From Mesorhizobium australicum WSM2073 (GTDB taxonomy: Bacteria > Pseudomonadota > Alphaproteobacteria > Rhizobiales > Rhizobiaceae): a stretch of DNA of 64,000 bases. The notes below the pieces were generated by a model that saw only the letters and a program-made list of their open reading frames with translations, was not told where the DNA came from and ran no database searches. Where the stretch lies: NCBI RefSeq assembly GCF_000230995.2, contig NC_019973.1:3610001-3674000 (forward strand), written 5' to 3'. A program made the translations under genes and the position numbers. Shown piece after piece: positions 1 through 64,000 of the stretch (the stretch's first letter is position 1; every line of letters starts with the position of its first letter).

Positions 1-344
<344 letters not shown>

Positions 345-348
345 ATCC

Positions 349-951
349 ATGGCCGCCTCCTTAAGCGAACTGTCGACCTATCTCGGCGAGAAGCTGCCTG
401 GCCGCTTCGGCGATGCGGTATTCGCCTATGGCGAGCTCACCGTTCACGTCGAGCCTCAAAACCTGATCGAGGTGATGACCTTCCTGCGCGACGATGCGCG
501 CTGCCAGTTCATCTCGATCATCGATGTCTGCGGTGCCGACTATCCGTCGCGGGCCAAGCGCTTCGACGTCGTCTATCACCTGCTTTCGCCGAAGCAGAAT
601 GTGCGCATTCGCATCAAGGTGCAGGCCGACGAGGAGACGATGGTGCCTTCGATCACCGGCGTCTATCCCGGCGCCGACTGGTTCGAGCGCGAAACCTACG
701 ATCTCTATGGCGTGCTGTTTTCGGGCCACCCGGACCTGCGCCGCCTGCTGACCGACTACGGTTTCGAAGGCCATCCGCTGCGCAAGGATTTCCCGCTCAC
801 CGGTTTCGTCGAAGTGCGTTACGACGACGAAGCCAAGCGCGTCATCTACGAGCCGGTGGAACTGAAGCAGGAATTCCGCAATTTCGATTTTCTGTCCCCA
901 TGGGAAGGCACGGATTACGTGCTGCCAGGGGATGAGAAGGCAAAGCAGTAA
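349..951 (+). CDS. nuoC: NADH-quinone oxidoreductase subunit C
   Basis: Complex I 30 kDa peripheral-arm subunit, 200 aa, which is the normal length for an unfused NuoC. It is recognised by the conserved stretch [20 protein letters not shown] followed by [13 protein letters not shown]. The frame is open upstream into nuoB, but the ATG at 349 gives the family-typical N terminus [16 protein letters not shown] and follows the nuoB stop directly. The stop overlaps the nuoD start by one base, implying translational coupling. nuoC and nuoD are separate genes here, unlike the nuoCD fusion of enterobacteria. Confidence 0.97.
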
Positions 952-2141
952 TGGCTGAAACCTCCGTCCGCAACTTTAACATCAACTTCGGACCTCAACA
1001 CCCTGCCGCGCACGGCGTTTTGCGCCTCGTGCTGGAGTTGGACGGCGAAGTCGTCGACCGCGTCGATCCGCATATCGGGCTCTTGCATCGCGGTACGGAG
1101 AAGCTGATCGAGGCAAAAACCTATCTGCAGGCGCTGCCTTATCTCGACCGGCTCGATTATTGCGCGCCGATGAACCAGGAGCACGCCTTCGCGCTGGCCG
1201 CCGAGCGCCTGCTCGGCATCGAGGTGCCGAGGCGCGGCCAGCTGATCCGCGTGCTCTATTGCGAAATCGGCCGTATCATGTCGCACATCCTCAATGTGAC
1301 GACGCAAGCCATGGACGTCGGCGCGCTGACGCCGCCGCTGTGGGGCTTCGTCGAGCGCGAAAAGCTGATGGTGTTCTATGAGCGCGCCTCGGGCTCGCGC
1401 ATGCATGCGGCCTATTTCCGTCCGGGCGGCGTCCACCAGGACCTGCCGCGCCAGCTGGTCGAGGACATCGGCAAGTGGATCGACCCTTTCCTGAAATCGC
1501 TCGACGATCTCGACAGGCTGCTCACCGGCAACCGCATTTTCAAGCAGCGCAATGTCGACATCGGCATCGTCTCGCTGGCCGACGCCTGGGCCTGGGGCTT
1601 TTCGGGCGTCATGGTCCGTGGTTCGGGCTCGCCGTGGGACCTGCGCAAGTCGCAGCCCTATGAATGCTATTCGGAAATGGATTTCGACATTCCTGTCGGC
1701 AAGAATGGTGACTGTTTCGACCGCTACCTCGTGCGCATGGAAGAAATGCGCCAGTCGGCACGGATCATGCGCCAGTGCATCGATCTCTTGCTCGGCAAGG
1801 AAAGCACCGGCCCGGTGTCGAACCTCGACGGCAAGGTGGTGCCGCCCAAGCGCCAGGCGATGAAGCGTTCGATGGAAGCGCTCATCCATCACTTCAAGCT
1901 CTATACCGAGGGCTACCGCGTGCCGGCCGGCGAAGTCTATGCGGCGGTCGAGGCGCCAAAGGGCGAGTTCGGCGTCTACCTAGTCTCCGACGGCACCAAC
2001 AAGCCCTACCGCTGCAAGCTGCGCGCACCCGGTTTCGCGCATCTGCAAGCCATGGATTTCCTCTGCCGCGGCCACATGCTGGCCGACGTCACCGCCGTCC
2101 TCGGCTCCCTCGACATCGTGTTTGGTGAGGTCGATCGCTAA
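951..2141 (+). CDS. nuoD: NADH-quinone oxidoreductase subunit D
   Basis: 49 kDa-type complex I subunit that forms the quinone-binding chamber with NuoB. The 396 aa length is typical. The start [20 protein letters not shown] contains the conserved [13 protein letters not shown] loop that reaches into the quinone site, and the protein ends in the usual DIVFGEVDR. It abuts nuoE with no intergenic bases. Confidence 0.98.
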
Positions 2142-3155
2142 ATGTCAGTCCGCCGTCTCGCAGAAGCCAGCGTCCAGCCAGCCTCCTTCGCCTTCAACCG
2201 GGCGAATGCGGCAGCGGCGAAGCAATGGATCAAGAAGTATCCCAAGGGCCGCGAGCAGTCGGCGATCATTCCCCTGCTGATGATAGCGCAGGAGCAGGAG
2301 GGCTGGGTCACCAAGGCGGCGATCGAGACCATCTCCGACATGCTCGGCATGCCGCGTATCCGCGGCCTCGAGGTCGCGACCTTCTATACGCAGTACCAGT
2401 TGAACCCCGTTGGCACCCGTGCGCACATCCAGGTTTGCGGCACCACGCCCTGCATGCTGCGCGGCTCGGAAGCGCTGATGGATGTGTGCCGCTCGAAGAT
2501 CCATCACGACCAATTCCACACCAACGACAAGGGCACCTTGTCGTGGGAAGAGGTCGAGTGCCTCGGCGCCTGCGTCAACGCGCCGATGGTCATGGTGTTC
2601 AAGGATACGTTCGAGGATCTGACACCGGAACGGCTGGCTGAAATCATCGATCTCTACGATGCGGGCAAGGGCGCCTCGGTGACGCCGGGACCGCAGAACG
2701 GCCGCACCGGCTCGGAGCCGGCCTCCGGCCTGACCACGTTGAAGAGCGAAAAGGCGATCCTCAAGTCGACCCGCGACCGTGAAGCCCGGGAAGCAGCCAG
2801 GGCCGCGAAGGCAGCGCCCGACGCGATCATCGCTGCGCCGGTGCCGGCACCGGCCGCCCCAGCTGCGCCTGGTCCGGTTGCTCCGTCGAAATCCAGCAGG
2901 CCGAAGACCGCCGCGCCAGAGACTAACCCGACGTTGAAGACGCCGTCGCCGGCCAAGGTCGCGCCGGTCACCGAGAACGCGGCTAGCGTTGCGCCACCCC
3001 TTCACTCGGCCGCCAACGCCAACAAGGCCGCTCCTGAAGTCGAGGCGACTCCAAAACAACGCAATGGGCCGAAGAACCGGGCCGAACCGGGCAGCGCCTT
3101 CAAGGCGCCGGAGACCAAGCAGCCTGCCGCCAAGCCGACCAAGAAGCCGGTCTGA
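2142..3155 (+). CDS. nuoE: NADH-quinone oxidoreductase subunit E with long Ala/Pro-rich tail
   Basis: 24 kDa-type subunit of the NADH dehydrogenase module. The catalytic part (residues about 20-180) is a thioredoxin-like domain binding the [2Fe-2S] cluster N1a; the four ligands are visible as C99, C104, C140 and C144. Bacterial NuoE is often about 170-240 aa; this one is 337 aa because residues about 185-337 form a low-complexity Ala/Pro/Lys-rich extension. Such tails occur in rhizobial NuoE (family knowledge); their role is unknown. The next gene, nuoF, starts 10 bases after the stop. Confidence 0.95.
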
Positions 3156-3165
3156 GGGACGAAAA

Positions 3166-4470
<1,305 letters not shown>

Positions 4471-4535
4471 CAAGAAACTTTTGAACGCGGGAAGAAACGG
4501 GGCGGGGCGAACGAAGAAACGACCAGGAGAACTCT

Positions 4536-5231
4536 ATGGCGCCGTATTCGACACCCTACCCATTGATGCCCAATTTGGACCAGATCGAGAAGATGAACCA
4601 GGACCTGACCAGGATGATGCCGAAGGAGATGGCCAGCGCCGTCAACCTTTTCGCGCACCCTGTCGCGGGTGCGGCGGCGATGTCGGCGCTTGGCATGGGG
4701 CTCGCCAATCATGCGTTCGGCGTCTGGATGGGCGCGCTTTCGGGGGCCGCCGAGGCATCACACCGCCTCATGCAGCCGCTGATCGAGGATTTCGAGGCAC
4801 GCGTCGAGCAATTCGAGGATGCGAACTCGTCGTCCATCAGGGCGCGGGCGACCGCGAAGACGATGATTGCCGAGGCGCAGTCCTTCGCCCAGGAAGTCAC
4901 CGATATCGCAGCCAGGGAAGCCGCCACCACCGCGCCGGCCGCCAATGCCGCTCCGGCAACAAGCGAGGCAGCGGATGTGCTGCTGCCGGAAGATTTCAGG
5001 CAGCCCAAGGCCATGGAGAAGCCGACGAGGCCGTCCGACCTCAAGGCGATATCGGGCATCGGCCCGAAGCTGGAAAGAGTGCTGAACGGCCTCGGTATCT
5101 GGACGTTTGCCCAGATCGCCGCATGGTCGCCGCAAGAGATTGCCTGGGTCGACGATTATCTGTCGTTCAAGGGCCGCATCGGCCGTGACGACTGGACTGC
5201 CCAGGCGGCGGCGCTGGCCGCGAAGAAGTGA
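4536..5231 (+). CDS. Complex I operon accessory protein with C-terminal helix-hairpin-helix
   Basis: A 231 aa protein of unproven function inserted between nuoF and nuoG, preceded by an AGGAG ribosome site. Residues about 15-125 are Ala-rich and helical, resembling phasin-like amphipathic helices (impression only). Residues 125-150 are an Ala/Pro/Thr linker. Residues about 168-222 contain a helix-hairpin-helix motif (DLKAISGIGPKLERVLNGLG) like that in proteins labelled 'predicted 5' DNA nuclease' and some NADH dehydrogenase accessory proteins. Complex I clusters of other alphaproteobacteria also carry extra reading frames (known for Paracoccus). Co-transcription with nuo is expected from spacing; a role in complex I is only inferred. 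Confidence 0.9.
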   Translation: MAPYSTPYPLMPNLDQIEKMNQDLTRMMPKEMASAVNLFAHPVAGAAAMSALGMGLANHAFGVWMGALSGAAEASHRLMQPLIEDFEARVEQFEDANSSSIRARATAKTMIAEAQSFAQEVTDIAAREAATTAPAANAAPATSEAADVLLPEDFRQPKAMEKPTRPSDLKAISGIGPKLERVLNGLGIWTFAQIAAWSPQEIAWVDDYLSFKGRIGRDDWTAQAAALAAKK

Positions 5232-5304
5232 ATGAAATCTCGGGCGCTGCGTCTGTCGCGCCCGGAAAATGAGATTGCGGGAAATCCGCAGGGGTTTGAG
5301 GCGA

Positions 5305-7386
5305 ATGGCAAAGCTCAAGGTCGACGGGAAAGAAATCACTGTACCCGACCATTACACGCTGCTGCAGGCGGCCGAGGACGCGGGCGCGGAAGTGCCGCGC
5401 TTCTGCTTCCATGAGCGGCTGTCGATCGCCGGCAATTGCCGCATGTGCCTGATCGAGGTGAAGGGCGGACCGCCCAAGCCGCAGGCCTCCTGCGCCATGG
5501 GCGTGCGCGACCTGCGCCCCGGCCCGAACGGCGAGCCGCCGGAAATCTTCACCAACACGCCGATGGTCAAGAAGGCCCGGGAAGGCGTGATGGAATTCCT
5601 GCTGATCAACCATCCGCTGGACTGCCCGATCTGCGATCAGGGCGGCGAGTGCGACCTGCAGGACCAGGCGATGGCCTTCGGCGTCGATTCCTCGCGCTAC
5701 CACGAGAACAAGCGCGCGGTGGAAGACAAGTATATCGGCCCGCTGGTCAAGACAGTGATGAACCGCTGCATCCACTGCACGCGCTGCGTCCGCTTCACCA
5801 CCGAAGTTGCCGGCATTTCCGAACTCGGCCTGATCGGCCGCGGCGAGGATGCCGAGATCACCACCTATCTCGAACAGGCAATGACCTCGGAGTTGCAGGG
5901 CAACGTGATCGATCTCTGCCCGGTCGGCGCGCTGACCTCCAAGCCCTTCGCCTTCCAGGCCCGGCCGTGGGAGCTGACCAAGACCGAATCCATCGACGTG
6001 ATGGATGCCGTCGGCTCGGCGATCCGCGTCGACAGCCGTGGACGCGAAGTGATGCGCATCCTGCCGCGCGTCAACGAAGCCGTGAACGAGGAATGGATTT
6101 CCGACAAGACCCGCTTCATCTGGGACGGCCTGCGCACGCAGCGCCTCGACCGCCCCTATGTGCGCAAGGACGGCAGGCTGGTTCCGGCGAGCTGGGCCGA
6201 AGCGTTCGCGGCGATCAAGGGCGCGGTTTCGGCGGCGGCCCCCGACAAGATCGGCGCCATCGCGGGCGATCTCGCGGCGGTTGAGGAAATCTACGCGCTG
6301 AAGCTCCTGATGGCCTCGCTCGGTTCGAAGAACACCGACTGCCGCCAGGATGGCGCGACGCTCGATCCGGCACTCGGACGCGCCAGCTATATCTTCAACC
6401 CGACCATCGAAGGCATCGAGCAGGCCGACGCGGTGCTGATCATCGGGGCCAATCCGCGCTTCGAGGCCTCGGTGCTCAACGCCCGCATCCGCAAGCGCTG
6501 GCGCCTCGGCAATCTGCCGGTCGGTGTCATCGGCGATGTCGGCGACACGCGCTATGACTACGAACAGCTGGGCGCCGGGCCGGATTCGCTGAAGGATCTG
6601 GCGGACGGCAACGGCAAGTTCTTCCAGACGCTGAAGAAGGCGACGCATCCCCTTATTATCGTCGGTCAGGGCGCTCTGGCGCGCGCCGATGGCGCGGCCG
6701 TGCTCGGCCAAGCGGCCAGGCTCGCCGCCGCCGTGAATGCCGCACGCGCCGACTGGAATGGCTTTGCCGTGCTGCACACCGCAGCGGCGCGCGTCGGCGG
6801 CCTGGACCTCGGCTTCGTGCCGGGCGAGGGCGGCAAGAACGTCGCCGGCATGCTGGGCGAGACGGATGTCCTGTTCCTGCTCGGCGCCGACGAGATCGAC
6901 ATGAGCAAGACCGGCGGCGCCTTCGTCGTCTATGTCGGCACGCACGGCGACGCCGGCGCGCATCGCGCCAATGTCATCCTGCCGGCGGCTGCCTATACCG
7001 AAAAGTCCGGCACCTACGTCAACACCGAAGGGCGCGTGCAGCAGACCAACCGCGCTGGCTTCGCGCCGGGCGACGCGCGCGAGGATTGGGCGATCTTGCG
7101 GGCGCTGTCCGACGTACTGGGCAAGAAACTGCCGTTCGATTCGCTGCCGCAGCTGCGCGCAAAGCTCTATGGCGAATACCCGCATCTGGCTCGCATCGAC
7201 CAGGTCGCGGCCGGCAATGCCGAGGATATCGCCGGCGTGGCGAAGCTCGGCGGGCGGTTGAACAAGGGAACCTTCACCTCGCCGGTCAAGGATTTCTACC
7301 TGACCAACCCGATCGCGCGCGCATCGGCCGTGATGGCGGAATGCTCGGCACTGGCCAAGAGCGGCTTCAAGCAGGCGGCGGAATAA
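5305..7386 (+). CDS. nuoG: NADH-quinone oxidoreductase subunit G
   Basis: 75 kDa subunit that carries three iron-sulfur clusters of the peripheral arm. The N-terminal [2Fe-2S] ligands are C34, C45, C48 and C63; then follow the His/Cys motif [18 protein letters not shown] and the CIHCTRC motif for [4Fe-4S] clusters. The remainder is the molybdopterin-oxidoreductase-like domain that has lost its cofactor in this family. Length is 693 aa from the ATG at 5305, chosen over the in-frame ATG at 5269 because [15 protein letters not shown] is the conserved start and a GAGG site precedes it. Confidence 0.97.
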
Positions 7387-7388
7387 GC

Positions 7389-8432
7389 ATGGACACCTTC
7401 TTCTCCTTCTACGTGCTGCCGGCGCTGCTGATCCTCTTGAAGTCGGTCGTGCTGATCGTGGTGCTGCTGATCTTCGTCGCCTACATCCTTTATGCCGACC
7501 GCAAGATCTGGGCGGCGGTGCAGCTTCGCCGTGGCCCGAATGTCGTCGGCCCCTGGGGCACGCTGCAGGCCTTCGCCGACCTGCTGAAATTCGTCTTCAA
7601 GGAACCGGTCATCCCGTCGGGCGCCAACAAGGGCGTCTTCCTGCTGGCGCCACTTGTCTCCGCCGTGCTGGCGATCTCGGCCTGGGCGGTCATACCGGTC
7701 AGCCAGGGTTGGGCGATCGCCAACGTCAATGTCGGCATCCTCTATGTCTTCGCCATCTCCTCGCTCGAGGTCTATGGCGTGATCATGGGCGGCTGGGCGT
7801 CCAACTCGAAATATCCGTTCCTCGGCGCGTTGCGTTCGGCGGCGCAGATGGTGTCATACGAAGTTTCGATCGGCTTCGTCATCGTCACCGTGCTGCTCAC
7901 CGCCGGCTCGCTCAACCTCAGCGATATCGTGCTGTCGCAGCAGGGTGGGCTTGGTACGCGGCTCGGCCTGCCCAACACGTTCCTCGACTGGAACTGGCTG
8001 GCGCTGTTCCCGATGTTCGTCATCTTCTTCATCTCGGCGTTGGCGGAGACGAACCGTCCGCCCTTCGATCTGGTCGAAGCCGAATCGGAGCTGGTCGCCG
8101 GCCACATGGTCGAATATTCGTCGACGCCGTTCCTTTTGTTCTTCCTCGGCGAGTATGTCGCGATCGTGCTGATGTGCGCGCTGGCCACCATCCTGTTCCT
8201 CGGCGGCTGGCTGCCTCCCTTCGACTTCGCGCCCTTCACCTGGGTGCCCGGCGTCATCTGGTTCGTGCTGAAGGTCTGTTTCGTGTTCTTCGGCATCTCG
8301 ATGGTGAAGGCCTTCGTGCCGCGCTACCGCTACGACCAGCTGATGCGGCTGGGCTGGAAAGTGTTCCTGCCGATCTCGCTGTTCATGGTCGTCGCCACCG
8401 CGGCCTTCCTCAAGATCACGGGGTTTGCGTGA
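7389..8432 (+). CDS. nuoH: NADH-quinone oxidoreductase subunit H
   Basis: Membrane subunit of complex I that contacts the quinone chamber. The 347 aa protein has about eight hydrophobic helices and the conserved loops [20 protein letters not shown] and [20 protein letters not shown]. The start at 7389 lies two bases after the nuoG stop and gives [17 protein letters not shown], the usual N terminus. The stop overlaps the nuoI start by one base. Confidence 0.97.
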
Positions 8433-8923
8433 TGTCCGCTTTGTCCCAGGCCGCGAAATCGCTGCTGCTGCAGGATTTCGTCAGCGCCTTCTTCCTGTCG
8501 ATGCGCCAGTTCTTCGCGCCGAAGGAGACGATCAACTATCCGCACGAGAAGGGACCGATCAGCCCGCGCTTTCGCGGCGAGCATGCGTTGCGCCGCTATC
8601 CCAACGGCGAGGAACGCTGCATCGCCTGCAAACTGTGCGAGGCGATCTGCCCGGCGCAGGCGATCACCATCGAGGCCGGCCCGCGCCGCAATGACGGCAC
8701 GCGCCGCACGGTGCGTTACGATATCGACATGGTGAAGTGCATCTATTGCGGCTTCTGCCAGGAAGCCTGCCCGGTCGACGCCATTGTCGAGGGGCCGAAT
8801 TTCGAATTCGCGACGGAAACGCGCGAGGAACTCTACTACGACAAGGACCGGCTGCTGGCGAATGGCGACCGGTGGGAGCGCGAACTGGCGCGCAACATCT
8901 CACTGGACTCGCCCTATCGCTGA
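8432..8923 (+). CDS. nuoI: NADH-quinone oxidoreductase subunit I
   Basis: Ferredoxin-type subunit that carries the two [4Fe-4S] clusters N6a and N6b. Two full CxxCxxCxxxCP motifs are present, ligands C63/C66/C69/C73 and C103/C106/C109/C113. The 163 aa length is typical of the alphaproteobacterial form. The ATG at 8432 overlaps the nuoH stop. It is followed by the only sizeable gap in the operon. Confidence 0.97.
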
Positions 8924-9159
8924 GATCTGACGCATGGACGGGGCGAGGGGCCTCGTCCGGAGGATCATCCCGAAAAGTTGCGGACTTTTCGGACAAGATC
9001 ATCCTCCGGAAGACAAAAGTGTCGCATGTTTCTTTTGATCGGGTATTTCAACCCGATCGGAACATGCGATAGGACACAACGAAACTTGCCGACCGGAGGC
9101 GGTCGCAAACATCAAACAGGACGAGCGTCCTGTTTGGACAGGAACCCGGGGGATCCCCA
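8924..9159. repeat. Four consecutive hairpins in the nuoI-nuoJ gap
   Basis: This 236 bp spacer inside the nuo operon has no gene but is packed with dyad symmetry. Hairpin 1 (8956-9010): 10 bp arms TCCGGAGGAT/ATCCTCCGGA enclosing a second perfect stem CCGAAAAGT/ACTTTTCGG. Hairpin 2 (9022-9069): TCGCATGTT/AACATGCGA enclosing GATCGGGT/ACCCGATC. Hairpin 3 (9086-9108): GACCG/CGGTC extended by TTGC/GCAA with one bulge. Hairpin 4 (9113-9136): 11 bp arms CAAACAGGACG/CGTCCTGTTTG with a two-base loop. The CCGAAAAGT-type stem resembles dispersed rhizobial intergenic palindromes. A role in mRNA processing or attenuation is possible but unproven. Confidence 0.85.
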
Positions 9160-9780
9160 ATGCTGAGTGGACTAGAGGCGGCCTTCTTCTACCTCTTCGC
9201 CTTTGTCGCCGTGGCGTCGGCGTTCATGGTCATTTCGTCGCGCAACCCCGTGCATTCGGTGCTGTTCCTGATCCTGACCTTCTTCAACGCCGCCGGCCTG
9301 TTCATGCTGACCGGCGCCGAGTTCCTGGCGATGATCCTGCTCGTCGTCTATGTCGGCGCGGTCCTGGTGCTGTTCCTGTTCGTCGTCATGATGCTCGACG
9401 TCGATTTCGCCGAACTGAAGAGCGGCGCCCTGCAATACGCGCCGATCGGCGCGCTGGTCGGGCTGATCCTGGCGGCGGAGCTGATCGTGGTGCTGGGCGG
9501 CTACACCTTCGCGCCGAAGCTCGCCTCGACAGTCGCAAAGCCCATCCCGGATCTCGCCGCGCGATCGAACACGGCGGCGCTCGGCGACATCCTCTATACC
9601 GACTACCTCTACTACTTCCAGATTTCGGGCCTCATCCTGCTGGTCGCCATGATCGGCGCCATCGTCTTGACGCTGCGCCACAAGGAAGGGGTCAAGCGGC
9701 AGTCGATCGCAGCCCAGGTCGGCCGCACCGCGGCGACCGGCATGGAAATCCGCAAGGTCAAGTCGGGCGAAGGAGTCTGA
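9160..9780 (+). CDS. nuoJ: NADH-quinone oxidoreductase subunit J
   Basis: Small membrane subunit of complex I (ND6 homologue), 206 aa, with about five transmembrane helices. The conserved segment [20 protein letters not shown] around residues 65-85 corresponds to the pi-bulge helix of the family. nuoK begins one base after the stop. The gene starts right after the hairpin-rich gap, so its translation may depend on that leader. Confidence 0.96.
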
Positions 9781-9781
9781 G

Positions 9782-10090
9782 ATGGTCGTCGGCATCGCAC
9801 ATTATCTGACCGTATCGGCTGTTCTGTTCACGCTCGGCGTGTTCGGCATCTTCCTCAACCGCCGCAACATCATCGTCATCTTGATGTCGATCGAGCTGAT
9901 CCTGCTGGCGGTCAACATCAATTTCGTCGCCTTTTCGGCGGCGCTCGGCGATCTGGTCGGCCAGGTGTTCGCGCTGTTCGTGCTGACCGTCGCGGCGGCT
10001 GAAGCCGCTATCGGGCTTGCCATTCTCGTCGTCTTCTTCCGCAACCGCGGCTCGATCGCGGTCGAAGACGTGAACATGATGAAGGGTTGA
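9782..10090 (+). CDS. nuoK: NADH-quinone oxidoreductase subunit K
   Basis: ND4L homologue, 102 aa, three transmembrane helices, containing the conserved acidic residues in [16 protein letters not shown] and [16 protein letters not shown] that belong to the proton-conducting chain. The length and arrangement between nuoJ and nuoL are standard. Confidence 0.97.
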
Positions 10091-10100
10091 CGGGGCGACT

Positions 10101-12074
10101 ATGTATCAAGCGATCGTCTTCCTTCCGCTGCTCGGCTTCCTGATCGTCGGCCTGTTCGGCAATGCGCTCGGTGCCAAGGCATCCGAATACATCACCTCCG
10201 GCTTCCTGGTGATCGCGGCCGTGCTGTCATGGGTCGCCTTCTTTTCCGTCGGCTTCGGCCATGGCGAGGTGTTCACCGTGCCGGTGCTGCACTGGATCCA
10301 GTCCGGCGGGCTGGACGTCTCCTGGGCGCTCAGGATCGACACCTTGACGGTGGTGATGCTGGTGGTGGTCAACACCGTGTCGGCGCTGGTTCACATCTAT
10401 TCGATCGGCTACATGCATCACGATCCGAACCGGCCGCGCTTCTTCGCCTATCTGTCGCTGTTCACCTTTGCCATGCTGATGCTGGTGACGGCTGACAACC
10501 TCGTGCAGATGTTCTTCGGCTGGGAAGGGGTGGGCCTCGCGTCCTACCTGCTGATCGGCTTCTGGTACAAGAAGCCGTCGGCCAATGCCGCGGCAATCAA
10601 GGCCTTCGTCGTCAACCGCGTCGGCGATTTCGGTTTTGCGCTCGGCATTTTCGGCGTCTTCGTGCTGTTCGGCTCGGTCAATCTCGGCACGATCTTTGCC
10701 AATGCGGCGACGTTCATCCCGGCCGAAGGCGCGCCGCAAGGTGCCGCCGTGCTCACCTTCCTCGGCCATGCGCTCGACAAGCAGGCGGCAATGACCGTCG
10801 TCTGCCTGCTGCTGTTCATGGGTGCCATGGGCAAGTCGGCGCAGGTGCCGCTGCACACCTGGCTGCCGGACGCCATGGAGGGCCCGACCCCGGTGTCGGC
10901 GCTGATCCATGCCGCCACCATGGTGACGGCCGGCGTGTTCATGCTGGCGCGGCTTTCGCCGCTGTTCGAATTGTCGCACTCGGCGCTGACGGTGGTCACC
11001 TTCATCGGCGCCTTCACCGCCTTCTTCGCGGCGACTGTCGGCCTGGTCCAGAACGACATCAAGCGCGTCATCGCCTATTCGACCTGCTCGCAGCTCGGCT
11101 ACATGTTCGTGGCGCTCGGCGTCGGCGCCTATGGCGCGGCGATCTTCCATTTGTTCACGCACGCCTTCTTCAAGGCGCTGCTGTTCCTTGGTTCCGGCTC
11201 GGTCATCCACGCCGTCTCCGACGAGCAGGACATGCGCAAGATGGGCGGCCTGAGGACGCTGATCCCGACCACCTACTGGATGATGGTGATCGGCACGCTG
11301 GCGCTGACCGGCGTCGGCATTCCGGTGACCGTCATCGGCACCGCCGGCTTCTTCTCCAAGGACGCCATCATCGAGGCCTCCTTCGCAGGCCACAATTCGG
11401 TCGCCGGCCTGGCCTTCATCCTGCTGGTCATCGCCGCCTGCTTCACCTCCTTCTATTCCTGGCGGCTGATCTTCATGACCTTCCATGGCAAGCCGCGGGC
11501 GAGCCACGAGGTGATGCACCACGTCCATGAATCGCCGCCGGTGATGCTGGTGCCGCTGTTCATCCTGGCGGCTGGGGCGCTGTTTGCCGGTGTCATCTTC
11601 CACAATTCCTTTATCGGCGAAGGCTATGCCGAATTCTGGAAGGCGTCGCTGTTCACGCTGCCGGACAACCATATCCTGCACGAGATCCACGAATTGCCGC
11701 TGTGGGTGGAGCTCTCGCCCTTCATCGCCATGCTGATCGGTTTCGCTCTGGCCTGGAAGTTCTACATCCGCTCGCCGGAGATGCCGGTCAATCTGGCCGC
11801 CCAGCATCGCGGGCTTTACGCCTTCCTGCTCAACAAGTGGTATTTCGACGAGCTTTACGACTTCCTGTTCGTTCGCCCTGCCAAGCGTCTCGGTCACTTC
11901 CTGTGGAAGACCGGTGACGGGACCATCATCGATGGGCTCGGGCCTGACGGCATTTCGGCGCGCGTCGTCGACGTCACCAACCGCGTCGTCAAGCTGCAGA
12001 CCGGCTACCTCTACCACTACGCCTTCGCCATGCTGATCGGCGTTGCCGCACTCGTCACCTGGATGATGCTCTGA
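10101..12074 (+). CDS. nuoL: NADH-quinone oxidoreductase subunit L
   Basis: Largest antiporter-like membrane subunit of complex I (ND5 homologue), 657 aa. It shows the family motifs [19 protein letters not shown], the [20 protein letters not shown] helix and [17 protein letters not shown]. The extended C terminus fits the long lateral helix and final transmembrane helix. Its stop overlaps the nuoM start. Confidence 0.97.
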
Positions 12075-13579
12075 TGACCGCCTGGCCAATCCTCTCGCTG
12101 GTCACCTTCCTGCCGCTGGTTGGTGTGCTGCTGATCCTGTTCATCAACGATGACAGCGAAAACGCGCGCCGCAACATCCGCGCCATTGCGTTCATCACCA
12201 CGGCGTTCACCTTCCTGGTGTCGCTGTTCATCTGGGCCGGCTTCGACAATTCGCAGGCCGGATTCCAGTTTGTCGAAAAGGTCGCCTGGCTCGATTCCGG
12301 CATTTCCTACCATATGGGCGTCGACGGCATTTCCATGCTGTTCGTCATTCTGACGACCTTCCTGATGCCGCTTTGCATCCTGGCGTCGTGGGAAGCGATC
12401 GAAAAGCGCGTCAAGGCCTACATGATCGCCTTCCTGCTTCTGGAAACGCTGATGATCGGCGTGTTCTGCGCGCTGGACATCGTGCTGTTCTACGTCTTCT
12501 TCGAAGCCGGACTGATCCCGATGTTCATCATCATCGGCGTATGGGGCGGCAAGCGGCGCGTCTACGCCTCGTTCAAGTTCTTCCTCTATACGCTGGCCGG
12601 CTCGGTGCTGATGCTGCTCGCCATCATGGCGATGTTCTTCCAGTCCGGCACCACCGACATCCCGACGCTTCTGACGCACAGCTTCCCGGCCAACATGCAG
12701 ACCTGGCTGTGGCTTGCCTTCTTCGCCTCCTTCGCGGTGAAGATGCCGATGTGGCCGGTGCACACCTGGCTGCCCGACGCGCACGTCGAGGCGCCGACGG
12801 CGGGCTCGGTCATCCTGGCCGGCATCCTGCTGAAAATGGGCGGATACGGCTTCCTGCGCTTCTCCTTGCCGATGTTCCCGCTGGCCTCCGAAATGTTCGC
12901 ACCGCTGGTGTTCACGCTGTCGGTCGTCGCCATCATCTACACCTCGCTGGTGGCGCTGATGCAGGAGGACATGAAGAAGCTGATCGCCTATTCGTCGGTC
13001 GCCCATATGGGCTTCGTCACCATGGGCATCTTTGCCATGAACCAGGAAGGCGTGCAGGGCGCCATCTTCCAGATGCTCAGCCACGGCCTGGTGTCGGGCG
13101 CGCTGTTCCTGTGCGTCGGCGTCATCTATGACCGCATGCACACGCGTGAGATTGCCGCCTATGGCGGTCTCGTCAACAACATGCCGAAATACGCGACCGT
13201 GTTCCTGATCTTCACCATGGCCAATGTCGGCCTGCCAGGTACGTCAGGTTTCGTCGGCGAGTTCCTGACCATGCTTGGCGTGTTCCGGGTCAACACCTGG
13301 GTGGCGTTCTTCGCCGCCACCGGCGTCATCCTGTCGGCGGCCTATGCGCTTTGGCTCTACCGCCGGGTGATCTTCGGCGCGCTGACCAAGGACAGCCTGA
13401 AGGGGCTGCTCGACCTGTCGACCCGCGAGAAGGCGATCATCTATCCGCTGGTCGTGCTGGTCATCTTCTTCGGCGTCTATCCCGCACCCGTCTTCGACGC
13501 GACGGCCCAGTCGGTCAAGTCGCTCGTCACCAATGTCACCGCATCCATCGGCGCCGCGCAGACCGCGGCGGCGAACTGA
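12074..13579 (+). CDS. nuoM: NADH-quinone oxidoreductase subunit M
   Basis: Antiporter-like subunit (ND4 homologue), 501 aa with about 14 transmembrane helices. Key motifs are [20 protein letters not shown] with the conserved Glu, the Lys-containing [20 protein letters not shown] and the helix ending in [12 protein letters not shown]. It overlaps nuoL by one base. Confidence 0.97.
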
Positions 13580-13598
13580 CCCAGGGGTTTTGCGAACC

Positions 13599-15035
13599 AT
13601 GACGCCGGACCTTCTCTCCAGCCTGTCGCTCTCGACGCCCGAGCTGATCCTTGCCATCGGCGCGCTCGCGCTGCTTATGGTCGGGGCCTATTCGCGTTCC
13701 AACACCGCCAATACCGTGACCGGCCTTGCCGTCGCCGTGCTGGTGATCGCAGGCGCCTGGCTGATCTTCCACGCAGGGCAGGGCAGCGCCTATGGCAATG
13801 CCTTCATCCAGGATTCCTTCGCCCGCTTCATGAAGGTGCTGGCGCTGATCGGCTCGGCGGTGACGCTCATCATGTCGATGCGCTTTGCCAAGGCGGAGCG
13901 TTTCGACAAGTTCGAATATCCGGTGCTGATCCTGCTTTGCACGCTCGGCATGATGCTGATGATCTCGGCCAACGGCATGATCGGGCTCTATCTCGGCCTC
14001 GAACTGCAGTCGCTTGCGATCTATGTGCTGGCGGCGATCAATCGCGACAATTTGCGTTCGACAGAAGCCGGCCTGAAATATTTCGTCCTCGGCGCGCTGT
14101 CCTCGGGCATGCTGCTCTACGGCATCAGCCTGGTCTACGGCTATACCGGCAACACCGGCTTCCAGGAGATCGCCACGGCACTGGGCGGCGGCGAGCGCCA
14201 GCTTGGCCTTGTCGTCGGCCTCGTCTTCGTGCTGGCCGGGCTTGCCTTCAAGATCTCGGCGGTGCCGTTCCACATGTGGACGCCAGACGTCTATGAGGGC
14301 GCACCGACACCGGTGACGGCCTTCCTGGCGGCAGCGCCGAAAATGGCGGCGATGGCGCTGATCGTGCGCGTCACCATGGGTGCGTTCAAGCCGATCGCCT
14401 CCGACTGGCAGCAGATCATCGTCTTCATCTCGATCGCCTCGATGGCGCTTGGCTCCTTCGCCGCGATCGGCCAGACCAACATCAAGCGGCTGATGGCCTA
14501 TTCCTCGATCGGCCATATGGGCTACGCGCTGGTCGGCCTTGCCGCGAACAGCCAGGCCGGCGTGCGCGGCGTCGCCATCTACATGCTGATTTACCTGGTG
14601 ATGACGCTCGGCACCTTCGCCTTCATCCTTGCCATGCGGCGCAAGGAAGGCAATGTCGAGCAGATCAGCGATCTCGCCGGCCTCTCGTCGACCAACCCCA
14701 TCATGGCGACGATCCTGACCATCCTGATGTTCTCGCTGGCCGGCATTCCGCCGCTCGCCGGCTTCTGGGGGAAGTGGTACGTCTTCCTCGCCGCCATCAA
14801 CGCCAACCTTTATGCGCTGGCAATCATCGGCGTGCTCGCTTCCGTGGTGGGCGCTTACTACTACCTGCGCATCATCAAGATCATGTGGTTCGATGAGCCG
14901 GTCGGCGGCTTTGTGCCGATGGCCAGCGAGTTGCGTGTCGTGCTCGGCGTCAGTGGCGCCTTCGTGCTGTTCTACGTGCTGATCGGCGGGCCGATCGGGA
15001 CCTATGCCGAAGCCGCCGCCAAGACATTTTTCTGA
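13599..15035 (+). CDS. nuoN: NADH-quinone oxidoreductase subunit N
   Basis: Third antiporter-like subunit (ND2 homologue), 478 aa, last gene of the nuo operon. Motifs include the [20 protein letters not shown] helix and [13 protein letters not shown]. The ATG at 13599 is 19 bases after the nuoM stop and gives the hydrophobic N terminus [21 protein letters not shown]; the frame's earlier methionine overlaps nuoM and is rejected. birA begins five bases after the stop, so birA may be read through from nuo. Confidence 0.96.
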
Positions 15036-15039
15036 CGGG

Positions 15040-15861
15040 ATGGCATTTCGGCTGGCTCCAACCTCGGCGTCGGAAGGGTTCCGGCTCGAAGCGCATGACA
15101 GTGTCGGCTCCACCAACGCGCTGGCGCTAGACCATGCCCGGGCGGGCGATCCGGGCAAGCTCTGGGTCGTTTCCAAGAAGCAGGAAAGCGGACGCGGCCG
15201 GCGTGGCCGTGCCTGGGCAACGCCGGAAGGCAATCTGGCGGCGACGCTGCTCCTCATCACCGGCGGCGAATTGCGCCTTGCCGCGACGCTCGGCTTCGTC
15301 GCGGGGCTGGCGCTGGCCGACGCGCTCGACGCGGTGGTGCCGAAGGGCCGCATCGCGATAGGCCTCGACGGAGCGAGCCAGGGACAGAACCGTTTCGAGC
15401 TGAAATGGCCAAACGATGTGCTCGCCTCCGGCGCCAAGCTGGCCGGCATCCTGCTGGAGTCGGCGATGCTTGACGGTGGCCGCTTCGCGGTGGCGGTGGG
15501 CATCGGCGTCAATGTGGTGGCGCACCCGCGGGATTTGCCTTATCCCGCGACATCGCTTCATGCGTTGGGCGCGGCTTGCGATGCCGAAACGCTGTTTCTG
15601 GCGCTGTCGGATGCCTGGAGCGAGAATGCCCGCCTGTGGGACGAAGGACGTGGCCTTGCCGCCATCAGGAAGCGTTGGCTGACCCGCGCGGCGGGCCTTG
15701 GCGGCGAGGTTGCTGTCAGAATTGACGGTAATGTGGTGCGTGGCGTGTTCGAGACCATTGACGACGACTGCCGTTTCGTGATCCGCGACGATGACGGGTC
15801 TGTTCTGACGGTCGCCGCCGGCGATGTGCATTTCGGCGCGGTGGCGTCCGCGCGGATATAA
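15040..15861 (+). CDS. birA: Biotin--[acetyl-CoA-carboxylase] ligase (monofunctional)
   Basis: Attaches biotin to the carboxyl carrier protein via biotinyl-5'-AMP. The 273 aa protein has the substrate-recognition segment SVGSTNALALDHA, the nucleotide loop KKQESGRGRRGRAWATPEGN and the KWPNDVLASGAKLAGILLE motif with the catalytic lysine. The N-terminal helix-turn-helix of the repressor-type BirA is missing, so this is the non-regulatory class usual in alphaproteobacteria. The start at 15040 avoids overlap with nuoN. Position directly behind nuoN and before the RNase J gene is common in rhizobia. Confidence 0.94.
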   Translation: MAFRLAPTSASEGFRLEAHDSVGSTNALALDHARAGDPGKLWVVSKKQESGRGRRGRAWATPEGNLAATLLLITGGELRLAATLGFVAGLALADALDAVVPKGRIAIGLDGASQGQNRFELKWPNDVLASGAKLAGILLESAMLDGGRFAVAVGIGVNVVAHPRDLPYPATSLHALGAACDAETLFLALSDAWSENARLWDEGRGLAAIRKRWLTRAAGLGGEVAVRIDGNVVRGVFETIDDDCRFVIRDDDGSVLTVAAGDVHFGAVASARI

Positions 15862-15871
15862 TTTGTTTTTG

Positions 15872-15915
15872 AGCAATTCCGGACGGAAAACCGGTAGGCA
15901 CTTGCTGGAATTGCT
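15872..15915. repeat. Rhizobial intergenic palindrome
   Basis: Nine-base arms AGCAATTCC (15872-15880) and GGAATTGCT (15907-15915) flank an inner CCGG...CCGG stretch in the birA-rnj spacer. The wording resembles the dispersed GCAATTCC/GGAATTGC palindromes common in rhizobial genomes. It could fold into a hairpin in the mRNA but lacks a clear U-tract, so it is not called a terminator. Confidence 0.7.
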
Positions 15916-15952
15916 TTAACGGCTTGGCCTGAGGGTCAGGAAGGAAAAAATC

Positions 15953-17623
15953 ATGGCGAAAGCGGACAACGCCGAACTCGTCTTCGTGCCGCTCGGCGGC
16001 GTCGGCGAGATCGGCATGAACTTCGCCCTCTACGGCTACGGCCCGCCGAGCGCGCGCGAATGGATCATCATCGATGTCGGCGTCACCTTTCCCGACGCGG
16101 CGCATCCAGGCGTCGACCTGATCCTGCCCGACACGCGCTTCATCGAGGAGAACCTCGCCAATCTGCGCGGCATCATCATCACCCACGCGCATGAGGACCA
16201 CTACGGCGCGCTGCTCGACATCTGGCCGAAGCTGAAGGCGCCGGTCTGGATGACGCCGTTCAGCGCCGGGCTGCTGGAAGCCAAGCGTCAGGGCGAGCAG
16301 GGCGCGCCGAAGATCCCGCTGACGATCTACCGGGCGGGCGAAAAGTTCACGGTGGGCCCCTTCGAGATCGAAGCCATTCCGGTGGCACACTCCATTCCCG
16401 AACCCATGTCGCTGGCGATCACCTCGCCGGCCGGCACCGTCATCCACACCGGCGACTGGAAGATCGATCCGGAGCCGACGATCGGTCCCAAGACCGACGA
16501 GGCGCGGTTCCGCGCCTATGGCGACAAAGGCGTGCTGGCGCTGATCTGCGATTCGACCAATGCGCTGCGCGAAGGCGAGTCGCCTTCGGAAGTGGCCGTG
16601 GGCGAGGGCCTGAAAGGCGTCATCCAGGCGGCCAAGGGCCGCGTCGCCGTCACCACCTTCTCCTCCAATGTCGGACGCATCGTTTCCATCGCCAGGGCAG
16701 CGCGCGATGCCGGCCGCCAGTGCCTTGTGCTCGGCCGCTCGTTGAAGCGCGTCATCGATGTGGCCGGCGAGCTTGGCTACATGGACGGCCTGCCGGAGTT
16801 CATCGCCGAGGAGGATTTCGGCTTCATCCCGCGCGAGAACCTGGTCATCATCTGCACCGGCAGCCAGGGCGAGCCGTTGGCGGCACTTGCCAAGCTGTCG
16901 CGCGACGAGATGAAATCGGTGTCGCTGACAGCGGGCGACACGGTGGTGTTTTCCTCGCGCACCATTCCCGGCAACGAGAAGGCGATCCTCGAGATCAAGA
17001 ACCGCCTCATCGATCTCGGCATCAAGATCATCGAAGACGGCGATGCTCTGGTGCATGTCTCCGGCCACCCCCGCCGCAGCGAACTGCGCAAGATGTATGA
17101 ATGGGTGCGTCCGCAAATCGGCGTTCCCGTGCATGGCGAGGCGGCGCATCTGGTGGCGCAGGGCTCGCTGATGTCCACCTCCGGCATCGGCCAGGTGGCG
17201 CAGGTGCGCGACGGCGACATGCTGCGGCTCGCTCCAGGTCCCGCCACGATCATCGACCAGGTGCCGTTCGGCCGCGTCTACAAGGACGGCAATCTGATCG
17301 GCACCGATCAGGCGATGGGTATTCGCGACAGGCGCAAACTGTCCTTTGCCGGTCATGTCGCGGTCAATGTCGTGCTTGATGACAAGTACGAGCTGGCTGG
17401 CGATCCCGATCTGGTCGCCATTGGCGTCGCCGAAACCGATGCCCGTGGCGAGACGCTCGAGGACCTGATGATCGATGCGGCCGTCGGCGCGGTCGATTCG
17501 ATCCCCCGCCAGCGCCGCAAGGATCTCGACCTGGTGCAGGAGGCGGTGCGGCGCGCGGTGCGCGGCGCGGCCAACGAAGCGTGGGGCAAGAAACCGCTGG
17601 TGACGGTTTTCGTCACCCGGTGA
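15953..17623 (+). CDS. rnj: Ribonuclease J
   Basis: Metallo-beta-lactamase/beta-CASP ribonuclease with 5' exonuclease and endonuclease activity, 556 aa as expected. The zinc motif THAHEDHYGA gives H78, H80, D82 and H83; the beta-CASP part includes TFSSNVGRI, CTGSQGEPLAAL, SSRTIPGNE and HVSGHPRR. The C-terminal RNase J domain follows. The ATG at 15953 has a purine-rich AGGAAGGAAAAA site. The last 11 bases overlap the convergent hydrolase gene. Confidence 0.95.
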   Translation: MAKADNAELVFVPLGGVGEIGMNFALYGYGPPSAREWIIIDVGVTFPDAAHPGVDLILPDTRFIEENLANLRGIIITHAHEDHYGALLDIWPKLKAPVWMTPFSAGLLEAKRQGEQGAPKIPLTIYRAGEKFTVGPFEIEAIPVAHSIPEPMSLAITSPAGTVIHTGDWKIDPEPTIGPKTDEARFRAYGDKGVLALICDSTNALREGESPSEVAVGEGLKGVIQAAKGRVAVTTFSSNVGRIVSIARAARDAGRQCLVLGRSLKRVIDVAGELGYMDGLPEFIAEEDFGFIPRENLVIICTGSQGEPLAALAKLSRDEMKSVSLTAGDTVVFSSRTIPGNEKAILEIKNRLIDLGIKIIEDGDALVHVSGHPRRSELRKMYEWVRPQIGVPVHGEAAHLVAQGSLMSTSGIGQVAQVRDGDMLRLAPGPATIIDQVPFGRVYKDGNLIGTDQAMGIRDRRKLSFAGHVAVNVVLDDKYELAGDPDLVAIGVAETDARGETLEDLMIDAAVGAVDSIPRQRRKDLDLVQEAVRRAVRGAANEAWGKKPLVTVFVTR

Positions 17624-18503
17624 CGGAGGCGTCGGGGGCTCGGATGTTCAGCTGATAGCTGACCGGAATCCAGCGAAAGGAATGGTCTGTCCGCTCGACA
17701 TAGCCCAGGCCCGGAAACGGCATGTGGTGGCCGGCGACGAGCAGGCGCTGCTCCGCAGCCATGCCGAGCAGCCGCTTGCGGGTCTCGATCGCCTTTTCCT
17801 TGTCGTCGTCGAAATCGGCATGCCACTGCGGACGCTGGATCGACACGACATAATGCAGGAAAGCGTCCGACCAGATCAGCAATTGCTGTCCGTCGCTTTC
17901 GACAAGGAAGGCCAAGAGCCCGGCGGAGTGACCGGCCGCGTCGATGGCAGTGATGCCCGGCACCACTTCGTCTCCAGGCGCTATGAACGTCGCGCGGTCG
18001 GCCAGGCCGGTGCAAATGCGCCTGAAGAGATCACGATTGGCCAACCTGGCCGGACGCACCGCATTTCCTTCGGTCCAGAACGCGAATTCCGCTGCGCCGA
18101 ATACCAGGCGTGCGCGGCTGAAAACGGATGCGCCATTCCGGACAAGCCCGCCAATGTGGTCCGGGTGCCCGTGGGTGATGACCACCACATCGATGTCATC
18201 AGGGCCGAGCCCAAGGGCTTGCAAACACTCCAGGAGTGAACTGTCTTCATCTCCGCAGCCGGTGTCGAACAGGATTTTTTCGGAACCGGTATCGATCAGC
18301 GTCGGGATGAAGCAATGCTCGTAGCGATCCTGGTCGATGAAGTTCGAAACCGCGAGTTCGAGCACGGCCGCCGGCGACTGTCCGGCCGCGAAGGCCGATG
18401 CAAGCCCGTCTCTGACATCGACGGCATCGAGCAGAGCGGCAATTTTGAACGACCCGAGATCGAAGGTGAAAACGCGGGGGCGGGCAGGGCTGATTCCGGA
18501 CAT
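17613..18503 (-). CDS. MBL-fold metallo-hydrolase
   Basis: Metallo-beta-lactamase-fold hydrolase of 296 aa without signal peptide. The dinuclear metal site is seen as THGHPDHIGG (H111, H113, D115, H116) with later ligands in IDAAGHSAG and a Trp-Ser-Asp motif (IWSDAFLH), like quorum-quenching lactonase/glyoxalase-type relatives; the substrate cannot be told. The frame is open to 19028, but the ATG at 18503 gives a natural N terminus before the first conserved beta strand and avoids overlap with the epimerase gene on the other strand. It is convergent with and overlaps the RNase J gene by 11 bases. Confidence 0.87.
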   Translation of the reverse strand: MSGISPARPRVFTFDLGSFKIAALLDAVDVRDGLASAFAAGQSPAAVLELAVSNFIDQDRYEHCFIPTLIDTGSEKILFDTGCGDEDSSLLECLQALGLGPDDIDVVVITHGHPDHIGGLVRNGASVFSRARLVFGAAEFAFWTEGNAVRPARLANRDLFRRICTGLADRATFIAPGDEVVPGITAIDAAGHSAGLLAFLVESDGQQLLIWSDAFLHYVVSIQRPQWHADFDDDKEKAIETRKRLLGMAAEQRLLVAGHHMPFPGLGYVERTDHSFRWIPVSYQLNIRAPDASVTG

Positions 18504-18629
18504 TGGCCTTTGTACTTTGTGGCTGCCGGTCGCAACAGGTGCGACAGTGCGCTCCTCGCGAAAGGCTGTTGATCTCGGCTGATTTGACGTATGACGCCAG
18601 TCGTTGGACCTGGGAGAAAAAGCTCGGAC

Positions 18630-19034
18630 ATGCTCGGACGGCTGAACCATGTCGCGCTTGCGGTGCCGGATTTGACCGCCGCCGTTGCAGCTTACCGCAA
18701 CACGCTCGGCGCCGAAGTGACCGAGCCGCAGGCGTTGCCGGAGCATGGCGTCACCGTGGTGTTCGTCGATGTCGGCAACACCAAGGTCGAGTTGCTGGAG
18801 CCGCTTGGCGAGGGCTCGCCAATCGCGGCATTCCTCGAGAAGAACCCGTCGGGCGGCATGCATCATCTCTGCTACGAGGTCGACGACATCCTGGCCGCGC
18901 GCGACCAGCTCAAGGCCGCCGGCGCCCGGGTGCTTGGTGACGGCAATCCCAAACCAGGCGCGCACGGCAAGCCGGTGTTGTTCCTGCATCCGAAGGATTT
19001 CTTCGGCACGCTGATCGAACTGGAGCAATCATGA
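18630..19034 (+). CDS. mce: Methylmalonyl-CoA epimerase
   Basis: Vicinal-oxygen-chelate fold enzyme that interconverts (S)- and (R)-methylmalonyl-CoA in propionyl-CoA breakdown. It is 134 aa, begins MLGRLNHVALAVPDL with the first metal His, and has the second in GGMHHLCYEVDD and the Glu in FFGTLIELEQS. The ATG at 18630 matches family length; the upstream in-frame ATG at 18591 is less likely. Its end overlaps the next gene by four bases (ATGA). Confidence 0.93.
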   Translation: MLGRLNHVALAVPDLTAAVAAYRNTLGAEVTEPQALPEHGVTVVFVDVGNTKVELLEPLGEGSPIAAFLEKNPSGGMHHLCYEVDDILAARDQLKAAGARVLGDGNPKPGAHGKPVLFLHPKDFFGTLIELEQS

Positions 19035-19315
19035 GCTGGGTCTCGTTCACCGCGCTGTTTTTCGCGACCTGGTGGGTGGTGCTGTTTGCCGTCCTGCCGT
19101 TCAGCGTCAGAACGCAGGACGACGATCACGACGTGACGCTGGGCACCGTGCCGAGCGCGCCGCGCGGGCCGCATATGCTGCGTGCCGTGATCCGCACCAC
19201 CATCGCAACGGCGGTCCTGATGGGCATTTTCTACGGCCTGACGCACGGGTTAGGATACAGCCTCAACGACATCCCGCACATCGTGCCGGAACTCAGTCCG
19301 ACCCCAGGGAAATAG
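19031..19315 (+). CDS. DUF1467 family membrane protein
   Basis: A 94 aa protein with two transmembrane helices (residues about 5-25 and 54-72) and the family signature WWVVLFAVLPFSVRTQ followed by a GTVPSAPRGPHM loop. DUF1467 proteins are typical of alphaproteobacteria and often sit next to methylmalonyl-CoA epimerase and proS, as here; function unknown. It is coupled to mce by a 4 bp overlap. Confidence 0.9.
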   Translation: MSWVSFTALFFATWWVVLFAVLPFSVRTQDDDHDVTLGTVPSAPRGPHMLRAVIRTTIATAVLMGIFYGLTHGLGYSLNDIPHIVPELSPTPGK

Positions 19316-19967
19316 ACGTGGCGGCAAGGGTGCTCCGATAAGGTCGGAGCGCTGCGGATGGGATTGAGATGCCGCCCTGTACGGCGGCTACTGGCTGCTG
19401 ACGCAAGGTCATGTAGCCTGCCAATTCGCAGCGCTAACCAGATGATTGCACAAAAAAAATGCAAGGCACAAGGCCTTGCAATTAAACGCGTCCGATCTGT
19501 TTCCGGTATCCGGCGGCAGCGAATAACCGCGCCTAGATCGCATCCTCCCAAGACTTTGACCGCGTAGGAGAGCAGATTTTTTTCTGCCCTCTCGGTTATC
19601 GGGGCACATTAGCCCAACGGAAATGAAAATGTCACGAAGAATTTTGCCTTGAAACGGGCAATCTCGTGCTGCACTGCACAATAGTGCGGCAGGCTTTGCT
19701 TTTGAAACGTCCAGTCAGGCTCGACAGAGCCTTTGCGGCATGTTCGCAATTGACGCGCGCAAAGAATTGACGGCCAAACCCGAAGAGGTTCGGTGCGTTC
19801 CATTGTCGGCGCGGGTCGATCCGGAAGCGAGGGATTCGGGCTCGGAAGGGGCCTACGTGGTGGGATGGCCGGGTTTCCATTCGGTCATGAAATCGCTATG
19901 AAGCCGGGGCAAGCAAGCCTGCGCCGCGCCGATTCTGGCGTGGCCATTCTCATTCACGGACCTGTCC
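19316..19967. other. Gene-poor spacer before proS
   Basis: No convincing reading frame was found in these 652 bases; the short frames present have no ribosome site or recognisable product. Two hairpins stand out: TGCAAGGC/GCCTTGCA with a five-base loop at 19460-19480, preceded by a run of eight A, and an imperfect GAGAGCAG stem with a T-rich loop at 19568-19593. The stretch is less GC-rich than its surroundings and probably holds the proS promoter; no clear -35/-10 pair was identified. Confidence 0.6.
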
Positions 19968-21296
19968 ATGCGTTTGTCGCGCTATTTCCTGCCTATCCTC
20001 AAAGAAAATCCGCGCGAGGCCGAAATCGTCTCGCATCGGCTGATGCTGCGCGCCGGCATGATCCGCCAGCAGGGACAAGGCAGTTTTTCCTGGCTGCCGC
20101 TGGGCAAACGGGTGCTGGACAAGGTCTGCAAGATCATCCGCGAGGAGCAGAACCGCGCCGGTGCGCTGGAGATCCTGATGCCGACCATCCAGTCGGCCGA
20201 TCTGTGGCGCGAGAGCGGCCGTTACAACGACTACGGCAAGGAGATGCTGCGCATCAAGGACCGGCAGGACCGCGACATGCTCTACGGTCCGACCAACGAG
20301 GAAATGGTCACCGAGATTTTTCGCGCTTACGTCAAATCCTACAAGGACCTGCCGCTCAACCTCTACCACATACAGTGGAAGTTCCGTGACGAGGTGCGGC
20401 CGCGCTTCGGCGTGATGCGTTCGCGCGAATTCCTGATGAAGGACGCTTATTCCTTCGATCTCGACTTCGAAGGCGCGAGAGCCGCCTACAACCGGATGTT
20501 CGTGTCCTATCTCAGGACCTTCACGCGCATGGGCCTGCAGGCCATTCCGATGCGGGCCGACACCGGTCCGATCGGCGGCGATCTCAGCCACGAGTTCATC
20601 ATCCTGGCCGACACTGGTGAAAGCCAGGTCTTCTGCCATCGCGATTACCTGTCGCTTGCGGTGCCCGGCGCGAACACCGACTTCGCCAATGACGGCGAGA
20701 TAGCAGATATCGTCAAGACGTGGACGACGCCTTACGCCGCCACCGACGAGATGCATGACGAGGCGGCCTGGGAGAAGGTTCCGACAGGCGACCGGGTCTC
20801 GGCGCGTGGCATCGAGGTCGGCCATATCTTCCACTTCGGCGAGAAATATTCCAAGCCGATGGGGGCCAAGGTGACGGGGCCCGACGGCAAGGATCATTTC
20901 GCGTCGGGCGGCTCCTATGGTATCGGCCCGTCGCGACTGGTCGCGGCGATCATCGAGGCCAGCCATGACGAGAACGGCATCATCTGGCCGGAAGCGGTGG
21001 CGCCCTTCGATATCGGCCTGATCAACATGAAGGCGGGCGATGCCGACTGCGATCGCGTCTGCGACGAGCTCAACGCCGCCTTCACCGCCGCCGGCAAGGA
21101 TGTGCTCTATGACGATACCGACCAGCGGCCGGGCGGCAAATTCGCCACCGCCGACCTGATCGGCCTGCCCTGGCAAGTGATCGTCGGGCCGCGCGGTGTC
21201 GCCGCCGGCGAGGTCGAGATCAAGAATCGCAAGACCGGCGAGCGCGTGACGCTGCCGATCGCCGACGCGGCCAAACACTTCGGTGCCGCCGCATGA
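19968..21296 (+). CDS. proS: Prolyl-tRNA synthetase (short alphaproteobacterial type)
   Basis: Charges tRNA-Pro. The 442 aa length shows that it lacks the large editing insertion found in the 570 aa bacterial enzyme, as is usual in alphaproteobacteria. Class II motifs are visible: motif 2 in [20 protein letters not shown], the LMKDAYSFD segment and motif 3 in [18 protein letters not shown]-terminal anticodon-binding domain follows. The stop overlaps the lolC start in ATGA, so proS-lolC-lolD form one operon. Confidence 0.96.
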
Positions 21297-22579
21297 GCGA
21301 GGCGGCGGCAGCGCGATCGGCGGGCGCCGGCCCTTTTTCCATCTTCGAGCGCACGGTCGCCTGGCGCTATTTGCGTTCGCGGCGCAAGGAGACGGTGATC
21401 TCGGTGATCGCCTCGATCTCTTTTCTCGGCATCATGCTGGGCGTCGCCACGCTGATCGTGGTCATGGCGGTGATGAACGGCTTCCGCGCCGAGCTTTTGA
21501 CGCGCATCCTTGGCGTCAACGGCCATCTGATCGTGCAGCCGCTCGATTCACCGCTTGAGGACTATGCCCAGGTCGCCAGCCGCATCAACGGCGTACCCGG
21601 GGTCAAATACGCCATCCCGCTGATCGACGGCCAGGTGCTCGCGCAAGGCAATGTCGGCGGCGGCACCGGCGCGCTGGTGCGCGGCATCCGGGGTGAAGAT
21701 CTCGGCAAGATCGCCATCGTGGCCAGCAACATCAAGCAAGGCACGCTCGCCGATTTCGATACCGGCGAGGGTGTCGCCATCGGCAAGCGCATGGCCGAGA
21801 ATCTCGGCCTGACGCTCGGCGATACCATTACCTTGATCTCGCCGGACGGGGATGTGACGCCGCTCGGCACCACACCGCGCATGAAGGGCTACAAGATCGC
21901 GGCGATCTTCGAGGTCGGCATGTCTGAATATGACACGTCGATCGTCTACATGCCGTTCTCCGAAGCGCAGCTCTACTTCAACATGGACGGCCGGGCGCAG
22001 ACGATCGAGATTTATGTCGACAATCCCGACGATGTCGACGCGCTGAAACCCAAGGTGGAAGCGGCGGCGCAGCGGCCGATCGACATGGTCGACTGGCGCC
22101 AGCGCAACGAGACCTTCTTTTCGGCTCTGCAGGTCGAACGCAACGTCATGTTCATGATCCTGACGCTGATCGTGCTGGTGGCGGCGCTCAACATCATTTC
22201 CGGACTGATCATGCTGGTGAAGGACAAGGGGCATGACATCGCCATCCTGCGCACCATGGGCGCCTCGCGCGGCGCCATCCTGCGCATCTTCCTGATGACT
22301 GGGGCGGCGATCGGCGTGACGGGCACGCTCGCCGGCGTGCTGCTCGGCGTCGTGATCTGCACCAATATCGAATCGATCCGCCAGTTCTTCTCCTGGATGA
22401 CCGGCAAGGTGCTGTTCAACCCCGAGCTCTATTTCCTCAGCCAGTTGCCGGCCAAGATGGATCCGCGCGAGACGACCTATGTCATCATCATGGCGCTTGC
22501 GCTGTCCTTCCTGGCTACGGTGTTTCCGGCATGGCGGGCGGCCCGCCTCGATCCGGTCGAAGCCTTGAGGTACGAGTAG
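21293..22579 (+). CDS. lolC: Lipoprotein-releasing ABC transporter permease LolC/LolE
   Basis: Inner-membrane subunit of the Lol system that extracts outer-membrane lipoproteins. The 428 aa protein has the layout of the family: an N-terminal transmembrane helix (about 37-60), a large periplasmic MacB-like domain, then three helices at the C terminus. Conserved segments are [20 protein letters not shown] and [10 protein letters not shown]. Alphaproteobacteria usually have a single LolC/E-type (LolF) gene, so C versus E cannot be assigned strictly. Confidence 0.95.
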
Positions 22580-23259
22580 TGGCCGAAGTCATTATCGAGC
22601 TGAAGAGCGTCGAACGGCACTACGTCCAGGGGCCGCGCAAGCTCACCATCCTGAACGGCGCCGATTTCGCGCTGCGGCGCGGTGAAATGGTGGCGCTGGT
22701 GGCCCCGTCGGGCACCGGCAAATCGACGCTGCTGCATACGGCCGGGCTGTTGGAGCGGCCGGATGCCGGCGACGTGATCCTGTCCGGACGCGCCTGTGGC
22801 CGGCTGTCCGACGACGAGCGCACCTCGATCCGCCGCAACGATGTCGGCTTCGTCTATCAGTTCCATCATTTGCTGCCGGAGTTCTCCGCGCTGGAAAACA
22901 TCATGATGCCGCAGCTCATCAAGGGCCTGCCGCGCAAGGAGGCGTCCGAGCGCGCGGCGCAACTGCTCGACTACATGCAGATCGGCAAGCGGGCGTCGCA
23001 CCGGCCATCCGAGCTGTCCGGCGGCGAGCAGCAGCGCGTCGCCATCGCGCGTGCGGTCGCTAATGCGCCGCTGGTGCTGCTCGCCGACGAGCCCACCGGC
23101 AACCTCGACCCGGTCACAGCCTCCTACGTGTTCGAGGCGCTGGAGGCACTGGTGCGGCAATCGGGCCTCGCGGCGCTGATCGCCACCCACAATCACGAGC
23201 TTGCATCGCGCATGGACCGGCGCGTCACGTTGGCCGACGGCAAGGTGGTGCCGCTCTAA
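22579..23259 (+). CDS. lolD: Lipoprotein-releasing ABC transporter ATPase LolD
   Basis: Cytoplasmic ATPase of the Lol system, 226 aa. Walker A is APSGTGKS, the signature is LSGGEQQR, Walker B ends [11 protein letters not shown], and the H-loop is ATHNHELA. The frame is open upstream, but the GTG at 22579 overlaps the lolC TAG by one base and gives the standard N terminus before [14 protein letters not shown]; the ATG at 22531 lies inside lolC. Confidence 0.94.
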
Positions 23260-23650
23260 GGACGATTCTCACCCGACGTGTACCGCGCGGGGGTAGCTTA
23301 GAACCGCCAGTGAGCGCTCATTGCGATCAGAGTGGACGATATCGCGCTCGTCGCCAGGATGGCCAACCAAATTACGAGATTGCGAGAGAGGCGCCGCCGG
23401 CGACCTTGTCGCATACGCTTTCGCCAGCGTTCACCTTGATTTGCGCCTCCGTATCTCCCCATGTCGATCGCTCAGCAATGCCTCAGGCCCAGGCATTTTC
23501 GGCTCAGCCAAAATTTAATACAAGCGCTCGCTAATTTGTTCTTCCCGGGCTGAAGCCTACCCTGGCAAGCTTCCAACTCCCTCTCTTAGCGACCAATTAA
23601 CGTTTCGCTAACCGTGCACAGTTCCCCGCCCATGGCCATACCTCCCAGCG
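23260..23650. other. Spacer after lolD, nothing recognised
   Basis: About 390 bases without a supported gene. Two short overlapping frames here have no ribosome site and atypical composition and were not accepted. No strong terminator hairpin was seen. Composition becomes AT-richer toward the promoter at 23652. Confidence 0.5.
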
Positions 23651-23651
23651 G

Positions 23652-23680
23652 TTGACAATGGAACAAAATTAGAACAAATT
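23652..23680 (+). promoter_or_regulatory. Promoter with LexA-type SOS box (GAAC-N7-GAAC)
   Basis: A perfect -35 hexamer TTGACA is at 23652-23657. Immediately downstream, at 23661-23675, is GAAC, seven bases (AAAATTA), GAAC: exactly the direct-repeat LexA operator described for rhizobia and other alphaproteobacteria. It lies in the promoter spacer, where a bound repressor would block RNA polymerase. The -10 is weak (AAATTA-like, around 23675-23681). The site is 34 bases upstream of a 28-codon gene with a strong ribosome site. Confidence 0.7.
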
Positions 23681-23708
23681 AGAAACATATCCACAACAGG
23701 AGAGAGTT

Positions 23709-23795
23709 ATGACCGATTTGGTTCAGGATGTCGTCTCGCTGGTTTGCATGAGCGCGTTTCTTGTCTCCATGGCGATCTGGATCGGAGCCATGTGA
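23709..23795 (+). CDS. 28-aa single-helix membrane microprotein, putatively SOS-regulated
   Basis: A very short gene: ATG at 23709, TGA at 23793-23795, product MTDLVQDVVSLVCMSAFLVS followed by MAIWIGAM. It is preceded by AGGAGAGAG four bases upstream, close to an ideal Shine-Dalgarno. Residues about 8-26 form one hydrophobic helix; the N terminus is acidic. Together with the upstream LexA-type box this recalls SidA of Caulobacter crescentus, a 29-aa SOS-induced inner-membrane division inhibitor; no sequence homology to SidA is claimed. Not part of lolD or the protease gene. Function is inferred only from size, topology and promoter. Confidence 0.72.
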   Translation: MTDLVQDVVSLVCMSAFLVSMAIWIGAM

Positions 23796-23907
23796 TTTGG
23801 CGGCGTCGGCCGTCGCTGTTTCTCGAAGGCCAATGCCGCCCCGCCGTTAAGCTTTTCTTGCCGCAGCAAAGTTAGGGTGCGTCTCCAAGGCAGGGAGCAA
23901 CGTCCAG

Positions 23908-25158
23908 GTGTCGCCCATCGTCACGGCCATTCTCGTGGCCAGCAATCTCGGGCTGATCTTTCTCCTGATGACCGTGCCGCTTGGTTTGCGCACGGTCAGG
24001 TCGAGCCGCATCGTGGCGATGGACCGGCAGCGCCTGTGGCAGGCGCTGTGGCCGCTCGGCAGCGATGCCGGCTGGTCCGGCGAGATCCTGTCGGCGCAGC
24101 CGCTGGACGAAGAGGGCGTCGCCCGCGTCACGCTCTCTTGGGAAGGCCGCGATGGCAAGCCGATAGAGCGCAGGGCGCAGTTTGAAGATGTCGTCGAGGG
24201 CAGCCGCTTCTCGATGCGGGTGATCGAGGACACCGCGCTCGATAGCTCGTTCTGGAAGGACTATGGCGAGACCGCCGAACTGGTTTCGGAGGGAAGCGGC
24301 ACGCGCGTGACGCTCAGCCGGACCGACCGCTACCGCGGCGTGGCTTTCCTGGTGTTTCGCTATTTCGCCATGCGCCGCGAGCTCTCCAAGCTGCAGCGTT
24401 GGGCAAGGACCGGGCAGTATCGCAAGGGTGGCTGGTTCGAGCATCCGCTGAGCCAGGTCGGCTTTGCCGTGTTGTCGGCATTGATGCTGTGGCCGTTCTT
24501 CGGCCTTCACCTCGGCGGGCTGGCGCTGGCCGCGATCCTGACGTCGGTGGTGGCGCTGCACGAACTCGGCCACATGGCGGCGTTCCGGCTGACGGGCCAT
24601 CGCAGGGCGCGGATGATCTTCATCCCGCTGCTTGGCGGCATCGCCATTGGCGGCCGGCCCTATAACAGCCGTTTCGAAGTGGCCTTCGTGGCGTTGATGG
24701 GGGCGGGGTTTTCCGCCTTCCTGGTGCCGATCGTCATCGCCGCCAGCGTTCTTGCCGGCGGCGAGGGTCACAAGGCGGCTGCCGCGCTACTCGCCGCACT
24801 CGCAGGCTGCGCTGCCCTGTTCAACATCGCCAATCTGGTGCCGGTGTGGAAGTTCGACGGCGGCCAGGTGCTGCGCCAGATCTGCCCGGGGCCGGTCGTC
24901 CTGGCGCTGGCGTCCTTCTCGCTGCTTTCGGCCTTTCTGGCGCTTGGCTGGCGGGCCGGTTTTTCCCTTGGCTTCCTGCTCGCGGCCGGTGCGGTCTTTT
25001 CGATTCTCAGCCTGCTCACCGTCGGCAGCGGGGTGAAGCCACGTCACGAACTGGAGCCGATCGGCACTGTCGACCGTTTGGTCATCGCCGGGGCCTTGCT
25101 GGCGGTGTTCGCCATCCACGGCTGCGGCGTGCTGTGGGCGTCAGGGCAGTTGCTCTGA
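23908..25158 (+). CDS. M50-like membrane zinc metalloprotease
   Basis: A 416 aa membrane protein starting with GTG at 23908 after a CAGGGAG ribosome site. Residues 1-24 form a signal-anchor helix; residues about 30-160 look like a soluble SRPBCC/START-like domain (by pattern only). The rest has about six helices with the zinc-protease motif HELGH (H218, E219, H222) and a later Asp in VPVWKFDGGQVL (D317), equivalent to the third ligand of site-2-protease-type M50 enzymes. Substrate unknown. It ends 19 bases before the convergent lipB. Confidence 0.88.
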   Translation: MSPIVTAILVASNLGLIFLLMTVPLGLRTVRSSRIVAMDRQRLWQALWPLGSDAGWSGEILSAQPLDEEGVARVTLSWEGRDGKPIERRAQFEDVVEGSRFSMRVIEDTALDSSFWKDYGETAELVSEGSGTRVTLSRTDRYRGVAFLVFRYFAMRRELSKLQRWARTGQYRKGGWFEHPLSQVGFAVLSALMLWPFFGLHLGGLALAAILTSVVALHELGHMAAFRLTGHRRARMIFIPLLGGIAIGGRPYNSRFEVAFVALMGAGFSAFLVPIVIAASVLAGGEGHKAAAALLAALAGCAALFNIANLVPVWKFDGGQVLRQICPGPVVLALASFSLLSAFLALGWRAGFSLGFLLAAGAVFSILSLLTVGSGVKPRHELEPIGTVDRLVIAGALLAVFAIHGCGVLWASGQLL

Positions 25159-25177
25159 GCTGGTTGGGCCGAAAGGA

Positions 25178-25945
25178 TCAACCCGTCTTGCGGGCAGCCT
25201 CGGCCGGCAAAGCCGTCACGGGACCAAAAACATCCTCGAAGGCTGATTTCAGCGCCAGATCCAGATCGGCCATGCCGAGGGGCAGGCCGAGGTCGACGAG
25301 GCTAGTGACGCCGTGATCCTGGACGCCGCAGGGCACGATGCCGCCGAAATGGGAAAGGTCCGGCTCGACATTGATGGCAATGCCATGGAAGGTCACCCAG
25401 CGCCGCAGCCTTATGCCGATTGCCGCGATCTTGTCCTCGGCAGGTGAGCCGTCGGGCAAAGCAGGGCGATCTGGCCGTACCACCCAGACACCAACCCGGT
25501 CCTCGCGGCGTTCGCCGCGCACGTTGAAGGCGGCGAGCGTGCCGATGATCCACTGTTCGAGCGCCGCGACGAAGGCGCGCACGTCCTCGCGCCGGCGCTT
25601 CAGGTCGAGCATGACATAGGCGACCCGCTGGCCTGGCCCATGATAAGTGTATTCGCCGCCGCGTCCGGCCGCAAAGACCGGAAAGCGATCGGGTTCGATC
25701 AGGTCCTCGATGCGGGCGCTGGTGCCGGCGGTGTAGAGCGGCGGATGTTCGACCAGCCAGACCATTTCGCCGGCAGCCCCGCCGCGGATCGCCTCGGCGC
25801 GCGTCTCCATGAACGCAAGCGCATCGGGATAGGCGACAAGGCCCGGCTCGACCAGCCATTCCACCGGGGCCGAACCGGGCAAGGGCAGGAACGACGTGGC
25901 AATCTGGCTGCGTTCTGGCATGGCGTCTCTCTTGTCGCCTTCCAT
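25178..25945 (-). CDS. lipB: Octanoyl-ACP:protein N-octanoyltransferase
   Basis: First enzyme of lipoate biosynthesis; moves octanoate from acyl carrier protein to lipoyl domains. The 255 aa protein carries [20 protein letters not shown], the [20 protein letters not shown] block with the catalytic lysine, and the acyl-enzyme cysteine in [16 protein letters not shown]. The ATG at 25945 is given; an in-frame ATG at 25921 has a better-placed AAGAGAGA site and may be the real start. Confidence 0.95.
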
Positions 25946-26064
25946 ATGGCGATATCAGGCGGAAACGTCCAGTTCGCCGTGCGCTTGGGCGCCGAGCATC
26001 CGACGCGCCGGCAAGACAATGAGTGCTTGCTGGTTCAATTCGCAGCTGTGTCGTCAGGATGATT

Positions 26065-26149
26065 TGGTGCGGTCGAGAAGACTCGAACTTCCACGGGTTG
26101 CCCCACAGCGACCTCAACGCTGCGCGTCTACCAATTCCGCCACGACCGC
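26065..26149 (-). tRNA. tRNA-Leu (anticodon GAG)
   Basis: On the minus strand an 85-base class II tRNA: acceptor GCGGTCG pairs with CGACCGC, discriminator A, and CCA is encoded (26065-26067). The anticodon stem CAGCG/CGCTG encloses loop TTGAGGT, so the anticodon is GAG, reading CUC and CUU. A variable arm and the T-loop GTTCGAGTC are present. This explains why no protein gene lies between lipB and mtkB. Confidence 0.96.
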
Positions 26150-26181
26150 ACGTGGTAGAGCCGGAACCGACCGGCTCGCGG

Positions 26182-26210
26182 CGTGTAGCAAATCGTTTCC
26201 AGCGAAACAA
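26182..26210 (-). promoter_or_regulatory. Possible promoter of tRNA-Leu
   Basis: Read on the minus strand, TTGTTT (plus 26205-26210) and TACACG (plus 26182-26187) are separated by 17 bases and lie about 33 bases upstream of the tRNA 5' end. The -10 match is weak, so this is a tentative call. Confidence 0.35.
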
Positions 26211-26338
26211 GTGCGCCACGAGTATTTAATCGCTGGGAATGGCTATAACGGATCAATCGCTTTGCGCGCCCGGAAACGAAGGCGGCGGCGCGTCTTGGAG
26301 ACTGCGTCGCCGCGTCCGTCTTTCGCCCGAACCTGCGG

Positions 26339-27238
26339 CTACGCCGCCTGCTTCCTCCGCGCCAGCGTATCTGCCACAACCTCGCCAAACGATGAGGGCG
26401 TCGGCACGATGATGACGCCGGCCTCTTTCAGGATCTCGACCTTTTCCTGCGCGGACTCGCCGAAGGCCGAGATGATGGCGCCGGCATGGCCCATGCGGCG
26501 TCCTTTGGGGGCGGAAAGCCCTGCAATGTAGGCGATCAGCGGCTTCCTCATATTGTCGCGCGCCCAGATCGCGGCTTCGGCTTCCTGCGGTCCGCCGATC
26601 TCGCCGATCATGACCACGGCGTCGGTCTCGTCGTCCTGCTCGAACAGCTTCAGAACGTCCTTGAACGAGGAGCCGTTGATCGGATCGCCGCCAATGCCGA
26701 CGCTGGTCGACACGCCGATGCCGAGCGCCTTCATCTGCGAGGCGGCTTCATAGCCCAGCGTTCCCGAGCGGCCGACGATGCCGATGCGGCCGGGCAGGTA
26801 GATCGAGCCGGGCATGATGCCCATCAGCGCCTGTCCCGGCGTGATGATGCCGGCGCAATTCGGCCCGACCAGCCGCATGCGGTCCTCGAAGCGGTAGCGG
26901 CGCATGTAGCGCTTGACCTGCATCATGTCCTGCGACGGGATGCCGTCGGTGATGCAGACGCAGAGCTTTATCCCCGCATCCGCCGCTTCCATGATCGAAT
27001 CGGCTGCAAAGGGCGGCGGCACGAAGACGATGCTGGCTTCGGCACGGGTCTCGCGCACCGCGCCCTTGACCGTGTTGAAGACGGGCAGGCCGAGATGCGT
27101 CTGGCCGCCCTTGCCGGGCGTGACGCCGCCGACGAGCTTGGTGCCGTAGCGCTTCATGTCCTCGGCATGGAAGCTGCCGATCTTGCCGGTGAAACCTTGC
27201 ACGATGACGCGTGTGCTGCGGTTGAGCAGGATTGCCAT
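26339..27238 (-). CDS. mtkB: Malate--CoA ligase (malate thiokinase), alpha subunit
   Basis: Succinyl-CoA-synthetase-alpha-like subunit, 299 aa: CoA-binding Rossmann domain ([16 protein letters not shown] at 13-28) and the active-site histidine H251 in MGHAGAII, which is phosphorylated during catalysis. By sequence alone it could be SucD, but it lies 14 bases behind mtkA and in a block with malyl-CoA lyase and serine-glyoxylate aminotransferase, so malate is the likely substrate: malate + CoA + ATP to malyl-CoA, a serine-cycle step. The ATG at 27238 follows a GAGGACGG site; upstream in-frame codons belong to mtkA. Confidence 0.88.
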
Positions 27239-27252
27239 TTTTCCGTCCTCCC

Positions 27253-28437
27253 TCAGGCTGCTTTTTTGTTGGTGGCCACGCGCCAGGCGGCGACGGCTTT
27301 TTCGGCGGCTTCGGCGAGCGTGTCGGCGACGATCACCGCCTCGCCGGAATCGGCCAGGATCTTGCGCCCTTCCTCGGCCCTGGTGCCGGACAGCCGCACC
27401 ACCAGCGGCACGTTGACGCCGACCTCGCGGATGGCCTTGATGACGCCCTCGGCGACCCAGTCGCAACGGTTGATGCCGGCAAAGATGTTGACCAGGATGG
27501 TCTCGACATTCTTGTCGCCGAGCACGGCGCGGAAGGATTTCGCGACCCGCTCGGGCGAAGCGCCGCCGCCGATGTCGAGGAAGTTGGCCGGCTCGCCGCC
27601 TGCGATCTTGATCATGTCCATCGTCGCCATGGCGAGCCCGGCGCCATTGATGATGCAGCCAATATTGCCGTCGAGGCCGACATAGGAGAGGCCGCGATCG
27701 CTGGCGAAGGTTTCGCGCGGGTCTTCCTGGCTCTTGTCGCGCAATTCGGAGATTTCGGGCCGCCGGAACAGCGCGTTCTCATCGAACGACATCTTGGCGT
27801 CGAGCGCCACCAGGCTGCCGTCACGGGTCACCACCAGCGGATTGATCTCCAGCATCGAGGCGTCGTAGTCGCGGAACACCTGGTAGCAGCTGAAGATGGT
27901 CTCGGTCGCCTTGCCGATCAGACTGTCCTCCAGCCCGAGCCCGAAGGCGATCTCGCGCGCCTGGAAGCGCTGCATGCCGACGCCAGGATCGACGGTGGCG
28001 CGGATGATCGAATCGGGTGCCTTCTCGGCTATCTCCTCGATCTCCATGCCGCCGGCGGCCGAGGCCACGATCATGACGCGCTCTTCCTTGCGGTCGAGCA
28101 CGAAGCCGAGATAGAGTTCCTGCGCGATGTCGACGGCTTCCTCCAGATAGAGGCGCGAGATCAGCTTGCCACGCGGGCCGGTCTGGTGGGTCACCAGCTT
28201 GCGCCCGAGCATGGCTTCGGCGGCGCTGGAAATTTCCTCATCATTGGCGCAGAGCTTGATGCCGCCGGCCTTGCCGCGCGCGCCGGAATGAACCTGCGCC
28301 TTCAGCACCCATTTGCCGCCGCCGATCTCGCGCGCCCGGTAGGTCGCCTGTTCGGGGCTGTAGGCCAGGCCGCCACGCGGCACATGGATCCCATGCCGGG
28401 CGAGCAGTTCCTTGGCTTGGTATTCGTGGATGTCCAT
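27253..28437 (-). CDS. mtkA: Malate--CoA ligase (malate thiokinase), beta subunit
   Basis: ATP-grasp subunit partner of MtkB, 394 aa, close to the 390 aa of characterised MtkA. It begins [17 protein letters not shown], has the ATP-grasp segments [20 protein letters not shown] and [13 protein letters not shown], and the [13 protein letters not shown] loop. Context again favours malate over succinate. Genes are read in order sgaA-mcl-mtkA-mtkB with short gaps and a GGAG site before each start. Confidence 0.88.
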
Positions 28438-28458
28438 TCTTTTCTCCTCCCCAAATCG

Positions 28459-29421
28459 TCAAAGTGCCGCGACGTGCTGTTGGCCGGCGCGTTCGATGGC
28501 GTCGTTGACCACCAGAACGTTGCGCGCCATGCGTTCCGACGCGGCGTCGATCATCTTGCCGTCGAGTGCGGCGGCACCCTTGCCCTGCGCCTCCGCCTCT
28601 TTCAGCACTTCGAGGATGCGGCGGGCGCGCGTGACTTCCTTCTCCGGCGGCGAGAAGACGTCGTTGGCCAAGGCAATCTGCGAGGGATGGATCGCCCATT
28701 TGCCTTCGATGCCGAGCGCGGCGGCGCGTCTGGCGGCCGCCTTGTAGCCTTCCGGGTCGGAGAAATCGCCGAACGGTCCGTCGATGGCGCGCAGGCCGTA
28801 GGCGCGGCAGGCGACGGTCATCCGCGACAGGGCGAAATGCCACTGGTCGCCGGGATAGTCGGGATTGAGGCCGCCAATATTGACGGTCCGCGCCTTGCAG
28901 CTTGCCGCATAGTCGGCAACGCCGAAATGCATGGCTTCCAGCCGTCCAGGGGTGGCGGCGATAGCCTCGACATTGGCCATGCCGAGCGCGGTCTCGATCA
29001 GGGCTTCCAGGCCGACACGGGTCTTGAAGCCCTTGGCCATCTCGATCTGGTTGACCATGGCCTCGACCATGTAGAGGTCGGCCGGAACGCCGACCTTCGG
29101 CACCAGTATGGTGTCCAGCCGGTCGCCGGCCTGCTCCATGACGTCGACAACGTCGCGGTACATGTAGTGCGTGTCCAGCCCGTTGATGCGCACCGAGACG
29201 GTCTTGCCCTTGGCGCGCCAGTCGATGTCGTTCAGCGCCTGGATGATGTTCTTGCGTGCGCGTTCCTTGTCGGGCGGCGCGACGGCGTCCTCAATGTCGA
29301 GGAAGACGAAGTCGGCGGCGCTGTTGGCCGCCTTGTCGATCATCTCCGGGCTGGAGCCTGGAACCGCCAGCTCGCTGCGCTGCAGCCTGAGTTTCTTGAG
29401 GTGGTTAATGGTGTGGCTCAT
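28459..29421 (-). CDS. mcl: L-malyl-CoA/beta-methylmalyl-CoA lyase
   Basis: CitE-like lyase splitting malyl-CoA into glyoxylate and acetyl-CoA, 320 aa, near the 324 aa Mcl of methylotrophs. Mg-binding residues occur in DFVFLDIEDAVAPPDKERAR and in VGLEALIETALGMANVEAIA; the C-terminal part has GKWAIHPSQIALAND. The ATG at 29421 (MSHTINHLKKLRLQRSELAV) is chosen because upstream codons run into sgaA. With MtkAB it regenerates glyoxylate for the neighbouring SgaA. Confidence 0.92.
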   Translation of the reverse strand: MSHTINHLKKLRLQRSELAVPGSSPEMIDKAANSAADFVFLDIEDAVAPPDKERARKNIIQALNDIDWRAKGKTVSVRINGLDTHYMYRDVVDVMEQAGDRLDTILVPKVGVPADLYMVEAMVNQIEMAKGFKTRVGLEALIETALGMANVEAIAATPGRLEAMHFGVADYAASCKARTVNIGGLNPDYPGDQWHFALSRMTVACRAYGLRAIDGPFGDFSDPEGYKAAARRAAALGIEGKWAIHPSQIALANDVFSPPEKEVTRARRILEVLKEAEAQGKGAAALDGKMIDAASERMARNVLVVNDAIERAGQQHVAAL

Positions 29422-29432
29422 CGTCAACTCCC

Positions 29433-30623
29433 TCAGGCGGCTTCGGCGACCGGCACCGCGGCCGAGGCGCGGAAATGCTGGATGGCGGCGCCGACGCCGG
29501 AGCCCGGTGCCAGCCGGACCCCACAATCGAGCAGCGCCATTTCCGCCGCCGAAAGCGAGGCCAGCACCATCACCTCGTTCAGCCAGCCGAGATGGCCAAT
29601 GCGGAAAACCTTGCCGAACACCTTGTTGAGGCCGCCGCCCAGCGATGTCTGGTAAGCCTGGTAGGCGCGCTTGACGACGTCGCCGCTATCGATGCCATCC
29701 GGCACGAGAATGGCGCTGACCGTGTCCGAATGCCATTTTGGCGCCCTGGCGCAGAGTTTCAGGCCCCACGCGTCGGCCGCCTTGCGCACGCCTTCGGCGA
29801 GGCGATGGTGCCGGGAGAAGATGGTCTCCAGCCCTTCCTCGGCGATCAGGTCGAGCGAGGCGCGCAGGCCGCGCAGCAATTGTGTCGCCGGCGTGTAGGG
29901 GAAATAGCCGGCATCGTTGGCGCGGATCATGTCCTCGAAGGAGAAGAAGCAGCGCCGGTGGGTGGCGGTTCTCGAAGCGACGAGCGCCTTCCTGCTCACC
30001 GACAGGAAGCCAAGGCCGGCCGGCAGCATGAAGCCTTTCTGCGAGCCGCTGACGGCGCAGTCGACGCCCCATTCTTCCTGGCGAAAGTCGATCGAGCCGA
30101 TTGACGAGACGCCGTCGACGAAAAGAAGGGCAGGGTGGTTCGCATCGTCGAGCGCGGCGCGGCAGCCGGCGACGTCGCTGGTAACGCCTGTCGCCGTCTC
30201 GTTCTGGGTGCAGAAGATCGCCTTGATGCGGTGCGTCTTGTCCGCCTTCAGCCGCTCCGCATAGAGTTCCAGCGGAACGCCGGTTCCCCATTCGCAGTCG
30301 ATGACGTCGACCTCGAAACCGAGCCGTTCGGCCATGTCGACCCACAGATGCGAGAACTGGCCGAAACGCGACATCAAAACGCGGTCGCCTGGGCTGAGCA
30401 CATTGGTCATCGCCGCTTCCCAGGCTCCGGTGCCCGAGGACGGGTAGATGAAGACGCGGCCGGTCTCGTTCTTGAAGATCCGTTTGATGTCCTCGAACAG
30501 CGGCAGGGTGAGGTCGGGGAAGGTGGCCGCGCGCATGTCCTCCATCGGCAGGTTCATCGCTTGGCGTACCTGCTCGGGGATGTTGGTCGGCCCGGGAATG
30601 AAAAGATGGGTGAAACCGGCCAT
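29433..30623 (-). CDS. sgaA: Serine--glyoxylate aminotransferase
   Basis: PLP enzyme (class V fold) that transfers the amino group of serine to glyoxylate, giving hydroxypyruvate and glycine, the hallmark step of the serine cycle. Length 396 aa. The start MAGFTHLFIPGPTNIPEQVR is typical; the PLP lysine is K196 in SGSQKGFMLPAGL and the aspartate lies in LLFVDGVSSIGS. A GGAGGAG ribosome site precedes the ATG. First gene of the sgaA-mcl-mtkA-mtkB block. Confidence 0.94.
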   Translation of the reverse strand: MAGFTHLFIPGPTNIPEQVRQAMNLPMEDMRAATFPDLTLPLFEDIKRIFKNETGRVFIYPSSGTGAWEAAMTNVLSPGDRVLMSRFGQFSHLWVDMAERLGFEVDVIDCEWGTGVPLELYAERLKADKTHRIKAIFCTQNETATGVTSDVAGCRAALDDANHPALLFVDGVSSIGSIDFRQEEWGVDCAVSGSQKGFMLPAGLGFLSVSRKALVASRTATHRRCFFSFEDMIRANDAGYFPYTPATQLLRGLRASLDLIAEEGLETIFSRHHRLAEGVRKAADAWGLKLCARAPKWHSDTVSAILVPDGIDSGDVVKRAYQAYQTSLGGGLNKVFGKVFRIGHLGWLNEVMVLASLSAAEMALLDCGVRLAPGSGVGAAIQHFRASAAVPVAEAA

Positions 30624-30747
30624 GATGCGAACTCCTCCTGATCCAGCAAAGCGGTGGTGGGGAGTTTCGTTTCGACGGCCGATGCCAACAACACCTTGGC
30701 GGGTAAGATCTCACCGCATGCGGGTGGGTATGGCCTACCCGGTCGCC

Positions 30748-31416
30748 CTACCCGAAAGGCTGCCTTTGGCTACGCCTCTCTCGTGAATAGAGCGCGACCG
30801 CCATGGCGCGGTTGCGGACGTCCAGCTTGTCGTACAGATTCTTGAGATGGTACTTCACGGTATTTTCGGAGATGCCGGTCCGGGTGGCGATCTGCAAATT
30901 GGTCCAGCCGTCGGACAATACCGCCAGCAGTTCACGCTCGCGCACGGTAAGCCGGGATAGAGGCGTATCGTTGACCTTGTTGATGTCGATATAGGGGATG
31001 CAGATGCGGCCGTGCGCGACAGCCAGGATCGTGTCGAAGATGATGGCGGGATCGTCGAACTGGAAGCAGTAGCCCTGGGCCCCCAGGCGCACGCACTGTT
31101 TCAGGATGCCGATGTCATGGTCGTTTGAAAAGACCGCGATGCGAACGTCGAGCTTGCGGGCCTGGACCTCGGCCAGGACATCAGCGCCGTCCATGTCGGA
31201 CAGCTTCCAGCCGATCACGGCGACATCGAACTCCTGGACCGCTGCCAGCTCCAGGAAATGCCTGCCGCTTTGTACGGAGGCCAAAAGCTCGAAGCGCCCG
31301 TCGCAGTCCAGCATTTCGCGCAGAGCCGATATGACGAGCGGATTGCGTTCGGCCACGACCACGCGAACGCGCCGCTCGTCGATTGCCTTGTTTTCTGTCC
31401 GCGACCTGATCTTCAA
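30748..31416 (-). CDS. NarL/LuxR-type regulator with degenerate receiver domain
   Basis: Response-regulator-like protein, 222 aa from the TTG at 31416, which has GGAAG just upstream; the open frame continues to 31737 but those codons lack conservation, and a GTG at V18 is another option, so the start is uncertain. The C-terminal half is a LuxR/FixJ helix-turn-helix (LTVRERELLAVL through VKYHLKNLYDKL). The N-terminal half aligns with receiver domains, but the phospho-acceptor Asp is Gly (G69 in DVAVIGWKLSDMDG), the acidic pair is reduced to one Glu (AERNP) and the conserved Lys is Gln119. It lies 124 bases upstream of sgaA in the same direction and may control the serine-cycle block. Confidence 0.85.
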   Translation of the reverse strand: MKIRSRTENKAIDERRVRVVVAERNPLVISALREMLDCDGRFELLASVQSGRHFLELAAVQEFDVAVIGWKLSDMDGADVLAEVQARKLDVRIAVFSNDHDIGILKQCVRLGAQGYCFQFDDPAIIFDTILAVAHGRICIPYIDINKVNDTPLSRLTVRERELLAVLSDGWTNLQIATRTGISENTVKYHLKNLYDKLDVRNRAMAVALYSRERRSQRQPFG

Positions 31417-31802
31417 GGGCTTCCGGCTTTTTTGTTGCGGCTTGGGGGTCCAGCCGATGCCTGGACCTGCATCATGACAATTCTGCCCCAATCGCGCACG
31501 GGTGCTCTTTCCCCAGCGACATGCGCTGTCGCGTGGCCGGGCCACAAGCACACCCGCTTTTGACGGAATCGACCAGGTTGCGCACGCCGGACAATGTCGC
31601 GTCGGTGGAAAACGACGCCTTTGCGCAAGCGGGATTTTCGGCTGAATTCCCGTGCGTTGGAGCGACGGGCTGCGAAATCGAATCATGCCGCCGCTCCAAA
31701 TTTCTTGTTTGTGGTCGGACCCAAAACCGATTTCCACTTTTCGGAATCATGGTCTAGACCTGACTGGCAACCTTTCCGGGATTCTGATGGCTGGAGACGC
31801 TG
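31417..31802. other. Intergenic region between divergent regulator and mgtE
   Basis: 386 bases without a supported gene between the minus-strand LuxR-type gene and plus-strand mgtE. It must hold both promoters; no confident -35/-10 was identified and no Mg-sensing riboswitch could be recognised. A rhizobial palindrome lies at 31721-31745. Confidence 0.5.
31721..31745. repeat. Rhizobial intergenic palindrome (CCAAAACCG...TTTTCGG type)
   Basis: CCAAAACCGATTTCCAC followed by TTTTCGG and ATCATG reproduces, on this strand, the CCGAAAAGTGGAAA-CGGTTTT element widely scattered between rhizobial genes. The left CCAAAA can pair with TTTTCGG around a central loop. It is related in wording to the stem in the nuoI-nuoJ gap. 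Confidence 0.6.
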
Positions 31803-33221
31803 GTGGAAGGCCAGGACAAGCAGACGACCTCCGCCAAGGCGGCTGACGACGCCCACGCCGACATCTATGGCGAGGACGGCGCGGTCCTTTCGTCCTTCCT
31901 TGCCCAGATCGGTGCGGCGATCGCCGACCGCGATACGCTGACCCTCAAGCGCGAAGTCGACGACCTGCACCAGTCGGAACTTGGCGACCTCATCGAGGCG
32001 CTGCATCCCGAGCAGCGGCGCGCGTTGGTCGAGCTGCTGGGCGCCGACTTCGATTTTTCCGCGCTGACCGAAGTCGACGAGGCGATCCGCATGGATATCG
32101 TCGACAATCTGCCCAATGCGCAGATCGCGCAGGCCGTGCAGGCACTCGATTCCGACGACGCGGTCTACATTCTCGAAGACCTCGAGCCGGAAGACCAGGA
32201 CGAGATCCTGTCGCAGCTGCCGTTCACCGAGCGGATCAGGCTGCGGCGCTCGCTCGACTACCCGGAAGAGACCGCCGGGCGGCGCATGCAGACCGAGTTC
32301 GTCGCTGTGCCGCCTTTCTGGACCATCGGCCAGACCATCGACTACATGCGCGAGGACAAGAACCTTCCGGACCGCTTCAGCCAGATCTTCGTCATCGATC
32401 CGACCTTCAAGTTGTTGGGGGCCATCGATCTCGACCAGATCCTGCGCGCCAAGCGCGCGGTCAAGGTGGGGGAGGTCATGCATGAGACGCGGCACGCCAT
32501 TCCCGCCACCATGGACCAGGAAGAGGCGGCGCGGGAATTCGAACAATACGACCTTCTGTCGGCCGCGGTCGTCGACGAAAACGAACGGCTGGTCGGCGTG
32601 CTGACCATCGACGATGTCGTCGACGTCATCCAGCAGGAGGCGGAGGAAGACCTGCTGCGCATGGGCGGCGTCGGTGACGAAGAGCTCTCCGACAGCATTC
32701 TGGCGACCTCGCGCTCGCGCGTTCCCTGGCTGCTCGTCAATCTGCTGACGGCATTCCTGGCGGCATCGGTGATCGGCCTGTTCGACCACACGATCGAGCG
32801 GATCGTGGCACTCGCCGTGCTGATGCCGATCGTGGCCGGCATGGGCGGCAATGCCGGTTCGCAGACCATGACCGTCACCGTGCGGGCGCTGGCGACCAGG
32901 GATCTCGACATCTACAACGCCGGCCGCATCATCCGCCGCGAGATGGGCGTCGGCTTCATCAACGGCATCGTCTTCGCCGTGCTGATCGGCATCGTCGCCG
33001 CAAGTTGGTTCCACGACCCTAATCTCGGCGGCATCATCGCGGCGGCTATGATCATCAACATGTTCGTGGCGGCCCTTGCCGGCATCCTGATCCCGCTGCT
33101 GCTCGACAGGTTCAAGGTGGATCCCGCGGTCGCTTCGGCGGTTTTCGTCACCACGGTCACCGACGTCGTTGGATTCTTTGCCTTCCTCGGCCTCGCGAGC
33201 TGGTGGTTCGGCGTCCGGTAA
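31803..33221 (+). CDS. mgtE: Magnesium transporter MgtE
   Basis: Mg2+ channel/transporter of 472 aa. Domain order is the family norm: N-terminal helical superhelix (residues about 30-155), two CBS domains (about 160-285), then five transmembrane helices with the pore motif MGGNAGSQTMTVTVRALA. The start is GTG at 31803 preceded by GGAG; a nearby ATG at 31787 is in another frame. The CBS and N domains normally gate the channel by cytoplasmic Mg2+. Confidence 0.95.
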   Translation: MEGQDKQTTSAKAADDAHADIYGEDGAVLSSFLAQIGAAIADRDTLTLKREVDDLHQSELGDLIEALHPEQRRALVELLGADFDFSALTEVDEAIRMDIVDNLPNAQIAQAVQALDSDDAVYILEDLEPEDQDEILSQLPFTERIRLRRSLDYPEETAGRRMQTEFVAVPPFWTIGQTIDYMREDKNLPDRFSQIFVIDPTFKLLGAIDLDQILRAKRAVKVGEVMHETRHAIPATMDQEEAAREFEQYDLLSAAVVDENERLVGVLTIDDVVDVIQQEAEEDLLRMGGVGDEELSDSILATSRSRVPWLLVNLLTAFLAASVIGLFDHTIERIVALAVLMPIVAGMGGNAGSQTMTVTVRALATRDLDIYNAGRIIRREMGVGFINGIVFAVLIGIVAASWFHDPNLGGIIAAAMIINMFVAALAGILIPLLLDRFKVDPAVASAVFVTTVTDVVGFFAFLGLASWWFGVR

Positions 33222-33230
33222 CGGTCTCAA

Positions 33231-33246
33231 TTGACTTTTACGTAAA
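33231..33246 (+). promoter_or_regulatory. Palindromic operator TTTACGTAAA in MerR gene promoter
   Basis: A TTGACT -35-like hexamer (33231-33236) is followed at once by the perfect palindrome TTTACGTAAA (33237-33246), about 115 bases upstream of the MerR gene. MerR proteins bind dyads in their own promoters, and a TTTACGTAAA-like core is described for LiuR-type MerR regulators of amino-acid/acyl-CoA catabolism. Autoregulation is an inference. Confidence 0.45.
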
Positions 33247-33360
33247 TGCCATGCGAGGCTTGTGCGGGGTGTCGCGTCGATTCCGGCGGACAAGGGTTTA
33301 GTTCGGGACAGAAGGGCGACGCCGCATGGCGAGCGCCTGGAATTCCGGCAGGGAGTGACA

Positions 33361-33747
33361 ATGCGGGAATATTATTCGATCACCGAGCTGACCCGCGAAT
33401 TCGACGTGTCGACGCGGACACTGCGTTTCTATGAAGACGAGGGATTGGTGCAGCCGGTGCGGCGCGGCCGCACACGCCTGTTTCGCCCTTCCGACCGCCA
33501 CCTCATCCGGCAGATCATGCGCGGAAAACGCCTCGGCTTCTCGATCAACGAGATCCGCGAGATCATCCAGATGTACAAGGAGCCGCCGGGCGAGGTCGGG
33601 CAGCTCAAGCTGATGATCAAGCGCATCGAGGAAAAGCGCGAAGACCTCAGGCAGAAACGTCGCGACCTTGAGGAGACACTAGCCGAACTCGACCAGGCCG
33701 AGGAGTCTTGCGTCGAGCGGCTGGTCGAGCTCGGCGTTAACACGTAG
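33361..33747 (+). CDS. MerR-family transcriptional regulator
   Basis: 128 aa regulator with an N-terminal MerR winged helix (YYSITELTREFDVSTRTLRF, then YEDEGLVQPVRRGRTRLF) and a long C-terminal dimerisation coiled coil (residues about 75-118). It has only one cysteine (C118), so no metal-sensing cysteine cluster. The sequence type resembles LiuR-like MerR regulators, but target genes are not adjacent. The ATG at 33361 has a GGGAGTGACA site; upstream in-frame codons are not family-like. Confidence 0.9.
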   Translation: MREYYSITELTREFDVSTRTLRFYEDEGLVQPVRRGRTRLFRPSDRHLIRQIMRGKRLGFSINEIREIIQMYKEPPGEVGQLKLMIKRIEEKREDLRQKRRDLEETLAELDQAEESCVERLVELGVNT

Positions 33748-33753
33748 CCCTGC

Positions 33754-34260
33754 TCAAATCCAGCGCCGGACTCTTTTTGCATAGTCACGGTATTTCTTGC
33801 CGAATTTCGCCGCCAATATCTTTTCCTCGCCCTCGATCGCGACCTTCTGGGTGACGAAGGCGGCGACGAAGGCAAGCAGGAAGAACCAGGCGATGCCCGA
33901 GACGAAGGCGACGCCGATCAACAGCAGCGTGTTGGCCAGGTACATCGGATTGCGGCTGACGCCGAAGGGGCCGGTCGTGACGAGATGATCGGGCACGGCG
34001 TTGGGATTGAGCGTGGTCCTGGCCCGTATCATGGTGCGGATCGCTGTGAACCAGAGTACGGCCACGGCGAACAATGCCACCCAGCCGGCGGCGAACAGGA
34101 TGTCGCCAAGGAGATCGCCGATCCAGGGCAGGGGAATGTAGAGGCCGAGCACGACACTGATGAGAATGGCGGCGGCGTAGATCACCGGCGGCCACGGTAT
34201 CAGCCCAGGCTTCTGCCCGGTCCCAGGCTTCGGTTCGATCCCAGGCTTTGGCCCGATCAT
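33754..34260 (-). CDS. Isoprenylcysteine carboxyl methyltransferase-family membrane protein
   Basis: 168 aa protein with four to five helices and the ICMT/PEMT-like motif HLVTTGPFGVSRNPMYLANT followed by KIL..KFGKKYRDYAKRVRRWI, the S-adenosylmethionine-binding part of the family. The N terminus has Pro/Lys-rich imperfect repeats (IGPKPGIEPKPGTGQKPG). Its ATG at 34260 overlaps the stop of the DUF1624 gene upstream, so both form an operon. The substrate in bacteria is unknown; true protein prenylation is not implied. Confidence 0.87.
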   Translation of the reverse strand: MIGPKPGIEPKPGTGQKPGLIPWPPVIYAAAILISVVLGLYIPLPWIGDLLGDILFAAGWVALFAVAVLWFTAIRTMIRARTTLNPNAVPDHLVTTGPFGVSRNPMYLANTLLLIGVAFVSGIAWFFLLAFVAAFVTQKVAIEGEEKILAAKFGKKYRDYAKRVRRWI

Positions 34261-35255
34261 TGTGTCCCTCCCTCCGTCATCTTGTCCTCGGTCTTGGCGG
34301 TGCACGTTGCGGCAAGATCGGACAGATGCGCCCTGAAGTCCGCAGTCTGGTCGTTGTTGAAGAGGCGATCAAGAGAGGCTTCGCCTTCGAGCGTTTCGAG
34401 CATGCAGCCGCAATAGCTCGAACAGAAGGTTGCGTTGCGCATCTGCTCGCACGATCGCTGGCAGGTTTTCAGGAAATTGACCTGCGGGGTTTCGACTTGC
34501 GCCGGCATCACTTGCGAGAACAGCCAGACGCAGCCGATCAGCAGCGGCTGGTGGATCAGGTAGAAAGCCAGGCTGTGGCGGCCGATGAAGTCCAGCGGGT
34601 TCGACCAGCGTCCGGGCGCCAGGTTCGCCAGGCGTGCCCTTATGCCGGAGGTGGAAGCGAATTTCGCCACCGCAATGCCCGTAAGCACGGCGCCGAACCA
34701 GGGGAACAGCGGAACGTAGTCGTTGGAGCGCGGATTGATCGCCGACAGGCCGATCCACCAGAGCCAGGGATGATCGAGGGCCTCGAAGCGCAGGTAGACT
34801 GGTGCCGCGATGACGAGCGCGGCGACGGCAAGCGTCAGCAGCGCCGGCAGGCGCAGGAACGCGAGGCCGAGCAGGCTGGCGAGCGCGATCTCGTGCAGGA
34901 TGCCGAAGAAGATGAACCCGTCGGGCGTGGCGACGCGGGTGACGACCGAAATGGCGACCGCCGCGCCGGCGACCATGGCGAACCGTCTCCAGAAGCCGTT
35001 CCAGCGGATCTGTCGGCCATGGGCGAGATAGAGGCTGACGCCAACCAGGAACAGGAAGGTCGATGCAATGCAGCGGGCGTAGAACTTCCACCAGCCGAAG
35101 GCGGTGAGGCCGGGATCGGTGTAACCGAAGAATTCCAGGTCCCAGGTGAAGTGGTAGCTCGCCATCGCGATCAGCGCGATGCCACGCAAGATATCGATGG
35201 CGACGATGCGCTTCGATGGCTGCGGGACGGGTACGGTCGGCGTGTGGATGCTCAT
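34257..35255 (-). CDS. DUF1624/heparan-alpha-glucosaminide acetyltransferase-like membrane protein with Cys-rich tail
   Basis: 332 aa. Residues 15-245 contain about eight transmembrane helices with the family features RIVAIDILRGIALIAMASYH and HSLAFYLIHQPLL, pointing to a membrane acyltransferase. Residues 250-332 are an unusual soluble tail with six cysteines (C265, C269, C278, C282, C284, C318), of which four form a twin CX3C pattern. If the tail is periplasmic, disulfides are likely. Downstream gene overlaps by 4 bp. Confidence 0.85.
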   Translation of the reverse strand: MSIHTPTVPVPQPSKRIVAIDILRGIALIAMASYHFTWDLEFFGYTDPGLTAFGWWKFYARCIASTFLFLVGVSLYLAHGRQIRWNGFWRRFAMVAGAAVAISVVTRVATPDGFIFFGILHEIALASLLGLAFLRLPALLTLAVAALVIAAPVYLRFEALDHPWLWWIGLSAINPRSNDYVPLFPWFGAVLTGIAVAKFASTSGIRARLANLAPGRWSNPLDFIGRHSLAFYLIHQPLLIGCVWLFSQVMPAQVETPQVNFLKTCQRSCEQMRNATFCSSYCGCMLETLEGEASLDRLFNNDQTADFRAHLSDLAATCTAKTEDKMTEGGTQ

Positions 35256-35491
35256 GGTCTCGCGATCTGATTCAGCCCCTCCACGACGACTATCACGGTT
35301 GCACCGGATAGAAGAAGACCGGTCGCCTTGGCCTGGACCGCGCGGCGGGGTCCGCGCCAGCCGCCGGGTTGGGCCAGCGCGGAAAAGCCTTTGACCGGCT
35401 TCGCTTTTTGCCGGATGTGCGTCGGTTTCCTCTTAATGGGCCTGAAATGTCCACGGCAGATTCGACGCCGCGATTCTGCTTTGGGGAAGCA

Positions 35492-36691
35492 ATGTCCACC
35501 CATGTTCGCCATCCGATCTGGCTTCCGGCCCTCAAGGCCGCGGATGCGCGCACCTTCGCCTCGCTTTACGCGGTCGAATCCTTCGCCCGCGCCATGGTGT
35601 CGAGCGTCATACCGATCCAGGCCTACGAGATTCTCCACAACGAGCAGATCGTCTCGATACTCTACACCGCCGTGTCCCTGCTCGGCCTGTCGGTGACCTT
35701 GTTCATGCCGATGCTGATCCGCCGCTTCGCGCGGCGCTGGGTCTACACGGCGGGCGCCTGCCTGCTCGCTATCGGCTCGCTGTTCTTCGTCACCCATACG
35801 CTCGCCGGGCAACTGGCCGGGATGCTGTGCCGGGTGATGGGCGCCAGCGCGCTGTCGATCACGCTCAACCTCTACATCATGGATCACATCCGCAAGACCG
35901 ATTTCATGCAGGCCGAATCGCTGCGCATGGCGTGGTCGATGGTTGCCTGGACCTGCGGGCCGACGCTCGGCATTTTTCTCTATACGCGCTTCGGCATTTA
36001 TGCCGCGCATGGCGCGGTGGCGGTGTTCGCCATGGCTTTGCTGGCGCTGTTCTGGACCTATCGGCTGAGCGACAACCAGTCGATCCGCCCGGGCAAGACA
36101 CGACCGGCCAATCCGCTCGCCAATATCGGCCGCTTCGTCGCCCAGCCGAGGCTGAGATTGGCCTGGCTGATCGCCTTCGGCCGCTCCTGCTTCTGGACGA
36201 CCTTCTTCGTCTATGGACCGCTGTTCATGGTCATCACCGGCGAGGGCGAATTGGCCGGCGGCCTGCTGGTCTCGGCCGGCAACGCGCTGCTGTTCATGGC
36301 GATCTTCTGGGGCAAGGCGGGGAAACGCTTCGGCGGCCGCAGGACCATGACATTTGCCTATTTCGCCATGTCGGCGACGCTGCTGGCGGCCGGTGCCGTG
36401 GGCGAAACCGTGCCGTTGCTCACCGGCGCCTTCCTGCTGTGCGGCGCCTTCTTCACCATCGCGCTCGACGCGCTGGGTTCGACCGCCTTCATGCGCTCGG
36501 TGCGCTCTTATGAGCGCGCGCAGATGGCGGCGGTCTACCGCACCTATCTCGATTTTTCCGAACTGACGCCGCCGCTGGTCTATTCGGTGGTGCTGGCCTT
36601 CTTCGGCCTGGGCTCGGTGTTCGTCACGCTTGGGCTACTGGCAGCCTTTTGCGGCTTCATGACCTGGCGATATCTGCCGAAGTCGCTGTGA
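35492..36691 (+). CDS. MFS transporter
   Basis: Major facilitator superfamily protein of 399 aa with about 12 transmembrane helices; residues 210-225 form the central cytoplasmic loop. No motif identifies the substrate. The ATG at 35492 has a GGGGAAG site seven bases upstream; the longer in-frame starts at 35369 and 35447 lack one and add non-hydrophobic residues. It ends three bases before the convergent Rieske gene. Confidence 0.85.
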   Translation: MSTHVRHPIWLPALKAADARTFASLYAVESFARAMVSSVIPIQAYEILHNEQIVSILYTAVSLLGLSVTLFMPMLIRRFARRWVYTAGACLLAIGSLFFVTHTLAGQLAGMLCRVMGASALSITLNLYIMDHIRKTDFMQAESLRMAWSMVAWTCGPTLGIFLYTRFGIYAAHGAVAVFAMALLALFWTYRLSDNQSIRPGKTRPANPLANIGRFVAQPRLRLAWLIAFGRSCFWTTFFVYGPLFMVITGEGELAGGLLVSAGNALLFMAIFWGKAGKRFGGRRTMTFAYFAMSATLLAAGAVGETVPLLTGAFLLCGAFFTIALDALGSTAFMRSVRSYERAQMAAVYRTYLDFSELTPPLVYSVVLAFFGLGSVFVTLGLLAAFCGFMTWRYLPKSL

Positions 36692-36694
36692 TCT

Positions 36695-37870
36695 TCAGGC
36701 CTCGGGTGAGCGCGCAGCGTGCCGTTCGCGCACCCAGTTGTGGAAACGGTGCAGGTCGTACTCCTCGGGCATCAGCACGCCAGCTGTATGACGCATCGAG
36801 CGCAGGCCCTTCTGGTTGACCTCGCAGATTGCTGCGTCCTCCTCCAGCACCTGTGTGCCGAAGGCAACGATGTTGTCGATGTCGGTCTCGGCGAGCGCCT
36901 CGGGCGCGAACAGCCATTCCGCGGTCAATTCGGTCTGTTCGGGACCGAGCGGCGTAAGCCGCACGGTCCTGACATAGTCGACATGGCCGACGATGAACAT
37001 CGACGGCAGGCTGGTGGCATAGGTCTGACCGGCGCTGCGTTCCGCCGGCGTCAAGCTCGGGAAGATCGGCCCGTGCGTCTGCCCATCACGCGACCATGTC
37101 TCAGCCCCGGCGCGCAGGCCGCCGGAGAATTCTGGCGCGTCATTGTCGGCGTGGCGGAGCCATTCGGGATCGTCATGCCGGCTCATCAGGCCGCGGCCAT
37201 AGATCGGCACCAGCCGCGACAGGTCCTTGTGGACGCCCGGGCAGTGCAGGCACTCGTTGAAGTTTTCCCAAAAAATCTTCCAGTTGCAGTTCATCACCTT
37301 GCGCAGCACGTGCCCTGATACCAGCATTTCCAGCGGCCAGTTGCCGAAGTCGCCGGAGGCCGGGTCGAAGGAGGATTGCGCCGAGCTGGCGGCATCTTCC
37401 GCAAGATTGACGAAGACGAAGCCCCGCCACACCGAGTGCGCGACGCGATAAAGCGGGTGATCGGCCTTGTCGAAGCCGTCAGGCAGCGATTTCGACGGCA
37501 CGCGCACCAGATCGCCACGCAGAGAATAGGACCAGGCATGATACGGGCAGGTGATCAGCCGCGCCTTCAGCCGGCCCTGGCTTTCCTGGCAAAGCTGCGA
37601 GCCGCGATGCCGGCAGGTGTTGTGGAAGGCATGCAACTCGCCGGTGTCGTCGCGCAGCAGGAGGATTTCCTGCGTACCGACGCGGAAGGTGCGGAACGCC
37701 AAGGGCTGGGCAAGGTCGGCCTCGCGGCAGACGAGCAGCCAGTTCCTGTACCAGATGGCGTCGAGATCGCGCTGATAGTTGTCCTGGTCCCAATAGGCCG
37801 ACGAGGGCAGCGTCGGCTCGGTTCGAGTCAGGCCGTTATAGGGCACGCACTCGCTGGCATTGGGCTGCAT
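36695..37870 (-). CDS. Rieske oxygenase, quaternary-ammonium type
   Basis: Ring-hydroxylating-type oxygenase alpha subunit, 391 aa. The Rieske [2Fe-2S] ligands are C86, H88, C108 and H111 (CRHRG...CPYHAW). In the catalytic domain the motif NWKIFWENFNECLHCPGVH gives mononuclear iron ligands H209 and H214 and places Glu206 where most family members have a bridging Asp. That Glu is characteristic of the group acting on quaternary amines (carnitine CntA, glycine betaine GbcA, stachydrine demethylase). The exact substrate is unknown and no reductase gene is next to it. The ATG at 37870 follows GGGAAG; a GTG at 37903 is the alternative start. Confidence 0.88.
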   Translation of the reverse strand: MQPNASECVPYNGLTRTEPTLPSSAYWDQDNYQRDLDAIWYRNWLLVCREADLAQPLAFRTFRVGTQEILLLRDDTGELHAFHNTCRHRGSQLCQESQGRLKARLITCPYHAWSYSLRGDLVRVPSKSLPDGFDKADHPLYRVAHSVWRGFVFVNLAEDAASSAQSSFDPASGDFGNWPLEMLVSGHVLRKVMNCNWKIFWENFNECLHCPGVHKDLSRLVPIYGRGLMSRHDDPEWLRHADNDAPEFSGGLRAGAETWSRDGQTHGPIFPSLTPAERSAGQTYATSLPSMFIVGHVDYVRTVRLTPLGPEQTELTAEWLFAPEALAETDIDNIVAFGTQVLEEDAAICEVNQKGLRSMRHTAGVLMPEEYDLHRFHNWVRERHAARSPEA

Positions 37871-38014
37871 GGCTGGCTTCCCGTGAGGGGTGCCAGCCGA
37901 CACCCGGCCATGAAGTTTGTCAATCGGGACGGGATGAGGGCAGCTTCGCCGATACGGCGCTCCTGCGCTGGCGGCTGTCGGAATTTGGTTTGCCGGGCGC
38001 GGCGAATTTCCCTA

Positions 38015-38215
38015 TAGTCCCCGATGTCGTCGGTTCCTTTTTGGAGCCAAGAGGGAATGCGGTGCGGGCAGGAATTCCTGCCCAATGCCGTGGCTGCCCC
38101 CGCAACTGTGTGCGGTAGTCCTCTCCATATGCCACTGAAGATTTTTCTTCGGGAAGGTGGGGAAGGGCGCTTATCCGCGAGCCAGGAGACCTGCCGGCGA
38201 CAGGAAACTGACTTC
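38015..38215 (+). ncRNA. Cobalamin (B12) riboswitch
   Basis: Upstream of cbtB lies a typical adenosylcobalamin aptamer: a P2/P3 region with GGAGCCAAGAGGGAAT, GGTGC, a GGGCAGGAATTCCTGCCC stem, GCTGCCCCCGCAACTGT, and the conserved B12 box GCCAGGAGACCTGCC at 38181-38195. Boundaries are approximate. It is expected to turn off the cobalt uptake/cobalamin genes when B12 is plentiful. The ORFs that overlap it are not genes. Confidence 0.93.
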
Positions 38216-38248
38216 GATGCCCTCGGGTGGAGGGCGAAAGGACAAGAC

Positions 38249-38428
38249 ATGACTACCGCTTCCGTCTCCCTCGGCGCCTCCGTCTCCTCGCAGTCGCGCT
38301 TCATGCAGCTCGCGCTCGCGGCGCTGCTCGGCATCTTCGTCGTCGGCTTTGTCGGCTTCTCGCATATCGATGCGGTCCACAATGCTGCCCACGACTATCG
38401 CCACTCGATGGCGTTTCCCTGCCACTAA
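38249..38428 (+). CDS. cbtB: Cobalt transporter subunit CbtB
   Basis: 59 aa protein with one transmembrane helix (about 18-38) and a histidine-rich C terminus (HIDAVHNAAHDYRHSMAFPCH up to residue 59), as expected for CbtB proteins that sit behind B12 riboswitches with CbtA. The ATG at 38249 follows AAAGGACAAG. It starts about 34 bases after the aptamer. Confidence 0.93.
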   Translation: MTTASVSLGASVSSQSRFMQLALAALLGIFVVGFVGFSHIDAVHNAAHDYRHSMAFPCH

Positions 38429-38443
38429 CGAGGATCCGACATC

Positions 38444-39247
38444 ATGAATCTGTTTCGCAACGTCGTGTTCGTCGCGGCGATCGCGGGGCTCGTGGCCGGT
38501 GTCGTTCTCGCCTGCATGCAGGCCTATGCCACCGTGCCGCTGATCCTCAAGGCGGAAGTCTACGAAAAGGCCGGCGGCGGCCACCACCATGATCACGCGG
38601 CCGCACCAGCGGCGACCAATGATGCCATGAGCACGGTGGCGCCCGCTGGGAATGCCATGAGCTCTGCCGCGCCCGCGGGCACCGATGCCGTGACACCGGC
38701 GGAGGAAGACGAAGGCTGGGCGCCGGCCGACGGTTTCGAGCGTTTCGCCTTTAGCGTGGTTGCCAATATCGTCACCGGCATCGGCTTCGCACTGGTCCTG
38801 GTCGCGGTTTCCGAGTTCTTCGGCGGCGTCGGCAACTGGCGCCAGGGTGTGTTCTGGGGTTTGGCCGGCTTTGCCGTGTTCACACTGGCACCGGGTCTCG
38901 GACTGCAGCCGGAACTGCCGGCAATGCCGGCGGCCGATCTTCTGCCGCGCCAGATCTGGTGGACGGCGACGGCGGCCGCGACCGCGATCGGCCTAGGCCT
39001 GATCGTCTTTCGCAGATCGCTGCCATTGACCATCCTCGCCGTCTTGCTGATCGTCGCGCCGCATGTCGTCGGCGCGCCGCAGCCCGACAGTTTCGAAACA
39101 CCGATCCCGGAAGGCCTGCACCATCAGTTCGTGGTGGCGGTGACGGTGACCAATCTGGTGTTCTGGCTGGTGCTCGGCGCGATCGTGGGCGTGGTGCGCA
39201 GGCGCTTCACCGGCATGGCGACCAGCCTGCGCGACAGCTTTGCCTGA
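38444..39247 (+). CDS. cbtA: Cobalt transporter subunit CbtA
   Basis: 267 aa membrane protein with about seven helices; the first (residues 8-28) is followed by a His cluster GGGHHHDHAAA and an Ala-rich loop. Paired with CbtB it is a predicted energy-coupling-free cobalt uptake system controlled by B12 riboswitches. It begins 15 bases after cbtB with a CGAGGAT site. Confidence 0.92.
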   Translation: MNLFRNVVFVAAIAGLVAGVVLACMQAYATVPLILKAEVYEKAGGGHHHDHAAAPAATNDAMSTVAPAGNAMSSAAPAGTDAVTPAEEDEGWAPADGFERFAFSVVANIVTGIGFALVLVAVSEFFGGVGNWRQGVFWGLAGFAVFTLAPGLGLQPELPAMPAADLLPRQIWWTATAAATAIGLGLIVFRRSLPLTILAVLLIVAPHVVGAPQPDSFETPIPEGLHHQFVVAVTVTNLVFWLVLGAIVGVVRRRFTGMATSLRDSFA

Positions 39248-39755
39248 TCGCGGCAGGCTGACCTTCATCATCGGTGGTGCGCGCTCCGGCAAGAGCGCGC
39301 ACGCCGAAACCCTGATGACGGCATTGCCCTCGCCATGGGCCTATATCGCCACGGCGCAAGCCTATGACGACGAGATGCGCGAGCGCATCGCGCTGCACCG
39401 CTCGCGGCGCGGTGAGGGCTGGTCGACCATCGATGCGCCACTCGACCTCGCCGAAGCGCTGGAGGCGTTGCCAGACGGGCAGCCGGTGCTTGCCGACTGC
39501 CTGACGCTGTGGCTGACCAACCACACGCTGGCCGATCACGACGTCGAGGCCGCGTGCCGGCGGCTGGCGGACGTGCTGTCTCGGCCGCGCGGACCGTGGT
39601 TCGTGGTGACGAACGAGGTCGGGCAAGGCATCGTGCCCGACAACGCGCTGGCGCGTCGGTTTCGTGACGATGCCGGCCGGCTCAACCAGCGGGTCGCCGC
39701 GATTGCCGACACGGTGCTGCTCATGGTGGCGGGGCTACCGCTCAAGGTGAAGTGA
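39240..39755 (+). CDS. cobU: Adenosylcobinamide kinase/adenosylcobinamide-phosphate guanylyltransferase
   Basis: Bifunctional enzyme of nucleotide loop assembly (called CobP in the aerobic nomenclature), 171 aa. P-loop FIIGGARSGKS, the guanylylated His in RIALHRSRRGEGW, and the VTNEVGQGIVP motif are present. The start is TTG at 39240, eight bases inside cbtA, giving MPDRGRLTFIIGG; no better start exists in frame. Confidence 0.94.
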   Translation: MPDRGRLTFIIGGARSGKSAHAETLMTALPSPWAYIATAQAYDDEMRERIALHRSRRGEGWSTIDAPLDLAEALEALPDGQPVLADCLTLWLTNHTLADHDVEAACRRLADVLSRPRGPWFVVTNEVGQGIVPDNALARRFRDDAGRLNQRVAAIADTVLLMVAGLPLKVK

Positions 39756-39756
39756 A

Positions 39757-40371
39757 ATGACCGATATCGACGACAAGGATGAAGAACGCCATCGCGCCAA
39801 GATGGCCAAGCGCAAGGCGGTGCAGGACGCCGAGGTTGCGGGCAAGACGATCGAGAAGGGGTTGCTGATCGTCAACACCGGTCCCGGCAAGGGCAAGACC
39901 ACGGCCGCCTTCGGTCTTGCGCTGCGCATGCTCGGCTACGGCAAGCGCGTCGGCGTCGTCCAGTTCATCAAGGGCAAATGGCACACCGGCGAGAAGGACG
40001 CCTTTGCCGCCTTTGGCGATCGCGTCGTCTGGCATGCAATGGGCGAGGGTTTCACCTGGGAGACGCAGGACCTGAAGCGCGACATCGCGGCCGCCGAGGC
40101 CGCCTGGGCCAAGGCGCTGGAATTGATCGCCGACCCCTCGATCAGCCTTGTCGTGCTCGACGAGCTCAACATTGCCTTGCGCTACGACTATCTCGCTCTC
40201 GACAAGGTGGTTGCGGCGCTCAAGGCCCGCCGCGAAGGCCTGCATATCGTCGTCACCGGCCGCAACGCCAAGCCGGCACTGGTCGAGGCGGCGGACCTGG
40301 TCACCGAGATGGGGGTGACAAAGCACCATTTCTCGACGGGCGTGAAAGCGCAGCAAGGCATCGAGTTCTAG
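39757..40371 (+). CDS. cobO: Cob(I)yrinic acid a,c-diamide adenosyltransferase
   Basis: CobO/BtuR-type corrinoid adenosyltransferase, 204 aa. The N-terminal basic helix is followed by the P-loop NTGPGKGKTTAAFG and motifs VVQFIKGKWHTGE, VVLDELNIALRYDY and VTGRNAKPALVEAADLVTEM. It begins one base after the cobU stop. Its 3' end overlaps the convergent cobD by four bases. Confidence 0.95.
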   Translation: MTDIDDKDEERHRAKMAKRKAVQDAEVAGKTIEKGLLIVNTGPGKGKTTAAFGLALRMLGYGKRVGVVQFIKGKWHTGEKDAFAAFGDRVVWHAMGEGFTWETQDLKRDIAAAEAAWAKALELIADPSISLVVLDELNIALRYDYLALDKVVAALKARREGLHIVVTGRNAKPALVEAADLVTEMGVTKHHFSTGVKAQQGIEF

Positions 40372-41342
40372 AAAACCAGAACGGCGATCAGCGCGACCAG
40401 GCCGAACAAGCCGATCAACAGGTAGTCCGCGACCCGGTAAAGCTTGAGCGCCCGCCTGATATCGCCGCTGTCGACATCGCGGCGCCCGCCTTCGCCCATG
40501 AAGATGTCGTCGACCATGACACCGCCATAGCTGCGTGGTCCGGCGAGCGCCAGCCCGAGTGCGCCGGCCATGGCCGCTTCCGGCCAGCCGGCATTGGGCG
40601 AGCGGTGTTTTTTCGCGTCGCGCCGTACCGCCTGCCAGGCGCCGCGGGGGTCGGCGCCCTCGACCAGGAGGGAAGCGAGCACGATCAGCAGCGCCGTCAG
40701 CCGTGATGCCGGCAGGTTGATCCAGTCGTCGAAGCGCGCCGCCGCCCAGCCGAAGGGCTCATGGCGCGGAGTCCGGTGGCCGATCATCGAATCGGCGGTG
40801 TTGGCCGCCTTGTAGGCGGCGCCGCCGGCGAGCCCTCCGACCCCGGTCCAGAAGACGGGGGCGACGATGCCGTCGGAAAAATTTTCTGCCAGGCTCTCGA
40901 TTGCCGCGCGGCAGACGCCGGCGCGGTCGAGTGTCTCGGGATCACGGCCGACGATCCGCGAAACGGCGGCTCGGCCCATGTCGAGGCCTCCGCTGTCGAG
41001 CGCGTCGGCGACGGCTTCGACATGTTCGTAAAGGCTTTTCTGTGACAGAAGCGATGTCGCCAGAAAGACGGCAACGATCCACCCCAGGGGGACGAACCAG
41101 AGCAGAACAAGCTGCACGCAAAGGCCTGCTATCGCCGGCACCAGCACGATGACCAGAAGCGCCTGGACACCACGTTGGCGACGCAGCGCGTCGGGATCAG
41201 TGGCGCGGTTGAGCCGCAAGTCGAGAAAGGATATCAGCCTGCCGAACCATGTCACCGGATGGCCGATGGCGCGAAACAGCCAGTCGGGATAACCAAGGGC
41301 GAATTCGACAATTAATGACAGGAAAGCGATCAGGACTGACAT
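40368..41342 (-). CDS. cobD: Adenosylcobinamide-phosphate synthase (CobD/CbiB)
   Basis: Membrane enzyme that joins the aminopropanol arm to adenosylcobyric acid, 324 aa with four to five helices. Motifs: GHPVTWFGRLISFLD, AIESLAENFSDGIVAPVFW, and ANTADSMIGH. The ATG at 41342 gives the classic MSVLIAFLSLIVEFALGYPD start; the frame's earlier ATG lies inside cobC. Its start codon overlaps that of cobC on the opposite strand. Confidence 0.94.
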   Translation of the reverse strand: MSVLIAFLSLIVEFALGYPDWLFRAIGHPVTWFGRLISFLDLRLNRATDPDALRRQRGVQALLVIVLVPAIAGLCVQLVLLWFVPLGWIVAVFLATSLLSQKSLYEHVEAVADALDSGGLDMGRAAVSRIVGRDPETLDRAGVCRAAIESLAENFSDGIVAPVFWTGVGGLAGGAAYKAANTADSMIGHRTPRHEPFGWAAARFDDWINLPASRLTALLIVLASLLVEGADPRGAWQAVRRDAKKHRSPNAGWPEAAMAGALGLALAGPRSYGGVMVDDIFMGEGGRRDVDSGDIRRALKLYRVADYLLIGLFGLVALIAVLVF

Positions 41343-42387
41343 GAAGCTTCTTGAAGGAGCGGTGGACCATGGTGGAAGTCTTGGCCGGGCAAGGGCGCTT
41401 TTCCCCAATGCCGTGCTGCCTTTCGTCGACCTCTCGACCGGTATCAATCCGCACTCCTACCCGCTTTTCGACCTGCCCGCCACCTCGCTGTGGCGATTGC
41501 CAGAGGCCGCGCGTGGGCGCGAACTGGTAGAGATCGCGGCCAACACCTATGGCGCGCCTTCCCCAGCAAGCGTGGTGGCGGCCCCTGGTACACAGATCCT
41601 GTTGCCGCGGGTCGCCTCGCTGGTGAGGCCCGGCAAGGCAATGGTGCTGGGGCCGACCTATGCCGAACACGCCCGGGCGGCGGCGATTGCCGGGCACGAT
41701 GTGGTCGAGGTCAGCGATTTCGCGGCGCTGGCGGAAGCCGACCTCGCCATCATCGTCAATCCGAACAATCCGGATGGGCGCATCATCGAGCGCGACCGGT
41801 TGCTGGTGCTGGCCGCTGGACTTCGCGCCAAGGGCGGGCTGCTGGTCGTCGACGAGGCGTTCATGGATGTGGGTCCACGCGAGCACAGCCTCGCCGGCGA
41901 TGTCGGCCAGGGCGGCATCGTCGTGCTGCGTTCGTTCGGCAAGTTCTTTGGTTTGGCCGGCCTGCGGCTCGGGTTCGCGCTTGCCGACGCGCCGACGGCT
42001 GAACGGCTGGACATGCAGTTCGGGCCGTGGGCTGTCGCAGGACCGGCCCTGGAATACGGCATCCGCGCGCTCGCCGATCTCGATTGGCAGGATGCGATGC
42101 GGGCCTCGCTGGCGGAAGCGACGGTGCGGCTCGATGCGCTGTTTAGCCGTTTCGGTGTTCCCGTCGCGGGCGGCACCACGCTGTTCCGCTATCTCAGCCT
42201 GCCCGATGCCGGCGGCCTGTTTTCCGGGCTTGGCCAGAGCGGTATCCTGCTGCGGCATTTCTCCGAACGGCCGCATGCCTTGCGCGCCGGACTGCCGGGG
42301 AGCGAGGAGGAATGGCGCAGGCTCGAATCCGCCCTTGCCGTTTGGGCGTCGCGGCGCGAGGATCGTTCGAAAGGTTTCAAACAATGA
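41341..42387 (+). CDS. cobC: Threonine-phosphate decarboxylase (CobC, aerobic nomenclature)
   Basis: PLP-dependent aminotransferase-fold enzyme of cobalamin synthesis, supplying aminopropanol phosphate to CobD, 348 aa. Visible features are VDHGGSLGRA near the N terminus, LSTGINPHSYP, VNPNNPDG, LLVVDEAFMD and the PLP lysine K201 in RSFGKFFGLAGLRLGF. AGGA lies six bases upstream of the ATG. The stop overlaps the next gene (ATGA). Divergent from cobD with no spacer. Confidence 0.93.
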   Translation: MKLLEGAVDHGGSLGRARALFPNAVLPFVDLSTGINPHSYPLFDLPATSLWRLPEAARGRELVEIAANTYGAPSPASVVAAPGTQILLPRVASLVRPGKAMVLGPTYAEHARAAAIAGHDVVEVSDFAALAEADLAIIVNPNNPDGRIIERDRLLVLAAGLRAKGGLLVVDEAFMDVGPREHSLAGDVGQGGIVVLRSFGKFFGLAGLRLGFALADAPTAERLDMQFGPWAVAGPALEYGIRALADLDWQDAMRASLAEATVRLDALFSRFGVPVAGGTTLFRYLSLPDAGGLFSGLGQSGILLRHFSERPHALRAGLPGSEEEWRRLESALAVWASRREDRSKGFKQ

Positions 42388-42893
42388 TCCATGTCTGCTC
42401 ATTGGCGAAAATCGAGGAAGTGGTGGCCAGGACCGGCGCCGACCGCATGCTGTCGCTGCTCGCCGCCGGAACGGACGTAGTCCGACCGGCCTCGATCCCA
42501 AGGAAAAACCATCTGCACCTGGTCATGCACGACATCGCCGTGGCGCAGGACGGCATGACCATGCCGGGCGAGGAGCATGTCCGTAACCTGCTCGATTTCG
42601 CACGCCGCTGGGACCGGGCGAAACCAATGCTGGTGCACTGCTATGCCGGCATCAGCCGTTCGACCGCCTCGGCCTATATCATCGCCGCGGCTTTGGCGCC
42701 GAAACGCAACGAGGTGGAACTGGCGCGGACGCTGCGAGCGCTGTCGCCTTCGGCGACGCCCAATCCGCGGCTGATCGCGGTGGCCGACGCGCTGCTTCAG
42801 CGCAACGGCCGCATGATCGAGGCGATCGAGTCGATCGGGCGCGGCGCCGACGCTTTTGAAGGCACGCCGTTCGCCCTCAAGATCGACGGTTAG
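42384..42893 (+). CDS. Small tyrosine-phosphatase-like protein, coupled to cobC
   Basis: 169 aa protein with the cysteine phosphatase signature HCYAGISRS: C86 and R92 fit CX5R, with a possible general-acid Asp in MHDIAVAQDG. Its ATG overlaps the cobC stop, so it is translated with a cobalamin gene. It might dephosphorylate protein tyrosine, or a cobalamin intermediate such as alpha-ribazole phosphate; nothing in the sequence decides this. Upstream in-frame codons lie within cobC and are rejected. Confidence 0.88.
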   Translation: MIHVCSLAKIEEVVARTGADRMLSLLAAGTDVVRPASIPRKNHLHLVMHDIAVAQDGMTMPGEEHVRNLLDFARRWDRAKPMLVHCYAGISRSTASAYIIAAALAPKRNEVELARTLRALSPSATPNPRLIAVADALLQRNGRMIEAIESIGRGADAFEGTPFALKIDG

Positions 42894-43697
42894 CTATTTC
42901 AGCCACTCCGCGAGCTTGGCCTTGCGCACGTCGCGCACCAGGTTGATGAACCCGTCAGCCTGATATTCCGCGGTCAGCCGGCCTTTCTCGGCTGTCGCGA
43001 TGCTGGCGTCGCCGACCACGCCGTTCGGGTTGAGATCCCCGGCGATCCAGGCGAAGGCGTGGGGGCCTGTGTGGCGCAACAGCGAGAATTCCTGCTCGGC
43101 CTTGGCGACGTTGGAAACGAAATTGTCGGCCTTGCCCATGTCGACGAGATCTGGCCGGAAATGCAGCATCAGCGACGTCTCGACATCGCCGCCATGAATG
43201 CCGTGACGATCCTCGAGTTCGGTGTACATGCCGGCCGGGCGGCCAAAGCGCTGCCAACTGGTCTTCACCGCCAGCATCTTTTCGCGCACGCGCAATTCGC
43301 GCGTGACGATGCCCATGATCTCCTCATTGCCGCCATGCGAATTGACGACGATAAGCTTGCGCACGCCGGCGCGCGCGATCGACAGGCCAAGCTCGGTCCA
43401 GGCGTCGACCAGCGTCGTTGCCGGCAAGGTGAGAGTGCCCGGCGCGTGCAGATGCTCGTTCGACTTGCCCACCGCCTGGACCGGCAGGATGCGGATGTCG
43501 AGATCGTCGGGCAAGCGTGAAATCACCGTGTCGAGCATGCCGTTCATGATCGAAGTGTCGGTCGACACAGGCAGATGCGGTCCATGCTGCTCGATAGCCG
43601 CCAGCGGCAGCACCGCGATTGTCGCCTCGGGATCGATCGAGGCGTATTCGGTGGTCCGGTAGTCGCCCCACCATACGCGTTTCTTGCCAGCAGTCAT
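42894..43697 (-). CDS. Creatininase-family amidohydrolase
   Basis: 267 aa metal-dependent amidohydrolase. All expected ligands are seen: E36 and H38 in AAIEQHGPHLP, D47 in VSTDTS, H121 in NSHGGN and E173 in GGDVETSLM. Family members open creatinine, or act on formylamines and related cyclic or formylated amides in riboflavin, pyrimidine and mycofactocin pathways, so the substrate is open. The ATG at 43697 has a GAGG site; GTG/ATG further upstream is less supported. It is followed by no further minus gene and preceded by the Rid gene. Confidence 0.9.
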   Translation of the reverse strand: MTAGKKRVWWGDYRTTEYASIDPEATIAVLPLAAIEQHGPHLPVSTDTSIMNGMLDTVISRLPDDLDIRILPVQAVGKSNEHLHAPGTLTLPATTLVDAWTELGLSIARAGVRKLIVVNSHGGNEEIMGIVTRELRVREKMLAVKTSWQRFGRPAGMYTELEDRHGIHGGDVETSLMLHFRPDLVDMGKADNFVSNVAKAEQEFSLLRHTGPHAFAWIAGDLNPNGVVGDASIATAEKGRLTAEYQADGFINLVRDVRKAKLAEWLK

Positions 43698-43753
43698 GTC
43701 ACGCCTCTTCAAATGATCAGGTCAGACCTAGCGCGGTGCGGCCGGCCTGTCGA

Positions 43754-44137
43754 TCACCCGGCCGCGATGGCCTCGACCTCGACCTTGAATTCGGGCCGGG
43801 CAAAGCCGGAAACGATCATCAGCGTCGAGGCTGGCGCCGGGCTCGAAAACAGCCGGTCGCGAACCTCCATGTAGGGCCGCAGATGCGCGCGGTCGTTGAC
43901 ATAGGCGTTGATGCGAACGATGTCGCCAAGTCCCAGCCCGGCTTCGCCCAGAACCGCCGCGATGTTCCTGAAGCAGAGTTCGGCCTGCGCGCCGGCATCT
44001 TCCGGTATCTGGTCGTCCGCCGTGATGGCGACCTGACCCGAGCACAGCACCAGACGCTTGCCGGCCGGCACCTCGACGCCGTGGCTGTAGCGGGCAAAGG
44101 GTGGCTTGATCGACTTAGGGGTAAGGAATTTGAACAT
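43754..44137 (-). CDS. Rid (YjgF/YER057c/UK114) family protein lacking the RidA arginine
   Basis: 127 aa trimer-type fold protein. SGQVAITADDQIPEDAGAQA, the DIVRINAYVNDRAH strand and the final KVEVEAIAAG identify the family. Where RidA has the imine-deaminating Arg (Arg105 of E. coli RidA), this protein shows PAPASTLMIVSG, with no Arg at the equivalent place, so it likely belongs to a non-deaminase Rid subgroup. It precedes the creatininase gene in the same direction. Confidence 0.88.
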   Translation of the reverse strand: MFKFLTPKSIKPPFARYSHGVEVPAGKRLVLCSGQVAITADDQIPEDAGAQAELCFRNIAAVLGEAGLGLGDIVRINAYVNDRAHLRPYMEVRDRLFSSPAPASTLMIVSGFARPEFKVEVEAIAAG

Positions 44138-44171
44138 GGCAATCTCCTGGATATCGCCAGCCTAAGGCCGG

Positions 44172-44202
44172 ATGCATTGCACCATCAAGATGGTGGTGCA
44201 TG
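44172..44202. promoter_or_regulatory. Dyad in divergent promoter region
   Basis: An imperfect inverted repeat, ATGCATTGCACCATC facing GATGGTGGTGCATG, lies between the divergent Rid/creatininase and ABC transporter genes. Its place suggests an operator shared by the two halves; no regulator gene is adjacent. Confidence 0.4.
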
Positions 44203-44404
44203 TCGCCGGTGCGATTGTGGACAGGCGTTCAAAAAATAGGCACGATGCCCTTCGGTGCAGCACGACCTTTCCGGCTTTCGCAGATGGCTGTGGTGCAGGC
44301 GGGCGGGTCCCGGCGCGCGACGCCGGTGGCATGTGTCTTGCTTCTTGAATCTTTGGTGTCAAGCACGGCGCGCAACGCGCCGGTGCAAATAAAGGGCGGT
44401 GTCA

Positions 44405-45409
44405 ATGTACGTGAAACAGAAGATTTCGGCCGCGGTGGTGGCCCTGCTTGCGGCCAGCACGCTGGGCGCGGCGGCGAATGAAAAAGTCACTTTCGGCACC
44501 AACTGGCTCGCCGAGCCGGAACATGGCGGCTACTACCAGGCCGTGGCCGATGGCACCTATGCCGCCTGCGGTCTCGACGTCACCATCATGCAGGGCGGCC
44601 CGCAGGTCAGCGGCCGGCCGATGTTGCTCGCCGGCAAGATCGATTTCTACATGGGCGGCAATCTGCTGTCGGCCTTCGACGCCGTCCAGCAAGGCATTCC
44701 GATGCGTGTGGTGGCAGCCGACTTCCAGAAGGACCCGCAGGTCATCATGTCCCACCCCGGCGAGGGGCTCGACAAATGGGAAGACCTGAAGAACGCCGAG
44801 CAGTACATTCTGGGTGACGAAGGCGTGCAGACCTTCTTCCAGTGGATGGTCATCGAGCTCGGTTTCGACGCTTCAAAGCGCGTCCCCTACACCTACAACA
44901 CCGCCCCTTTCCTCGCCAACAAGAAGTCGATCCAGCAGGGCTACGTCACCTCGGAGCCGTTCGCGGTCAAGAAGGAAGGCGGCTTCGTGCCGAACCAGTT
45001 CCTGCTCGCCGACTACGGCTGGGACACCTATTCGACCACGATCGAGGTGATGCAGGAGACGATCGACAAGAAACCTGAGGTTGTCCAGTGCTTCGTCGAT
45101 GGCTCGGCCAAGGGATGGTACAAGTACCTCTACGGCGACAACAAGGCCGCCAACGACATGATCAAGAAAGACAATCCTGACATGAGCGACGAGCAGATCG
45201 CCTTCTCGATCGAGCAGATGAAGAAGTTCGGCCTGGCCGATTCCGGCGACACCGAGAAGCTCGGCATCGGCGCCATGAAGGAAGAACGGATCAAGAGCTT
45301 CTACGACAAGATGGTCAAGGCCAAGGTCACGCCTGAAGGCATCGACATCACGAAAGCCTACACGCTGGCCTTCATCAACAAGGGGGTCGGGCTCGAGCTG
45401 AAGAAATAG
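44405..45409 (+). CDS. ABC transporter substrate-binding protein, NMT1/THI5-like
   Basis: Periplasmic binding protein of 334 aa with a signal peptide (residues 1-25, cleavage near GAAANEKV). The motif NWLAEPEHGGYYQAVADGTY and QGYVTSEPFAVKKEGG place it with NMT1/THI5-like proteins that bind pyrimidines, riboflavin, taurine or aromatic N-heterocycles. The ATG at 44405 has AAAGGG eight bases upstream; a GTG at 44399 is also in frame. First gene of a seven-gene run to 50956. Confidence 0.9.
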   Translation: MYVKQKISAAVVALLAASTLGAAANEKVTFGTNWLAEPEHGGYYQAVADGTYAACGLDVTIMQGGPQVSGRPMLLAGKIDFYMGGNLLSAFDAVQQGIPMRVVAADFQKDPQVIMSHPGEGLDKWEDLKNAEQYILGDEGVQTFFQWMVIELGFDASKRVPYTYNTAPFLANKKSIQQGYVTSEPFAVKKEGGFVPNQFLLADYGWDTYSTTIEVMQETIDKKPEVVQCFVDGSAKGWYKYLYGDNKAANDMIKKDNPDMSDEQIAFSIEQMKKFGLADSGDTEKLGIGAMKEERIKSFYDKMVKAKVTPEGIDITKAYTLAFINKGVGLELKK

Positions 45410-45420
45410 GCCGGCCCGGC

Positions 45421-46245
45421 ATGATGCGGGAACAGGTGGCGCAAACGCCCGCCTCGGACATGGCTCCGACCTTGCTGGCGCTGCGTGGCGTCGGCAAGGT
45501 CTTTTCCAACGGCGTGACGGCGCTCAGCGATGTCGACCTGACGATCCGGGAAGGCGATTTCCTCAGCCTGCTCGGACCGTCGGGCTGCGGCAAGTCGACG
45601 GCGCTGCGGCTGATTGCCGGCCTGTCCACGCCGACATCCGGCGTGCTCGACTGGCGCGGCGGCGGCTCGCTCGACCGTGCCAATATCGGCTTCGTCTTCC
45701 AGGAGCCGACGCTGCTGCCCTGGGCCAGCGTCTTCGACAATGTCTGGCTGCCGCTCAGGCTGAAAGGCATTTCCCGCGCCAAGGCCGCCCCGGCGATATC
45801 GGAGATGCTGGCGCGGGTGCACCTCACCGGCTTCGAGGACGCCGTGCCGCGCGAACTCTCCGGCGGCATGAAGATGCGCGTCTCGATCGCGCGCGCCATG
45901 GTGACCAAGCCACGCGTGCTGTTGATGGACGAGCCGTTCGCGGCACTCGACGAGATCACCCGCTTCAAGCTCAACAACGACCTGCTGGAACTGTGGCAAG
46001 ACGAGCGCTTCACCGTCGTCTTCGTTACCCACAGTGTGTTCGAAAGCGTGTTTCTCTCCAACCGCGTCGTCGTCATGGCGGCTCGGCCGGGGCGGGTGTT
46101 CGACGAACTCGCGATCGAGGCGTCCTATCCGCGCGATGAGGCGTTTCGCACCTCGCCTGACTATGCGGCCCTTTGCCGGCAAGCCTCGGATGTGCTGGTC
46201 AATGCCATCGATTCAACAGCGGGCTCGCATCATGACAGCCATTGA
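45421..46245 (+). CDS. ABC transporter ATP-binding protein
   Basis: 274 aa ATPase of the nitrate/sulfonate/pyrimidine importer type. Walker A LLGPSGCGKST, Q-loop FVFQEPTLLPWASV, signature LSGGMKMRVSIARA, Walker B VLLMDEPFAALDE and H-loop VTHSVFES are intact. It follows the binding protein by 11 bases and overlaps the permease by 14 bases. Confidence 0.93.
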   Translation: MMREQVAQTPASDMAPTLLALRGVGKVFSNGVTALSDVDLTIREGDFLSLLGPSGCGKSTALRLIAGLSTPTSGVLDWRGGGSLDRANIGFVFQEPTLLPWASVFDNVWLPLRLKGISRAKAAPAISEMLARVHLTGFEDAVPRELSGGMKMRVSIARAMVTKPRVLLMDEPFAALDEITRFKLNNDLLELWQDERFTVVFVTHSVFESVFLSNRVVVMAARPGRVFDELAIEASYPRDEAFRTSPDYAALCRQASDVLVNAIDSTAGSHHDSH

Positions 46246-47080
46246 CGGCACGTTGAAACTCGACCCCGAGGAAGCGCGCCGCGTGCGCCAGGAGCGGTTT
46301 GAGCGGATCGGCCGCTGGGTTCTGCCGCTGGCGATCATGATCCTGGCGATCTGGCTGTGGGACCGCATCTGCGTGTGGAACGAGATCCCGCAATACATCC
46401 TGCCGCGCCCCGGCGTCGTGCTGACAACGCTCTACAACGATGCCGGCCTGCTGTTTTCCGCACTGCTGGTCACCTTGCGCATCACCTTCCTCAGCCTGCT
46501 GCTGGCGGTGGTCGGTGGCGTCGGCCTGGCGGTCTTGTTCGCGCAGTCGAAATGGGTGGAGATGTCGTTCTTCCCCTTCGCCATCGTGCTGCAGGTGACA
46601 CCGATCGTAGCGATCTTTCCACTGATCAACATCTATGTCGACAACCAGACGACCAAGCTCCTGCTCTGCGCCTGGATCGTCGCCTTCTTCCCGATCCTGT
46701 CCAACACCACGCTCGGCCTCAACTCGGTCGACCGCAACCTGCGCGACCTGTTCAAGCTCAACGGCGCGACGCGCTGGCAGCAACTGCGCTATCTCAGGCT
46801 GCCGGCGGCCATGCCGTATTTTCTCGGCGGGCTGAAGATTGCCGGCGGCCTGTCGCTGATCGGCGCCGTGGTGGCCGAGTTCGTCGCCGGCGCCACCGGC
46901 CAGTCGTCCGGGCTTGCCTCGCGCATCATCGAAGCGGGTTACCGGCTCAACGCGCCAAGGCTGTTCGCGGCGCTGTTTCTGATATCGCTGACAGGCATCC
47001 TGATCTTTCTCGTGCTGTCGCTGATTTCGCATCTCATTTTGCGGCGCTGGCACGAAAGCGCGCTGAAGCAGGAGCGGTAG
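46232..47080 (+). CDS. ABC transporter permease
   Basis: 282 aa inner-membrane permease with about six helices, SsuC/TauC-like; the EAA-type coupling loop is LFKLNGATRWQQLRYLRLP around residues 175-195. The ATG at 46232 (MTAIDGTLKLDPEEARRVRQ) is the only reasonable start, overlapping the ATPase gene. Confidence 0.92.
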   Translation: MTAIDGTLKLDPEEARRVRQERFERIGRWVLPLAIMILAIWLWDRICVWNEIPQYILPRPGVVLTTLYNDAGLLFSALLVTLRITFLSLLLAVVGGVGLAVLFAQSKWVEMSFFPFAIVLQVTPIVAIFPLINIYVDNQTTKLLLCAWIVAFFPILSNTTLGLNSVDRNLRDLFKLNGATRWQQLRYLRLPAAMPYFLGGLKIAGGLSLIGAVVAEFVAGATGQSSGLASRIIEAGYRLNAPRLFAALFLISLTGILIFLVLSLISHLILRRWHESALKQER

Positions 47081-47083
47081 ATC

Positions 47084-48385
47084 TTGATACCAGCCTCTGG
47101 CTCCTACCGCCTTGCCAACGCGCGTGTTCATCAATCTGTCACGCTTGGCCTCGCTGCGACCTTCGACAGCGACGGTTTCGCCCTTGCCGACATTACCGTC
47201 GCGGACGGCAAGATTTCCAGCATCGCCGTGCAGGCCGCATCGAAGCTACCGGCGGGCGCCATCGACCTTGCCGGCCGTATCGTGCTGCCGTGTTTCGTCG
47301 ACTGCCACACGCATATCGACAAGGGCCATATCTGGCCACGAAAGCCCAATCCAGACGGCAGCTTCATGGGCGCTCTGAACGCCACGGGCGCCGACCGCGT
47401 GGCGCGCTGGAGCGCCGAGGATGTGGCGCGTCGCATGGATTTCTCGCTGCGCTCGGCCTACGCGCATGGCACCAGGGCGCTCAGAACTCATATCGACAGC
47501 GTCGCGCCGCAGGAGGAAATCTCCTGGCCCGTGTTCGAGACGATGCGCGAGGCATGGCGTGGCCGCATCGAATTGCAGGGTGCCTGCCTGCTCGGCATCG
47601 AGGGCGTGCGCGACAAGAAATGGTTCGACAGGCTGGCCAAACGCGTAGCCGCCGCCAAGGGCGTGCTGGGCGTCGTCACCTATATGGTGCCGGACCTGGA
47701 AGAGCTGCTCGACCACGTTTTCGCGCAGGCAATCAAGCACGGGCTCGACCTTGATTTCCATGCCGACGAGACCGACGACATCGCCGCGATCTCGCTGAAA
47801 AAGATCGCCGAGGCGGCGCTGTGGAACGGCTTCGAGGGCAACATCCTCGTCGGCCATTGCTGCTCGCTGGCGCGCCAGCCCGATCTCGAGGTGCTGGACA
47901 CGCTGGACAAGGTGGCGAAGGCTGGGCTGGCAATCGTGTCGCTGCCGATGTGCAATCTCTATTTGCAGGACCGTCGCGCTGACCAGACCACACCGCGCTG
48001 GCGTGGCGTGACGCTGCTGCACGAGATGAAGGCGAGGGGCATTCCGGTGGCCGTCGCTTCGGACAACACGCGCGATCCCTTCCATGCCTATGGCGATCTC
48101 GATATGCTGGAGGTCTACCGCATGGCGACGCGCGTCCTGCATTTCGATCATCCGGTCGGCGACTGGCCGCAGGCGGTCACCGCGACGCCGGCCCATGTGA
48201 TGCGGCTCGATGGCTTCGGCACGCTCGCCGCCGGAGGCGATGCCGACTTCGTGCTGTTCAAAGGTCGAAGCTGGACGGAATTGCTGTCGCGCCCCGAATC
48301 GGATCGCATCGTCGTGCGTGCGGGGCGAGCGATAGACCGGCAATTGCCGGACTATGCCGAACTCGACGGACTGATGGTGGAATGA
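47084..48385 (+). CDS. Cytosine-deaminase-family amidohydrolase
   Basis: 433 aa TIM-barrel amidohydrolase similar in layout to E. coli CodA. Metal ligands H75 and H77 are in DCHTHIDKGHIWP; the active-site Glu region HADETDDIAA, the GHCCSLA His and the catalytic Asp in VASDNTRDPFHAYGDLDMLE are kept. CodA-like enzymes deaminate cytosine, creatinine and related rings, so the substrate is not settled. The start is TTG at 47084 behind GGAGCGG. The stop overlaps the oxidase gene. Confidence 0.9.
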   Translation: MIPASGSYRLANARVHQSVTLGLAATFDSDGFALADITVADGKISSIAVQAASKLPAGAIDLAGRIVLPCFVDCHTHIDKGHIWPRKPNPDGSFMGALNATGADRVARWSAEDVARRMDFSLRSAYAHGTRALRTHIDSVAPQEEISWPVFETMREAWRGRIELQGACLLGIEGVRDKKWFDRLAKRVAAAKGVLGVVTYMVPDLEELLDHVFAQAIKHGLDLDFHADETDDIAAISLKKIAEAALWNGFEGNILVGHCCSLARQPDLEVLDTLDKVAKAGLAIVSLPMCNLYLQDRRADQTTPRWRGVTLLHEMKARGIPVAVASDNTRDPFHAYGDLDMLEVYRMATRVLHFDHPVGDWPQAVTATPAHVMRLDGFGTLAAGGDADFVLFKGRSWTELLSRPESDRIVVRAGRAIDRQLPDYAELDGLMVE

Positions 48386-49788
48386 TGGATGTTTCGGCGC
48401 TCAAACGCGATCTCGATGGGATAAAACTCGACGACAATCCGGCCATCGTCCAGCAGAAGAGCCGGGACTTCTACTGGTACAGTCCGGTCCTGAAACAACA
48501 GCTCGACCATGTCACCGGCGACCTCATCGTGACGCCCAGGAACGAAGCCGAACTGATCCGCGTGCTTGCCGCCTGTCATCGCCATGGCGTGGCGGTGACG
48601 CCGCGCGGCAGCGGCACCGGAAATTATGGCCAGGCAATGCCGCTTTCGGGCGGCGTGGTGCTCAATCTCGCCGAGATGAACGAGATCAAGTCGATCGCGC
48701 CGGGGCGCGTGGTGACCGGACCGGGCGCGGTCCTGGCCGACATCGACAAGGCGACGCGCGCGCATTGCGGGCAGGAGCTGCGGCTGTCGCCCTCCACCTA
48801 CAATACCGCCTCGATCGGCGGTTTCATCGCCGGCGGCTCCGGCGGCGTCGGCTCGATCAATTTCGGCGGATTGCGTGATTTCGGCAATGTGCTGCGCCTG
48901 CGCGTGGTGACGATGGAGGCCGAGCCGAGGGTGCTCGAACTCACCGGCGAAGACCTGCACAAGGTGACCCACGCCTATGGCACCAATGGCATCATCTCGG
49001 AAGTCGAGATGCCGCTGACGGCGGCCTATGACTGGATCGACGTCATCGTCGGCTTCGACCAATTCATGGATGCGGCGCGCTATGGCAATGCGCTGGCCTG
49101 CCAGGACGGCATCCTGACCAAGCTGATCACGCCGATCGCGGCACCCGTGCCGCAGCTTTATTTCAAGCGGCACCAGAAATTCTTCAGGGAAGGTCAAAGC
49201 ATCTGCGTCGTCATGGTGGCGCAACATGGGCTGGATGCTTTTCTGGCCTTTACGCGCCGCGCCGGGGGTGAGGTGATCTACAACGCCACCACGGCGACGC
49301 CGGAGGAGAAAAAGGGCCTGCCGCCGGCCTATGAGCTGGCCTGGAACCACACGACGCTCCGGGCGCTGCGCGTCGACCCCGCCGTCACCTACCTGCAGTC
49401 GCTCTATCCCTTTCCCAACCAGCTGGCGCTGGTAGAGAAAATGGATGCGATGTTTCCCGGCGAAGTGTTCTCGCATCTCGAATTCGTGCGGCTGGATGGC
49501 AACATCACCTGCTTCGGCCTGCCGCTGGTCAAGTTCACCACCGAGGCGCGGCTTAACGAGATCATCCGCCTGCATGAGGAAAATGGCTGCCCGATCTTCA
49601 ACCCGCACCGCTACACGCTGGAAGAGGGCGGCATGAAGCAGACCGACGCGGTGCAACTCGCCTTCAAGCGCGAGACCGACCCGCAAGGCCTGCTCAATCC
49701 CGGCAAGATGATCGCCTGGGAAAACCCGGACTATGACTACCGTTCGGGCCGGACGTTCCTGTTCAAGGGGTTGCAAAAGGCTGGGTAA
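48382..49788 (+). CDS. FAD-binding oxidoreductase (GlcD/VAO type)
   Basis: 468 aa flavoprotein of the vanillyl-alcohol-oxidase/glycolate oxidase fold. The PP-loop TPRGSGTGNYGQAMPLSGGV binds FAD; GQELRLSPSTYNTASIGGFI and GGSGGVGSINFGGLRD follow; it ends in the DPQGLLNPGKMIAW motif of the family. It starts four bases inside the deaminase gene (ATGATG, either ATG possible). The substrate is unknown; the context suggests an oxidative step on a ring-opened or deaminated product. Confidence 0.9.
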   Translation: MMDVSALKRDLDGIKLDDNPAIVQQKSRDFYWYSPVLKQQLDHVTGDLIVTPRNEAELIRVLAACHRHGVAVTPRGSGTGNYGQAMPLSGGVVLNLAEMNEIKSIAPGRVVTGPGAVLADIDKATRAHCGQELRLSPSTYNTASIGGFIAGGSGGVGSINFGGLRDFGNVLRLRVVTMEAEPRVLELTGEDLHKVTHAYGTNGIISEVEMPLTAAYDWIDVIVGFDQFMDAARYGNALACQDGILTKLITPIAAPVPQLYFKRHQKFFREGQSICVVMVAQHGLDAFLAFTRRAGGEVIYNATTATPEEKKGLPPAYELAWNHTTLRALRVDPAVTYLQSLYPFPNQLALVEKMDAMFPGEVFSHLEFVRLDGNITCFGLPLVKFTTEARLNEIIRLHEENGCPIFNPHRYTLEEGGMKQTDAVQLAFKRETDPQGLLNPGKMIAWENPDYDYRSGRTFLFKGLQKAG

Positions 49789-50369
49789 TGAACATCCTCG
49801 TCCTCTATGCCCATCCCGTCGAGACCAGCTTCAATGCCGGCCTGCACCGGATGATCGTCGAGCGGCTCACGATGGCTGGCCATTCGATCGATGACTGCGA
49901 TCTCTACGGCGAGGATTTCGATCCGCGTCTGACGCGCAGGGAGAGGCTGGATTATCACAATTTCCGCGGTCCCGGGGATCCTGCGGCGCCATACGTCGAG
50001 CGCCTGTTGCGGGCCGATGCGCTGGTGCTTTCCTATCCGGTCTGGAATTACGGTTTCCCGGCGATCCTGAAAGGGTTTTTCGATCGCGTCTTCCTGCCGG
50101 GCGTGTCGTTCAAGCTGGTCGACGGCAAGGTGGAGCCGTCGCTGCACAACATAAGAAAGGTCGCGGCGGTCACCTCCTATGGCGGCAGCCGGTTCCGCGC
50201 CTTTCTGATGGGCGACCCGCCGCGAAAACTGATCAAGCGCATGCTGCGCGCCACGGTAAAGCCGGGTGCTTCCGTTTCCTATCTGGCGCATTATTCGATG
50301 AACCTTTCGACCGACGAGACGCGCAAGGCATTCCTGGCCAAGGTCACGGCCAGCATGGACAGATTCTGA
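49788..50369 (+). CDS. NAD(P)H-dependent oxidoreductase, flavodoxin-like fold (copy 1)
   Basis: 193 aa NQO1/KefF/MdaB-type flavin reductase. Begins MNILVLYAHPVETSFNAGLH (phosphate-binding loop) and has LSYPVWNYGFPAILKGFFDR, the FMN/FAD-binding and dimer segment. Start and stop overlap the neighbours by one base each, so it is coupled both to the FAD oxidase and to its paralogue. Confidence 0.9.
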   Translation: MNILVLYAHPVETSFNAGLHRMIVERLTMAGHSIDDCDLYGEDFDPRLTRRERLDYHNFRGPGDPAAPYVERLLRADALVLSYPVWNYGFPAILKGFFDRVFLPGVSFKLVDGKVEPSLHNIRKVAAVTSYGGSRFRAFLMGDPPRKLIKRMLRATVKPGASVSYLAHYSMNLSTDETRKAFLAKVTASMDRF

Positions 50370-50956
50370 TGCGCGCGCTGGTGGTCTATTGCCATCCGGT
50401 GCCGGAGAGCTTTTGCGCCGCTATCCGTGACACCGCCGTGGAGGTTCTGACGGGAAGAGGCTGGGAGGTGCGGCTGCTCGACCTCTACGCCGAGAAGTTC
50501 GATCCGGTGATGAACTGCGAGGAACGGCGTTTCTACAACGACCAGGCGCCGCAGGATCCTGCGCTGAAGCCGCATTTCGAGCTGCTCAACTGGGCCGAGG
50601 CGATTCTCTTCGTCTATCCGACCTGGTGGTACGGGCTGCCGGCGATGCTGAAGGGTTGGCTCGACCGGGTGTGGGCGACCAACGTCGCCTTCAAGCTTCC
50701 GGCCGGCAAGGGGCGGATCAAATCGCTGATGCGGCATGTGACCATGGTTGGCGTCATCACCACCTGCGGCGCGCCGACATGGTGGAGCGTCGTCGTCGGC
50801 CAGCCGGGGCGCAAGACCCTGCTGCGCGGCATGCGGGCGCTCTGCGCCACGCGCTGCAAGACGTTTTTCCTGGCGCATTATCTGATGGATAGCTCGACGT
50901 CGAAGAGCCGGGCGGCGTTCCTGGCGAAGGTGCGGGCGAAGCTGGAGCGGTTTTAA
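50369..50956 (+). CDS. NAD(P)H-dependent oxidoreductase, flavodoxin-like fold (copy 2)
   Basis: 195 aa paralogue of the preceding gene: VVYCHPVPESFCAAI at the N terminus and FVYPTWWYGLPAMLKGWLDR in the middle, and both end in a similar LAHY..D.ST...R.AFLAKV segment. The pair may form a heterodimer or act on successive quinone-like intermediates. Last gene of the run; an inverted-repeat spacer follows. Confidence 0.9.
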   Translation: MRALVVYCHPVPESFCAAIRDTAVEVLTGRGWEVRLLDLYAEKFDPVMNCEERRFYNDQAPQDPALKPHFELLNWAEAILFVYPTWWYGLPAMLKGWLDRVWATNVAFKLPAGKGRIKSLMRHVTMVGVITTCGAPTWWSVVVGQPGRKTLLRGMRALCATRCKTFFLAHYLMDSSTSKSRAAFLAKVRAKLERF

Positions 50957-50967
50957 GCAATTAGCGT

Positions 50968-51103
50968 CCTTCTCCCCGTTCACGGAGAGAAGATGCCGGC
51001 AGGCAGATGAGGGGCGGTGCCAGCGTTTGCCTCAGTTTGAGACGTTCGCGCCGCCCCTCATCCGACCCTTCGGGCCACCTTCTCCCCGTGAACGGGGAGA
51101 AGG
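50968..51103. repeat. Large compound inverted repeat between convergent genes
   Basis: The spacer is one symmetrical unit: CCTTCTCCCCG (50968-50978) at the left edge mirrors GGGGAGAAGG (51094-51103); GATGAGGGGCGG (51006-51017) pairs with CCGCCCCTCATC (51051-51062); and 51078-51103 is a near-perfect palindrome CCTTCTCCCCGT/ACGGGGAGAAGG with a two-base centre. This is a known style of rhizobial intergenic repeat. Its place between convergent genes suggests a bidirectional transcription end. Confidence 0.8.
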
Positions 51104-51114
51104 AAAAAGCGGCG

Positions 51115-53580
51115 CTACATCTTCGTCCGTTCCGATTTCGGATCGTACATCGGTTTCAGCGATGCCTCAGCCGCAAACCGTTCGCCGGCGATCTCGATTT
51201 CATAAGTCGAGGCGAGCACATCCGCCTCGCTCTGCCCTTGGCACGGCACATAGCCCAGCCCGATCGCTCCGCCGAGATGGTGGCCGTAATTGCCCGAAGT
51301 GATCGGACCGATGATCTTGCCATCGCGCAGGATCGCTTCGTTGTGGAAGAGCAGAGGCTGCGGGTCCTTGAGGCGGAACTGGACCAGGCGGCGGTCCAAT
51401 CCGGCCTCCTTCTTCTTCAGCACGGCATCGCGGCCGATGAAATCGCCCTTGGCCGTCTTCACCGCGAAGCCGAGGCCCGCCTCCAGCACATTGTCCTCAT
51501 CGGTGATGTCGTGTCCGAAATGGCGGAAAGCCTTTTCTATGCGGCAGGAATCGAGCGTGTGCAGTCCACAGAGCTTTAGCCCGACATCGGCACCGGCCTC
51601 ATCGATGGCCTCGAAGACATGGGCGGCCTGTTCGGTCGAGATGTAAAGCTCCCAGCCGAGCTCTCCGACATAGGTGACGCGGTGCGCCCGGGCGAGGCCC
51701 ATGCCGATTTCGATCTCCTGGAACGTGCCGAACGGATTGTTCTCGTTGGAGAAGTCGTTGGGGCTGACCTTCTGGATCAGTTTTCGCGCATCCGGGCCCA
51801 TCACGCAGAGCACGCTTTCAGCGGCGGTTACGTCCGTGATGATGACGAACTGGTCGCCGACATGCCGGTGCAGCCAGGCGAGGTCGCGCTGCAGCGTGGC
51901 GCCCGGCACGACGAGGAAATAGGCCGTATCCGAAAGCCGCGACACGGTGAGGTCGCTCTCTATGCCGCCGCGCTGGTTGAGCATTTGCGTGTAGACGATC
52001 TTGCCCGGCGCCACGTCCATGTCGTTGGCGCAGAGTCTTTGCAGGAAGGTGCAGGCGTCGCGGCCCTCGACGCGGATCTTGCCGAACGACGTCATGTCGA
52101 ACAGGCCGACGTTGCCGCGGACCGCCAGATGCTCCTCGCGCTGGTTATCAAACCAGTTCTGCCGCTTCCAGGAATAGCGATATTCGCGCTCCTGGCCTTC
52201 GCGGGCGAACCAGTTGGCACGCTCCCAGCCGGCGACTTCGCCGAACACGGCGCCGCGCGCCTTCAGATGCTCGTGCAGGGGCGAGCGGCGCACACCACGC
52301 GAGGTTGCCATCTGGCGATAGGGGAAATGGTCGGCATAAAGCAGGCCGAGCGTTTCGGAGACGCGTTCCTTGAGATAGCGGCGGTTCTTCTGGAACGGCT
52401 GGGTGCGGCGGATGTCGACTTCCCACAGGTCGAACGGGGCTTCACCATCGTTGATCCACTGCGCCAGCGCCATGCCGGCGCCGCCCGAGGAGACGATGCC
52501 GATCGAATTGTAGCCGGTCGCCATCCAGTAGCCGCGCAACTCCGGCGCCTCGCCGAGATAGTAGCGGTCATCAGGGGTAAAACTTTCAGGGCCGTTGAAG
52601 AAAGTGTGGATGCCGGCGGTCGCCAGCATCGGCATGCGGCTAACGCCCATTTCGAGGATCGGTTCGAAATGGTCCATGTCCTCCGGCAACTGGTCGAAGC
52701 AGAAATCCTCGCGGATGCCGTCCATGCCCCATGGCTTGGCCACCGGCTCGAAGGCACCGAGCATCATCTTGCCGGCGTCTTCCTTGTAGTAGGCGCACTC
52801 GTCCGGCACGCGCAGCACTGGCAGGCGGCCAAGGCCGGGGATCGGCTCGGTGACCAGATAAAAGTGCTCGCAGGCGTGCAACGGGATGTTCACGCCGTTC
52901 TGGGCGCCGAGATCGCGCGCCCACATGCCGGCGCAGTTGATAACGATATCGGTCTCGATCGAGCCCTGGCCTTCGCCTTGCGCCCAGGACACGCCGGAGA
53001 CGCGGCCATTTTTCGTATGGACCTTGGTGACCTTCACATTCTCCGCGATGGTGGCGCCACGTTGGCGCGCACCCTTGGCCAGCGCCATGGCGATGTTGGC
53101 CGGGTCGCACTGGCCGTCGAGCGGCAGATGCACGGCGCCGACCACGTCGGAGACATTGAGATGCGGGTACATCTCCTTGACCTCATTGGGAGAAATCTCG
53201 CGCACGTCGACGTCGAAGGCGCGGGCGAGCGACGCCTGCCGGTAGATCTCGTGCTTGCGCTCTTCGGTCAGCGCCACGGTGATCGAGCCGACCTGGCGCA
53301 TGCCGGTGCCGACCTCGGTCTCGGCTTCCAGCTTGACGTAGAGATCGGCCGAATATTTCGCCAGCCGGGTCATGTTCTGCGAGCCGCGCAACTGTCCGAT
53401 CAGCCCTGCGGCGTGCCATGTCGTGCCCGAGGTCAGTTGCTTGCGCTCCAGAAGCACGATGTCGGTCCAGCCAAGCTTGGCCAGGTGGTAGGCCACCGAG
53501 CAGCCGGAGACGCCGCCACCGATGATGACGGCCCTTGCCTTGGTGGGGATGGCTTTCGTGGGAAGGCTCCTGGCGGTCAT
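51115..53580 (-). CDS. Dimethylglycine dehydrogenase-like flavoprotein (copy 2 of operon)
   Basis: 821 aa fusion: FAD domain (residues 16-390; [17 protein letters not shown]), FAO_M linker (about 395-445), then aminomethyltransferase GcvT domains (about 450-815). SGTTWHAAG places His56 where dimethylglycine/sarcosine dehydrogenases bind FAD covalently. Such enzymes oxidatively demethylate N-methylated glycines and hand the C1 unit to tetrahydrofolate bound by the C-terminal half. Its ATG overlaps the aminotransferase stop. The exact substrate is unknown; see the related first copy at 55653-58106. Confidence 0.9.
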
Positions 53581-54758
53581 GCGGCCTCACGACGGTAGCT
53601 GGAAACGAAACGGCGCAGCCGGGCGGCTGCTTCCCTGAGCACGGGTTCGGGCTGGCACAGGCTGATTCTGATATGGCCGGCCGCGGCTTCGCCGAAACTC
53701 GAGCCCGGCATGACGCCGACCTTCTCCTTGTCGAGGAAGGCGAAGGCGAATTTCTCGTCGTCGGGTTCGACATCAGATATGTCGAGCATGACATACATGC
53801 CGCCTTCGGAACCGCGCACGGTGACATCGTTCATGCCGCGCACCGCATCGAGCAGGACGGTGCGGCGCGCCGCGTAGCGTTCGGCGATGTCCTTGACGCC
53901 ATAGTGCTGCTCCAGCGCCTCGGCGCAAGCGATGGAGATGAAGGCCGGCAGGCCGTAGGTCGTCACCAAATTGAGATTGATCAGCAGCGTGATCATTTTT
54001 TCCGGCCCGGTCAGCCAGCCCATGCGCCAGCCGGTCATGCCGTGGCTCTTGGACATCGAATTGATCACCAGCGTGCGCTCGGCCATGCCGGGCAGCGAGC
54101 GCGGCGAGACATGCTCGCCGCCGCCCAGCGTCCAGTAGACCTCATCGGACAGCAGCCAGAGATCGTGCTCGCGGCAGATTTCGGCCAGCTGTTCCAGCCG
54201 CTCGCGCGAATAGACGGCACCCGTCGGGTTGTTCGGCGTGTTGATCAGTATGGCGCGCGTGTTGGGCTTGAGTGCGGCACGGATCATGTCCGCGCGCGGT
54301 TGGAACCCATCCTCGGCCGGTGTCTCGACGACGGTGAAGCTGGCACCGGCGGCGCTGAAGGTGTTGGGATAGGTGGCATAGTAGGGGGCAACCACGATGG
54401 CGTGGTCGCCCGGGTCGAGAACGGCCTGCACGGCCGCGTAAAGTGCGGCCTGGCCGCCCGGCGTGGCGATGACCTCTTCCGGCGTCGTCTCGACACCGGT
54501 GCAGGCGCTGGAGGCCGCCGCCATCGCCTTGCGCAGGCGCGGCAGGCCGGGCAGCGGCGTGTAGTGATGGTTGCTGCCGCGAACCGCCGCAACGCAGGCT
54601 TCGATCGTCTCCGACGGCGTGTCGAAATCGTGGTCGCCGACCGACAGCATGATAATGTCCTCGCCGGCTTCCTTGCGGGCCCAGGCGGCGAAATGAACTT
54701 CCCAGCCGTCCTTGCCCGATGGAACAATGCCGGTGATGCGCGATGATGGTTTAGGCAT
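53577..54758 (-). CDS. PLP-dependent aminotransferase (class I/II)
   Basis: 393 aa fold-type I aminotransferase: [39 protein letters not shown] and the PLP lysine K237 in [15 protein letters not shown]. The ATG at 54758 lies at the end of the methyltransferase gene (8 bp overlap); upstream codons belong to that gene in another frame. An amino donor/acceptor cannot be assigned; a role in removing the amino group of the demethylated product is conceivable. Confidence 0.9.
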
Positions 54759-55656
54759 GTGAGACTCCCGTGATCGCGTAGCCGTCCTGTTGCAGCCGGT
54801 CGCGCAAGGCGGCGATATGGGCAGGACCGACCTCGCAGCAACCGCCGACGATGTCCGCACCCGCTTCCACCCAGCCGACAGCCTGGTCGGCGTAGGCATC
54901 CGGACCGAGGTCGTGGCGGGCATGCAGTACATCCACCGTGCCGCCATGCTTGAGCGCTTCGGTGGAAGTGAAGCCATTGGCATAGGCACCGACCAGGCCG
55001 CCAAGCTCGATCAGTTCAGGCAAGGCCGCCGCAATCGCCTCGGGGCGGCAGCAGTTGAGCAGCCGCGCCGCCACCGGCAGATTTCCGAGCGCATCGGCCG
55101 CCGACGCAATAGTCTCGCCGCTGCGCAAGCGCGGCGTGCCGTGATCGGCCAGCGTCCATGACACCCAGACAGGCTTGCCGCTTTCCGATGCGGCGGTGAC
55201 CGCCGCGCGCGCTTCCTCCGACGACGCCATGGTCTCGCAAAGGAACAGGTCGACACCGTCCACCTGCTCGGCGACGATGCGGCGGTAGATGTCGAGCGTC
55301 TCCTGGTAGGAGATCGTCAGCGCCGGCGCGTAGCTGCCGAAGAGCGGCGACAGACAGCCGGCGATCGCCGCATCGCCGGCCTCGTCGCGCGCTTGCCTGG
55401 CGAGCTCGATGCCACGCTTCTGCAATGGCTTGAACAGGTCTTCCGCACCTTCGCGCGCCAGGCGTTCGGGCGTCGCCGAATAGGTGTTAATGGTGATGAC
55501 GCGGGCGCCGGCGTTGATGAATTCGGCATGCAGGCCGCGCACAAGGTCCGGTTCGTCGATCAGCACCCTGGCCGACCACAGCGGCGTCGGCTCGGACTGG
55601 CTGCGCCGCACCAGCTCCTGGCCCATGCCGCCATCGGTGAGGATAACGTTCTTCAT
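54751..55656 (-). CDS. Homocysteine S-methyltransferase family protein
   Basis: 301 aa zinc-dependent methyltransferase barrel, like MmuM or the barrel of betaine-homocysteine methyltransferase. The start MKNVILTDGGMGQELVRR and zinc cysteines in LLNCCRPEA and GADIVGGCCEVGP are visible. It would move a methyl group from betaine, S-methylmethionine or a similar donor to homocysteine; next to two dimethylglycine-dehydrogenase-like genes, a betaine-type donor is plausible. Overlaps 4 bp with the gene before it. Confidence 0.9.
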   Translation of the reverse strand: MKNVILTDGGMGQELVRRSQSEPTPLWSARVLIDEPDLVRGLHAEFINAGARVITINTYSATPERLAREGAEDLFKPLQKRGIELARQARDEAGDAAIAGCLSPLFGSYAPALTISYQETLDIYRRIVAEQVDGVDLFLCETMASSEEARAAVTAASESGKPVWVSWTLADHGTPRLRSGETIASAADALGNLPVAARLLNCCRPEAIAAALPELIELGGLVGAYANGFTSTEALKHGGTVDVLHARHDLGPDAYADQAVGWVEAGADIVGGCCEVGPAHIAALRDRLQQDGYAITGVSHA

Positions 55657-58106
55657 GCGCGCAGTCTTTCGTTCCTGGGATCCCACAAGGGCTCGTCCTG
55701 TTGCACGATCGCCTTGAAGCGGTCGCCGAAGATCTCGACCTCAACCGATGTGCCGGGTTCGGTCAGGTCGGCGCGCAGCATGCCGAGCGCGATCGACTTG
55801 TCGACGCGATGGCCCCAGCCCCCCGACGTCGTCTCGCCGACGATCTGGCCGTCATGCCAAAGGGTCGACATGTAAGGCGCGTCGCAATCGCCGGGATCTT
55901 CGACCACCAGCGTGACGAAGCGTTTCTTCACGCCTTGCTGTTTTTCGTTCTGGAGGGCCGCCTTGCCGCGGAAATCGGGCTTTTCCCATTTGACGAAGCG
56001 CTCCAGACCGCCCTGCAGGATCGAATAGTCGGTCGACAGATCGCCCTTCCAGGTGCGGTAGCCTTTTTCGAGCCGCAGCGAATCCAGTGCGTACATGCCA
56101 AACGGCTTCAGCCCATGATTCTGCCCGGCAGCGCAGATCGTATCGAAGATCGCGGCAGTGTCGTCGACCCTGGTGTGGATCTCCCAGCCGAGCTCGCCGG
56201 CGAAGGAGACGCGGACCAGCCTGGCCCAGCGCCCGGCAATCCTGGTTTCCTGATGCGTCAGCCAAGGCAAGGTCAGGTCGGCGTCACAGACGTCGGCAAG
56301 GATTTTTCGCGAGTTGGGACCGGCCAGGATCTGCGTGGAGAATTCTTCCGTCCGGTCGATCAGCTTGAACGCCGCATCCCCGGGCATGTGCGATTTCAGC
56401 CATTCGAAGTCATGCCACTGTGCCACCGCCGCGGTGATCAGCGTCATGGACTCCTCGCCATGGCGCACCACCGACATTTCGGTGACGATGCGGCCCTTGT
56501 CATCGGAGAAATAGACGAGGCCGATGCGGCCGGGCTTCGGCACCAGGCCGGTCACCTGCCGGCTCAGCCATTCGGCGGCACCAGGGCCTTCGAGATTGAA
56601 GCGCGAGAAGCCGGGCAGGTCGAGGATGCCGGCAGCGTCGCGGACAGCCAGGCACTCTTCGCGCACGCGCTGCTGCCAAGGCCCGTCGCGGCGGAAGGTC
56701 AGCGTGGCTTCCTCGGAGACGTCGTCGCCGTCCCGCGCGTACCAGGTGGCGCGTTCCCAGCCATTGTAGGCGTCGAAACGGGCACCCAGCGCCTTGATGC
56801 GATCGTGGATCGGCGACAGTTTCCTGTCACGTCCTTCCGGCCAGGCATGGCGCGGGAACTGGATGGCGTATTCGTTGCCATAGATCTCCATACCCTTGGC
56901 CACGCAATAGTCCGGCGCGGAAGCAAAGGAGGTGAAGCGGCGCGGATCGCACGACCACATGTCCCATTCGGTCTGGCCTTGCGTCACCCATTCGGCCAGC
57001 ACCTTGCCGGCACCGCCACCCTGGGCGATGCCGAAAGTGAAGACGCAAGCCTCGAAGGCGTTGGGAACGCCGGGCATCGGCCCGATCAGCGGATTGCCAT
57101 CCGGCGCATAAGGGATCGGGCCGTTGATGACCTTGGAGAGGCCGGCGGTGCCGAGGATCGGCACACGGGCGACGGCGTCGGCCAGATAATGTTCCAGCCG
57201 GTCGAGGTCGTCGGGGAAGAGCTGGAAGGAAAAGTCGTCCGGCATGGGGTCGTTGTGGGTGGCCCAATGCGCGCGGCAATTGCGCTCATAGGGGCCGAGA
57301 TTCATGCCCGCCTTTTCCTGGCGCAGATAATAGGAAGTATCGACGTCGCGCAGCAGCGGCAGCTTCTTGCCCTGTTCCTTCGACCAGGCGGCGAGTTCGG
57401 GGATTTCCTCGAACAAAATGTACTGGTGGCTCATCACCATCATCGGCACTTCGCGGCCGAACATCCTGCCGACTTCGGCGGCACGGTAGCCGGCTGCATT
57501 GACGACGATCTCGCAGCGGATCTCGCCTTGCGGTGTCTCGACCACCCACTCGTCCTTTTCGCGGCGCACGCCTGTCACGGGGCAGAACCGGATGATTTTC
57601 GCACCCATGTCGCGCGCGCCCTTGGCCAGCGCCTGCGTCAGCTGTGCCGGGTCGATGTCGCCGTCGCTCGGATCGTACAGCGCGCCCTTCAACTCATGCG
57701 TTTCGAGGAAGGGGTAGCGGCGCTTGATCTCGTCGAGCCCGATCACGTCTATGTCCATGCCTTGGTAACGGCCCATGCCCTTGGCGCGCTGGAATTCCTG
57801 GATGCGTTCCTTTGTGTGGGCGAGCCTGAGCGAGCCGGTGACATGGTAGTTCATGGGATAGTCGACGGCGTCGGCCAAGCCGCGATAGAGCTCGGTCGAA
57901 TAGCGCTGCATGTTCATCAGCGACCAGGAGGAGGAGAAGGTGGGCACATTGCCGGCCGCATGCCAGGTCGAGCCGGAGGTCAGCTCGTTCTTTTCCAGGA
58001 GCACGCAGTCGGTCCAGCCGGCCTTGGCCAGGTGATAGAGCGACGAGGTGCCGACAACGCCACCTCCGATGATCACCACGCGCGCCGTGCTCGGCAAACC
58101 CGCCAT
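55653..58106 (-). CDS. Dimethylglycine dehydrogenase-like flavoprotein (copy 1 of operon)
   Basis: 817 aa, same domain order as the gene at 51115-53580: FAD domain (GGGVVGTSSLYHLAKAGW), His49 in SGSTWHAAG for covalent FAD, FAO_M linker, GcvT and GcvT-C. The two copies differ widely in the substrate part, so they probably handle different N-methyl compounds or successive demethylations. A GGGAGAAG ribosome site precedes the ATG at 58106; codons up to 58304 in the same frame overlap the regulator and are rejected. Confidence 0.91.
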   Translation of the reverse strand: MAGLPSTARVVIIGGGVVGTSSLYHLAKAGWTDCVLLEKNELTSGSTWHAAGNVPTFSSSWSLMNMQRYSTELYRGLADAVDYPMNYHVTGSLRLAHTKERIQEFQRAKGMGRYQGMDIDVIGLDEIKRRYPFLETHELKGALYDPSDGDIDPAQLTQALAKGARDMGAKIIRFCPVTGVRREKDEWVVETPQGEIRCEIVVNAAGYRAAEVGRMFGREVPMMVMSHQYILFEEIPELAAWSKEQGKKLPLLRDVDTSYYLRQEKAGMNLGPYERNCRAHWATHNDPMPDDFSFQLFPDDLDRLEHYLADAVARVPILGTAGLSKVINGPIPYAPDGNPLIGPMPGVPNAFEACVFTFGIAQGGGAGKVLAEWVTQGQTEWDMWSCDPRRFTSFASAPDYCVAKGMEIYGNEYAIQFPRHAWPEGRDRKLSPIHDRIKALGARFDAYNGWERATWYARDGDDVSEEATLTFRRDGPWQQRVREECLAVRDAAGILDLPGFSRFNLEGPGAAEWLSRQVTGLVPKPGRIGLVYFSDDKGRIVTEMSVVRHGEESMTLITAAVAQWHDFEWLKSHMPGDAAFKLIDRTEEFSTQILAGPNSRKILADVCDADLTLPWLTHQETRIAGRWARLVRVSFAGELGWEIHTRVDDTAAIFDTICAAGQNHGLKPFGMYALDSLRLEKGYRTWKGDLSTDYSILQGGLERFVKWEKPDFRGKAALQNEKQQGVKKRFVTLVVEDPGDCDAPYMSTLWHDGQIVGETTSGGWGHRVDKSIALGMLRADLTEPGTSVEVEIFGDRFKAIVQQDEPLWDPRNERLRA

Positions 58107-58152
58107 GTTCTTCTCCCAATCTTCAAGCGCGCCGCGCTTCTTTTGCTTTATG

Positions 58153-58178
58153 GATGCATGTCGTCGGCGACATGCATC
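58153..58178 (-). repeat. Perfect 11 bp hairpin at the regulator/operon junction
   Basis: GATGCATGTCG and CGACATGCATC flank a four-base loop. The right arm overlaps the stop codon of the XRE-cupin regulator (TGA at 58179-58177), and the hairpin separates it from the DMGDH-like gene 47 bases further on. There is no U-tract, so it may be an mRNA processing or stability element, or an operator, rather than a simple terminator. Confidence 0.75.
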
Positions 58179-58773
58179 AATAGACCGGTGGCGACACCAC
58201 CCAGATGACAACCGCCGGTTCGCTGCCTGGATTGCGCCAGCGGTAAGGCTTGCCTTCGAAGCGGAAGGAGTCGCCTTCGCCAAGCCGGTGCCAGACGCCC
58301 GCAATCTCGATGTCGAACTGCCCGGACGCGATGTATCCGGCCTCCTCGGTCGGCCGGCGGGCCTCGTTCTTCAACTCCGCGCCCGGCGCGAAGACAGACC
58401 GCACCATTTCGAAGGTACCACCGAGGTCCGGTGACAGAAGCTCCTCCACGAGGCCGGATTCGCTGGTGCCAAGCGTGCGGCGCTTGCCGGCGCGTACCAC
58501 GACGCCGCGCTCGCTTTCCACGGGCACGTCATGGCTGAAGAAGAGGCTGATCGGCACGCCGAACAACTCGGCGAAGGCCCTGAGATCGCTGAGCGACGGC
58601 GTCGACAGACCGCGCTCGACCTGGCTGACCCAGCCGACCGAACGGCCCAGCTTCAGCGCGATCTCGGCCAGCGTAAGCCCGCGCACCCGGCGCAACGCCC
58701 TGATGTCGCCGGCCAGCACTCGTTCGCCAGGTCCCTGCAATGTTCGTGCGGTAGGGGAGGCCAAATCGCTCAC
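58177..58773 (-). CDS. XRE-family regulator with C-terminal cupin domain
   Basis: 198 aa: helix-turn-helix at residues about 22-75 (IRALRRVRGLTLAEIALKLG, then SVGWVSQVERGLSTPSLSDL) and a cupin_2 sensor domain at about 120-195. Regulators of this build control polyamine, betaine and sarcosine-type catabolic operons. The start is GTG at 58773. It heads the minus-strand catabolic operon and faces the nitroreductase gene over an operator-rich spacer. Confidence 0.92.
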   Translation of the reverse strand: MSDLASPTARTLQGPGERVLAGDIRALRRVRGLTLAEIALKLGRSVGWVSQVERGLSTPSLSDLRAFAELFGVPISLFFSHDVPVESERGVVVRAGKRRTLGTSESGLVEELLSPDLGGTFEMVRSVFAPGAELKNEARRPTEEAGYIASGQFDIEIAGVWHRLGEGDSFRFEGKPYRWRNPGSEPAVVIWVVSPPVY

Positions 58774-58822
58774 TTCATGAAAATTTTCAGGCGAATTTCA
58801 TGAGAAATGAAGCTCATGAAAA
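58774..58822. promoter_or_regulatory. Cluster of TCATGA operator-like repeats
   Basis: In an unusually AT-rich stretch between the divergent regulator and nitroreductase genes, the palindromic hexamer TCATGA occurs three times (58775-58780, 58798-58803, 58814-58819), each embedded in a longer dyad such as TTCATGAA or TTTCATGAGAAA. This is the expected place for autoregulatory sites of the XRE-cupin protein. Confidence 0.6.
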
Positions 58823-58944
58823 AATCAAGTAGATTTTCACCAATGCTCAAGATTTGCTTGCAGGATTTTGACGGTTCATGCAAAGCCTCCGCCGCGAGCG
58901 GCGAGTGGGGACGTCCGATCGAGAACACGGCTAAGGGACGGCCC

Positions 58945-59649
58945 ATGCTGGAAAAGAAGGCTCGAATCGCGGTTGACGCCGAAATCGTCGACGATGCGAT
59001 CATGTCGCGCCGTTCGGTGCGCGCATTTCTGCCCGACATGATCGACGACGAGACGATCCGTGACATACTGACTGTTGCGGCGCGCGCTCCTTCCGGCACC
59101 AACATGCAGCCGTGGCGCGTCTACGTTACCAAGGGCGGGAGCAAGCAGCGGATCACGGATGCCATCATGAATTCCGGCATCCGCGCGGAAAAAGCCGACT
59201 GGGACGAATATCGCTATTATCCCACCCAGTTCTTCGAGCCTTATCTCACCCGCCGCCGGGCCAACGGGTTCGGCCTCTATGGCGCGCTCGGCATAGGCCG
59301 TAGGGAAGTCGACAAGATGCGCGCCCAGCACGACCGCAACTTCGTTTTTTTCGACGCTCCGGTCGGCATGATCTTCACCATCGACCGCCGGCTCAACCAG
59401 GGTTCGTGGATCGATTACGGCATGTTCCTGCAAAACATCATGGTCGCGGCGCGGGGCAGGGGTCTGCATACCTGTCCGCAAGCGGCCTTCGCGCCCTATC
59501 ACCGGCAGATCCGGCCGGTGCTCGGCATTCCCGACGAGGAGATCGTCGTCTGCGGCATGGCGCTCGGCTATGAAGACACTTCCAAGCCCGAGAACGCCTT
59601 CCGCACAGAACGTGAGCCGCTCGAGGAATGGGTGACGTTCAGCGAATAG
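58945..59649 (+). CDS. Nitroreductase family protein
   Basis: FMN-dependent NAD(P)H oxidoreductase, 234 aa from the ATG at 58945, which has an AAGGGACGG site. Residues SRRSVRAFLPDMI and APSGTNMQPWRVYV form the FMN-binding part; the family also includes dehalogenases and flavin-destructing enzymes, so the substrate is open. The in-frame ATG at 58807 would place the start inside the operator region and is disfavoured. Divergent from the XRE-cupin regulator. Confidence 0.88.
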   Translation: MLEKKARIAVDAEIVDDAIMSRRSVRAFLPDMIDDETIRDILTVAARAPSGTNMQPWRVYVTKGGSKQRITDAIMNSGIRAEKADWDEYRYYPTQFFEPYLTRRRANGFGLYGALGIGRREVDKMRAQHDRNFVFFDAPVGMIFTIDRRLNQGSWIDYGMFLQNIMVAARGRGLHTCPQAAFAPYHRQIRPVLGIPDEEIVVCGMALGYEDTSKPENAFRTEREPLEEWVTFSE

Positions 59650-59670
59650 GCTCCCGTCCGGCGCTGGCCG

Positions 59671-61113
59671 CTATTCCGTATTCATGTGCGCGCCGTGGCC
59701 ACTGACATGGGCGCCGTCCTGCGGCGTCAGCTTGAGATAGGCGGATAGCGCGCAGAGCGTGATGACGCCTTCGATCACGAACAGGATCCGGAAGTCGCTG
59801 GCAACGGCCGGCCCGCCGCCGGCGAGAAACGACAGCATCGCAGCCGCCAGCCCGACGCTGATGGCGACCGCCAGTTGCCACAGGATATAATAGAGCGCGC
59901 TGAAGCGGGCTAGCTGTTCGGGCGCGATGTCGGAATAGGCGAGGTTGCCGGTTGAGGCCCATTGCACCGAGCGGAAGACGCCGAAGACGAAGATATAGGT
60001 GAGCGTGATCCAGACCGGGGTCGTTGCCTGCACCAAGGCGAAGCCCGCGACCATGGCTGCAACGACGGGCGTGTTGAAGACCAGCACGCGGCGAAAACCG
60101 AAACGGTTGAGGAGGCGTGGCATGAAGATACGCATACCCACCGAACCGACCGCCGCCACGAAGGTCAGCGATCCCGCCTGCACCGCGCTCATGCCGAAGC
60201 CGAGCTGGAACATCAGCGGCAGCAGGAAGACGACGGAGCTGAGACCGATCGTGTCAAGGCCGCCGCCGGTAAGAAACGAGATGCGGAAGGTGCGGATGCG
60301 CAGGAGCTTGAGATCGAGCAGCGGATTGCGCACGCGAAGGCAGTAGAAGGAGGCGGTCGTCAGGATGATGAGCGCCAGCGCAAGCTCGACCGCGATCATG
60401 CCGCCGGCGGCGTCCTTCGCCGCCAGCGAGTCCATGCCAAAGACCAGCAGGACCATGCCGCTGCCGACCAGCAAAAAGCCTGGAAAATCGAACCGCGTGC
60501 GCACCGGCTTGGTCATTGTCGGGAACAGAGAGGCGGCAAGGATTGCGGCCGCGAGCGCGAACGGCACGTTGATGAAGAAGATCCAGCGCCAGGAGATGTA
60601 GGTGGTCAGCGCGCCGCCGACGAGCGGACCGACCAGCGGTCCGGACTGGCCGGCCAGCGAGATGTACATGTTGATCTTCAAGGTCCGGCTGCGCGGGAAG
60701 GTCGACAGGATGACGACCTGGCCGAGCGTTCCCATCAGCGCGCCGCCGAAGCCCTGCAGCGCGCGGGCGCTAACCAGCATCCAGAGGTCGTTCGAGAGCC
60801 CGCACATGGCCGAAGAAGCGGCAAACACCAGCAAGGCAAAGCAATAGACGTTGCGCAGGCCGAAACGGTCGGCCGCCCAGCCGCCGAGCGGCATCGAGAT
60901 GATCAGGCTGGCGACGTAGACGGTGATCAGCAGGCCGAGCTGGCTTGGCGGACGGCCAAGGCTTTCGCTGATGCCCGGCAGCGCCGTCACCACGACATTC
61001 TGGTCGAGGCTGGTCATGAACACGCCGCAGGCGACCGTCAGCGGCAGCAGGAGCACGGCTCTGGCCGGCACATCGGCGCGATCGGTAGCGCCGGTGGATA
61101 GTTCAGCGGTCAT
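59671..61113 (-). CDS. MFS transporter, DHA2 (14-helix) drug/proton antiporter type
   Basis: 480 aa with about 14 hydrophobic helices. The first helix holds FMTSLDQNVVVTALPGI, matching motif D1 of the drug exporters, and motif A is GWAADRFGLRN; SGPLVGPLVGGAL is a motif C-like stretch. Likely an efflux pump, substrate unknown. Convergent with the nitroreductase gene. Confidence 0.9.
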   Translation of the reverse strand: MTAELSTGATDRADVPARAVLLLPLTVACGVFMTSLDQNVVVTALPGISESLGRPPSQLGLLITVYVASLIISMPLGGWAADRFGLRNVYCFALLVFAASSAMCGLSNDLWMLVSARALQGFGGALMGTLGQVVILSTFPRSRTLKINMYISLAGQSGPLVGPLVGGALTTYISWRWIFFINVPFALAAAILAASLFPTMTKPVRTRFDFPGFLLVGSGMVLLVFGMDSLAAKDAAGGMIAVELALALIILTTASFYCLRVRNPLLDLKLLRIRTFRISFLTGGGLDTIGLSSVVFLLPLMFQLGFGMSAVQAGSLTFVAAVGSVGMRIFMPRLLNRFGFRRVLVFNTPVVAAMVAGFALVQATTPVWITLTYIFVFGVFRSVQWASTGNLAYSDIAPEQLARFSALYYILWQLAVAISVGLAAAMLSFLAGGGPAVASDFRILFVIEGVITLCALSAYLKLTPQDGAHVSGHGAHMNTE

Positions 61114-61273
61114 GGGGATGTTCGAACCAAATATGCCGACTCTAAACCGGGATTTTCACCCCTCGGGCCGGTTGGACGACCACGTTTTCCACCTTGGGCG
61201 CCTTCGGCAGGATTCTCTAGCGGCAGAACCAGCCGGCATTGAGGCCAGAGGCCGCGGCTCTAAGACCGCATGC

Positions 61274-61861
61274 CTACTGCACCTCGTAACCGACTTCCTC
61301 GCTGGCGTGGCAGAGCGCCTTCCAGAACGAGCGCGCGAAGGAGCGAAAGACATAGATGTCGAACTGGTCGGTGCCGGTGCGCTGGATCTGGGCGAAGACA
61401 TCGTGATGCGTTGTCGAGCGGCCGGCGCCGACCGGAAAGGCAAGCAGGCCGAAGTCGATGGCGAAGAATTTCGACAGCACCCATTCGGCTTTCGGCCCGG
61501 CAATGCGGATCGCGGTGCGGCCATGCGACAGGTCCGTCACCGTGCCGATGGCCGGCGTCACCGCCTTGGTCAATGCCAGGGCCAGTCCTTCGGCTTCATC
61601 GGTCACCGTGAATTTTCCCGGCGCGAAGCCGAATACCGCTTTCACGCCGTCGCTCGAGCCGCCGCCTGCGCCATCGGGCAGAGCAAGCCCGGTGACGGTG
61701 CGGATGGCCTCCATCAGTTTCTTCTCCTCGCCTGGCCATGCCGCGAGTTGCACGATCGAGCCCGGCCTGGTTTCGGTGAGCAGGATCTCGACGCCATGTT
61801 CGAAATTGCCGTGCGAGCCGACATGGAACTCCGGCTCGAGGGGCGATTGACGCTCAGCCAT
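61274..61861 (-). CDS. soxG: Sarcosine oxidase gamma subunit
   Basis: 195 aa subunit of heterotetrameric sarcosine oxidase, which converts sarcosine to glycine, H2O2 and methylene-tetrahydrofolate or formaldehyde. Typical segments are MAERQSPLEPEFHVGSHG at the start and FDIYVFRSFARSFWKALCHA near the end. The ATG overlaps the soxA stop by eight bases. Last gene of the soxBDAG order, read on minus. Confidence 0.9.
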   Translation of the reverse strand: MAERQSPLEPEFHVGSHGNFEHGVEILLTETRPGSIVQLAAWPGEEKKLMEAIRTVTGLALPDGAGGGSSDGVKAVFGFAPGKFTVTDEAEGLALALTKAVTPAIGTVTDLSHGRTAIRIAGPKAEWVLSKFFAIDFGLLAFPVGAGRSTTHHDVFAQIQRTGTDQFDIYVFRSFARSFWKALCHASEEVGYEVQ

Positions 61862-64000
61862 GCATGCGGGTCCCTTCCGGATCGTAGAAGTGGTTGGAGA
61901 CGATCTCCACGGGCCCGAAGCGGTTGCGCAAGGGATCGGAGACATGCGCACGCGTGCCGTGCCTGGCCTTGCCGCCCTTGACCAGCGCCAGCGCGATATG
62001 CTTGCCGAGCGCCGGCGAATAGCAGCAGGCGGTGATGTGCCCGATCGAGCCGTGCGGATTGGCTTCGTCGACGTCCTCGACAATGTGCGCGCCGCCATTG
62101 AGCGGCCGGTTGTCGAGCGCGATCAGGCCGACCAGTTCCAGCCGCTCGGACGCGACGAGACCTTCCCGATCCATCATCGCGGAGCCGATGAACGGCTTCT
62201 TCTTCGACAGCATCCAGTCGAGATGCAGGTCGCGCGCCGTGGTGCGGCCATCAATCTCGGCGCCGGTGACATGGCCTTTCTCGATGCGCATCGTGCCCAG
62301 CGCCTCGAGGCCGTAGGTAACCAGCCCGAACGGCTTACCGGCCTCGACCAGTGCTTCCCAGACATGGGTGCCATGGCCGGCGCCGGAATAGACTTCGAAG
62401 GCCATTTCGCCGGAGAAGGAAAGCCGGCAAATCATCACCGGAACGCCTGCGATCTCTCCGTGCACGATGCCCATGAAGGGCAAGGTGGCGTTGTCCACGG
62501 CAGTGCCGGTGACGCAGGCTGCCAAAATCTGCCGCGCTTTCGGGCCGCCGATGGCGGCTCCCGCCCATTCGTCGGTCACCGAGGTGACGTGGACCTTGAG
62601 TTCCGGCCAGATCACGTCGAGGAAATATTCCAGATGCTGCATCACCTTGCCAGCATTGGCCGTGGTGGTGGTCATCAGGAAATCCTGTTCGCCCAGGCGC
62701 CATGTGGTGCCGTCGTCGAAGGCAAAGCCGTCCTCGCGCAGCATCAGCCCGTAGCGCGCCTTGCCGACGGCGAGCGTCGAAAACATGTTGGTGTAGACAC
62801 GGTCGAGGAATGCCGCGGCGTCGGGACCCTGTACCGCGATCTTGCCCAGCGTCGAGACATCGACGATGCCCGCGCTTTCGCGCGTCGCCTTGGCTTCGCG
62901 CACATAGGCCTGTTCGACGGTTTCGCCCGAAAGCCCGTAGATCATCGGCCGGTACCAGAGGCCGGCGGAGTACATGGTCGCGCCATTGTCGACATGCCAG
63001 TCATGCATCGGGGTCAGCCGCTCGGGCTTGAGATCGCCGAAGCGCTCCGCTGCCAGCGAGCCGATCGACACCGGCGCGAAAGGTGGCCGGAAACGGGTGG
63101 TGCCGACTTCCGGGATCGGTTTGCCGAGCGCTTCCGCCATGATGGCGAGGCCGGGAACGTTGGAGCTCTTGCCCTGGTCGGTGGCCATGCCGAGTGTGGT
63201 GTAGCGCTTCAGGTGCTCGACAGAGACGAAGCCTTCGCGATGCGCCAGGCGGACATCTTCCGCCGTGACGTCGTGCTGGAAGTCGACGAAGCTCTTGCCG
63301 CTGCCCTTGATTTCGAACACAGGCGCGGGATCTGGATCTCCGGGAGCTGCCTCGACAGTGGGCAGCGCCGCCGGCGTGGCGGTGCCGCCACTCGCGGCAA
63401 GGCCTGCGGCGCGCCCCTCGGCGATTGCCTCTCCCGTCGAAAAGCTGCCGGTGAACGCGCCGGCGCCGATCCAGCCTTGCGTCGGCTTGGGCGGCAGGAA
63501 GGCCTGCCGGGCCGCGTTCCATTCAGCCTTGGCGCCGGCCTGGCTGGCCAGATGGATGGTCGGCGACCAGCCGCCGGACATCAGCAGGCAATCGGCATGG
63601 ATGCTGCGCGCATCACCGCTCAGCGTACCCGCGACCATGTCGAAGCGCTGAACCTTGAGGCCGGACAAGGCTTTGCCGCCTTCCGTGGCGACCACCGCAT
63701 GGCCGGAAAGCAGTTCCGCCTCGGCTTCGCCGGCCAGGGCGCTCACCTCGGCGGATGGTTGCGGGCGCACGTCGATGATGGCAACGACCGCCGCACCGGC
63801 CTGCTTCAGCGCCAGCGCCGAGCGGTAGGCGCTGTCATTGTTGGTGAACAGCACGACCCGTTGGCCCGGCAGCACGCCGAATTCGTTGGCGTAGCGCTCC
63901 GCCGCATGCGCCAACATCACGCCGGGCCGGTCATTGCCGGGAAACACCAGCGGCCTTTCGAAGGCGCCGGTGGCCAGCACGACGGATCCGGCGCGGATCG
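61854..64000 (-). CDS. soxA: Sarcosine oxidase alpha subunit (5' part outside window)
   Basis: The frame is open to the right edge, so about 715 C-terminal codons of a subunit normally near 990 aa are present. Visible parts: the end of the NAD/FAD-binding domain (VVLATGAFERPLVFPGNDRP, then LLMSGGWSPTIHLASQAGA), the linker VEHLKRYTTLGMATDQGKSS, and the folate-binding GcvT-like domain to the C terminus. soxB and soxD are expected beyond position 64000. Confidence 0.93.
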   Translation of the reverse strand, partial: IRAGSVVLATGAFERPLVFPGNDRPGVMLAHAAERYANEFGVLPGQRVVLFTNNDSAYRSALALKQAGAAVVAIIDVRPQPSAEVSALAGEAEAELLSGHAVVATEGGKALSGLKVQRFDMVAGTLSGDARSIHADCLLMSGGWSPTIHLASQAGAKAEWNAARQAFLPPKPTQGWIGAGAFTGSFSTGEAIAEGRAAGLAASGGTATPAALPTVEAAPGDPDPAPVFEIKGSGKSFVDFQHDVTAEDVRLAHREGFVSVEHLKRYTTLGMATDQGKSSNVPGLAIMAEALGKPIPEVGTTRFRPPFAPVSIGSLAAERFGDLKPERLTPMHDWHVDNGATMYSAGLWYRPMIYGLSGETVEQAYVREAKATRESAGIVDVSTLGKIAVQGPDAAAFLDRVYTNMFSTLAVGKARYGLMLREDGFAFDDGTTWRLGEQDFLMTTTTANAGKVMQHLEYFLDVIWPELKVHVTSVTDEWAGAAIGGPKARQILAACVTGTAVDNATLPFMGIVHGEIAGVPVMICRLSFSGEMAFEVYSGAGHGTHVWEALVEAGKPFGLVTYGLEALGTMRIEKGHVTGAEIDGRTTARDLHLDWMLSKKKPFIGSAMMDREGLVASERLELVGLIALDNRPLNGGAHIVEDVDEANPHGSIGHITACCYSPALGKHIALALVKGGKARHGTRAHVSDPLRNRFGPVEIVSNHFYDPEGTRMHG

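Follow-up and report, generated by a model that had tools for sequence, protein, structure and literature searches.

The order Rhizobiales counts among its members symbionts that fix nitrogen, Agrobacterium and pathogens of animals. For the way in which these bacteria halt division once their DNA is damaged, the literature searched here (mostly titles and abstract openings, with few subscription papers) offers no description, and within the same scope no SOS-controlled microprotein of theirs is recognised. A short interval of the Mesorhizobium australicum WSM2073 genome raises the question of whether such a microprotein exists and what it might do. The interval lies in a window, the whole stretch of DNA that was analysed, of 64,000 nucleotides (NC_019973.1, positions 3,610,001 to 3,674,000 of the forward strand; window coordinates below count from its first letter). 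An earlier note had seen there TTGACA, a perfect GAAC-N7-GAAC repeat, a ribosome-binding site and a 28-codon frame for a single hydrophobic helix, and had read the whole as a SidA-like, damage-induced microprotein of the Rhizobiales. Direct reading of the window letters bears this observation out base for base, with every element at the place assigned to it (Table 1). A consensus scan of positions 23260-23950 finds no sigma-70 promoter, the -10 element of the microprotein gene being a poor match.

Table 1. Positions of the parts of the microprotein locus and of its neighbours in the window
Feature	Position	Strand	Basis or remark
-35 element TTGACA	23652..23657	+	sequence
LexA-type operator GAAC-N7-GAAC, GAACAAAATTAGAAC	23661..23675	+	sequence; lies after the -35 element and before the start codon
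Degraded third half-site AAAC, at the next 11-bp step after the box	23683..23686	+	sequence; GAAC in many relatives
Shine-Dalgarno AGGAGAGAG	23698..23706	+	sequence
Single-helix membrane microprotein of 28 aa, SidA-like (predicted)	23709..23795	+	ATG at 23709, TGA at 23793-23795
Terminator-like hairpin, weak, right after the microprotein stop codon	23798..23815	+	one hairpin, against 0.5 expected from shuffled sequence
lolD-type ABC ATPase, upstream neighbour	22579..23259	+	ABC_tran PF00005
M50-type membrane peptidase, downstream neighbour	23908..25158	+	PF02163

By itself the box is unconvincing, since its count stands at chance level in both the window and the genome. The exact GAAC-N7-GAAC pattern occurs three times in the window, where 1.63 occurrences would be expected and 23 of 100 shuffles reach three; genome-wide there are 164, against 174 for a reversed control pattern. 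The A+T-rich subset GAACAW-N5-GAAC is enriched (19 versus 6). Such counts are what would be expected if a chance frame simply lay behind a chance box and there were no gene at all. Conservation, however, goes beyond chance. An exact box is present within 90 nt upstream of the frame at 110 of 110 Mesorhizobium loci (91 distinct upstream sequences; two sets of 30 and 80 loci, partly from the same strains), and the remainder of the same loci holds 8 exact boxes in 1,073,140 strand-bases. The box mostly starts 37-48 nt ahead of the ATG, and at 64 of the 110 loci it is extended to three half-sites in 11-bp steps (GAAC-N7-GAAC-N7-GAAC). Among the 67 (of 88) distinct upstream sequences that share one register, the -35 element reads TTGACA in 51 and TTGACT in 15. 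The genus consensus before the ATG is TTGACaTT.gAACAAAATTAGAACAAA.T.cgAACATAtcaAcAACAGGAGagAGTt, with AACAGGAG of the Shine-Dalgarno sequence in capitals (at least 90%).

The frame behind the box is conserved as well. It is found in all 37 Mesorhizobium genomes searched (G000-G036, that of the window included; E <= 0.01), and dN/dS is 0.077 among 66 distinct sequences of the genus (dS 0.57, dN 0.044). Of the 28 codons, 10 vary at the first position, 2 at the second and 23 at the third, and the five other reading frames are interrupted by stops in 66, 13, 20, 61 and 35 of these 66 sequences. For the wider family, with 77 distinct sequences, it comes to 0.24. The length is 28 residues in 190 of the 194 matches counted (L188 left out), two of which, L168 and L180, seem to have their start codon one or two codons ahead of the one adopted here. 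Coding under purifying selection is strongly supported.

Used as a single sequence, the microprotein has no match in 24 genomes of other families at the same threshold (E <= 0.01); the window protein has none in plasmids, and together with L055, the other member scanned, it matches no Pfam or NCBIfam family at E up to 10. Within the taxonomic family of the window, a search with A1 gives a match in 215 of 297 genomes at E <= 1, many of them weak. From the better-scoring part of that search 85 loci were examined, of which 84 have enough upstream DNA (L198 is incomplete and was left out) and 76 of these carry an exact box. The eight that do not are L043, L188, L202, L207, L214, L217, L222 and L224, and at L188, L217, L222 and L224 there is no lolD alongside either. 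At the level of the order, profile A3 (52 rows) matches 126 of 297 genomes at E <= 0.1. An exact box is present at 66 of the 80 distinct loci taken down its ranking, some near-duplicates being skipped, and absent from 14; at loci that had no part in building the profile it occurs in 53 of 67, against 0.016 expected per upstream window in the same DNA. The protein search made no use of the box, which is therefore an independent sign that even the weak order matches are the same gene. These searches support a distribution that extends well across the Rhizobiales, and they strongly support the putative LexA operator upstream of the microprotein as a conserved element. Conservation of both frame and box in related genomes, on which the earlier note had made its reading depend, is thus what was found. 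Since frame, length, start, stop and box are kept across genus, family and order, the chance reading has practically no probability left, and it was rejected on the presence of the box at every genus locus examined.

The assignment of the box to LexA, which the earlier note had taken from rhizobia and their relatives, agrees with the genes that the box precedes in the source genome. The exact box GAACACAACTGGAAC lies 86 nt before the start of the LexA profile match of lexA (C1:4108718-4109455), and exact boxes also precede a TIGR03916 radical SAM gene (557 bits, cut-off 343.5; putative DNA modification or repair) and two ImuA-like genes, whose matches to NF033429 (E 5e-18 and 4e-13) fall under the curated NCBIfam cut-off. 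recA, considered as a clean control for the operator, was rejected, as GAACAAAAAAGGTAC, 73 nt upstream of it, has one mismatch to the box. Of the remaining 15 exact GAACAW-N5-GAAC sites, most are without assignment to a known SOS gene. Given the mismatch at recA and the ImuA-like scores below cut-off, there are few genes on which to base the definition of the operator. The LexA motif of Caulobacter, GTTC-N7-GTTC, is the opposite strand of the same pattern (PMC12700426, in part). Judged by the company that it keeps, GAAC-N7-GAAC is the SOS box of this genome.

In the microprotein an acidic N-terminus is followed by 21 uncharged residues: among 95 distinct 28-mers, residues 8-28 contain no K, R or H in 94 and no D or E in any, and the window protein has no charged residue beyond position 7. 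Its best 19-residue Kyte-Doolittle mean is 2.23, in line with the single hydrophobic helix of 28 residues that the earlier note had proposed, and the mean reaches 1.6 in all 95 28-mers, which predicts one transmembrane helix and a membrane location. The most constant residues are D7 (D in 94, E in one) and F17 (all 95), followed by S10 (88) and W24 (84). Helical periodicity of conservation is not significant (shuffle p 0.61), and a conserved helical face, as a binding face, was rejected on this ground.

Several proteins that inhibit division offer a comparison. One is SidA of Caulobacter, which acts on FtsW, FtsI and FtsN. SidA is an SOS-induced inner-membrane protein of 29 aa that interacts with FtsW and is suppressed by mutations in FtsW and FtsI (PMC4211646, in part). 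DidA, the second division inhibitor of Caulobacter, interacts with FtsN and is activated by DriD independently of the SOS response (PMC4211646, in part), whereas the window gene has a LexA-type box; the likeness drawn to DidA lies in the role at the late divisome that the microprotein may have. YneA of Bacillus subtilis and SosA of Staphylococcus aureus are SOS-induced division inhibitors as well, YneA interacting with FtsW, but belong to other phyla (PMC13396833, PMC6851548, in part).

We consider it fairly probable that the window gene encodes a LexA-repressed, probably monocistronic, 28-residue single-pass inhibitor of the divisome in the inner membrane, and that it corresponds in the Rhizobiales to sidA of Caulobacter. 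As long as the DNA is intact, LexA would occupy GAAC-N7-GAAC, often with three half-sites, downstream of the -35 element and ahead of the start codon, and would block RNA polymerase. Upon DNA damage, RecA would prompt the self-cleavage of LexA, allowing transcription of a short leader with a strong Shine-Dalgarno sequence. The peptide, predicted to insert into the membrane, may then bind FtsW, FtsI or FtsN of the late divisome and keep septal wall synthesis inactive until repair. By analogy with the known inhibitors, it is through these three proteins that division would be inhibited.

Membrane peptides of similar size can serve another end. TisB (29 aa) and DinQ (27 aa) of Escherichia coli are SOS-induced membrane peptides; both belong to the type I toxins, each with an antisense RNA and a long regulated leader, and TisB is amphipathic and charged. 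The main rival explanation is that the microprotein is a peptide of this sort, one that would act by membrane depolarisation and promote dormancy or persistence instead of inhibiting the divisome. It shares with them the size class, the type of regulation and, as far as predicted, the membrane as its location, and it too is a hydrophobic single helix. Its residues 8-28, however, are free of charge, as opposed to the amphipathic helix of TisB, and the short distance between box and ATG leaves no room for the long regulated leader that would serve an antisense RNA. As to an antisense partner, Rfam has no match at the locus, and the promoter scan of 23260-23950 shows no candidate site on either strand, although neither scan excludes such an RNA. 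Moreover, specific residues are kept (D7, S10, F17 and A22), and the gene has one steady site after lolD at most loci examined, whereas type I toxins are scattered. A depolarising toxin is regarded as unlikely.

The helix might instead be an SOS-specific regulator of some other target in the inner membrane, such as a transporter, a protease, ATP synthase or the machinery for lipids or wall precursors. Many bacterial microproteins bind other membrane proteins, and the conserved small residues S10, S15, A22, G26 and A27 suit helix packing. Yet in the papers found, the LexA-controlled membrane proteins SidA, YneA and SosA are described as stopping division, TisB and DinQ being the exceptions, and the phage copies considered below lie near recombination genes, as known phage division inhibitors do. 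We think a different target quite unlikely, and continue with division inhibition as the preferred reading.

The position of the gene bears on its relationship with sidA. It usually follows lolD, and in some genera it precedes dnaE1. Within the DNA examined, a lolD match (at least 55% identity) is present at 61 of the 85 family loci, 60 times upstream on the same strand and once (L202) on the opposite strand; DnaE1 starts 200-599 nt downstream on the same strand at 15 of the 85, and a relative of the M50 peptidase is found at 11. DnaE is absent from the window, where the M50 gene comes next and lolD is kept. For Caulobacter, sidA is CCNA_02004 (PMC11034885, in part), dnaE and recN are CC1926 and CC1983 (PMC1839093, in part), and recN is also CCNA_02062 (PMC12700426, in part). 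The tag offset of 79 seen for recN would put dnaE at about CCNA_02003-02005 and hence sidA at or beside dnaE1, by arithmetic on these tags and not from a map. The microprotein gene of the Rhizobiales is probably the positional counterpart of sidA, which we take to be CC_1927 in the Caulobacter numbering. The earlier note did not have this tie to sidA through a place beside dnaE1 among relatives. From that note, the coding frame, the predicted single helix, the conserved box and the reach across the order have stood, and SidA-like is to be understood as likeness in size, predicted topology, LexA direct-repeat box and probable dnaE1-side position in relatives, a likeness known without sequence alignment; it differs in that dnaE1 does not adjoin the microprotein gene in Mesorhizobium.

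The loci in front of dnaE1 also lend themselves to a different interpretation, namely that the frame is a leader peptide or upstream ORF (uORF) regulating the next gene, which is dnaE1 in many genomes, and that the peptide itself is unimportant. Consistent with this are the family loci with DnaE1 a few hundred nucleotides downstream and sORF25 of Sinorhizobium meliloti, a novel small ORF identified by Ribo-seq and proteogenomics in the 5'-UTR of dnaE1 and counted among possible uORFs (PMC10117765, in part). sORF25 sits where some members of the microprotein family sit; it may be another ORF, and that it belongs to the family is no more than a lead. Against a leader peptide, selection is seen on the amino acids, a terminator-like hairpin follows the stop codon, and in the window the next gene codes for an M50 peptidase and not for DnaE, yet frame and box persist. 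A leader peptide was rejected on the strength of the amino-acid selection and of this downstream gene, and is very unlikely.

Unboxed profile matches at the level of the class were dismissed as noise, at 20 of 20 new loci in one set and, in a second set of which weaker matches were only partly fetched, at 21 of the 22 parsed from 24 new loci. The sole boxed match outside the order among those 22 (L288) lies directly before dnaE1 and encodes a protein of 44 aa with 98% identity to the hypothetical protein Plav_3199 of Parvibaculum lavamentivorans. Its taxonomic family was searched in 40 genomes, 38 of which contain a relative at E <= 1, some of them weak; of 30 loci fetched, 24 could be parsed by motif, with the exact box at 23 and the start motif of DnaE downstream at 14. 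The promoter in this family often has two complete boxes 26 bp apart, not three half-sites in 11-bp steps (L407, L410, L411, L413-L416 and L423).

DnaE is found in 345 of 357 class genomes (completeness at least 90%), and the regions upstream of dnaE1 were inspected in a non-random sample of 90, comprising the 30 best matches and 60 chosen from the next ranks. An exact sense box and, after it, a short ORF that has a ribosome-site-like stretch are found in 16 of the 30 and 6 of the 60, i.e., 22 of 90, one of the six (G362) belonging to the order of the window; the other 68 do not have this combination, so the class does not share the arrangement throughout. Nine further dnaE1 regions show box and ORF in seven (f133, 2 of 2; f93, 4 of 4; f56, 1 of 2; f74, 0 of 1). 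Whether two box-bearing families belong to the Caulobacteraceae was checked through DnaE, which is Rhizomicrobium-like (f56) and Minwuia-like (f133) instead. Most of the short ORFs in the 22 regions are hydrophobic, with 32-47 aa, and many open with W/F-x-K/Q-D-x-x-A-L. Among the short ORFs before dnaE1, those outside the Parvibaculum family were located through their position and not with the profile, and the case for their kinship lies in position, box, size and pattern.

Some phages carry copies of the microprotein too. Three family loci (L217, L222 and L224) are second copies of 32-33 aa, without a box and in phage-like DNA, and their alignment, used as query, leads to 12 IMG/VR contigs (L514-L525) with relatives of 32-33 aa, none of which has a box within 250 nt upstream (0 of 12). 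Query A2 had given no confirmed relative in viral contigs, which were found later with the phage version, and the phage version has no match among INPHARED phages. All three contigs checked have an exonuclease VIII-type gene (phrog_412) that begins 0.5-1.1 kb downstream of the phage copy; the gene after it is RecT-like in two contigs and phrog_3657, of unknown function, in the third. Two contigs have a phage repressor upstream, and the one scanned with Pfam contains a Peptidase_S24 domain. Kil of phage lambda and KilR of the Rac prophage are small phage division inhibitors that likewise lie near early recombination genes and act on FtsZ. Since the known division inhibitors of E. coli phages lie near such genes, the phage setting agrees better with a division inhibitor than with a leader peptide, and phage copies upstream of quite different genes speak against a leader as well. 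The phage copies would act in the same way as the chromosomal peptide, under the control of the phage. Separately, genome G068 holds, besides a boxed copy, a second relative without a box (L188, MRDLVQDTCSFVAMGLFLISAAFWIGAL), with an ORF resembling a helix-turn-helix regulator about 0.6-1 kb upstream, and L188 may be another mobile copy.

A wider reading, to which we give even chances, would see in all these genes an old checkpoint peptide of the Alphaproteobacteria: a single LexA-controlled helix inherited from the side of dnaE1, with SidA as a member, which temperate rhizobial phages took up without the host operator, near their recE/recT genes, and which would arrest host division when a prophage is induced, much as a counterpart of lambda Kil in the membrane. 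The kind of protein, an SOS-induced single-helix inhibitor, is an ordinary one; the branch described here is well supported, wider than expected and common to phages. The microprotein gene with its operator represents one conserved candidate for damage-induced division arrest in the Rhizobiales. If the checkpoint-peptide reading is true, SidA goes from the inhibitor of one species to a family at the level of the class, and many Rhizobiales carry a microprotein that has no family name. Its many natural variants would then be of use in mapping the binding to the divisome, with the phage versions as a second natural test.

Some further sites were noticed in passing. Elsewhere in the source genome an exact box (L275, C1:1688932-1688946, minus strand) lies 28 nt before a hydrophobic ORF of 63 aa, possibly a further SOS membrane protein, and another site (L082, C1:959423-959437, plus strand), GAACAAAATAAGAAC, is near-identical to the microprotein operator, the sole downstream ORF from the scan being a 90-aa frame from +85. 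The window itself also contains a match to the sRNA ar9 of Alphaproteobacteria (RF02343) at 19453-19599 on the minus strand (125 bits) and a cobalamin riboswitch (RF00174) at 38014-38212 on the plus strand (119 bits).
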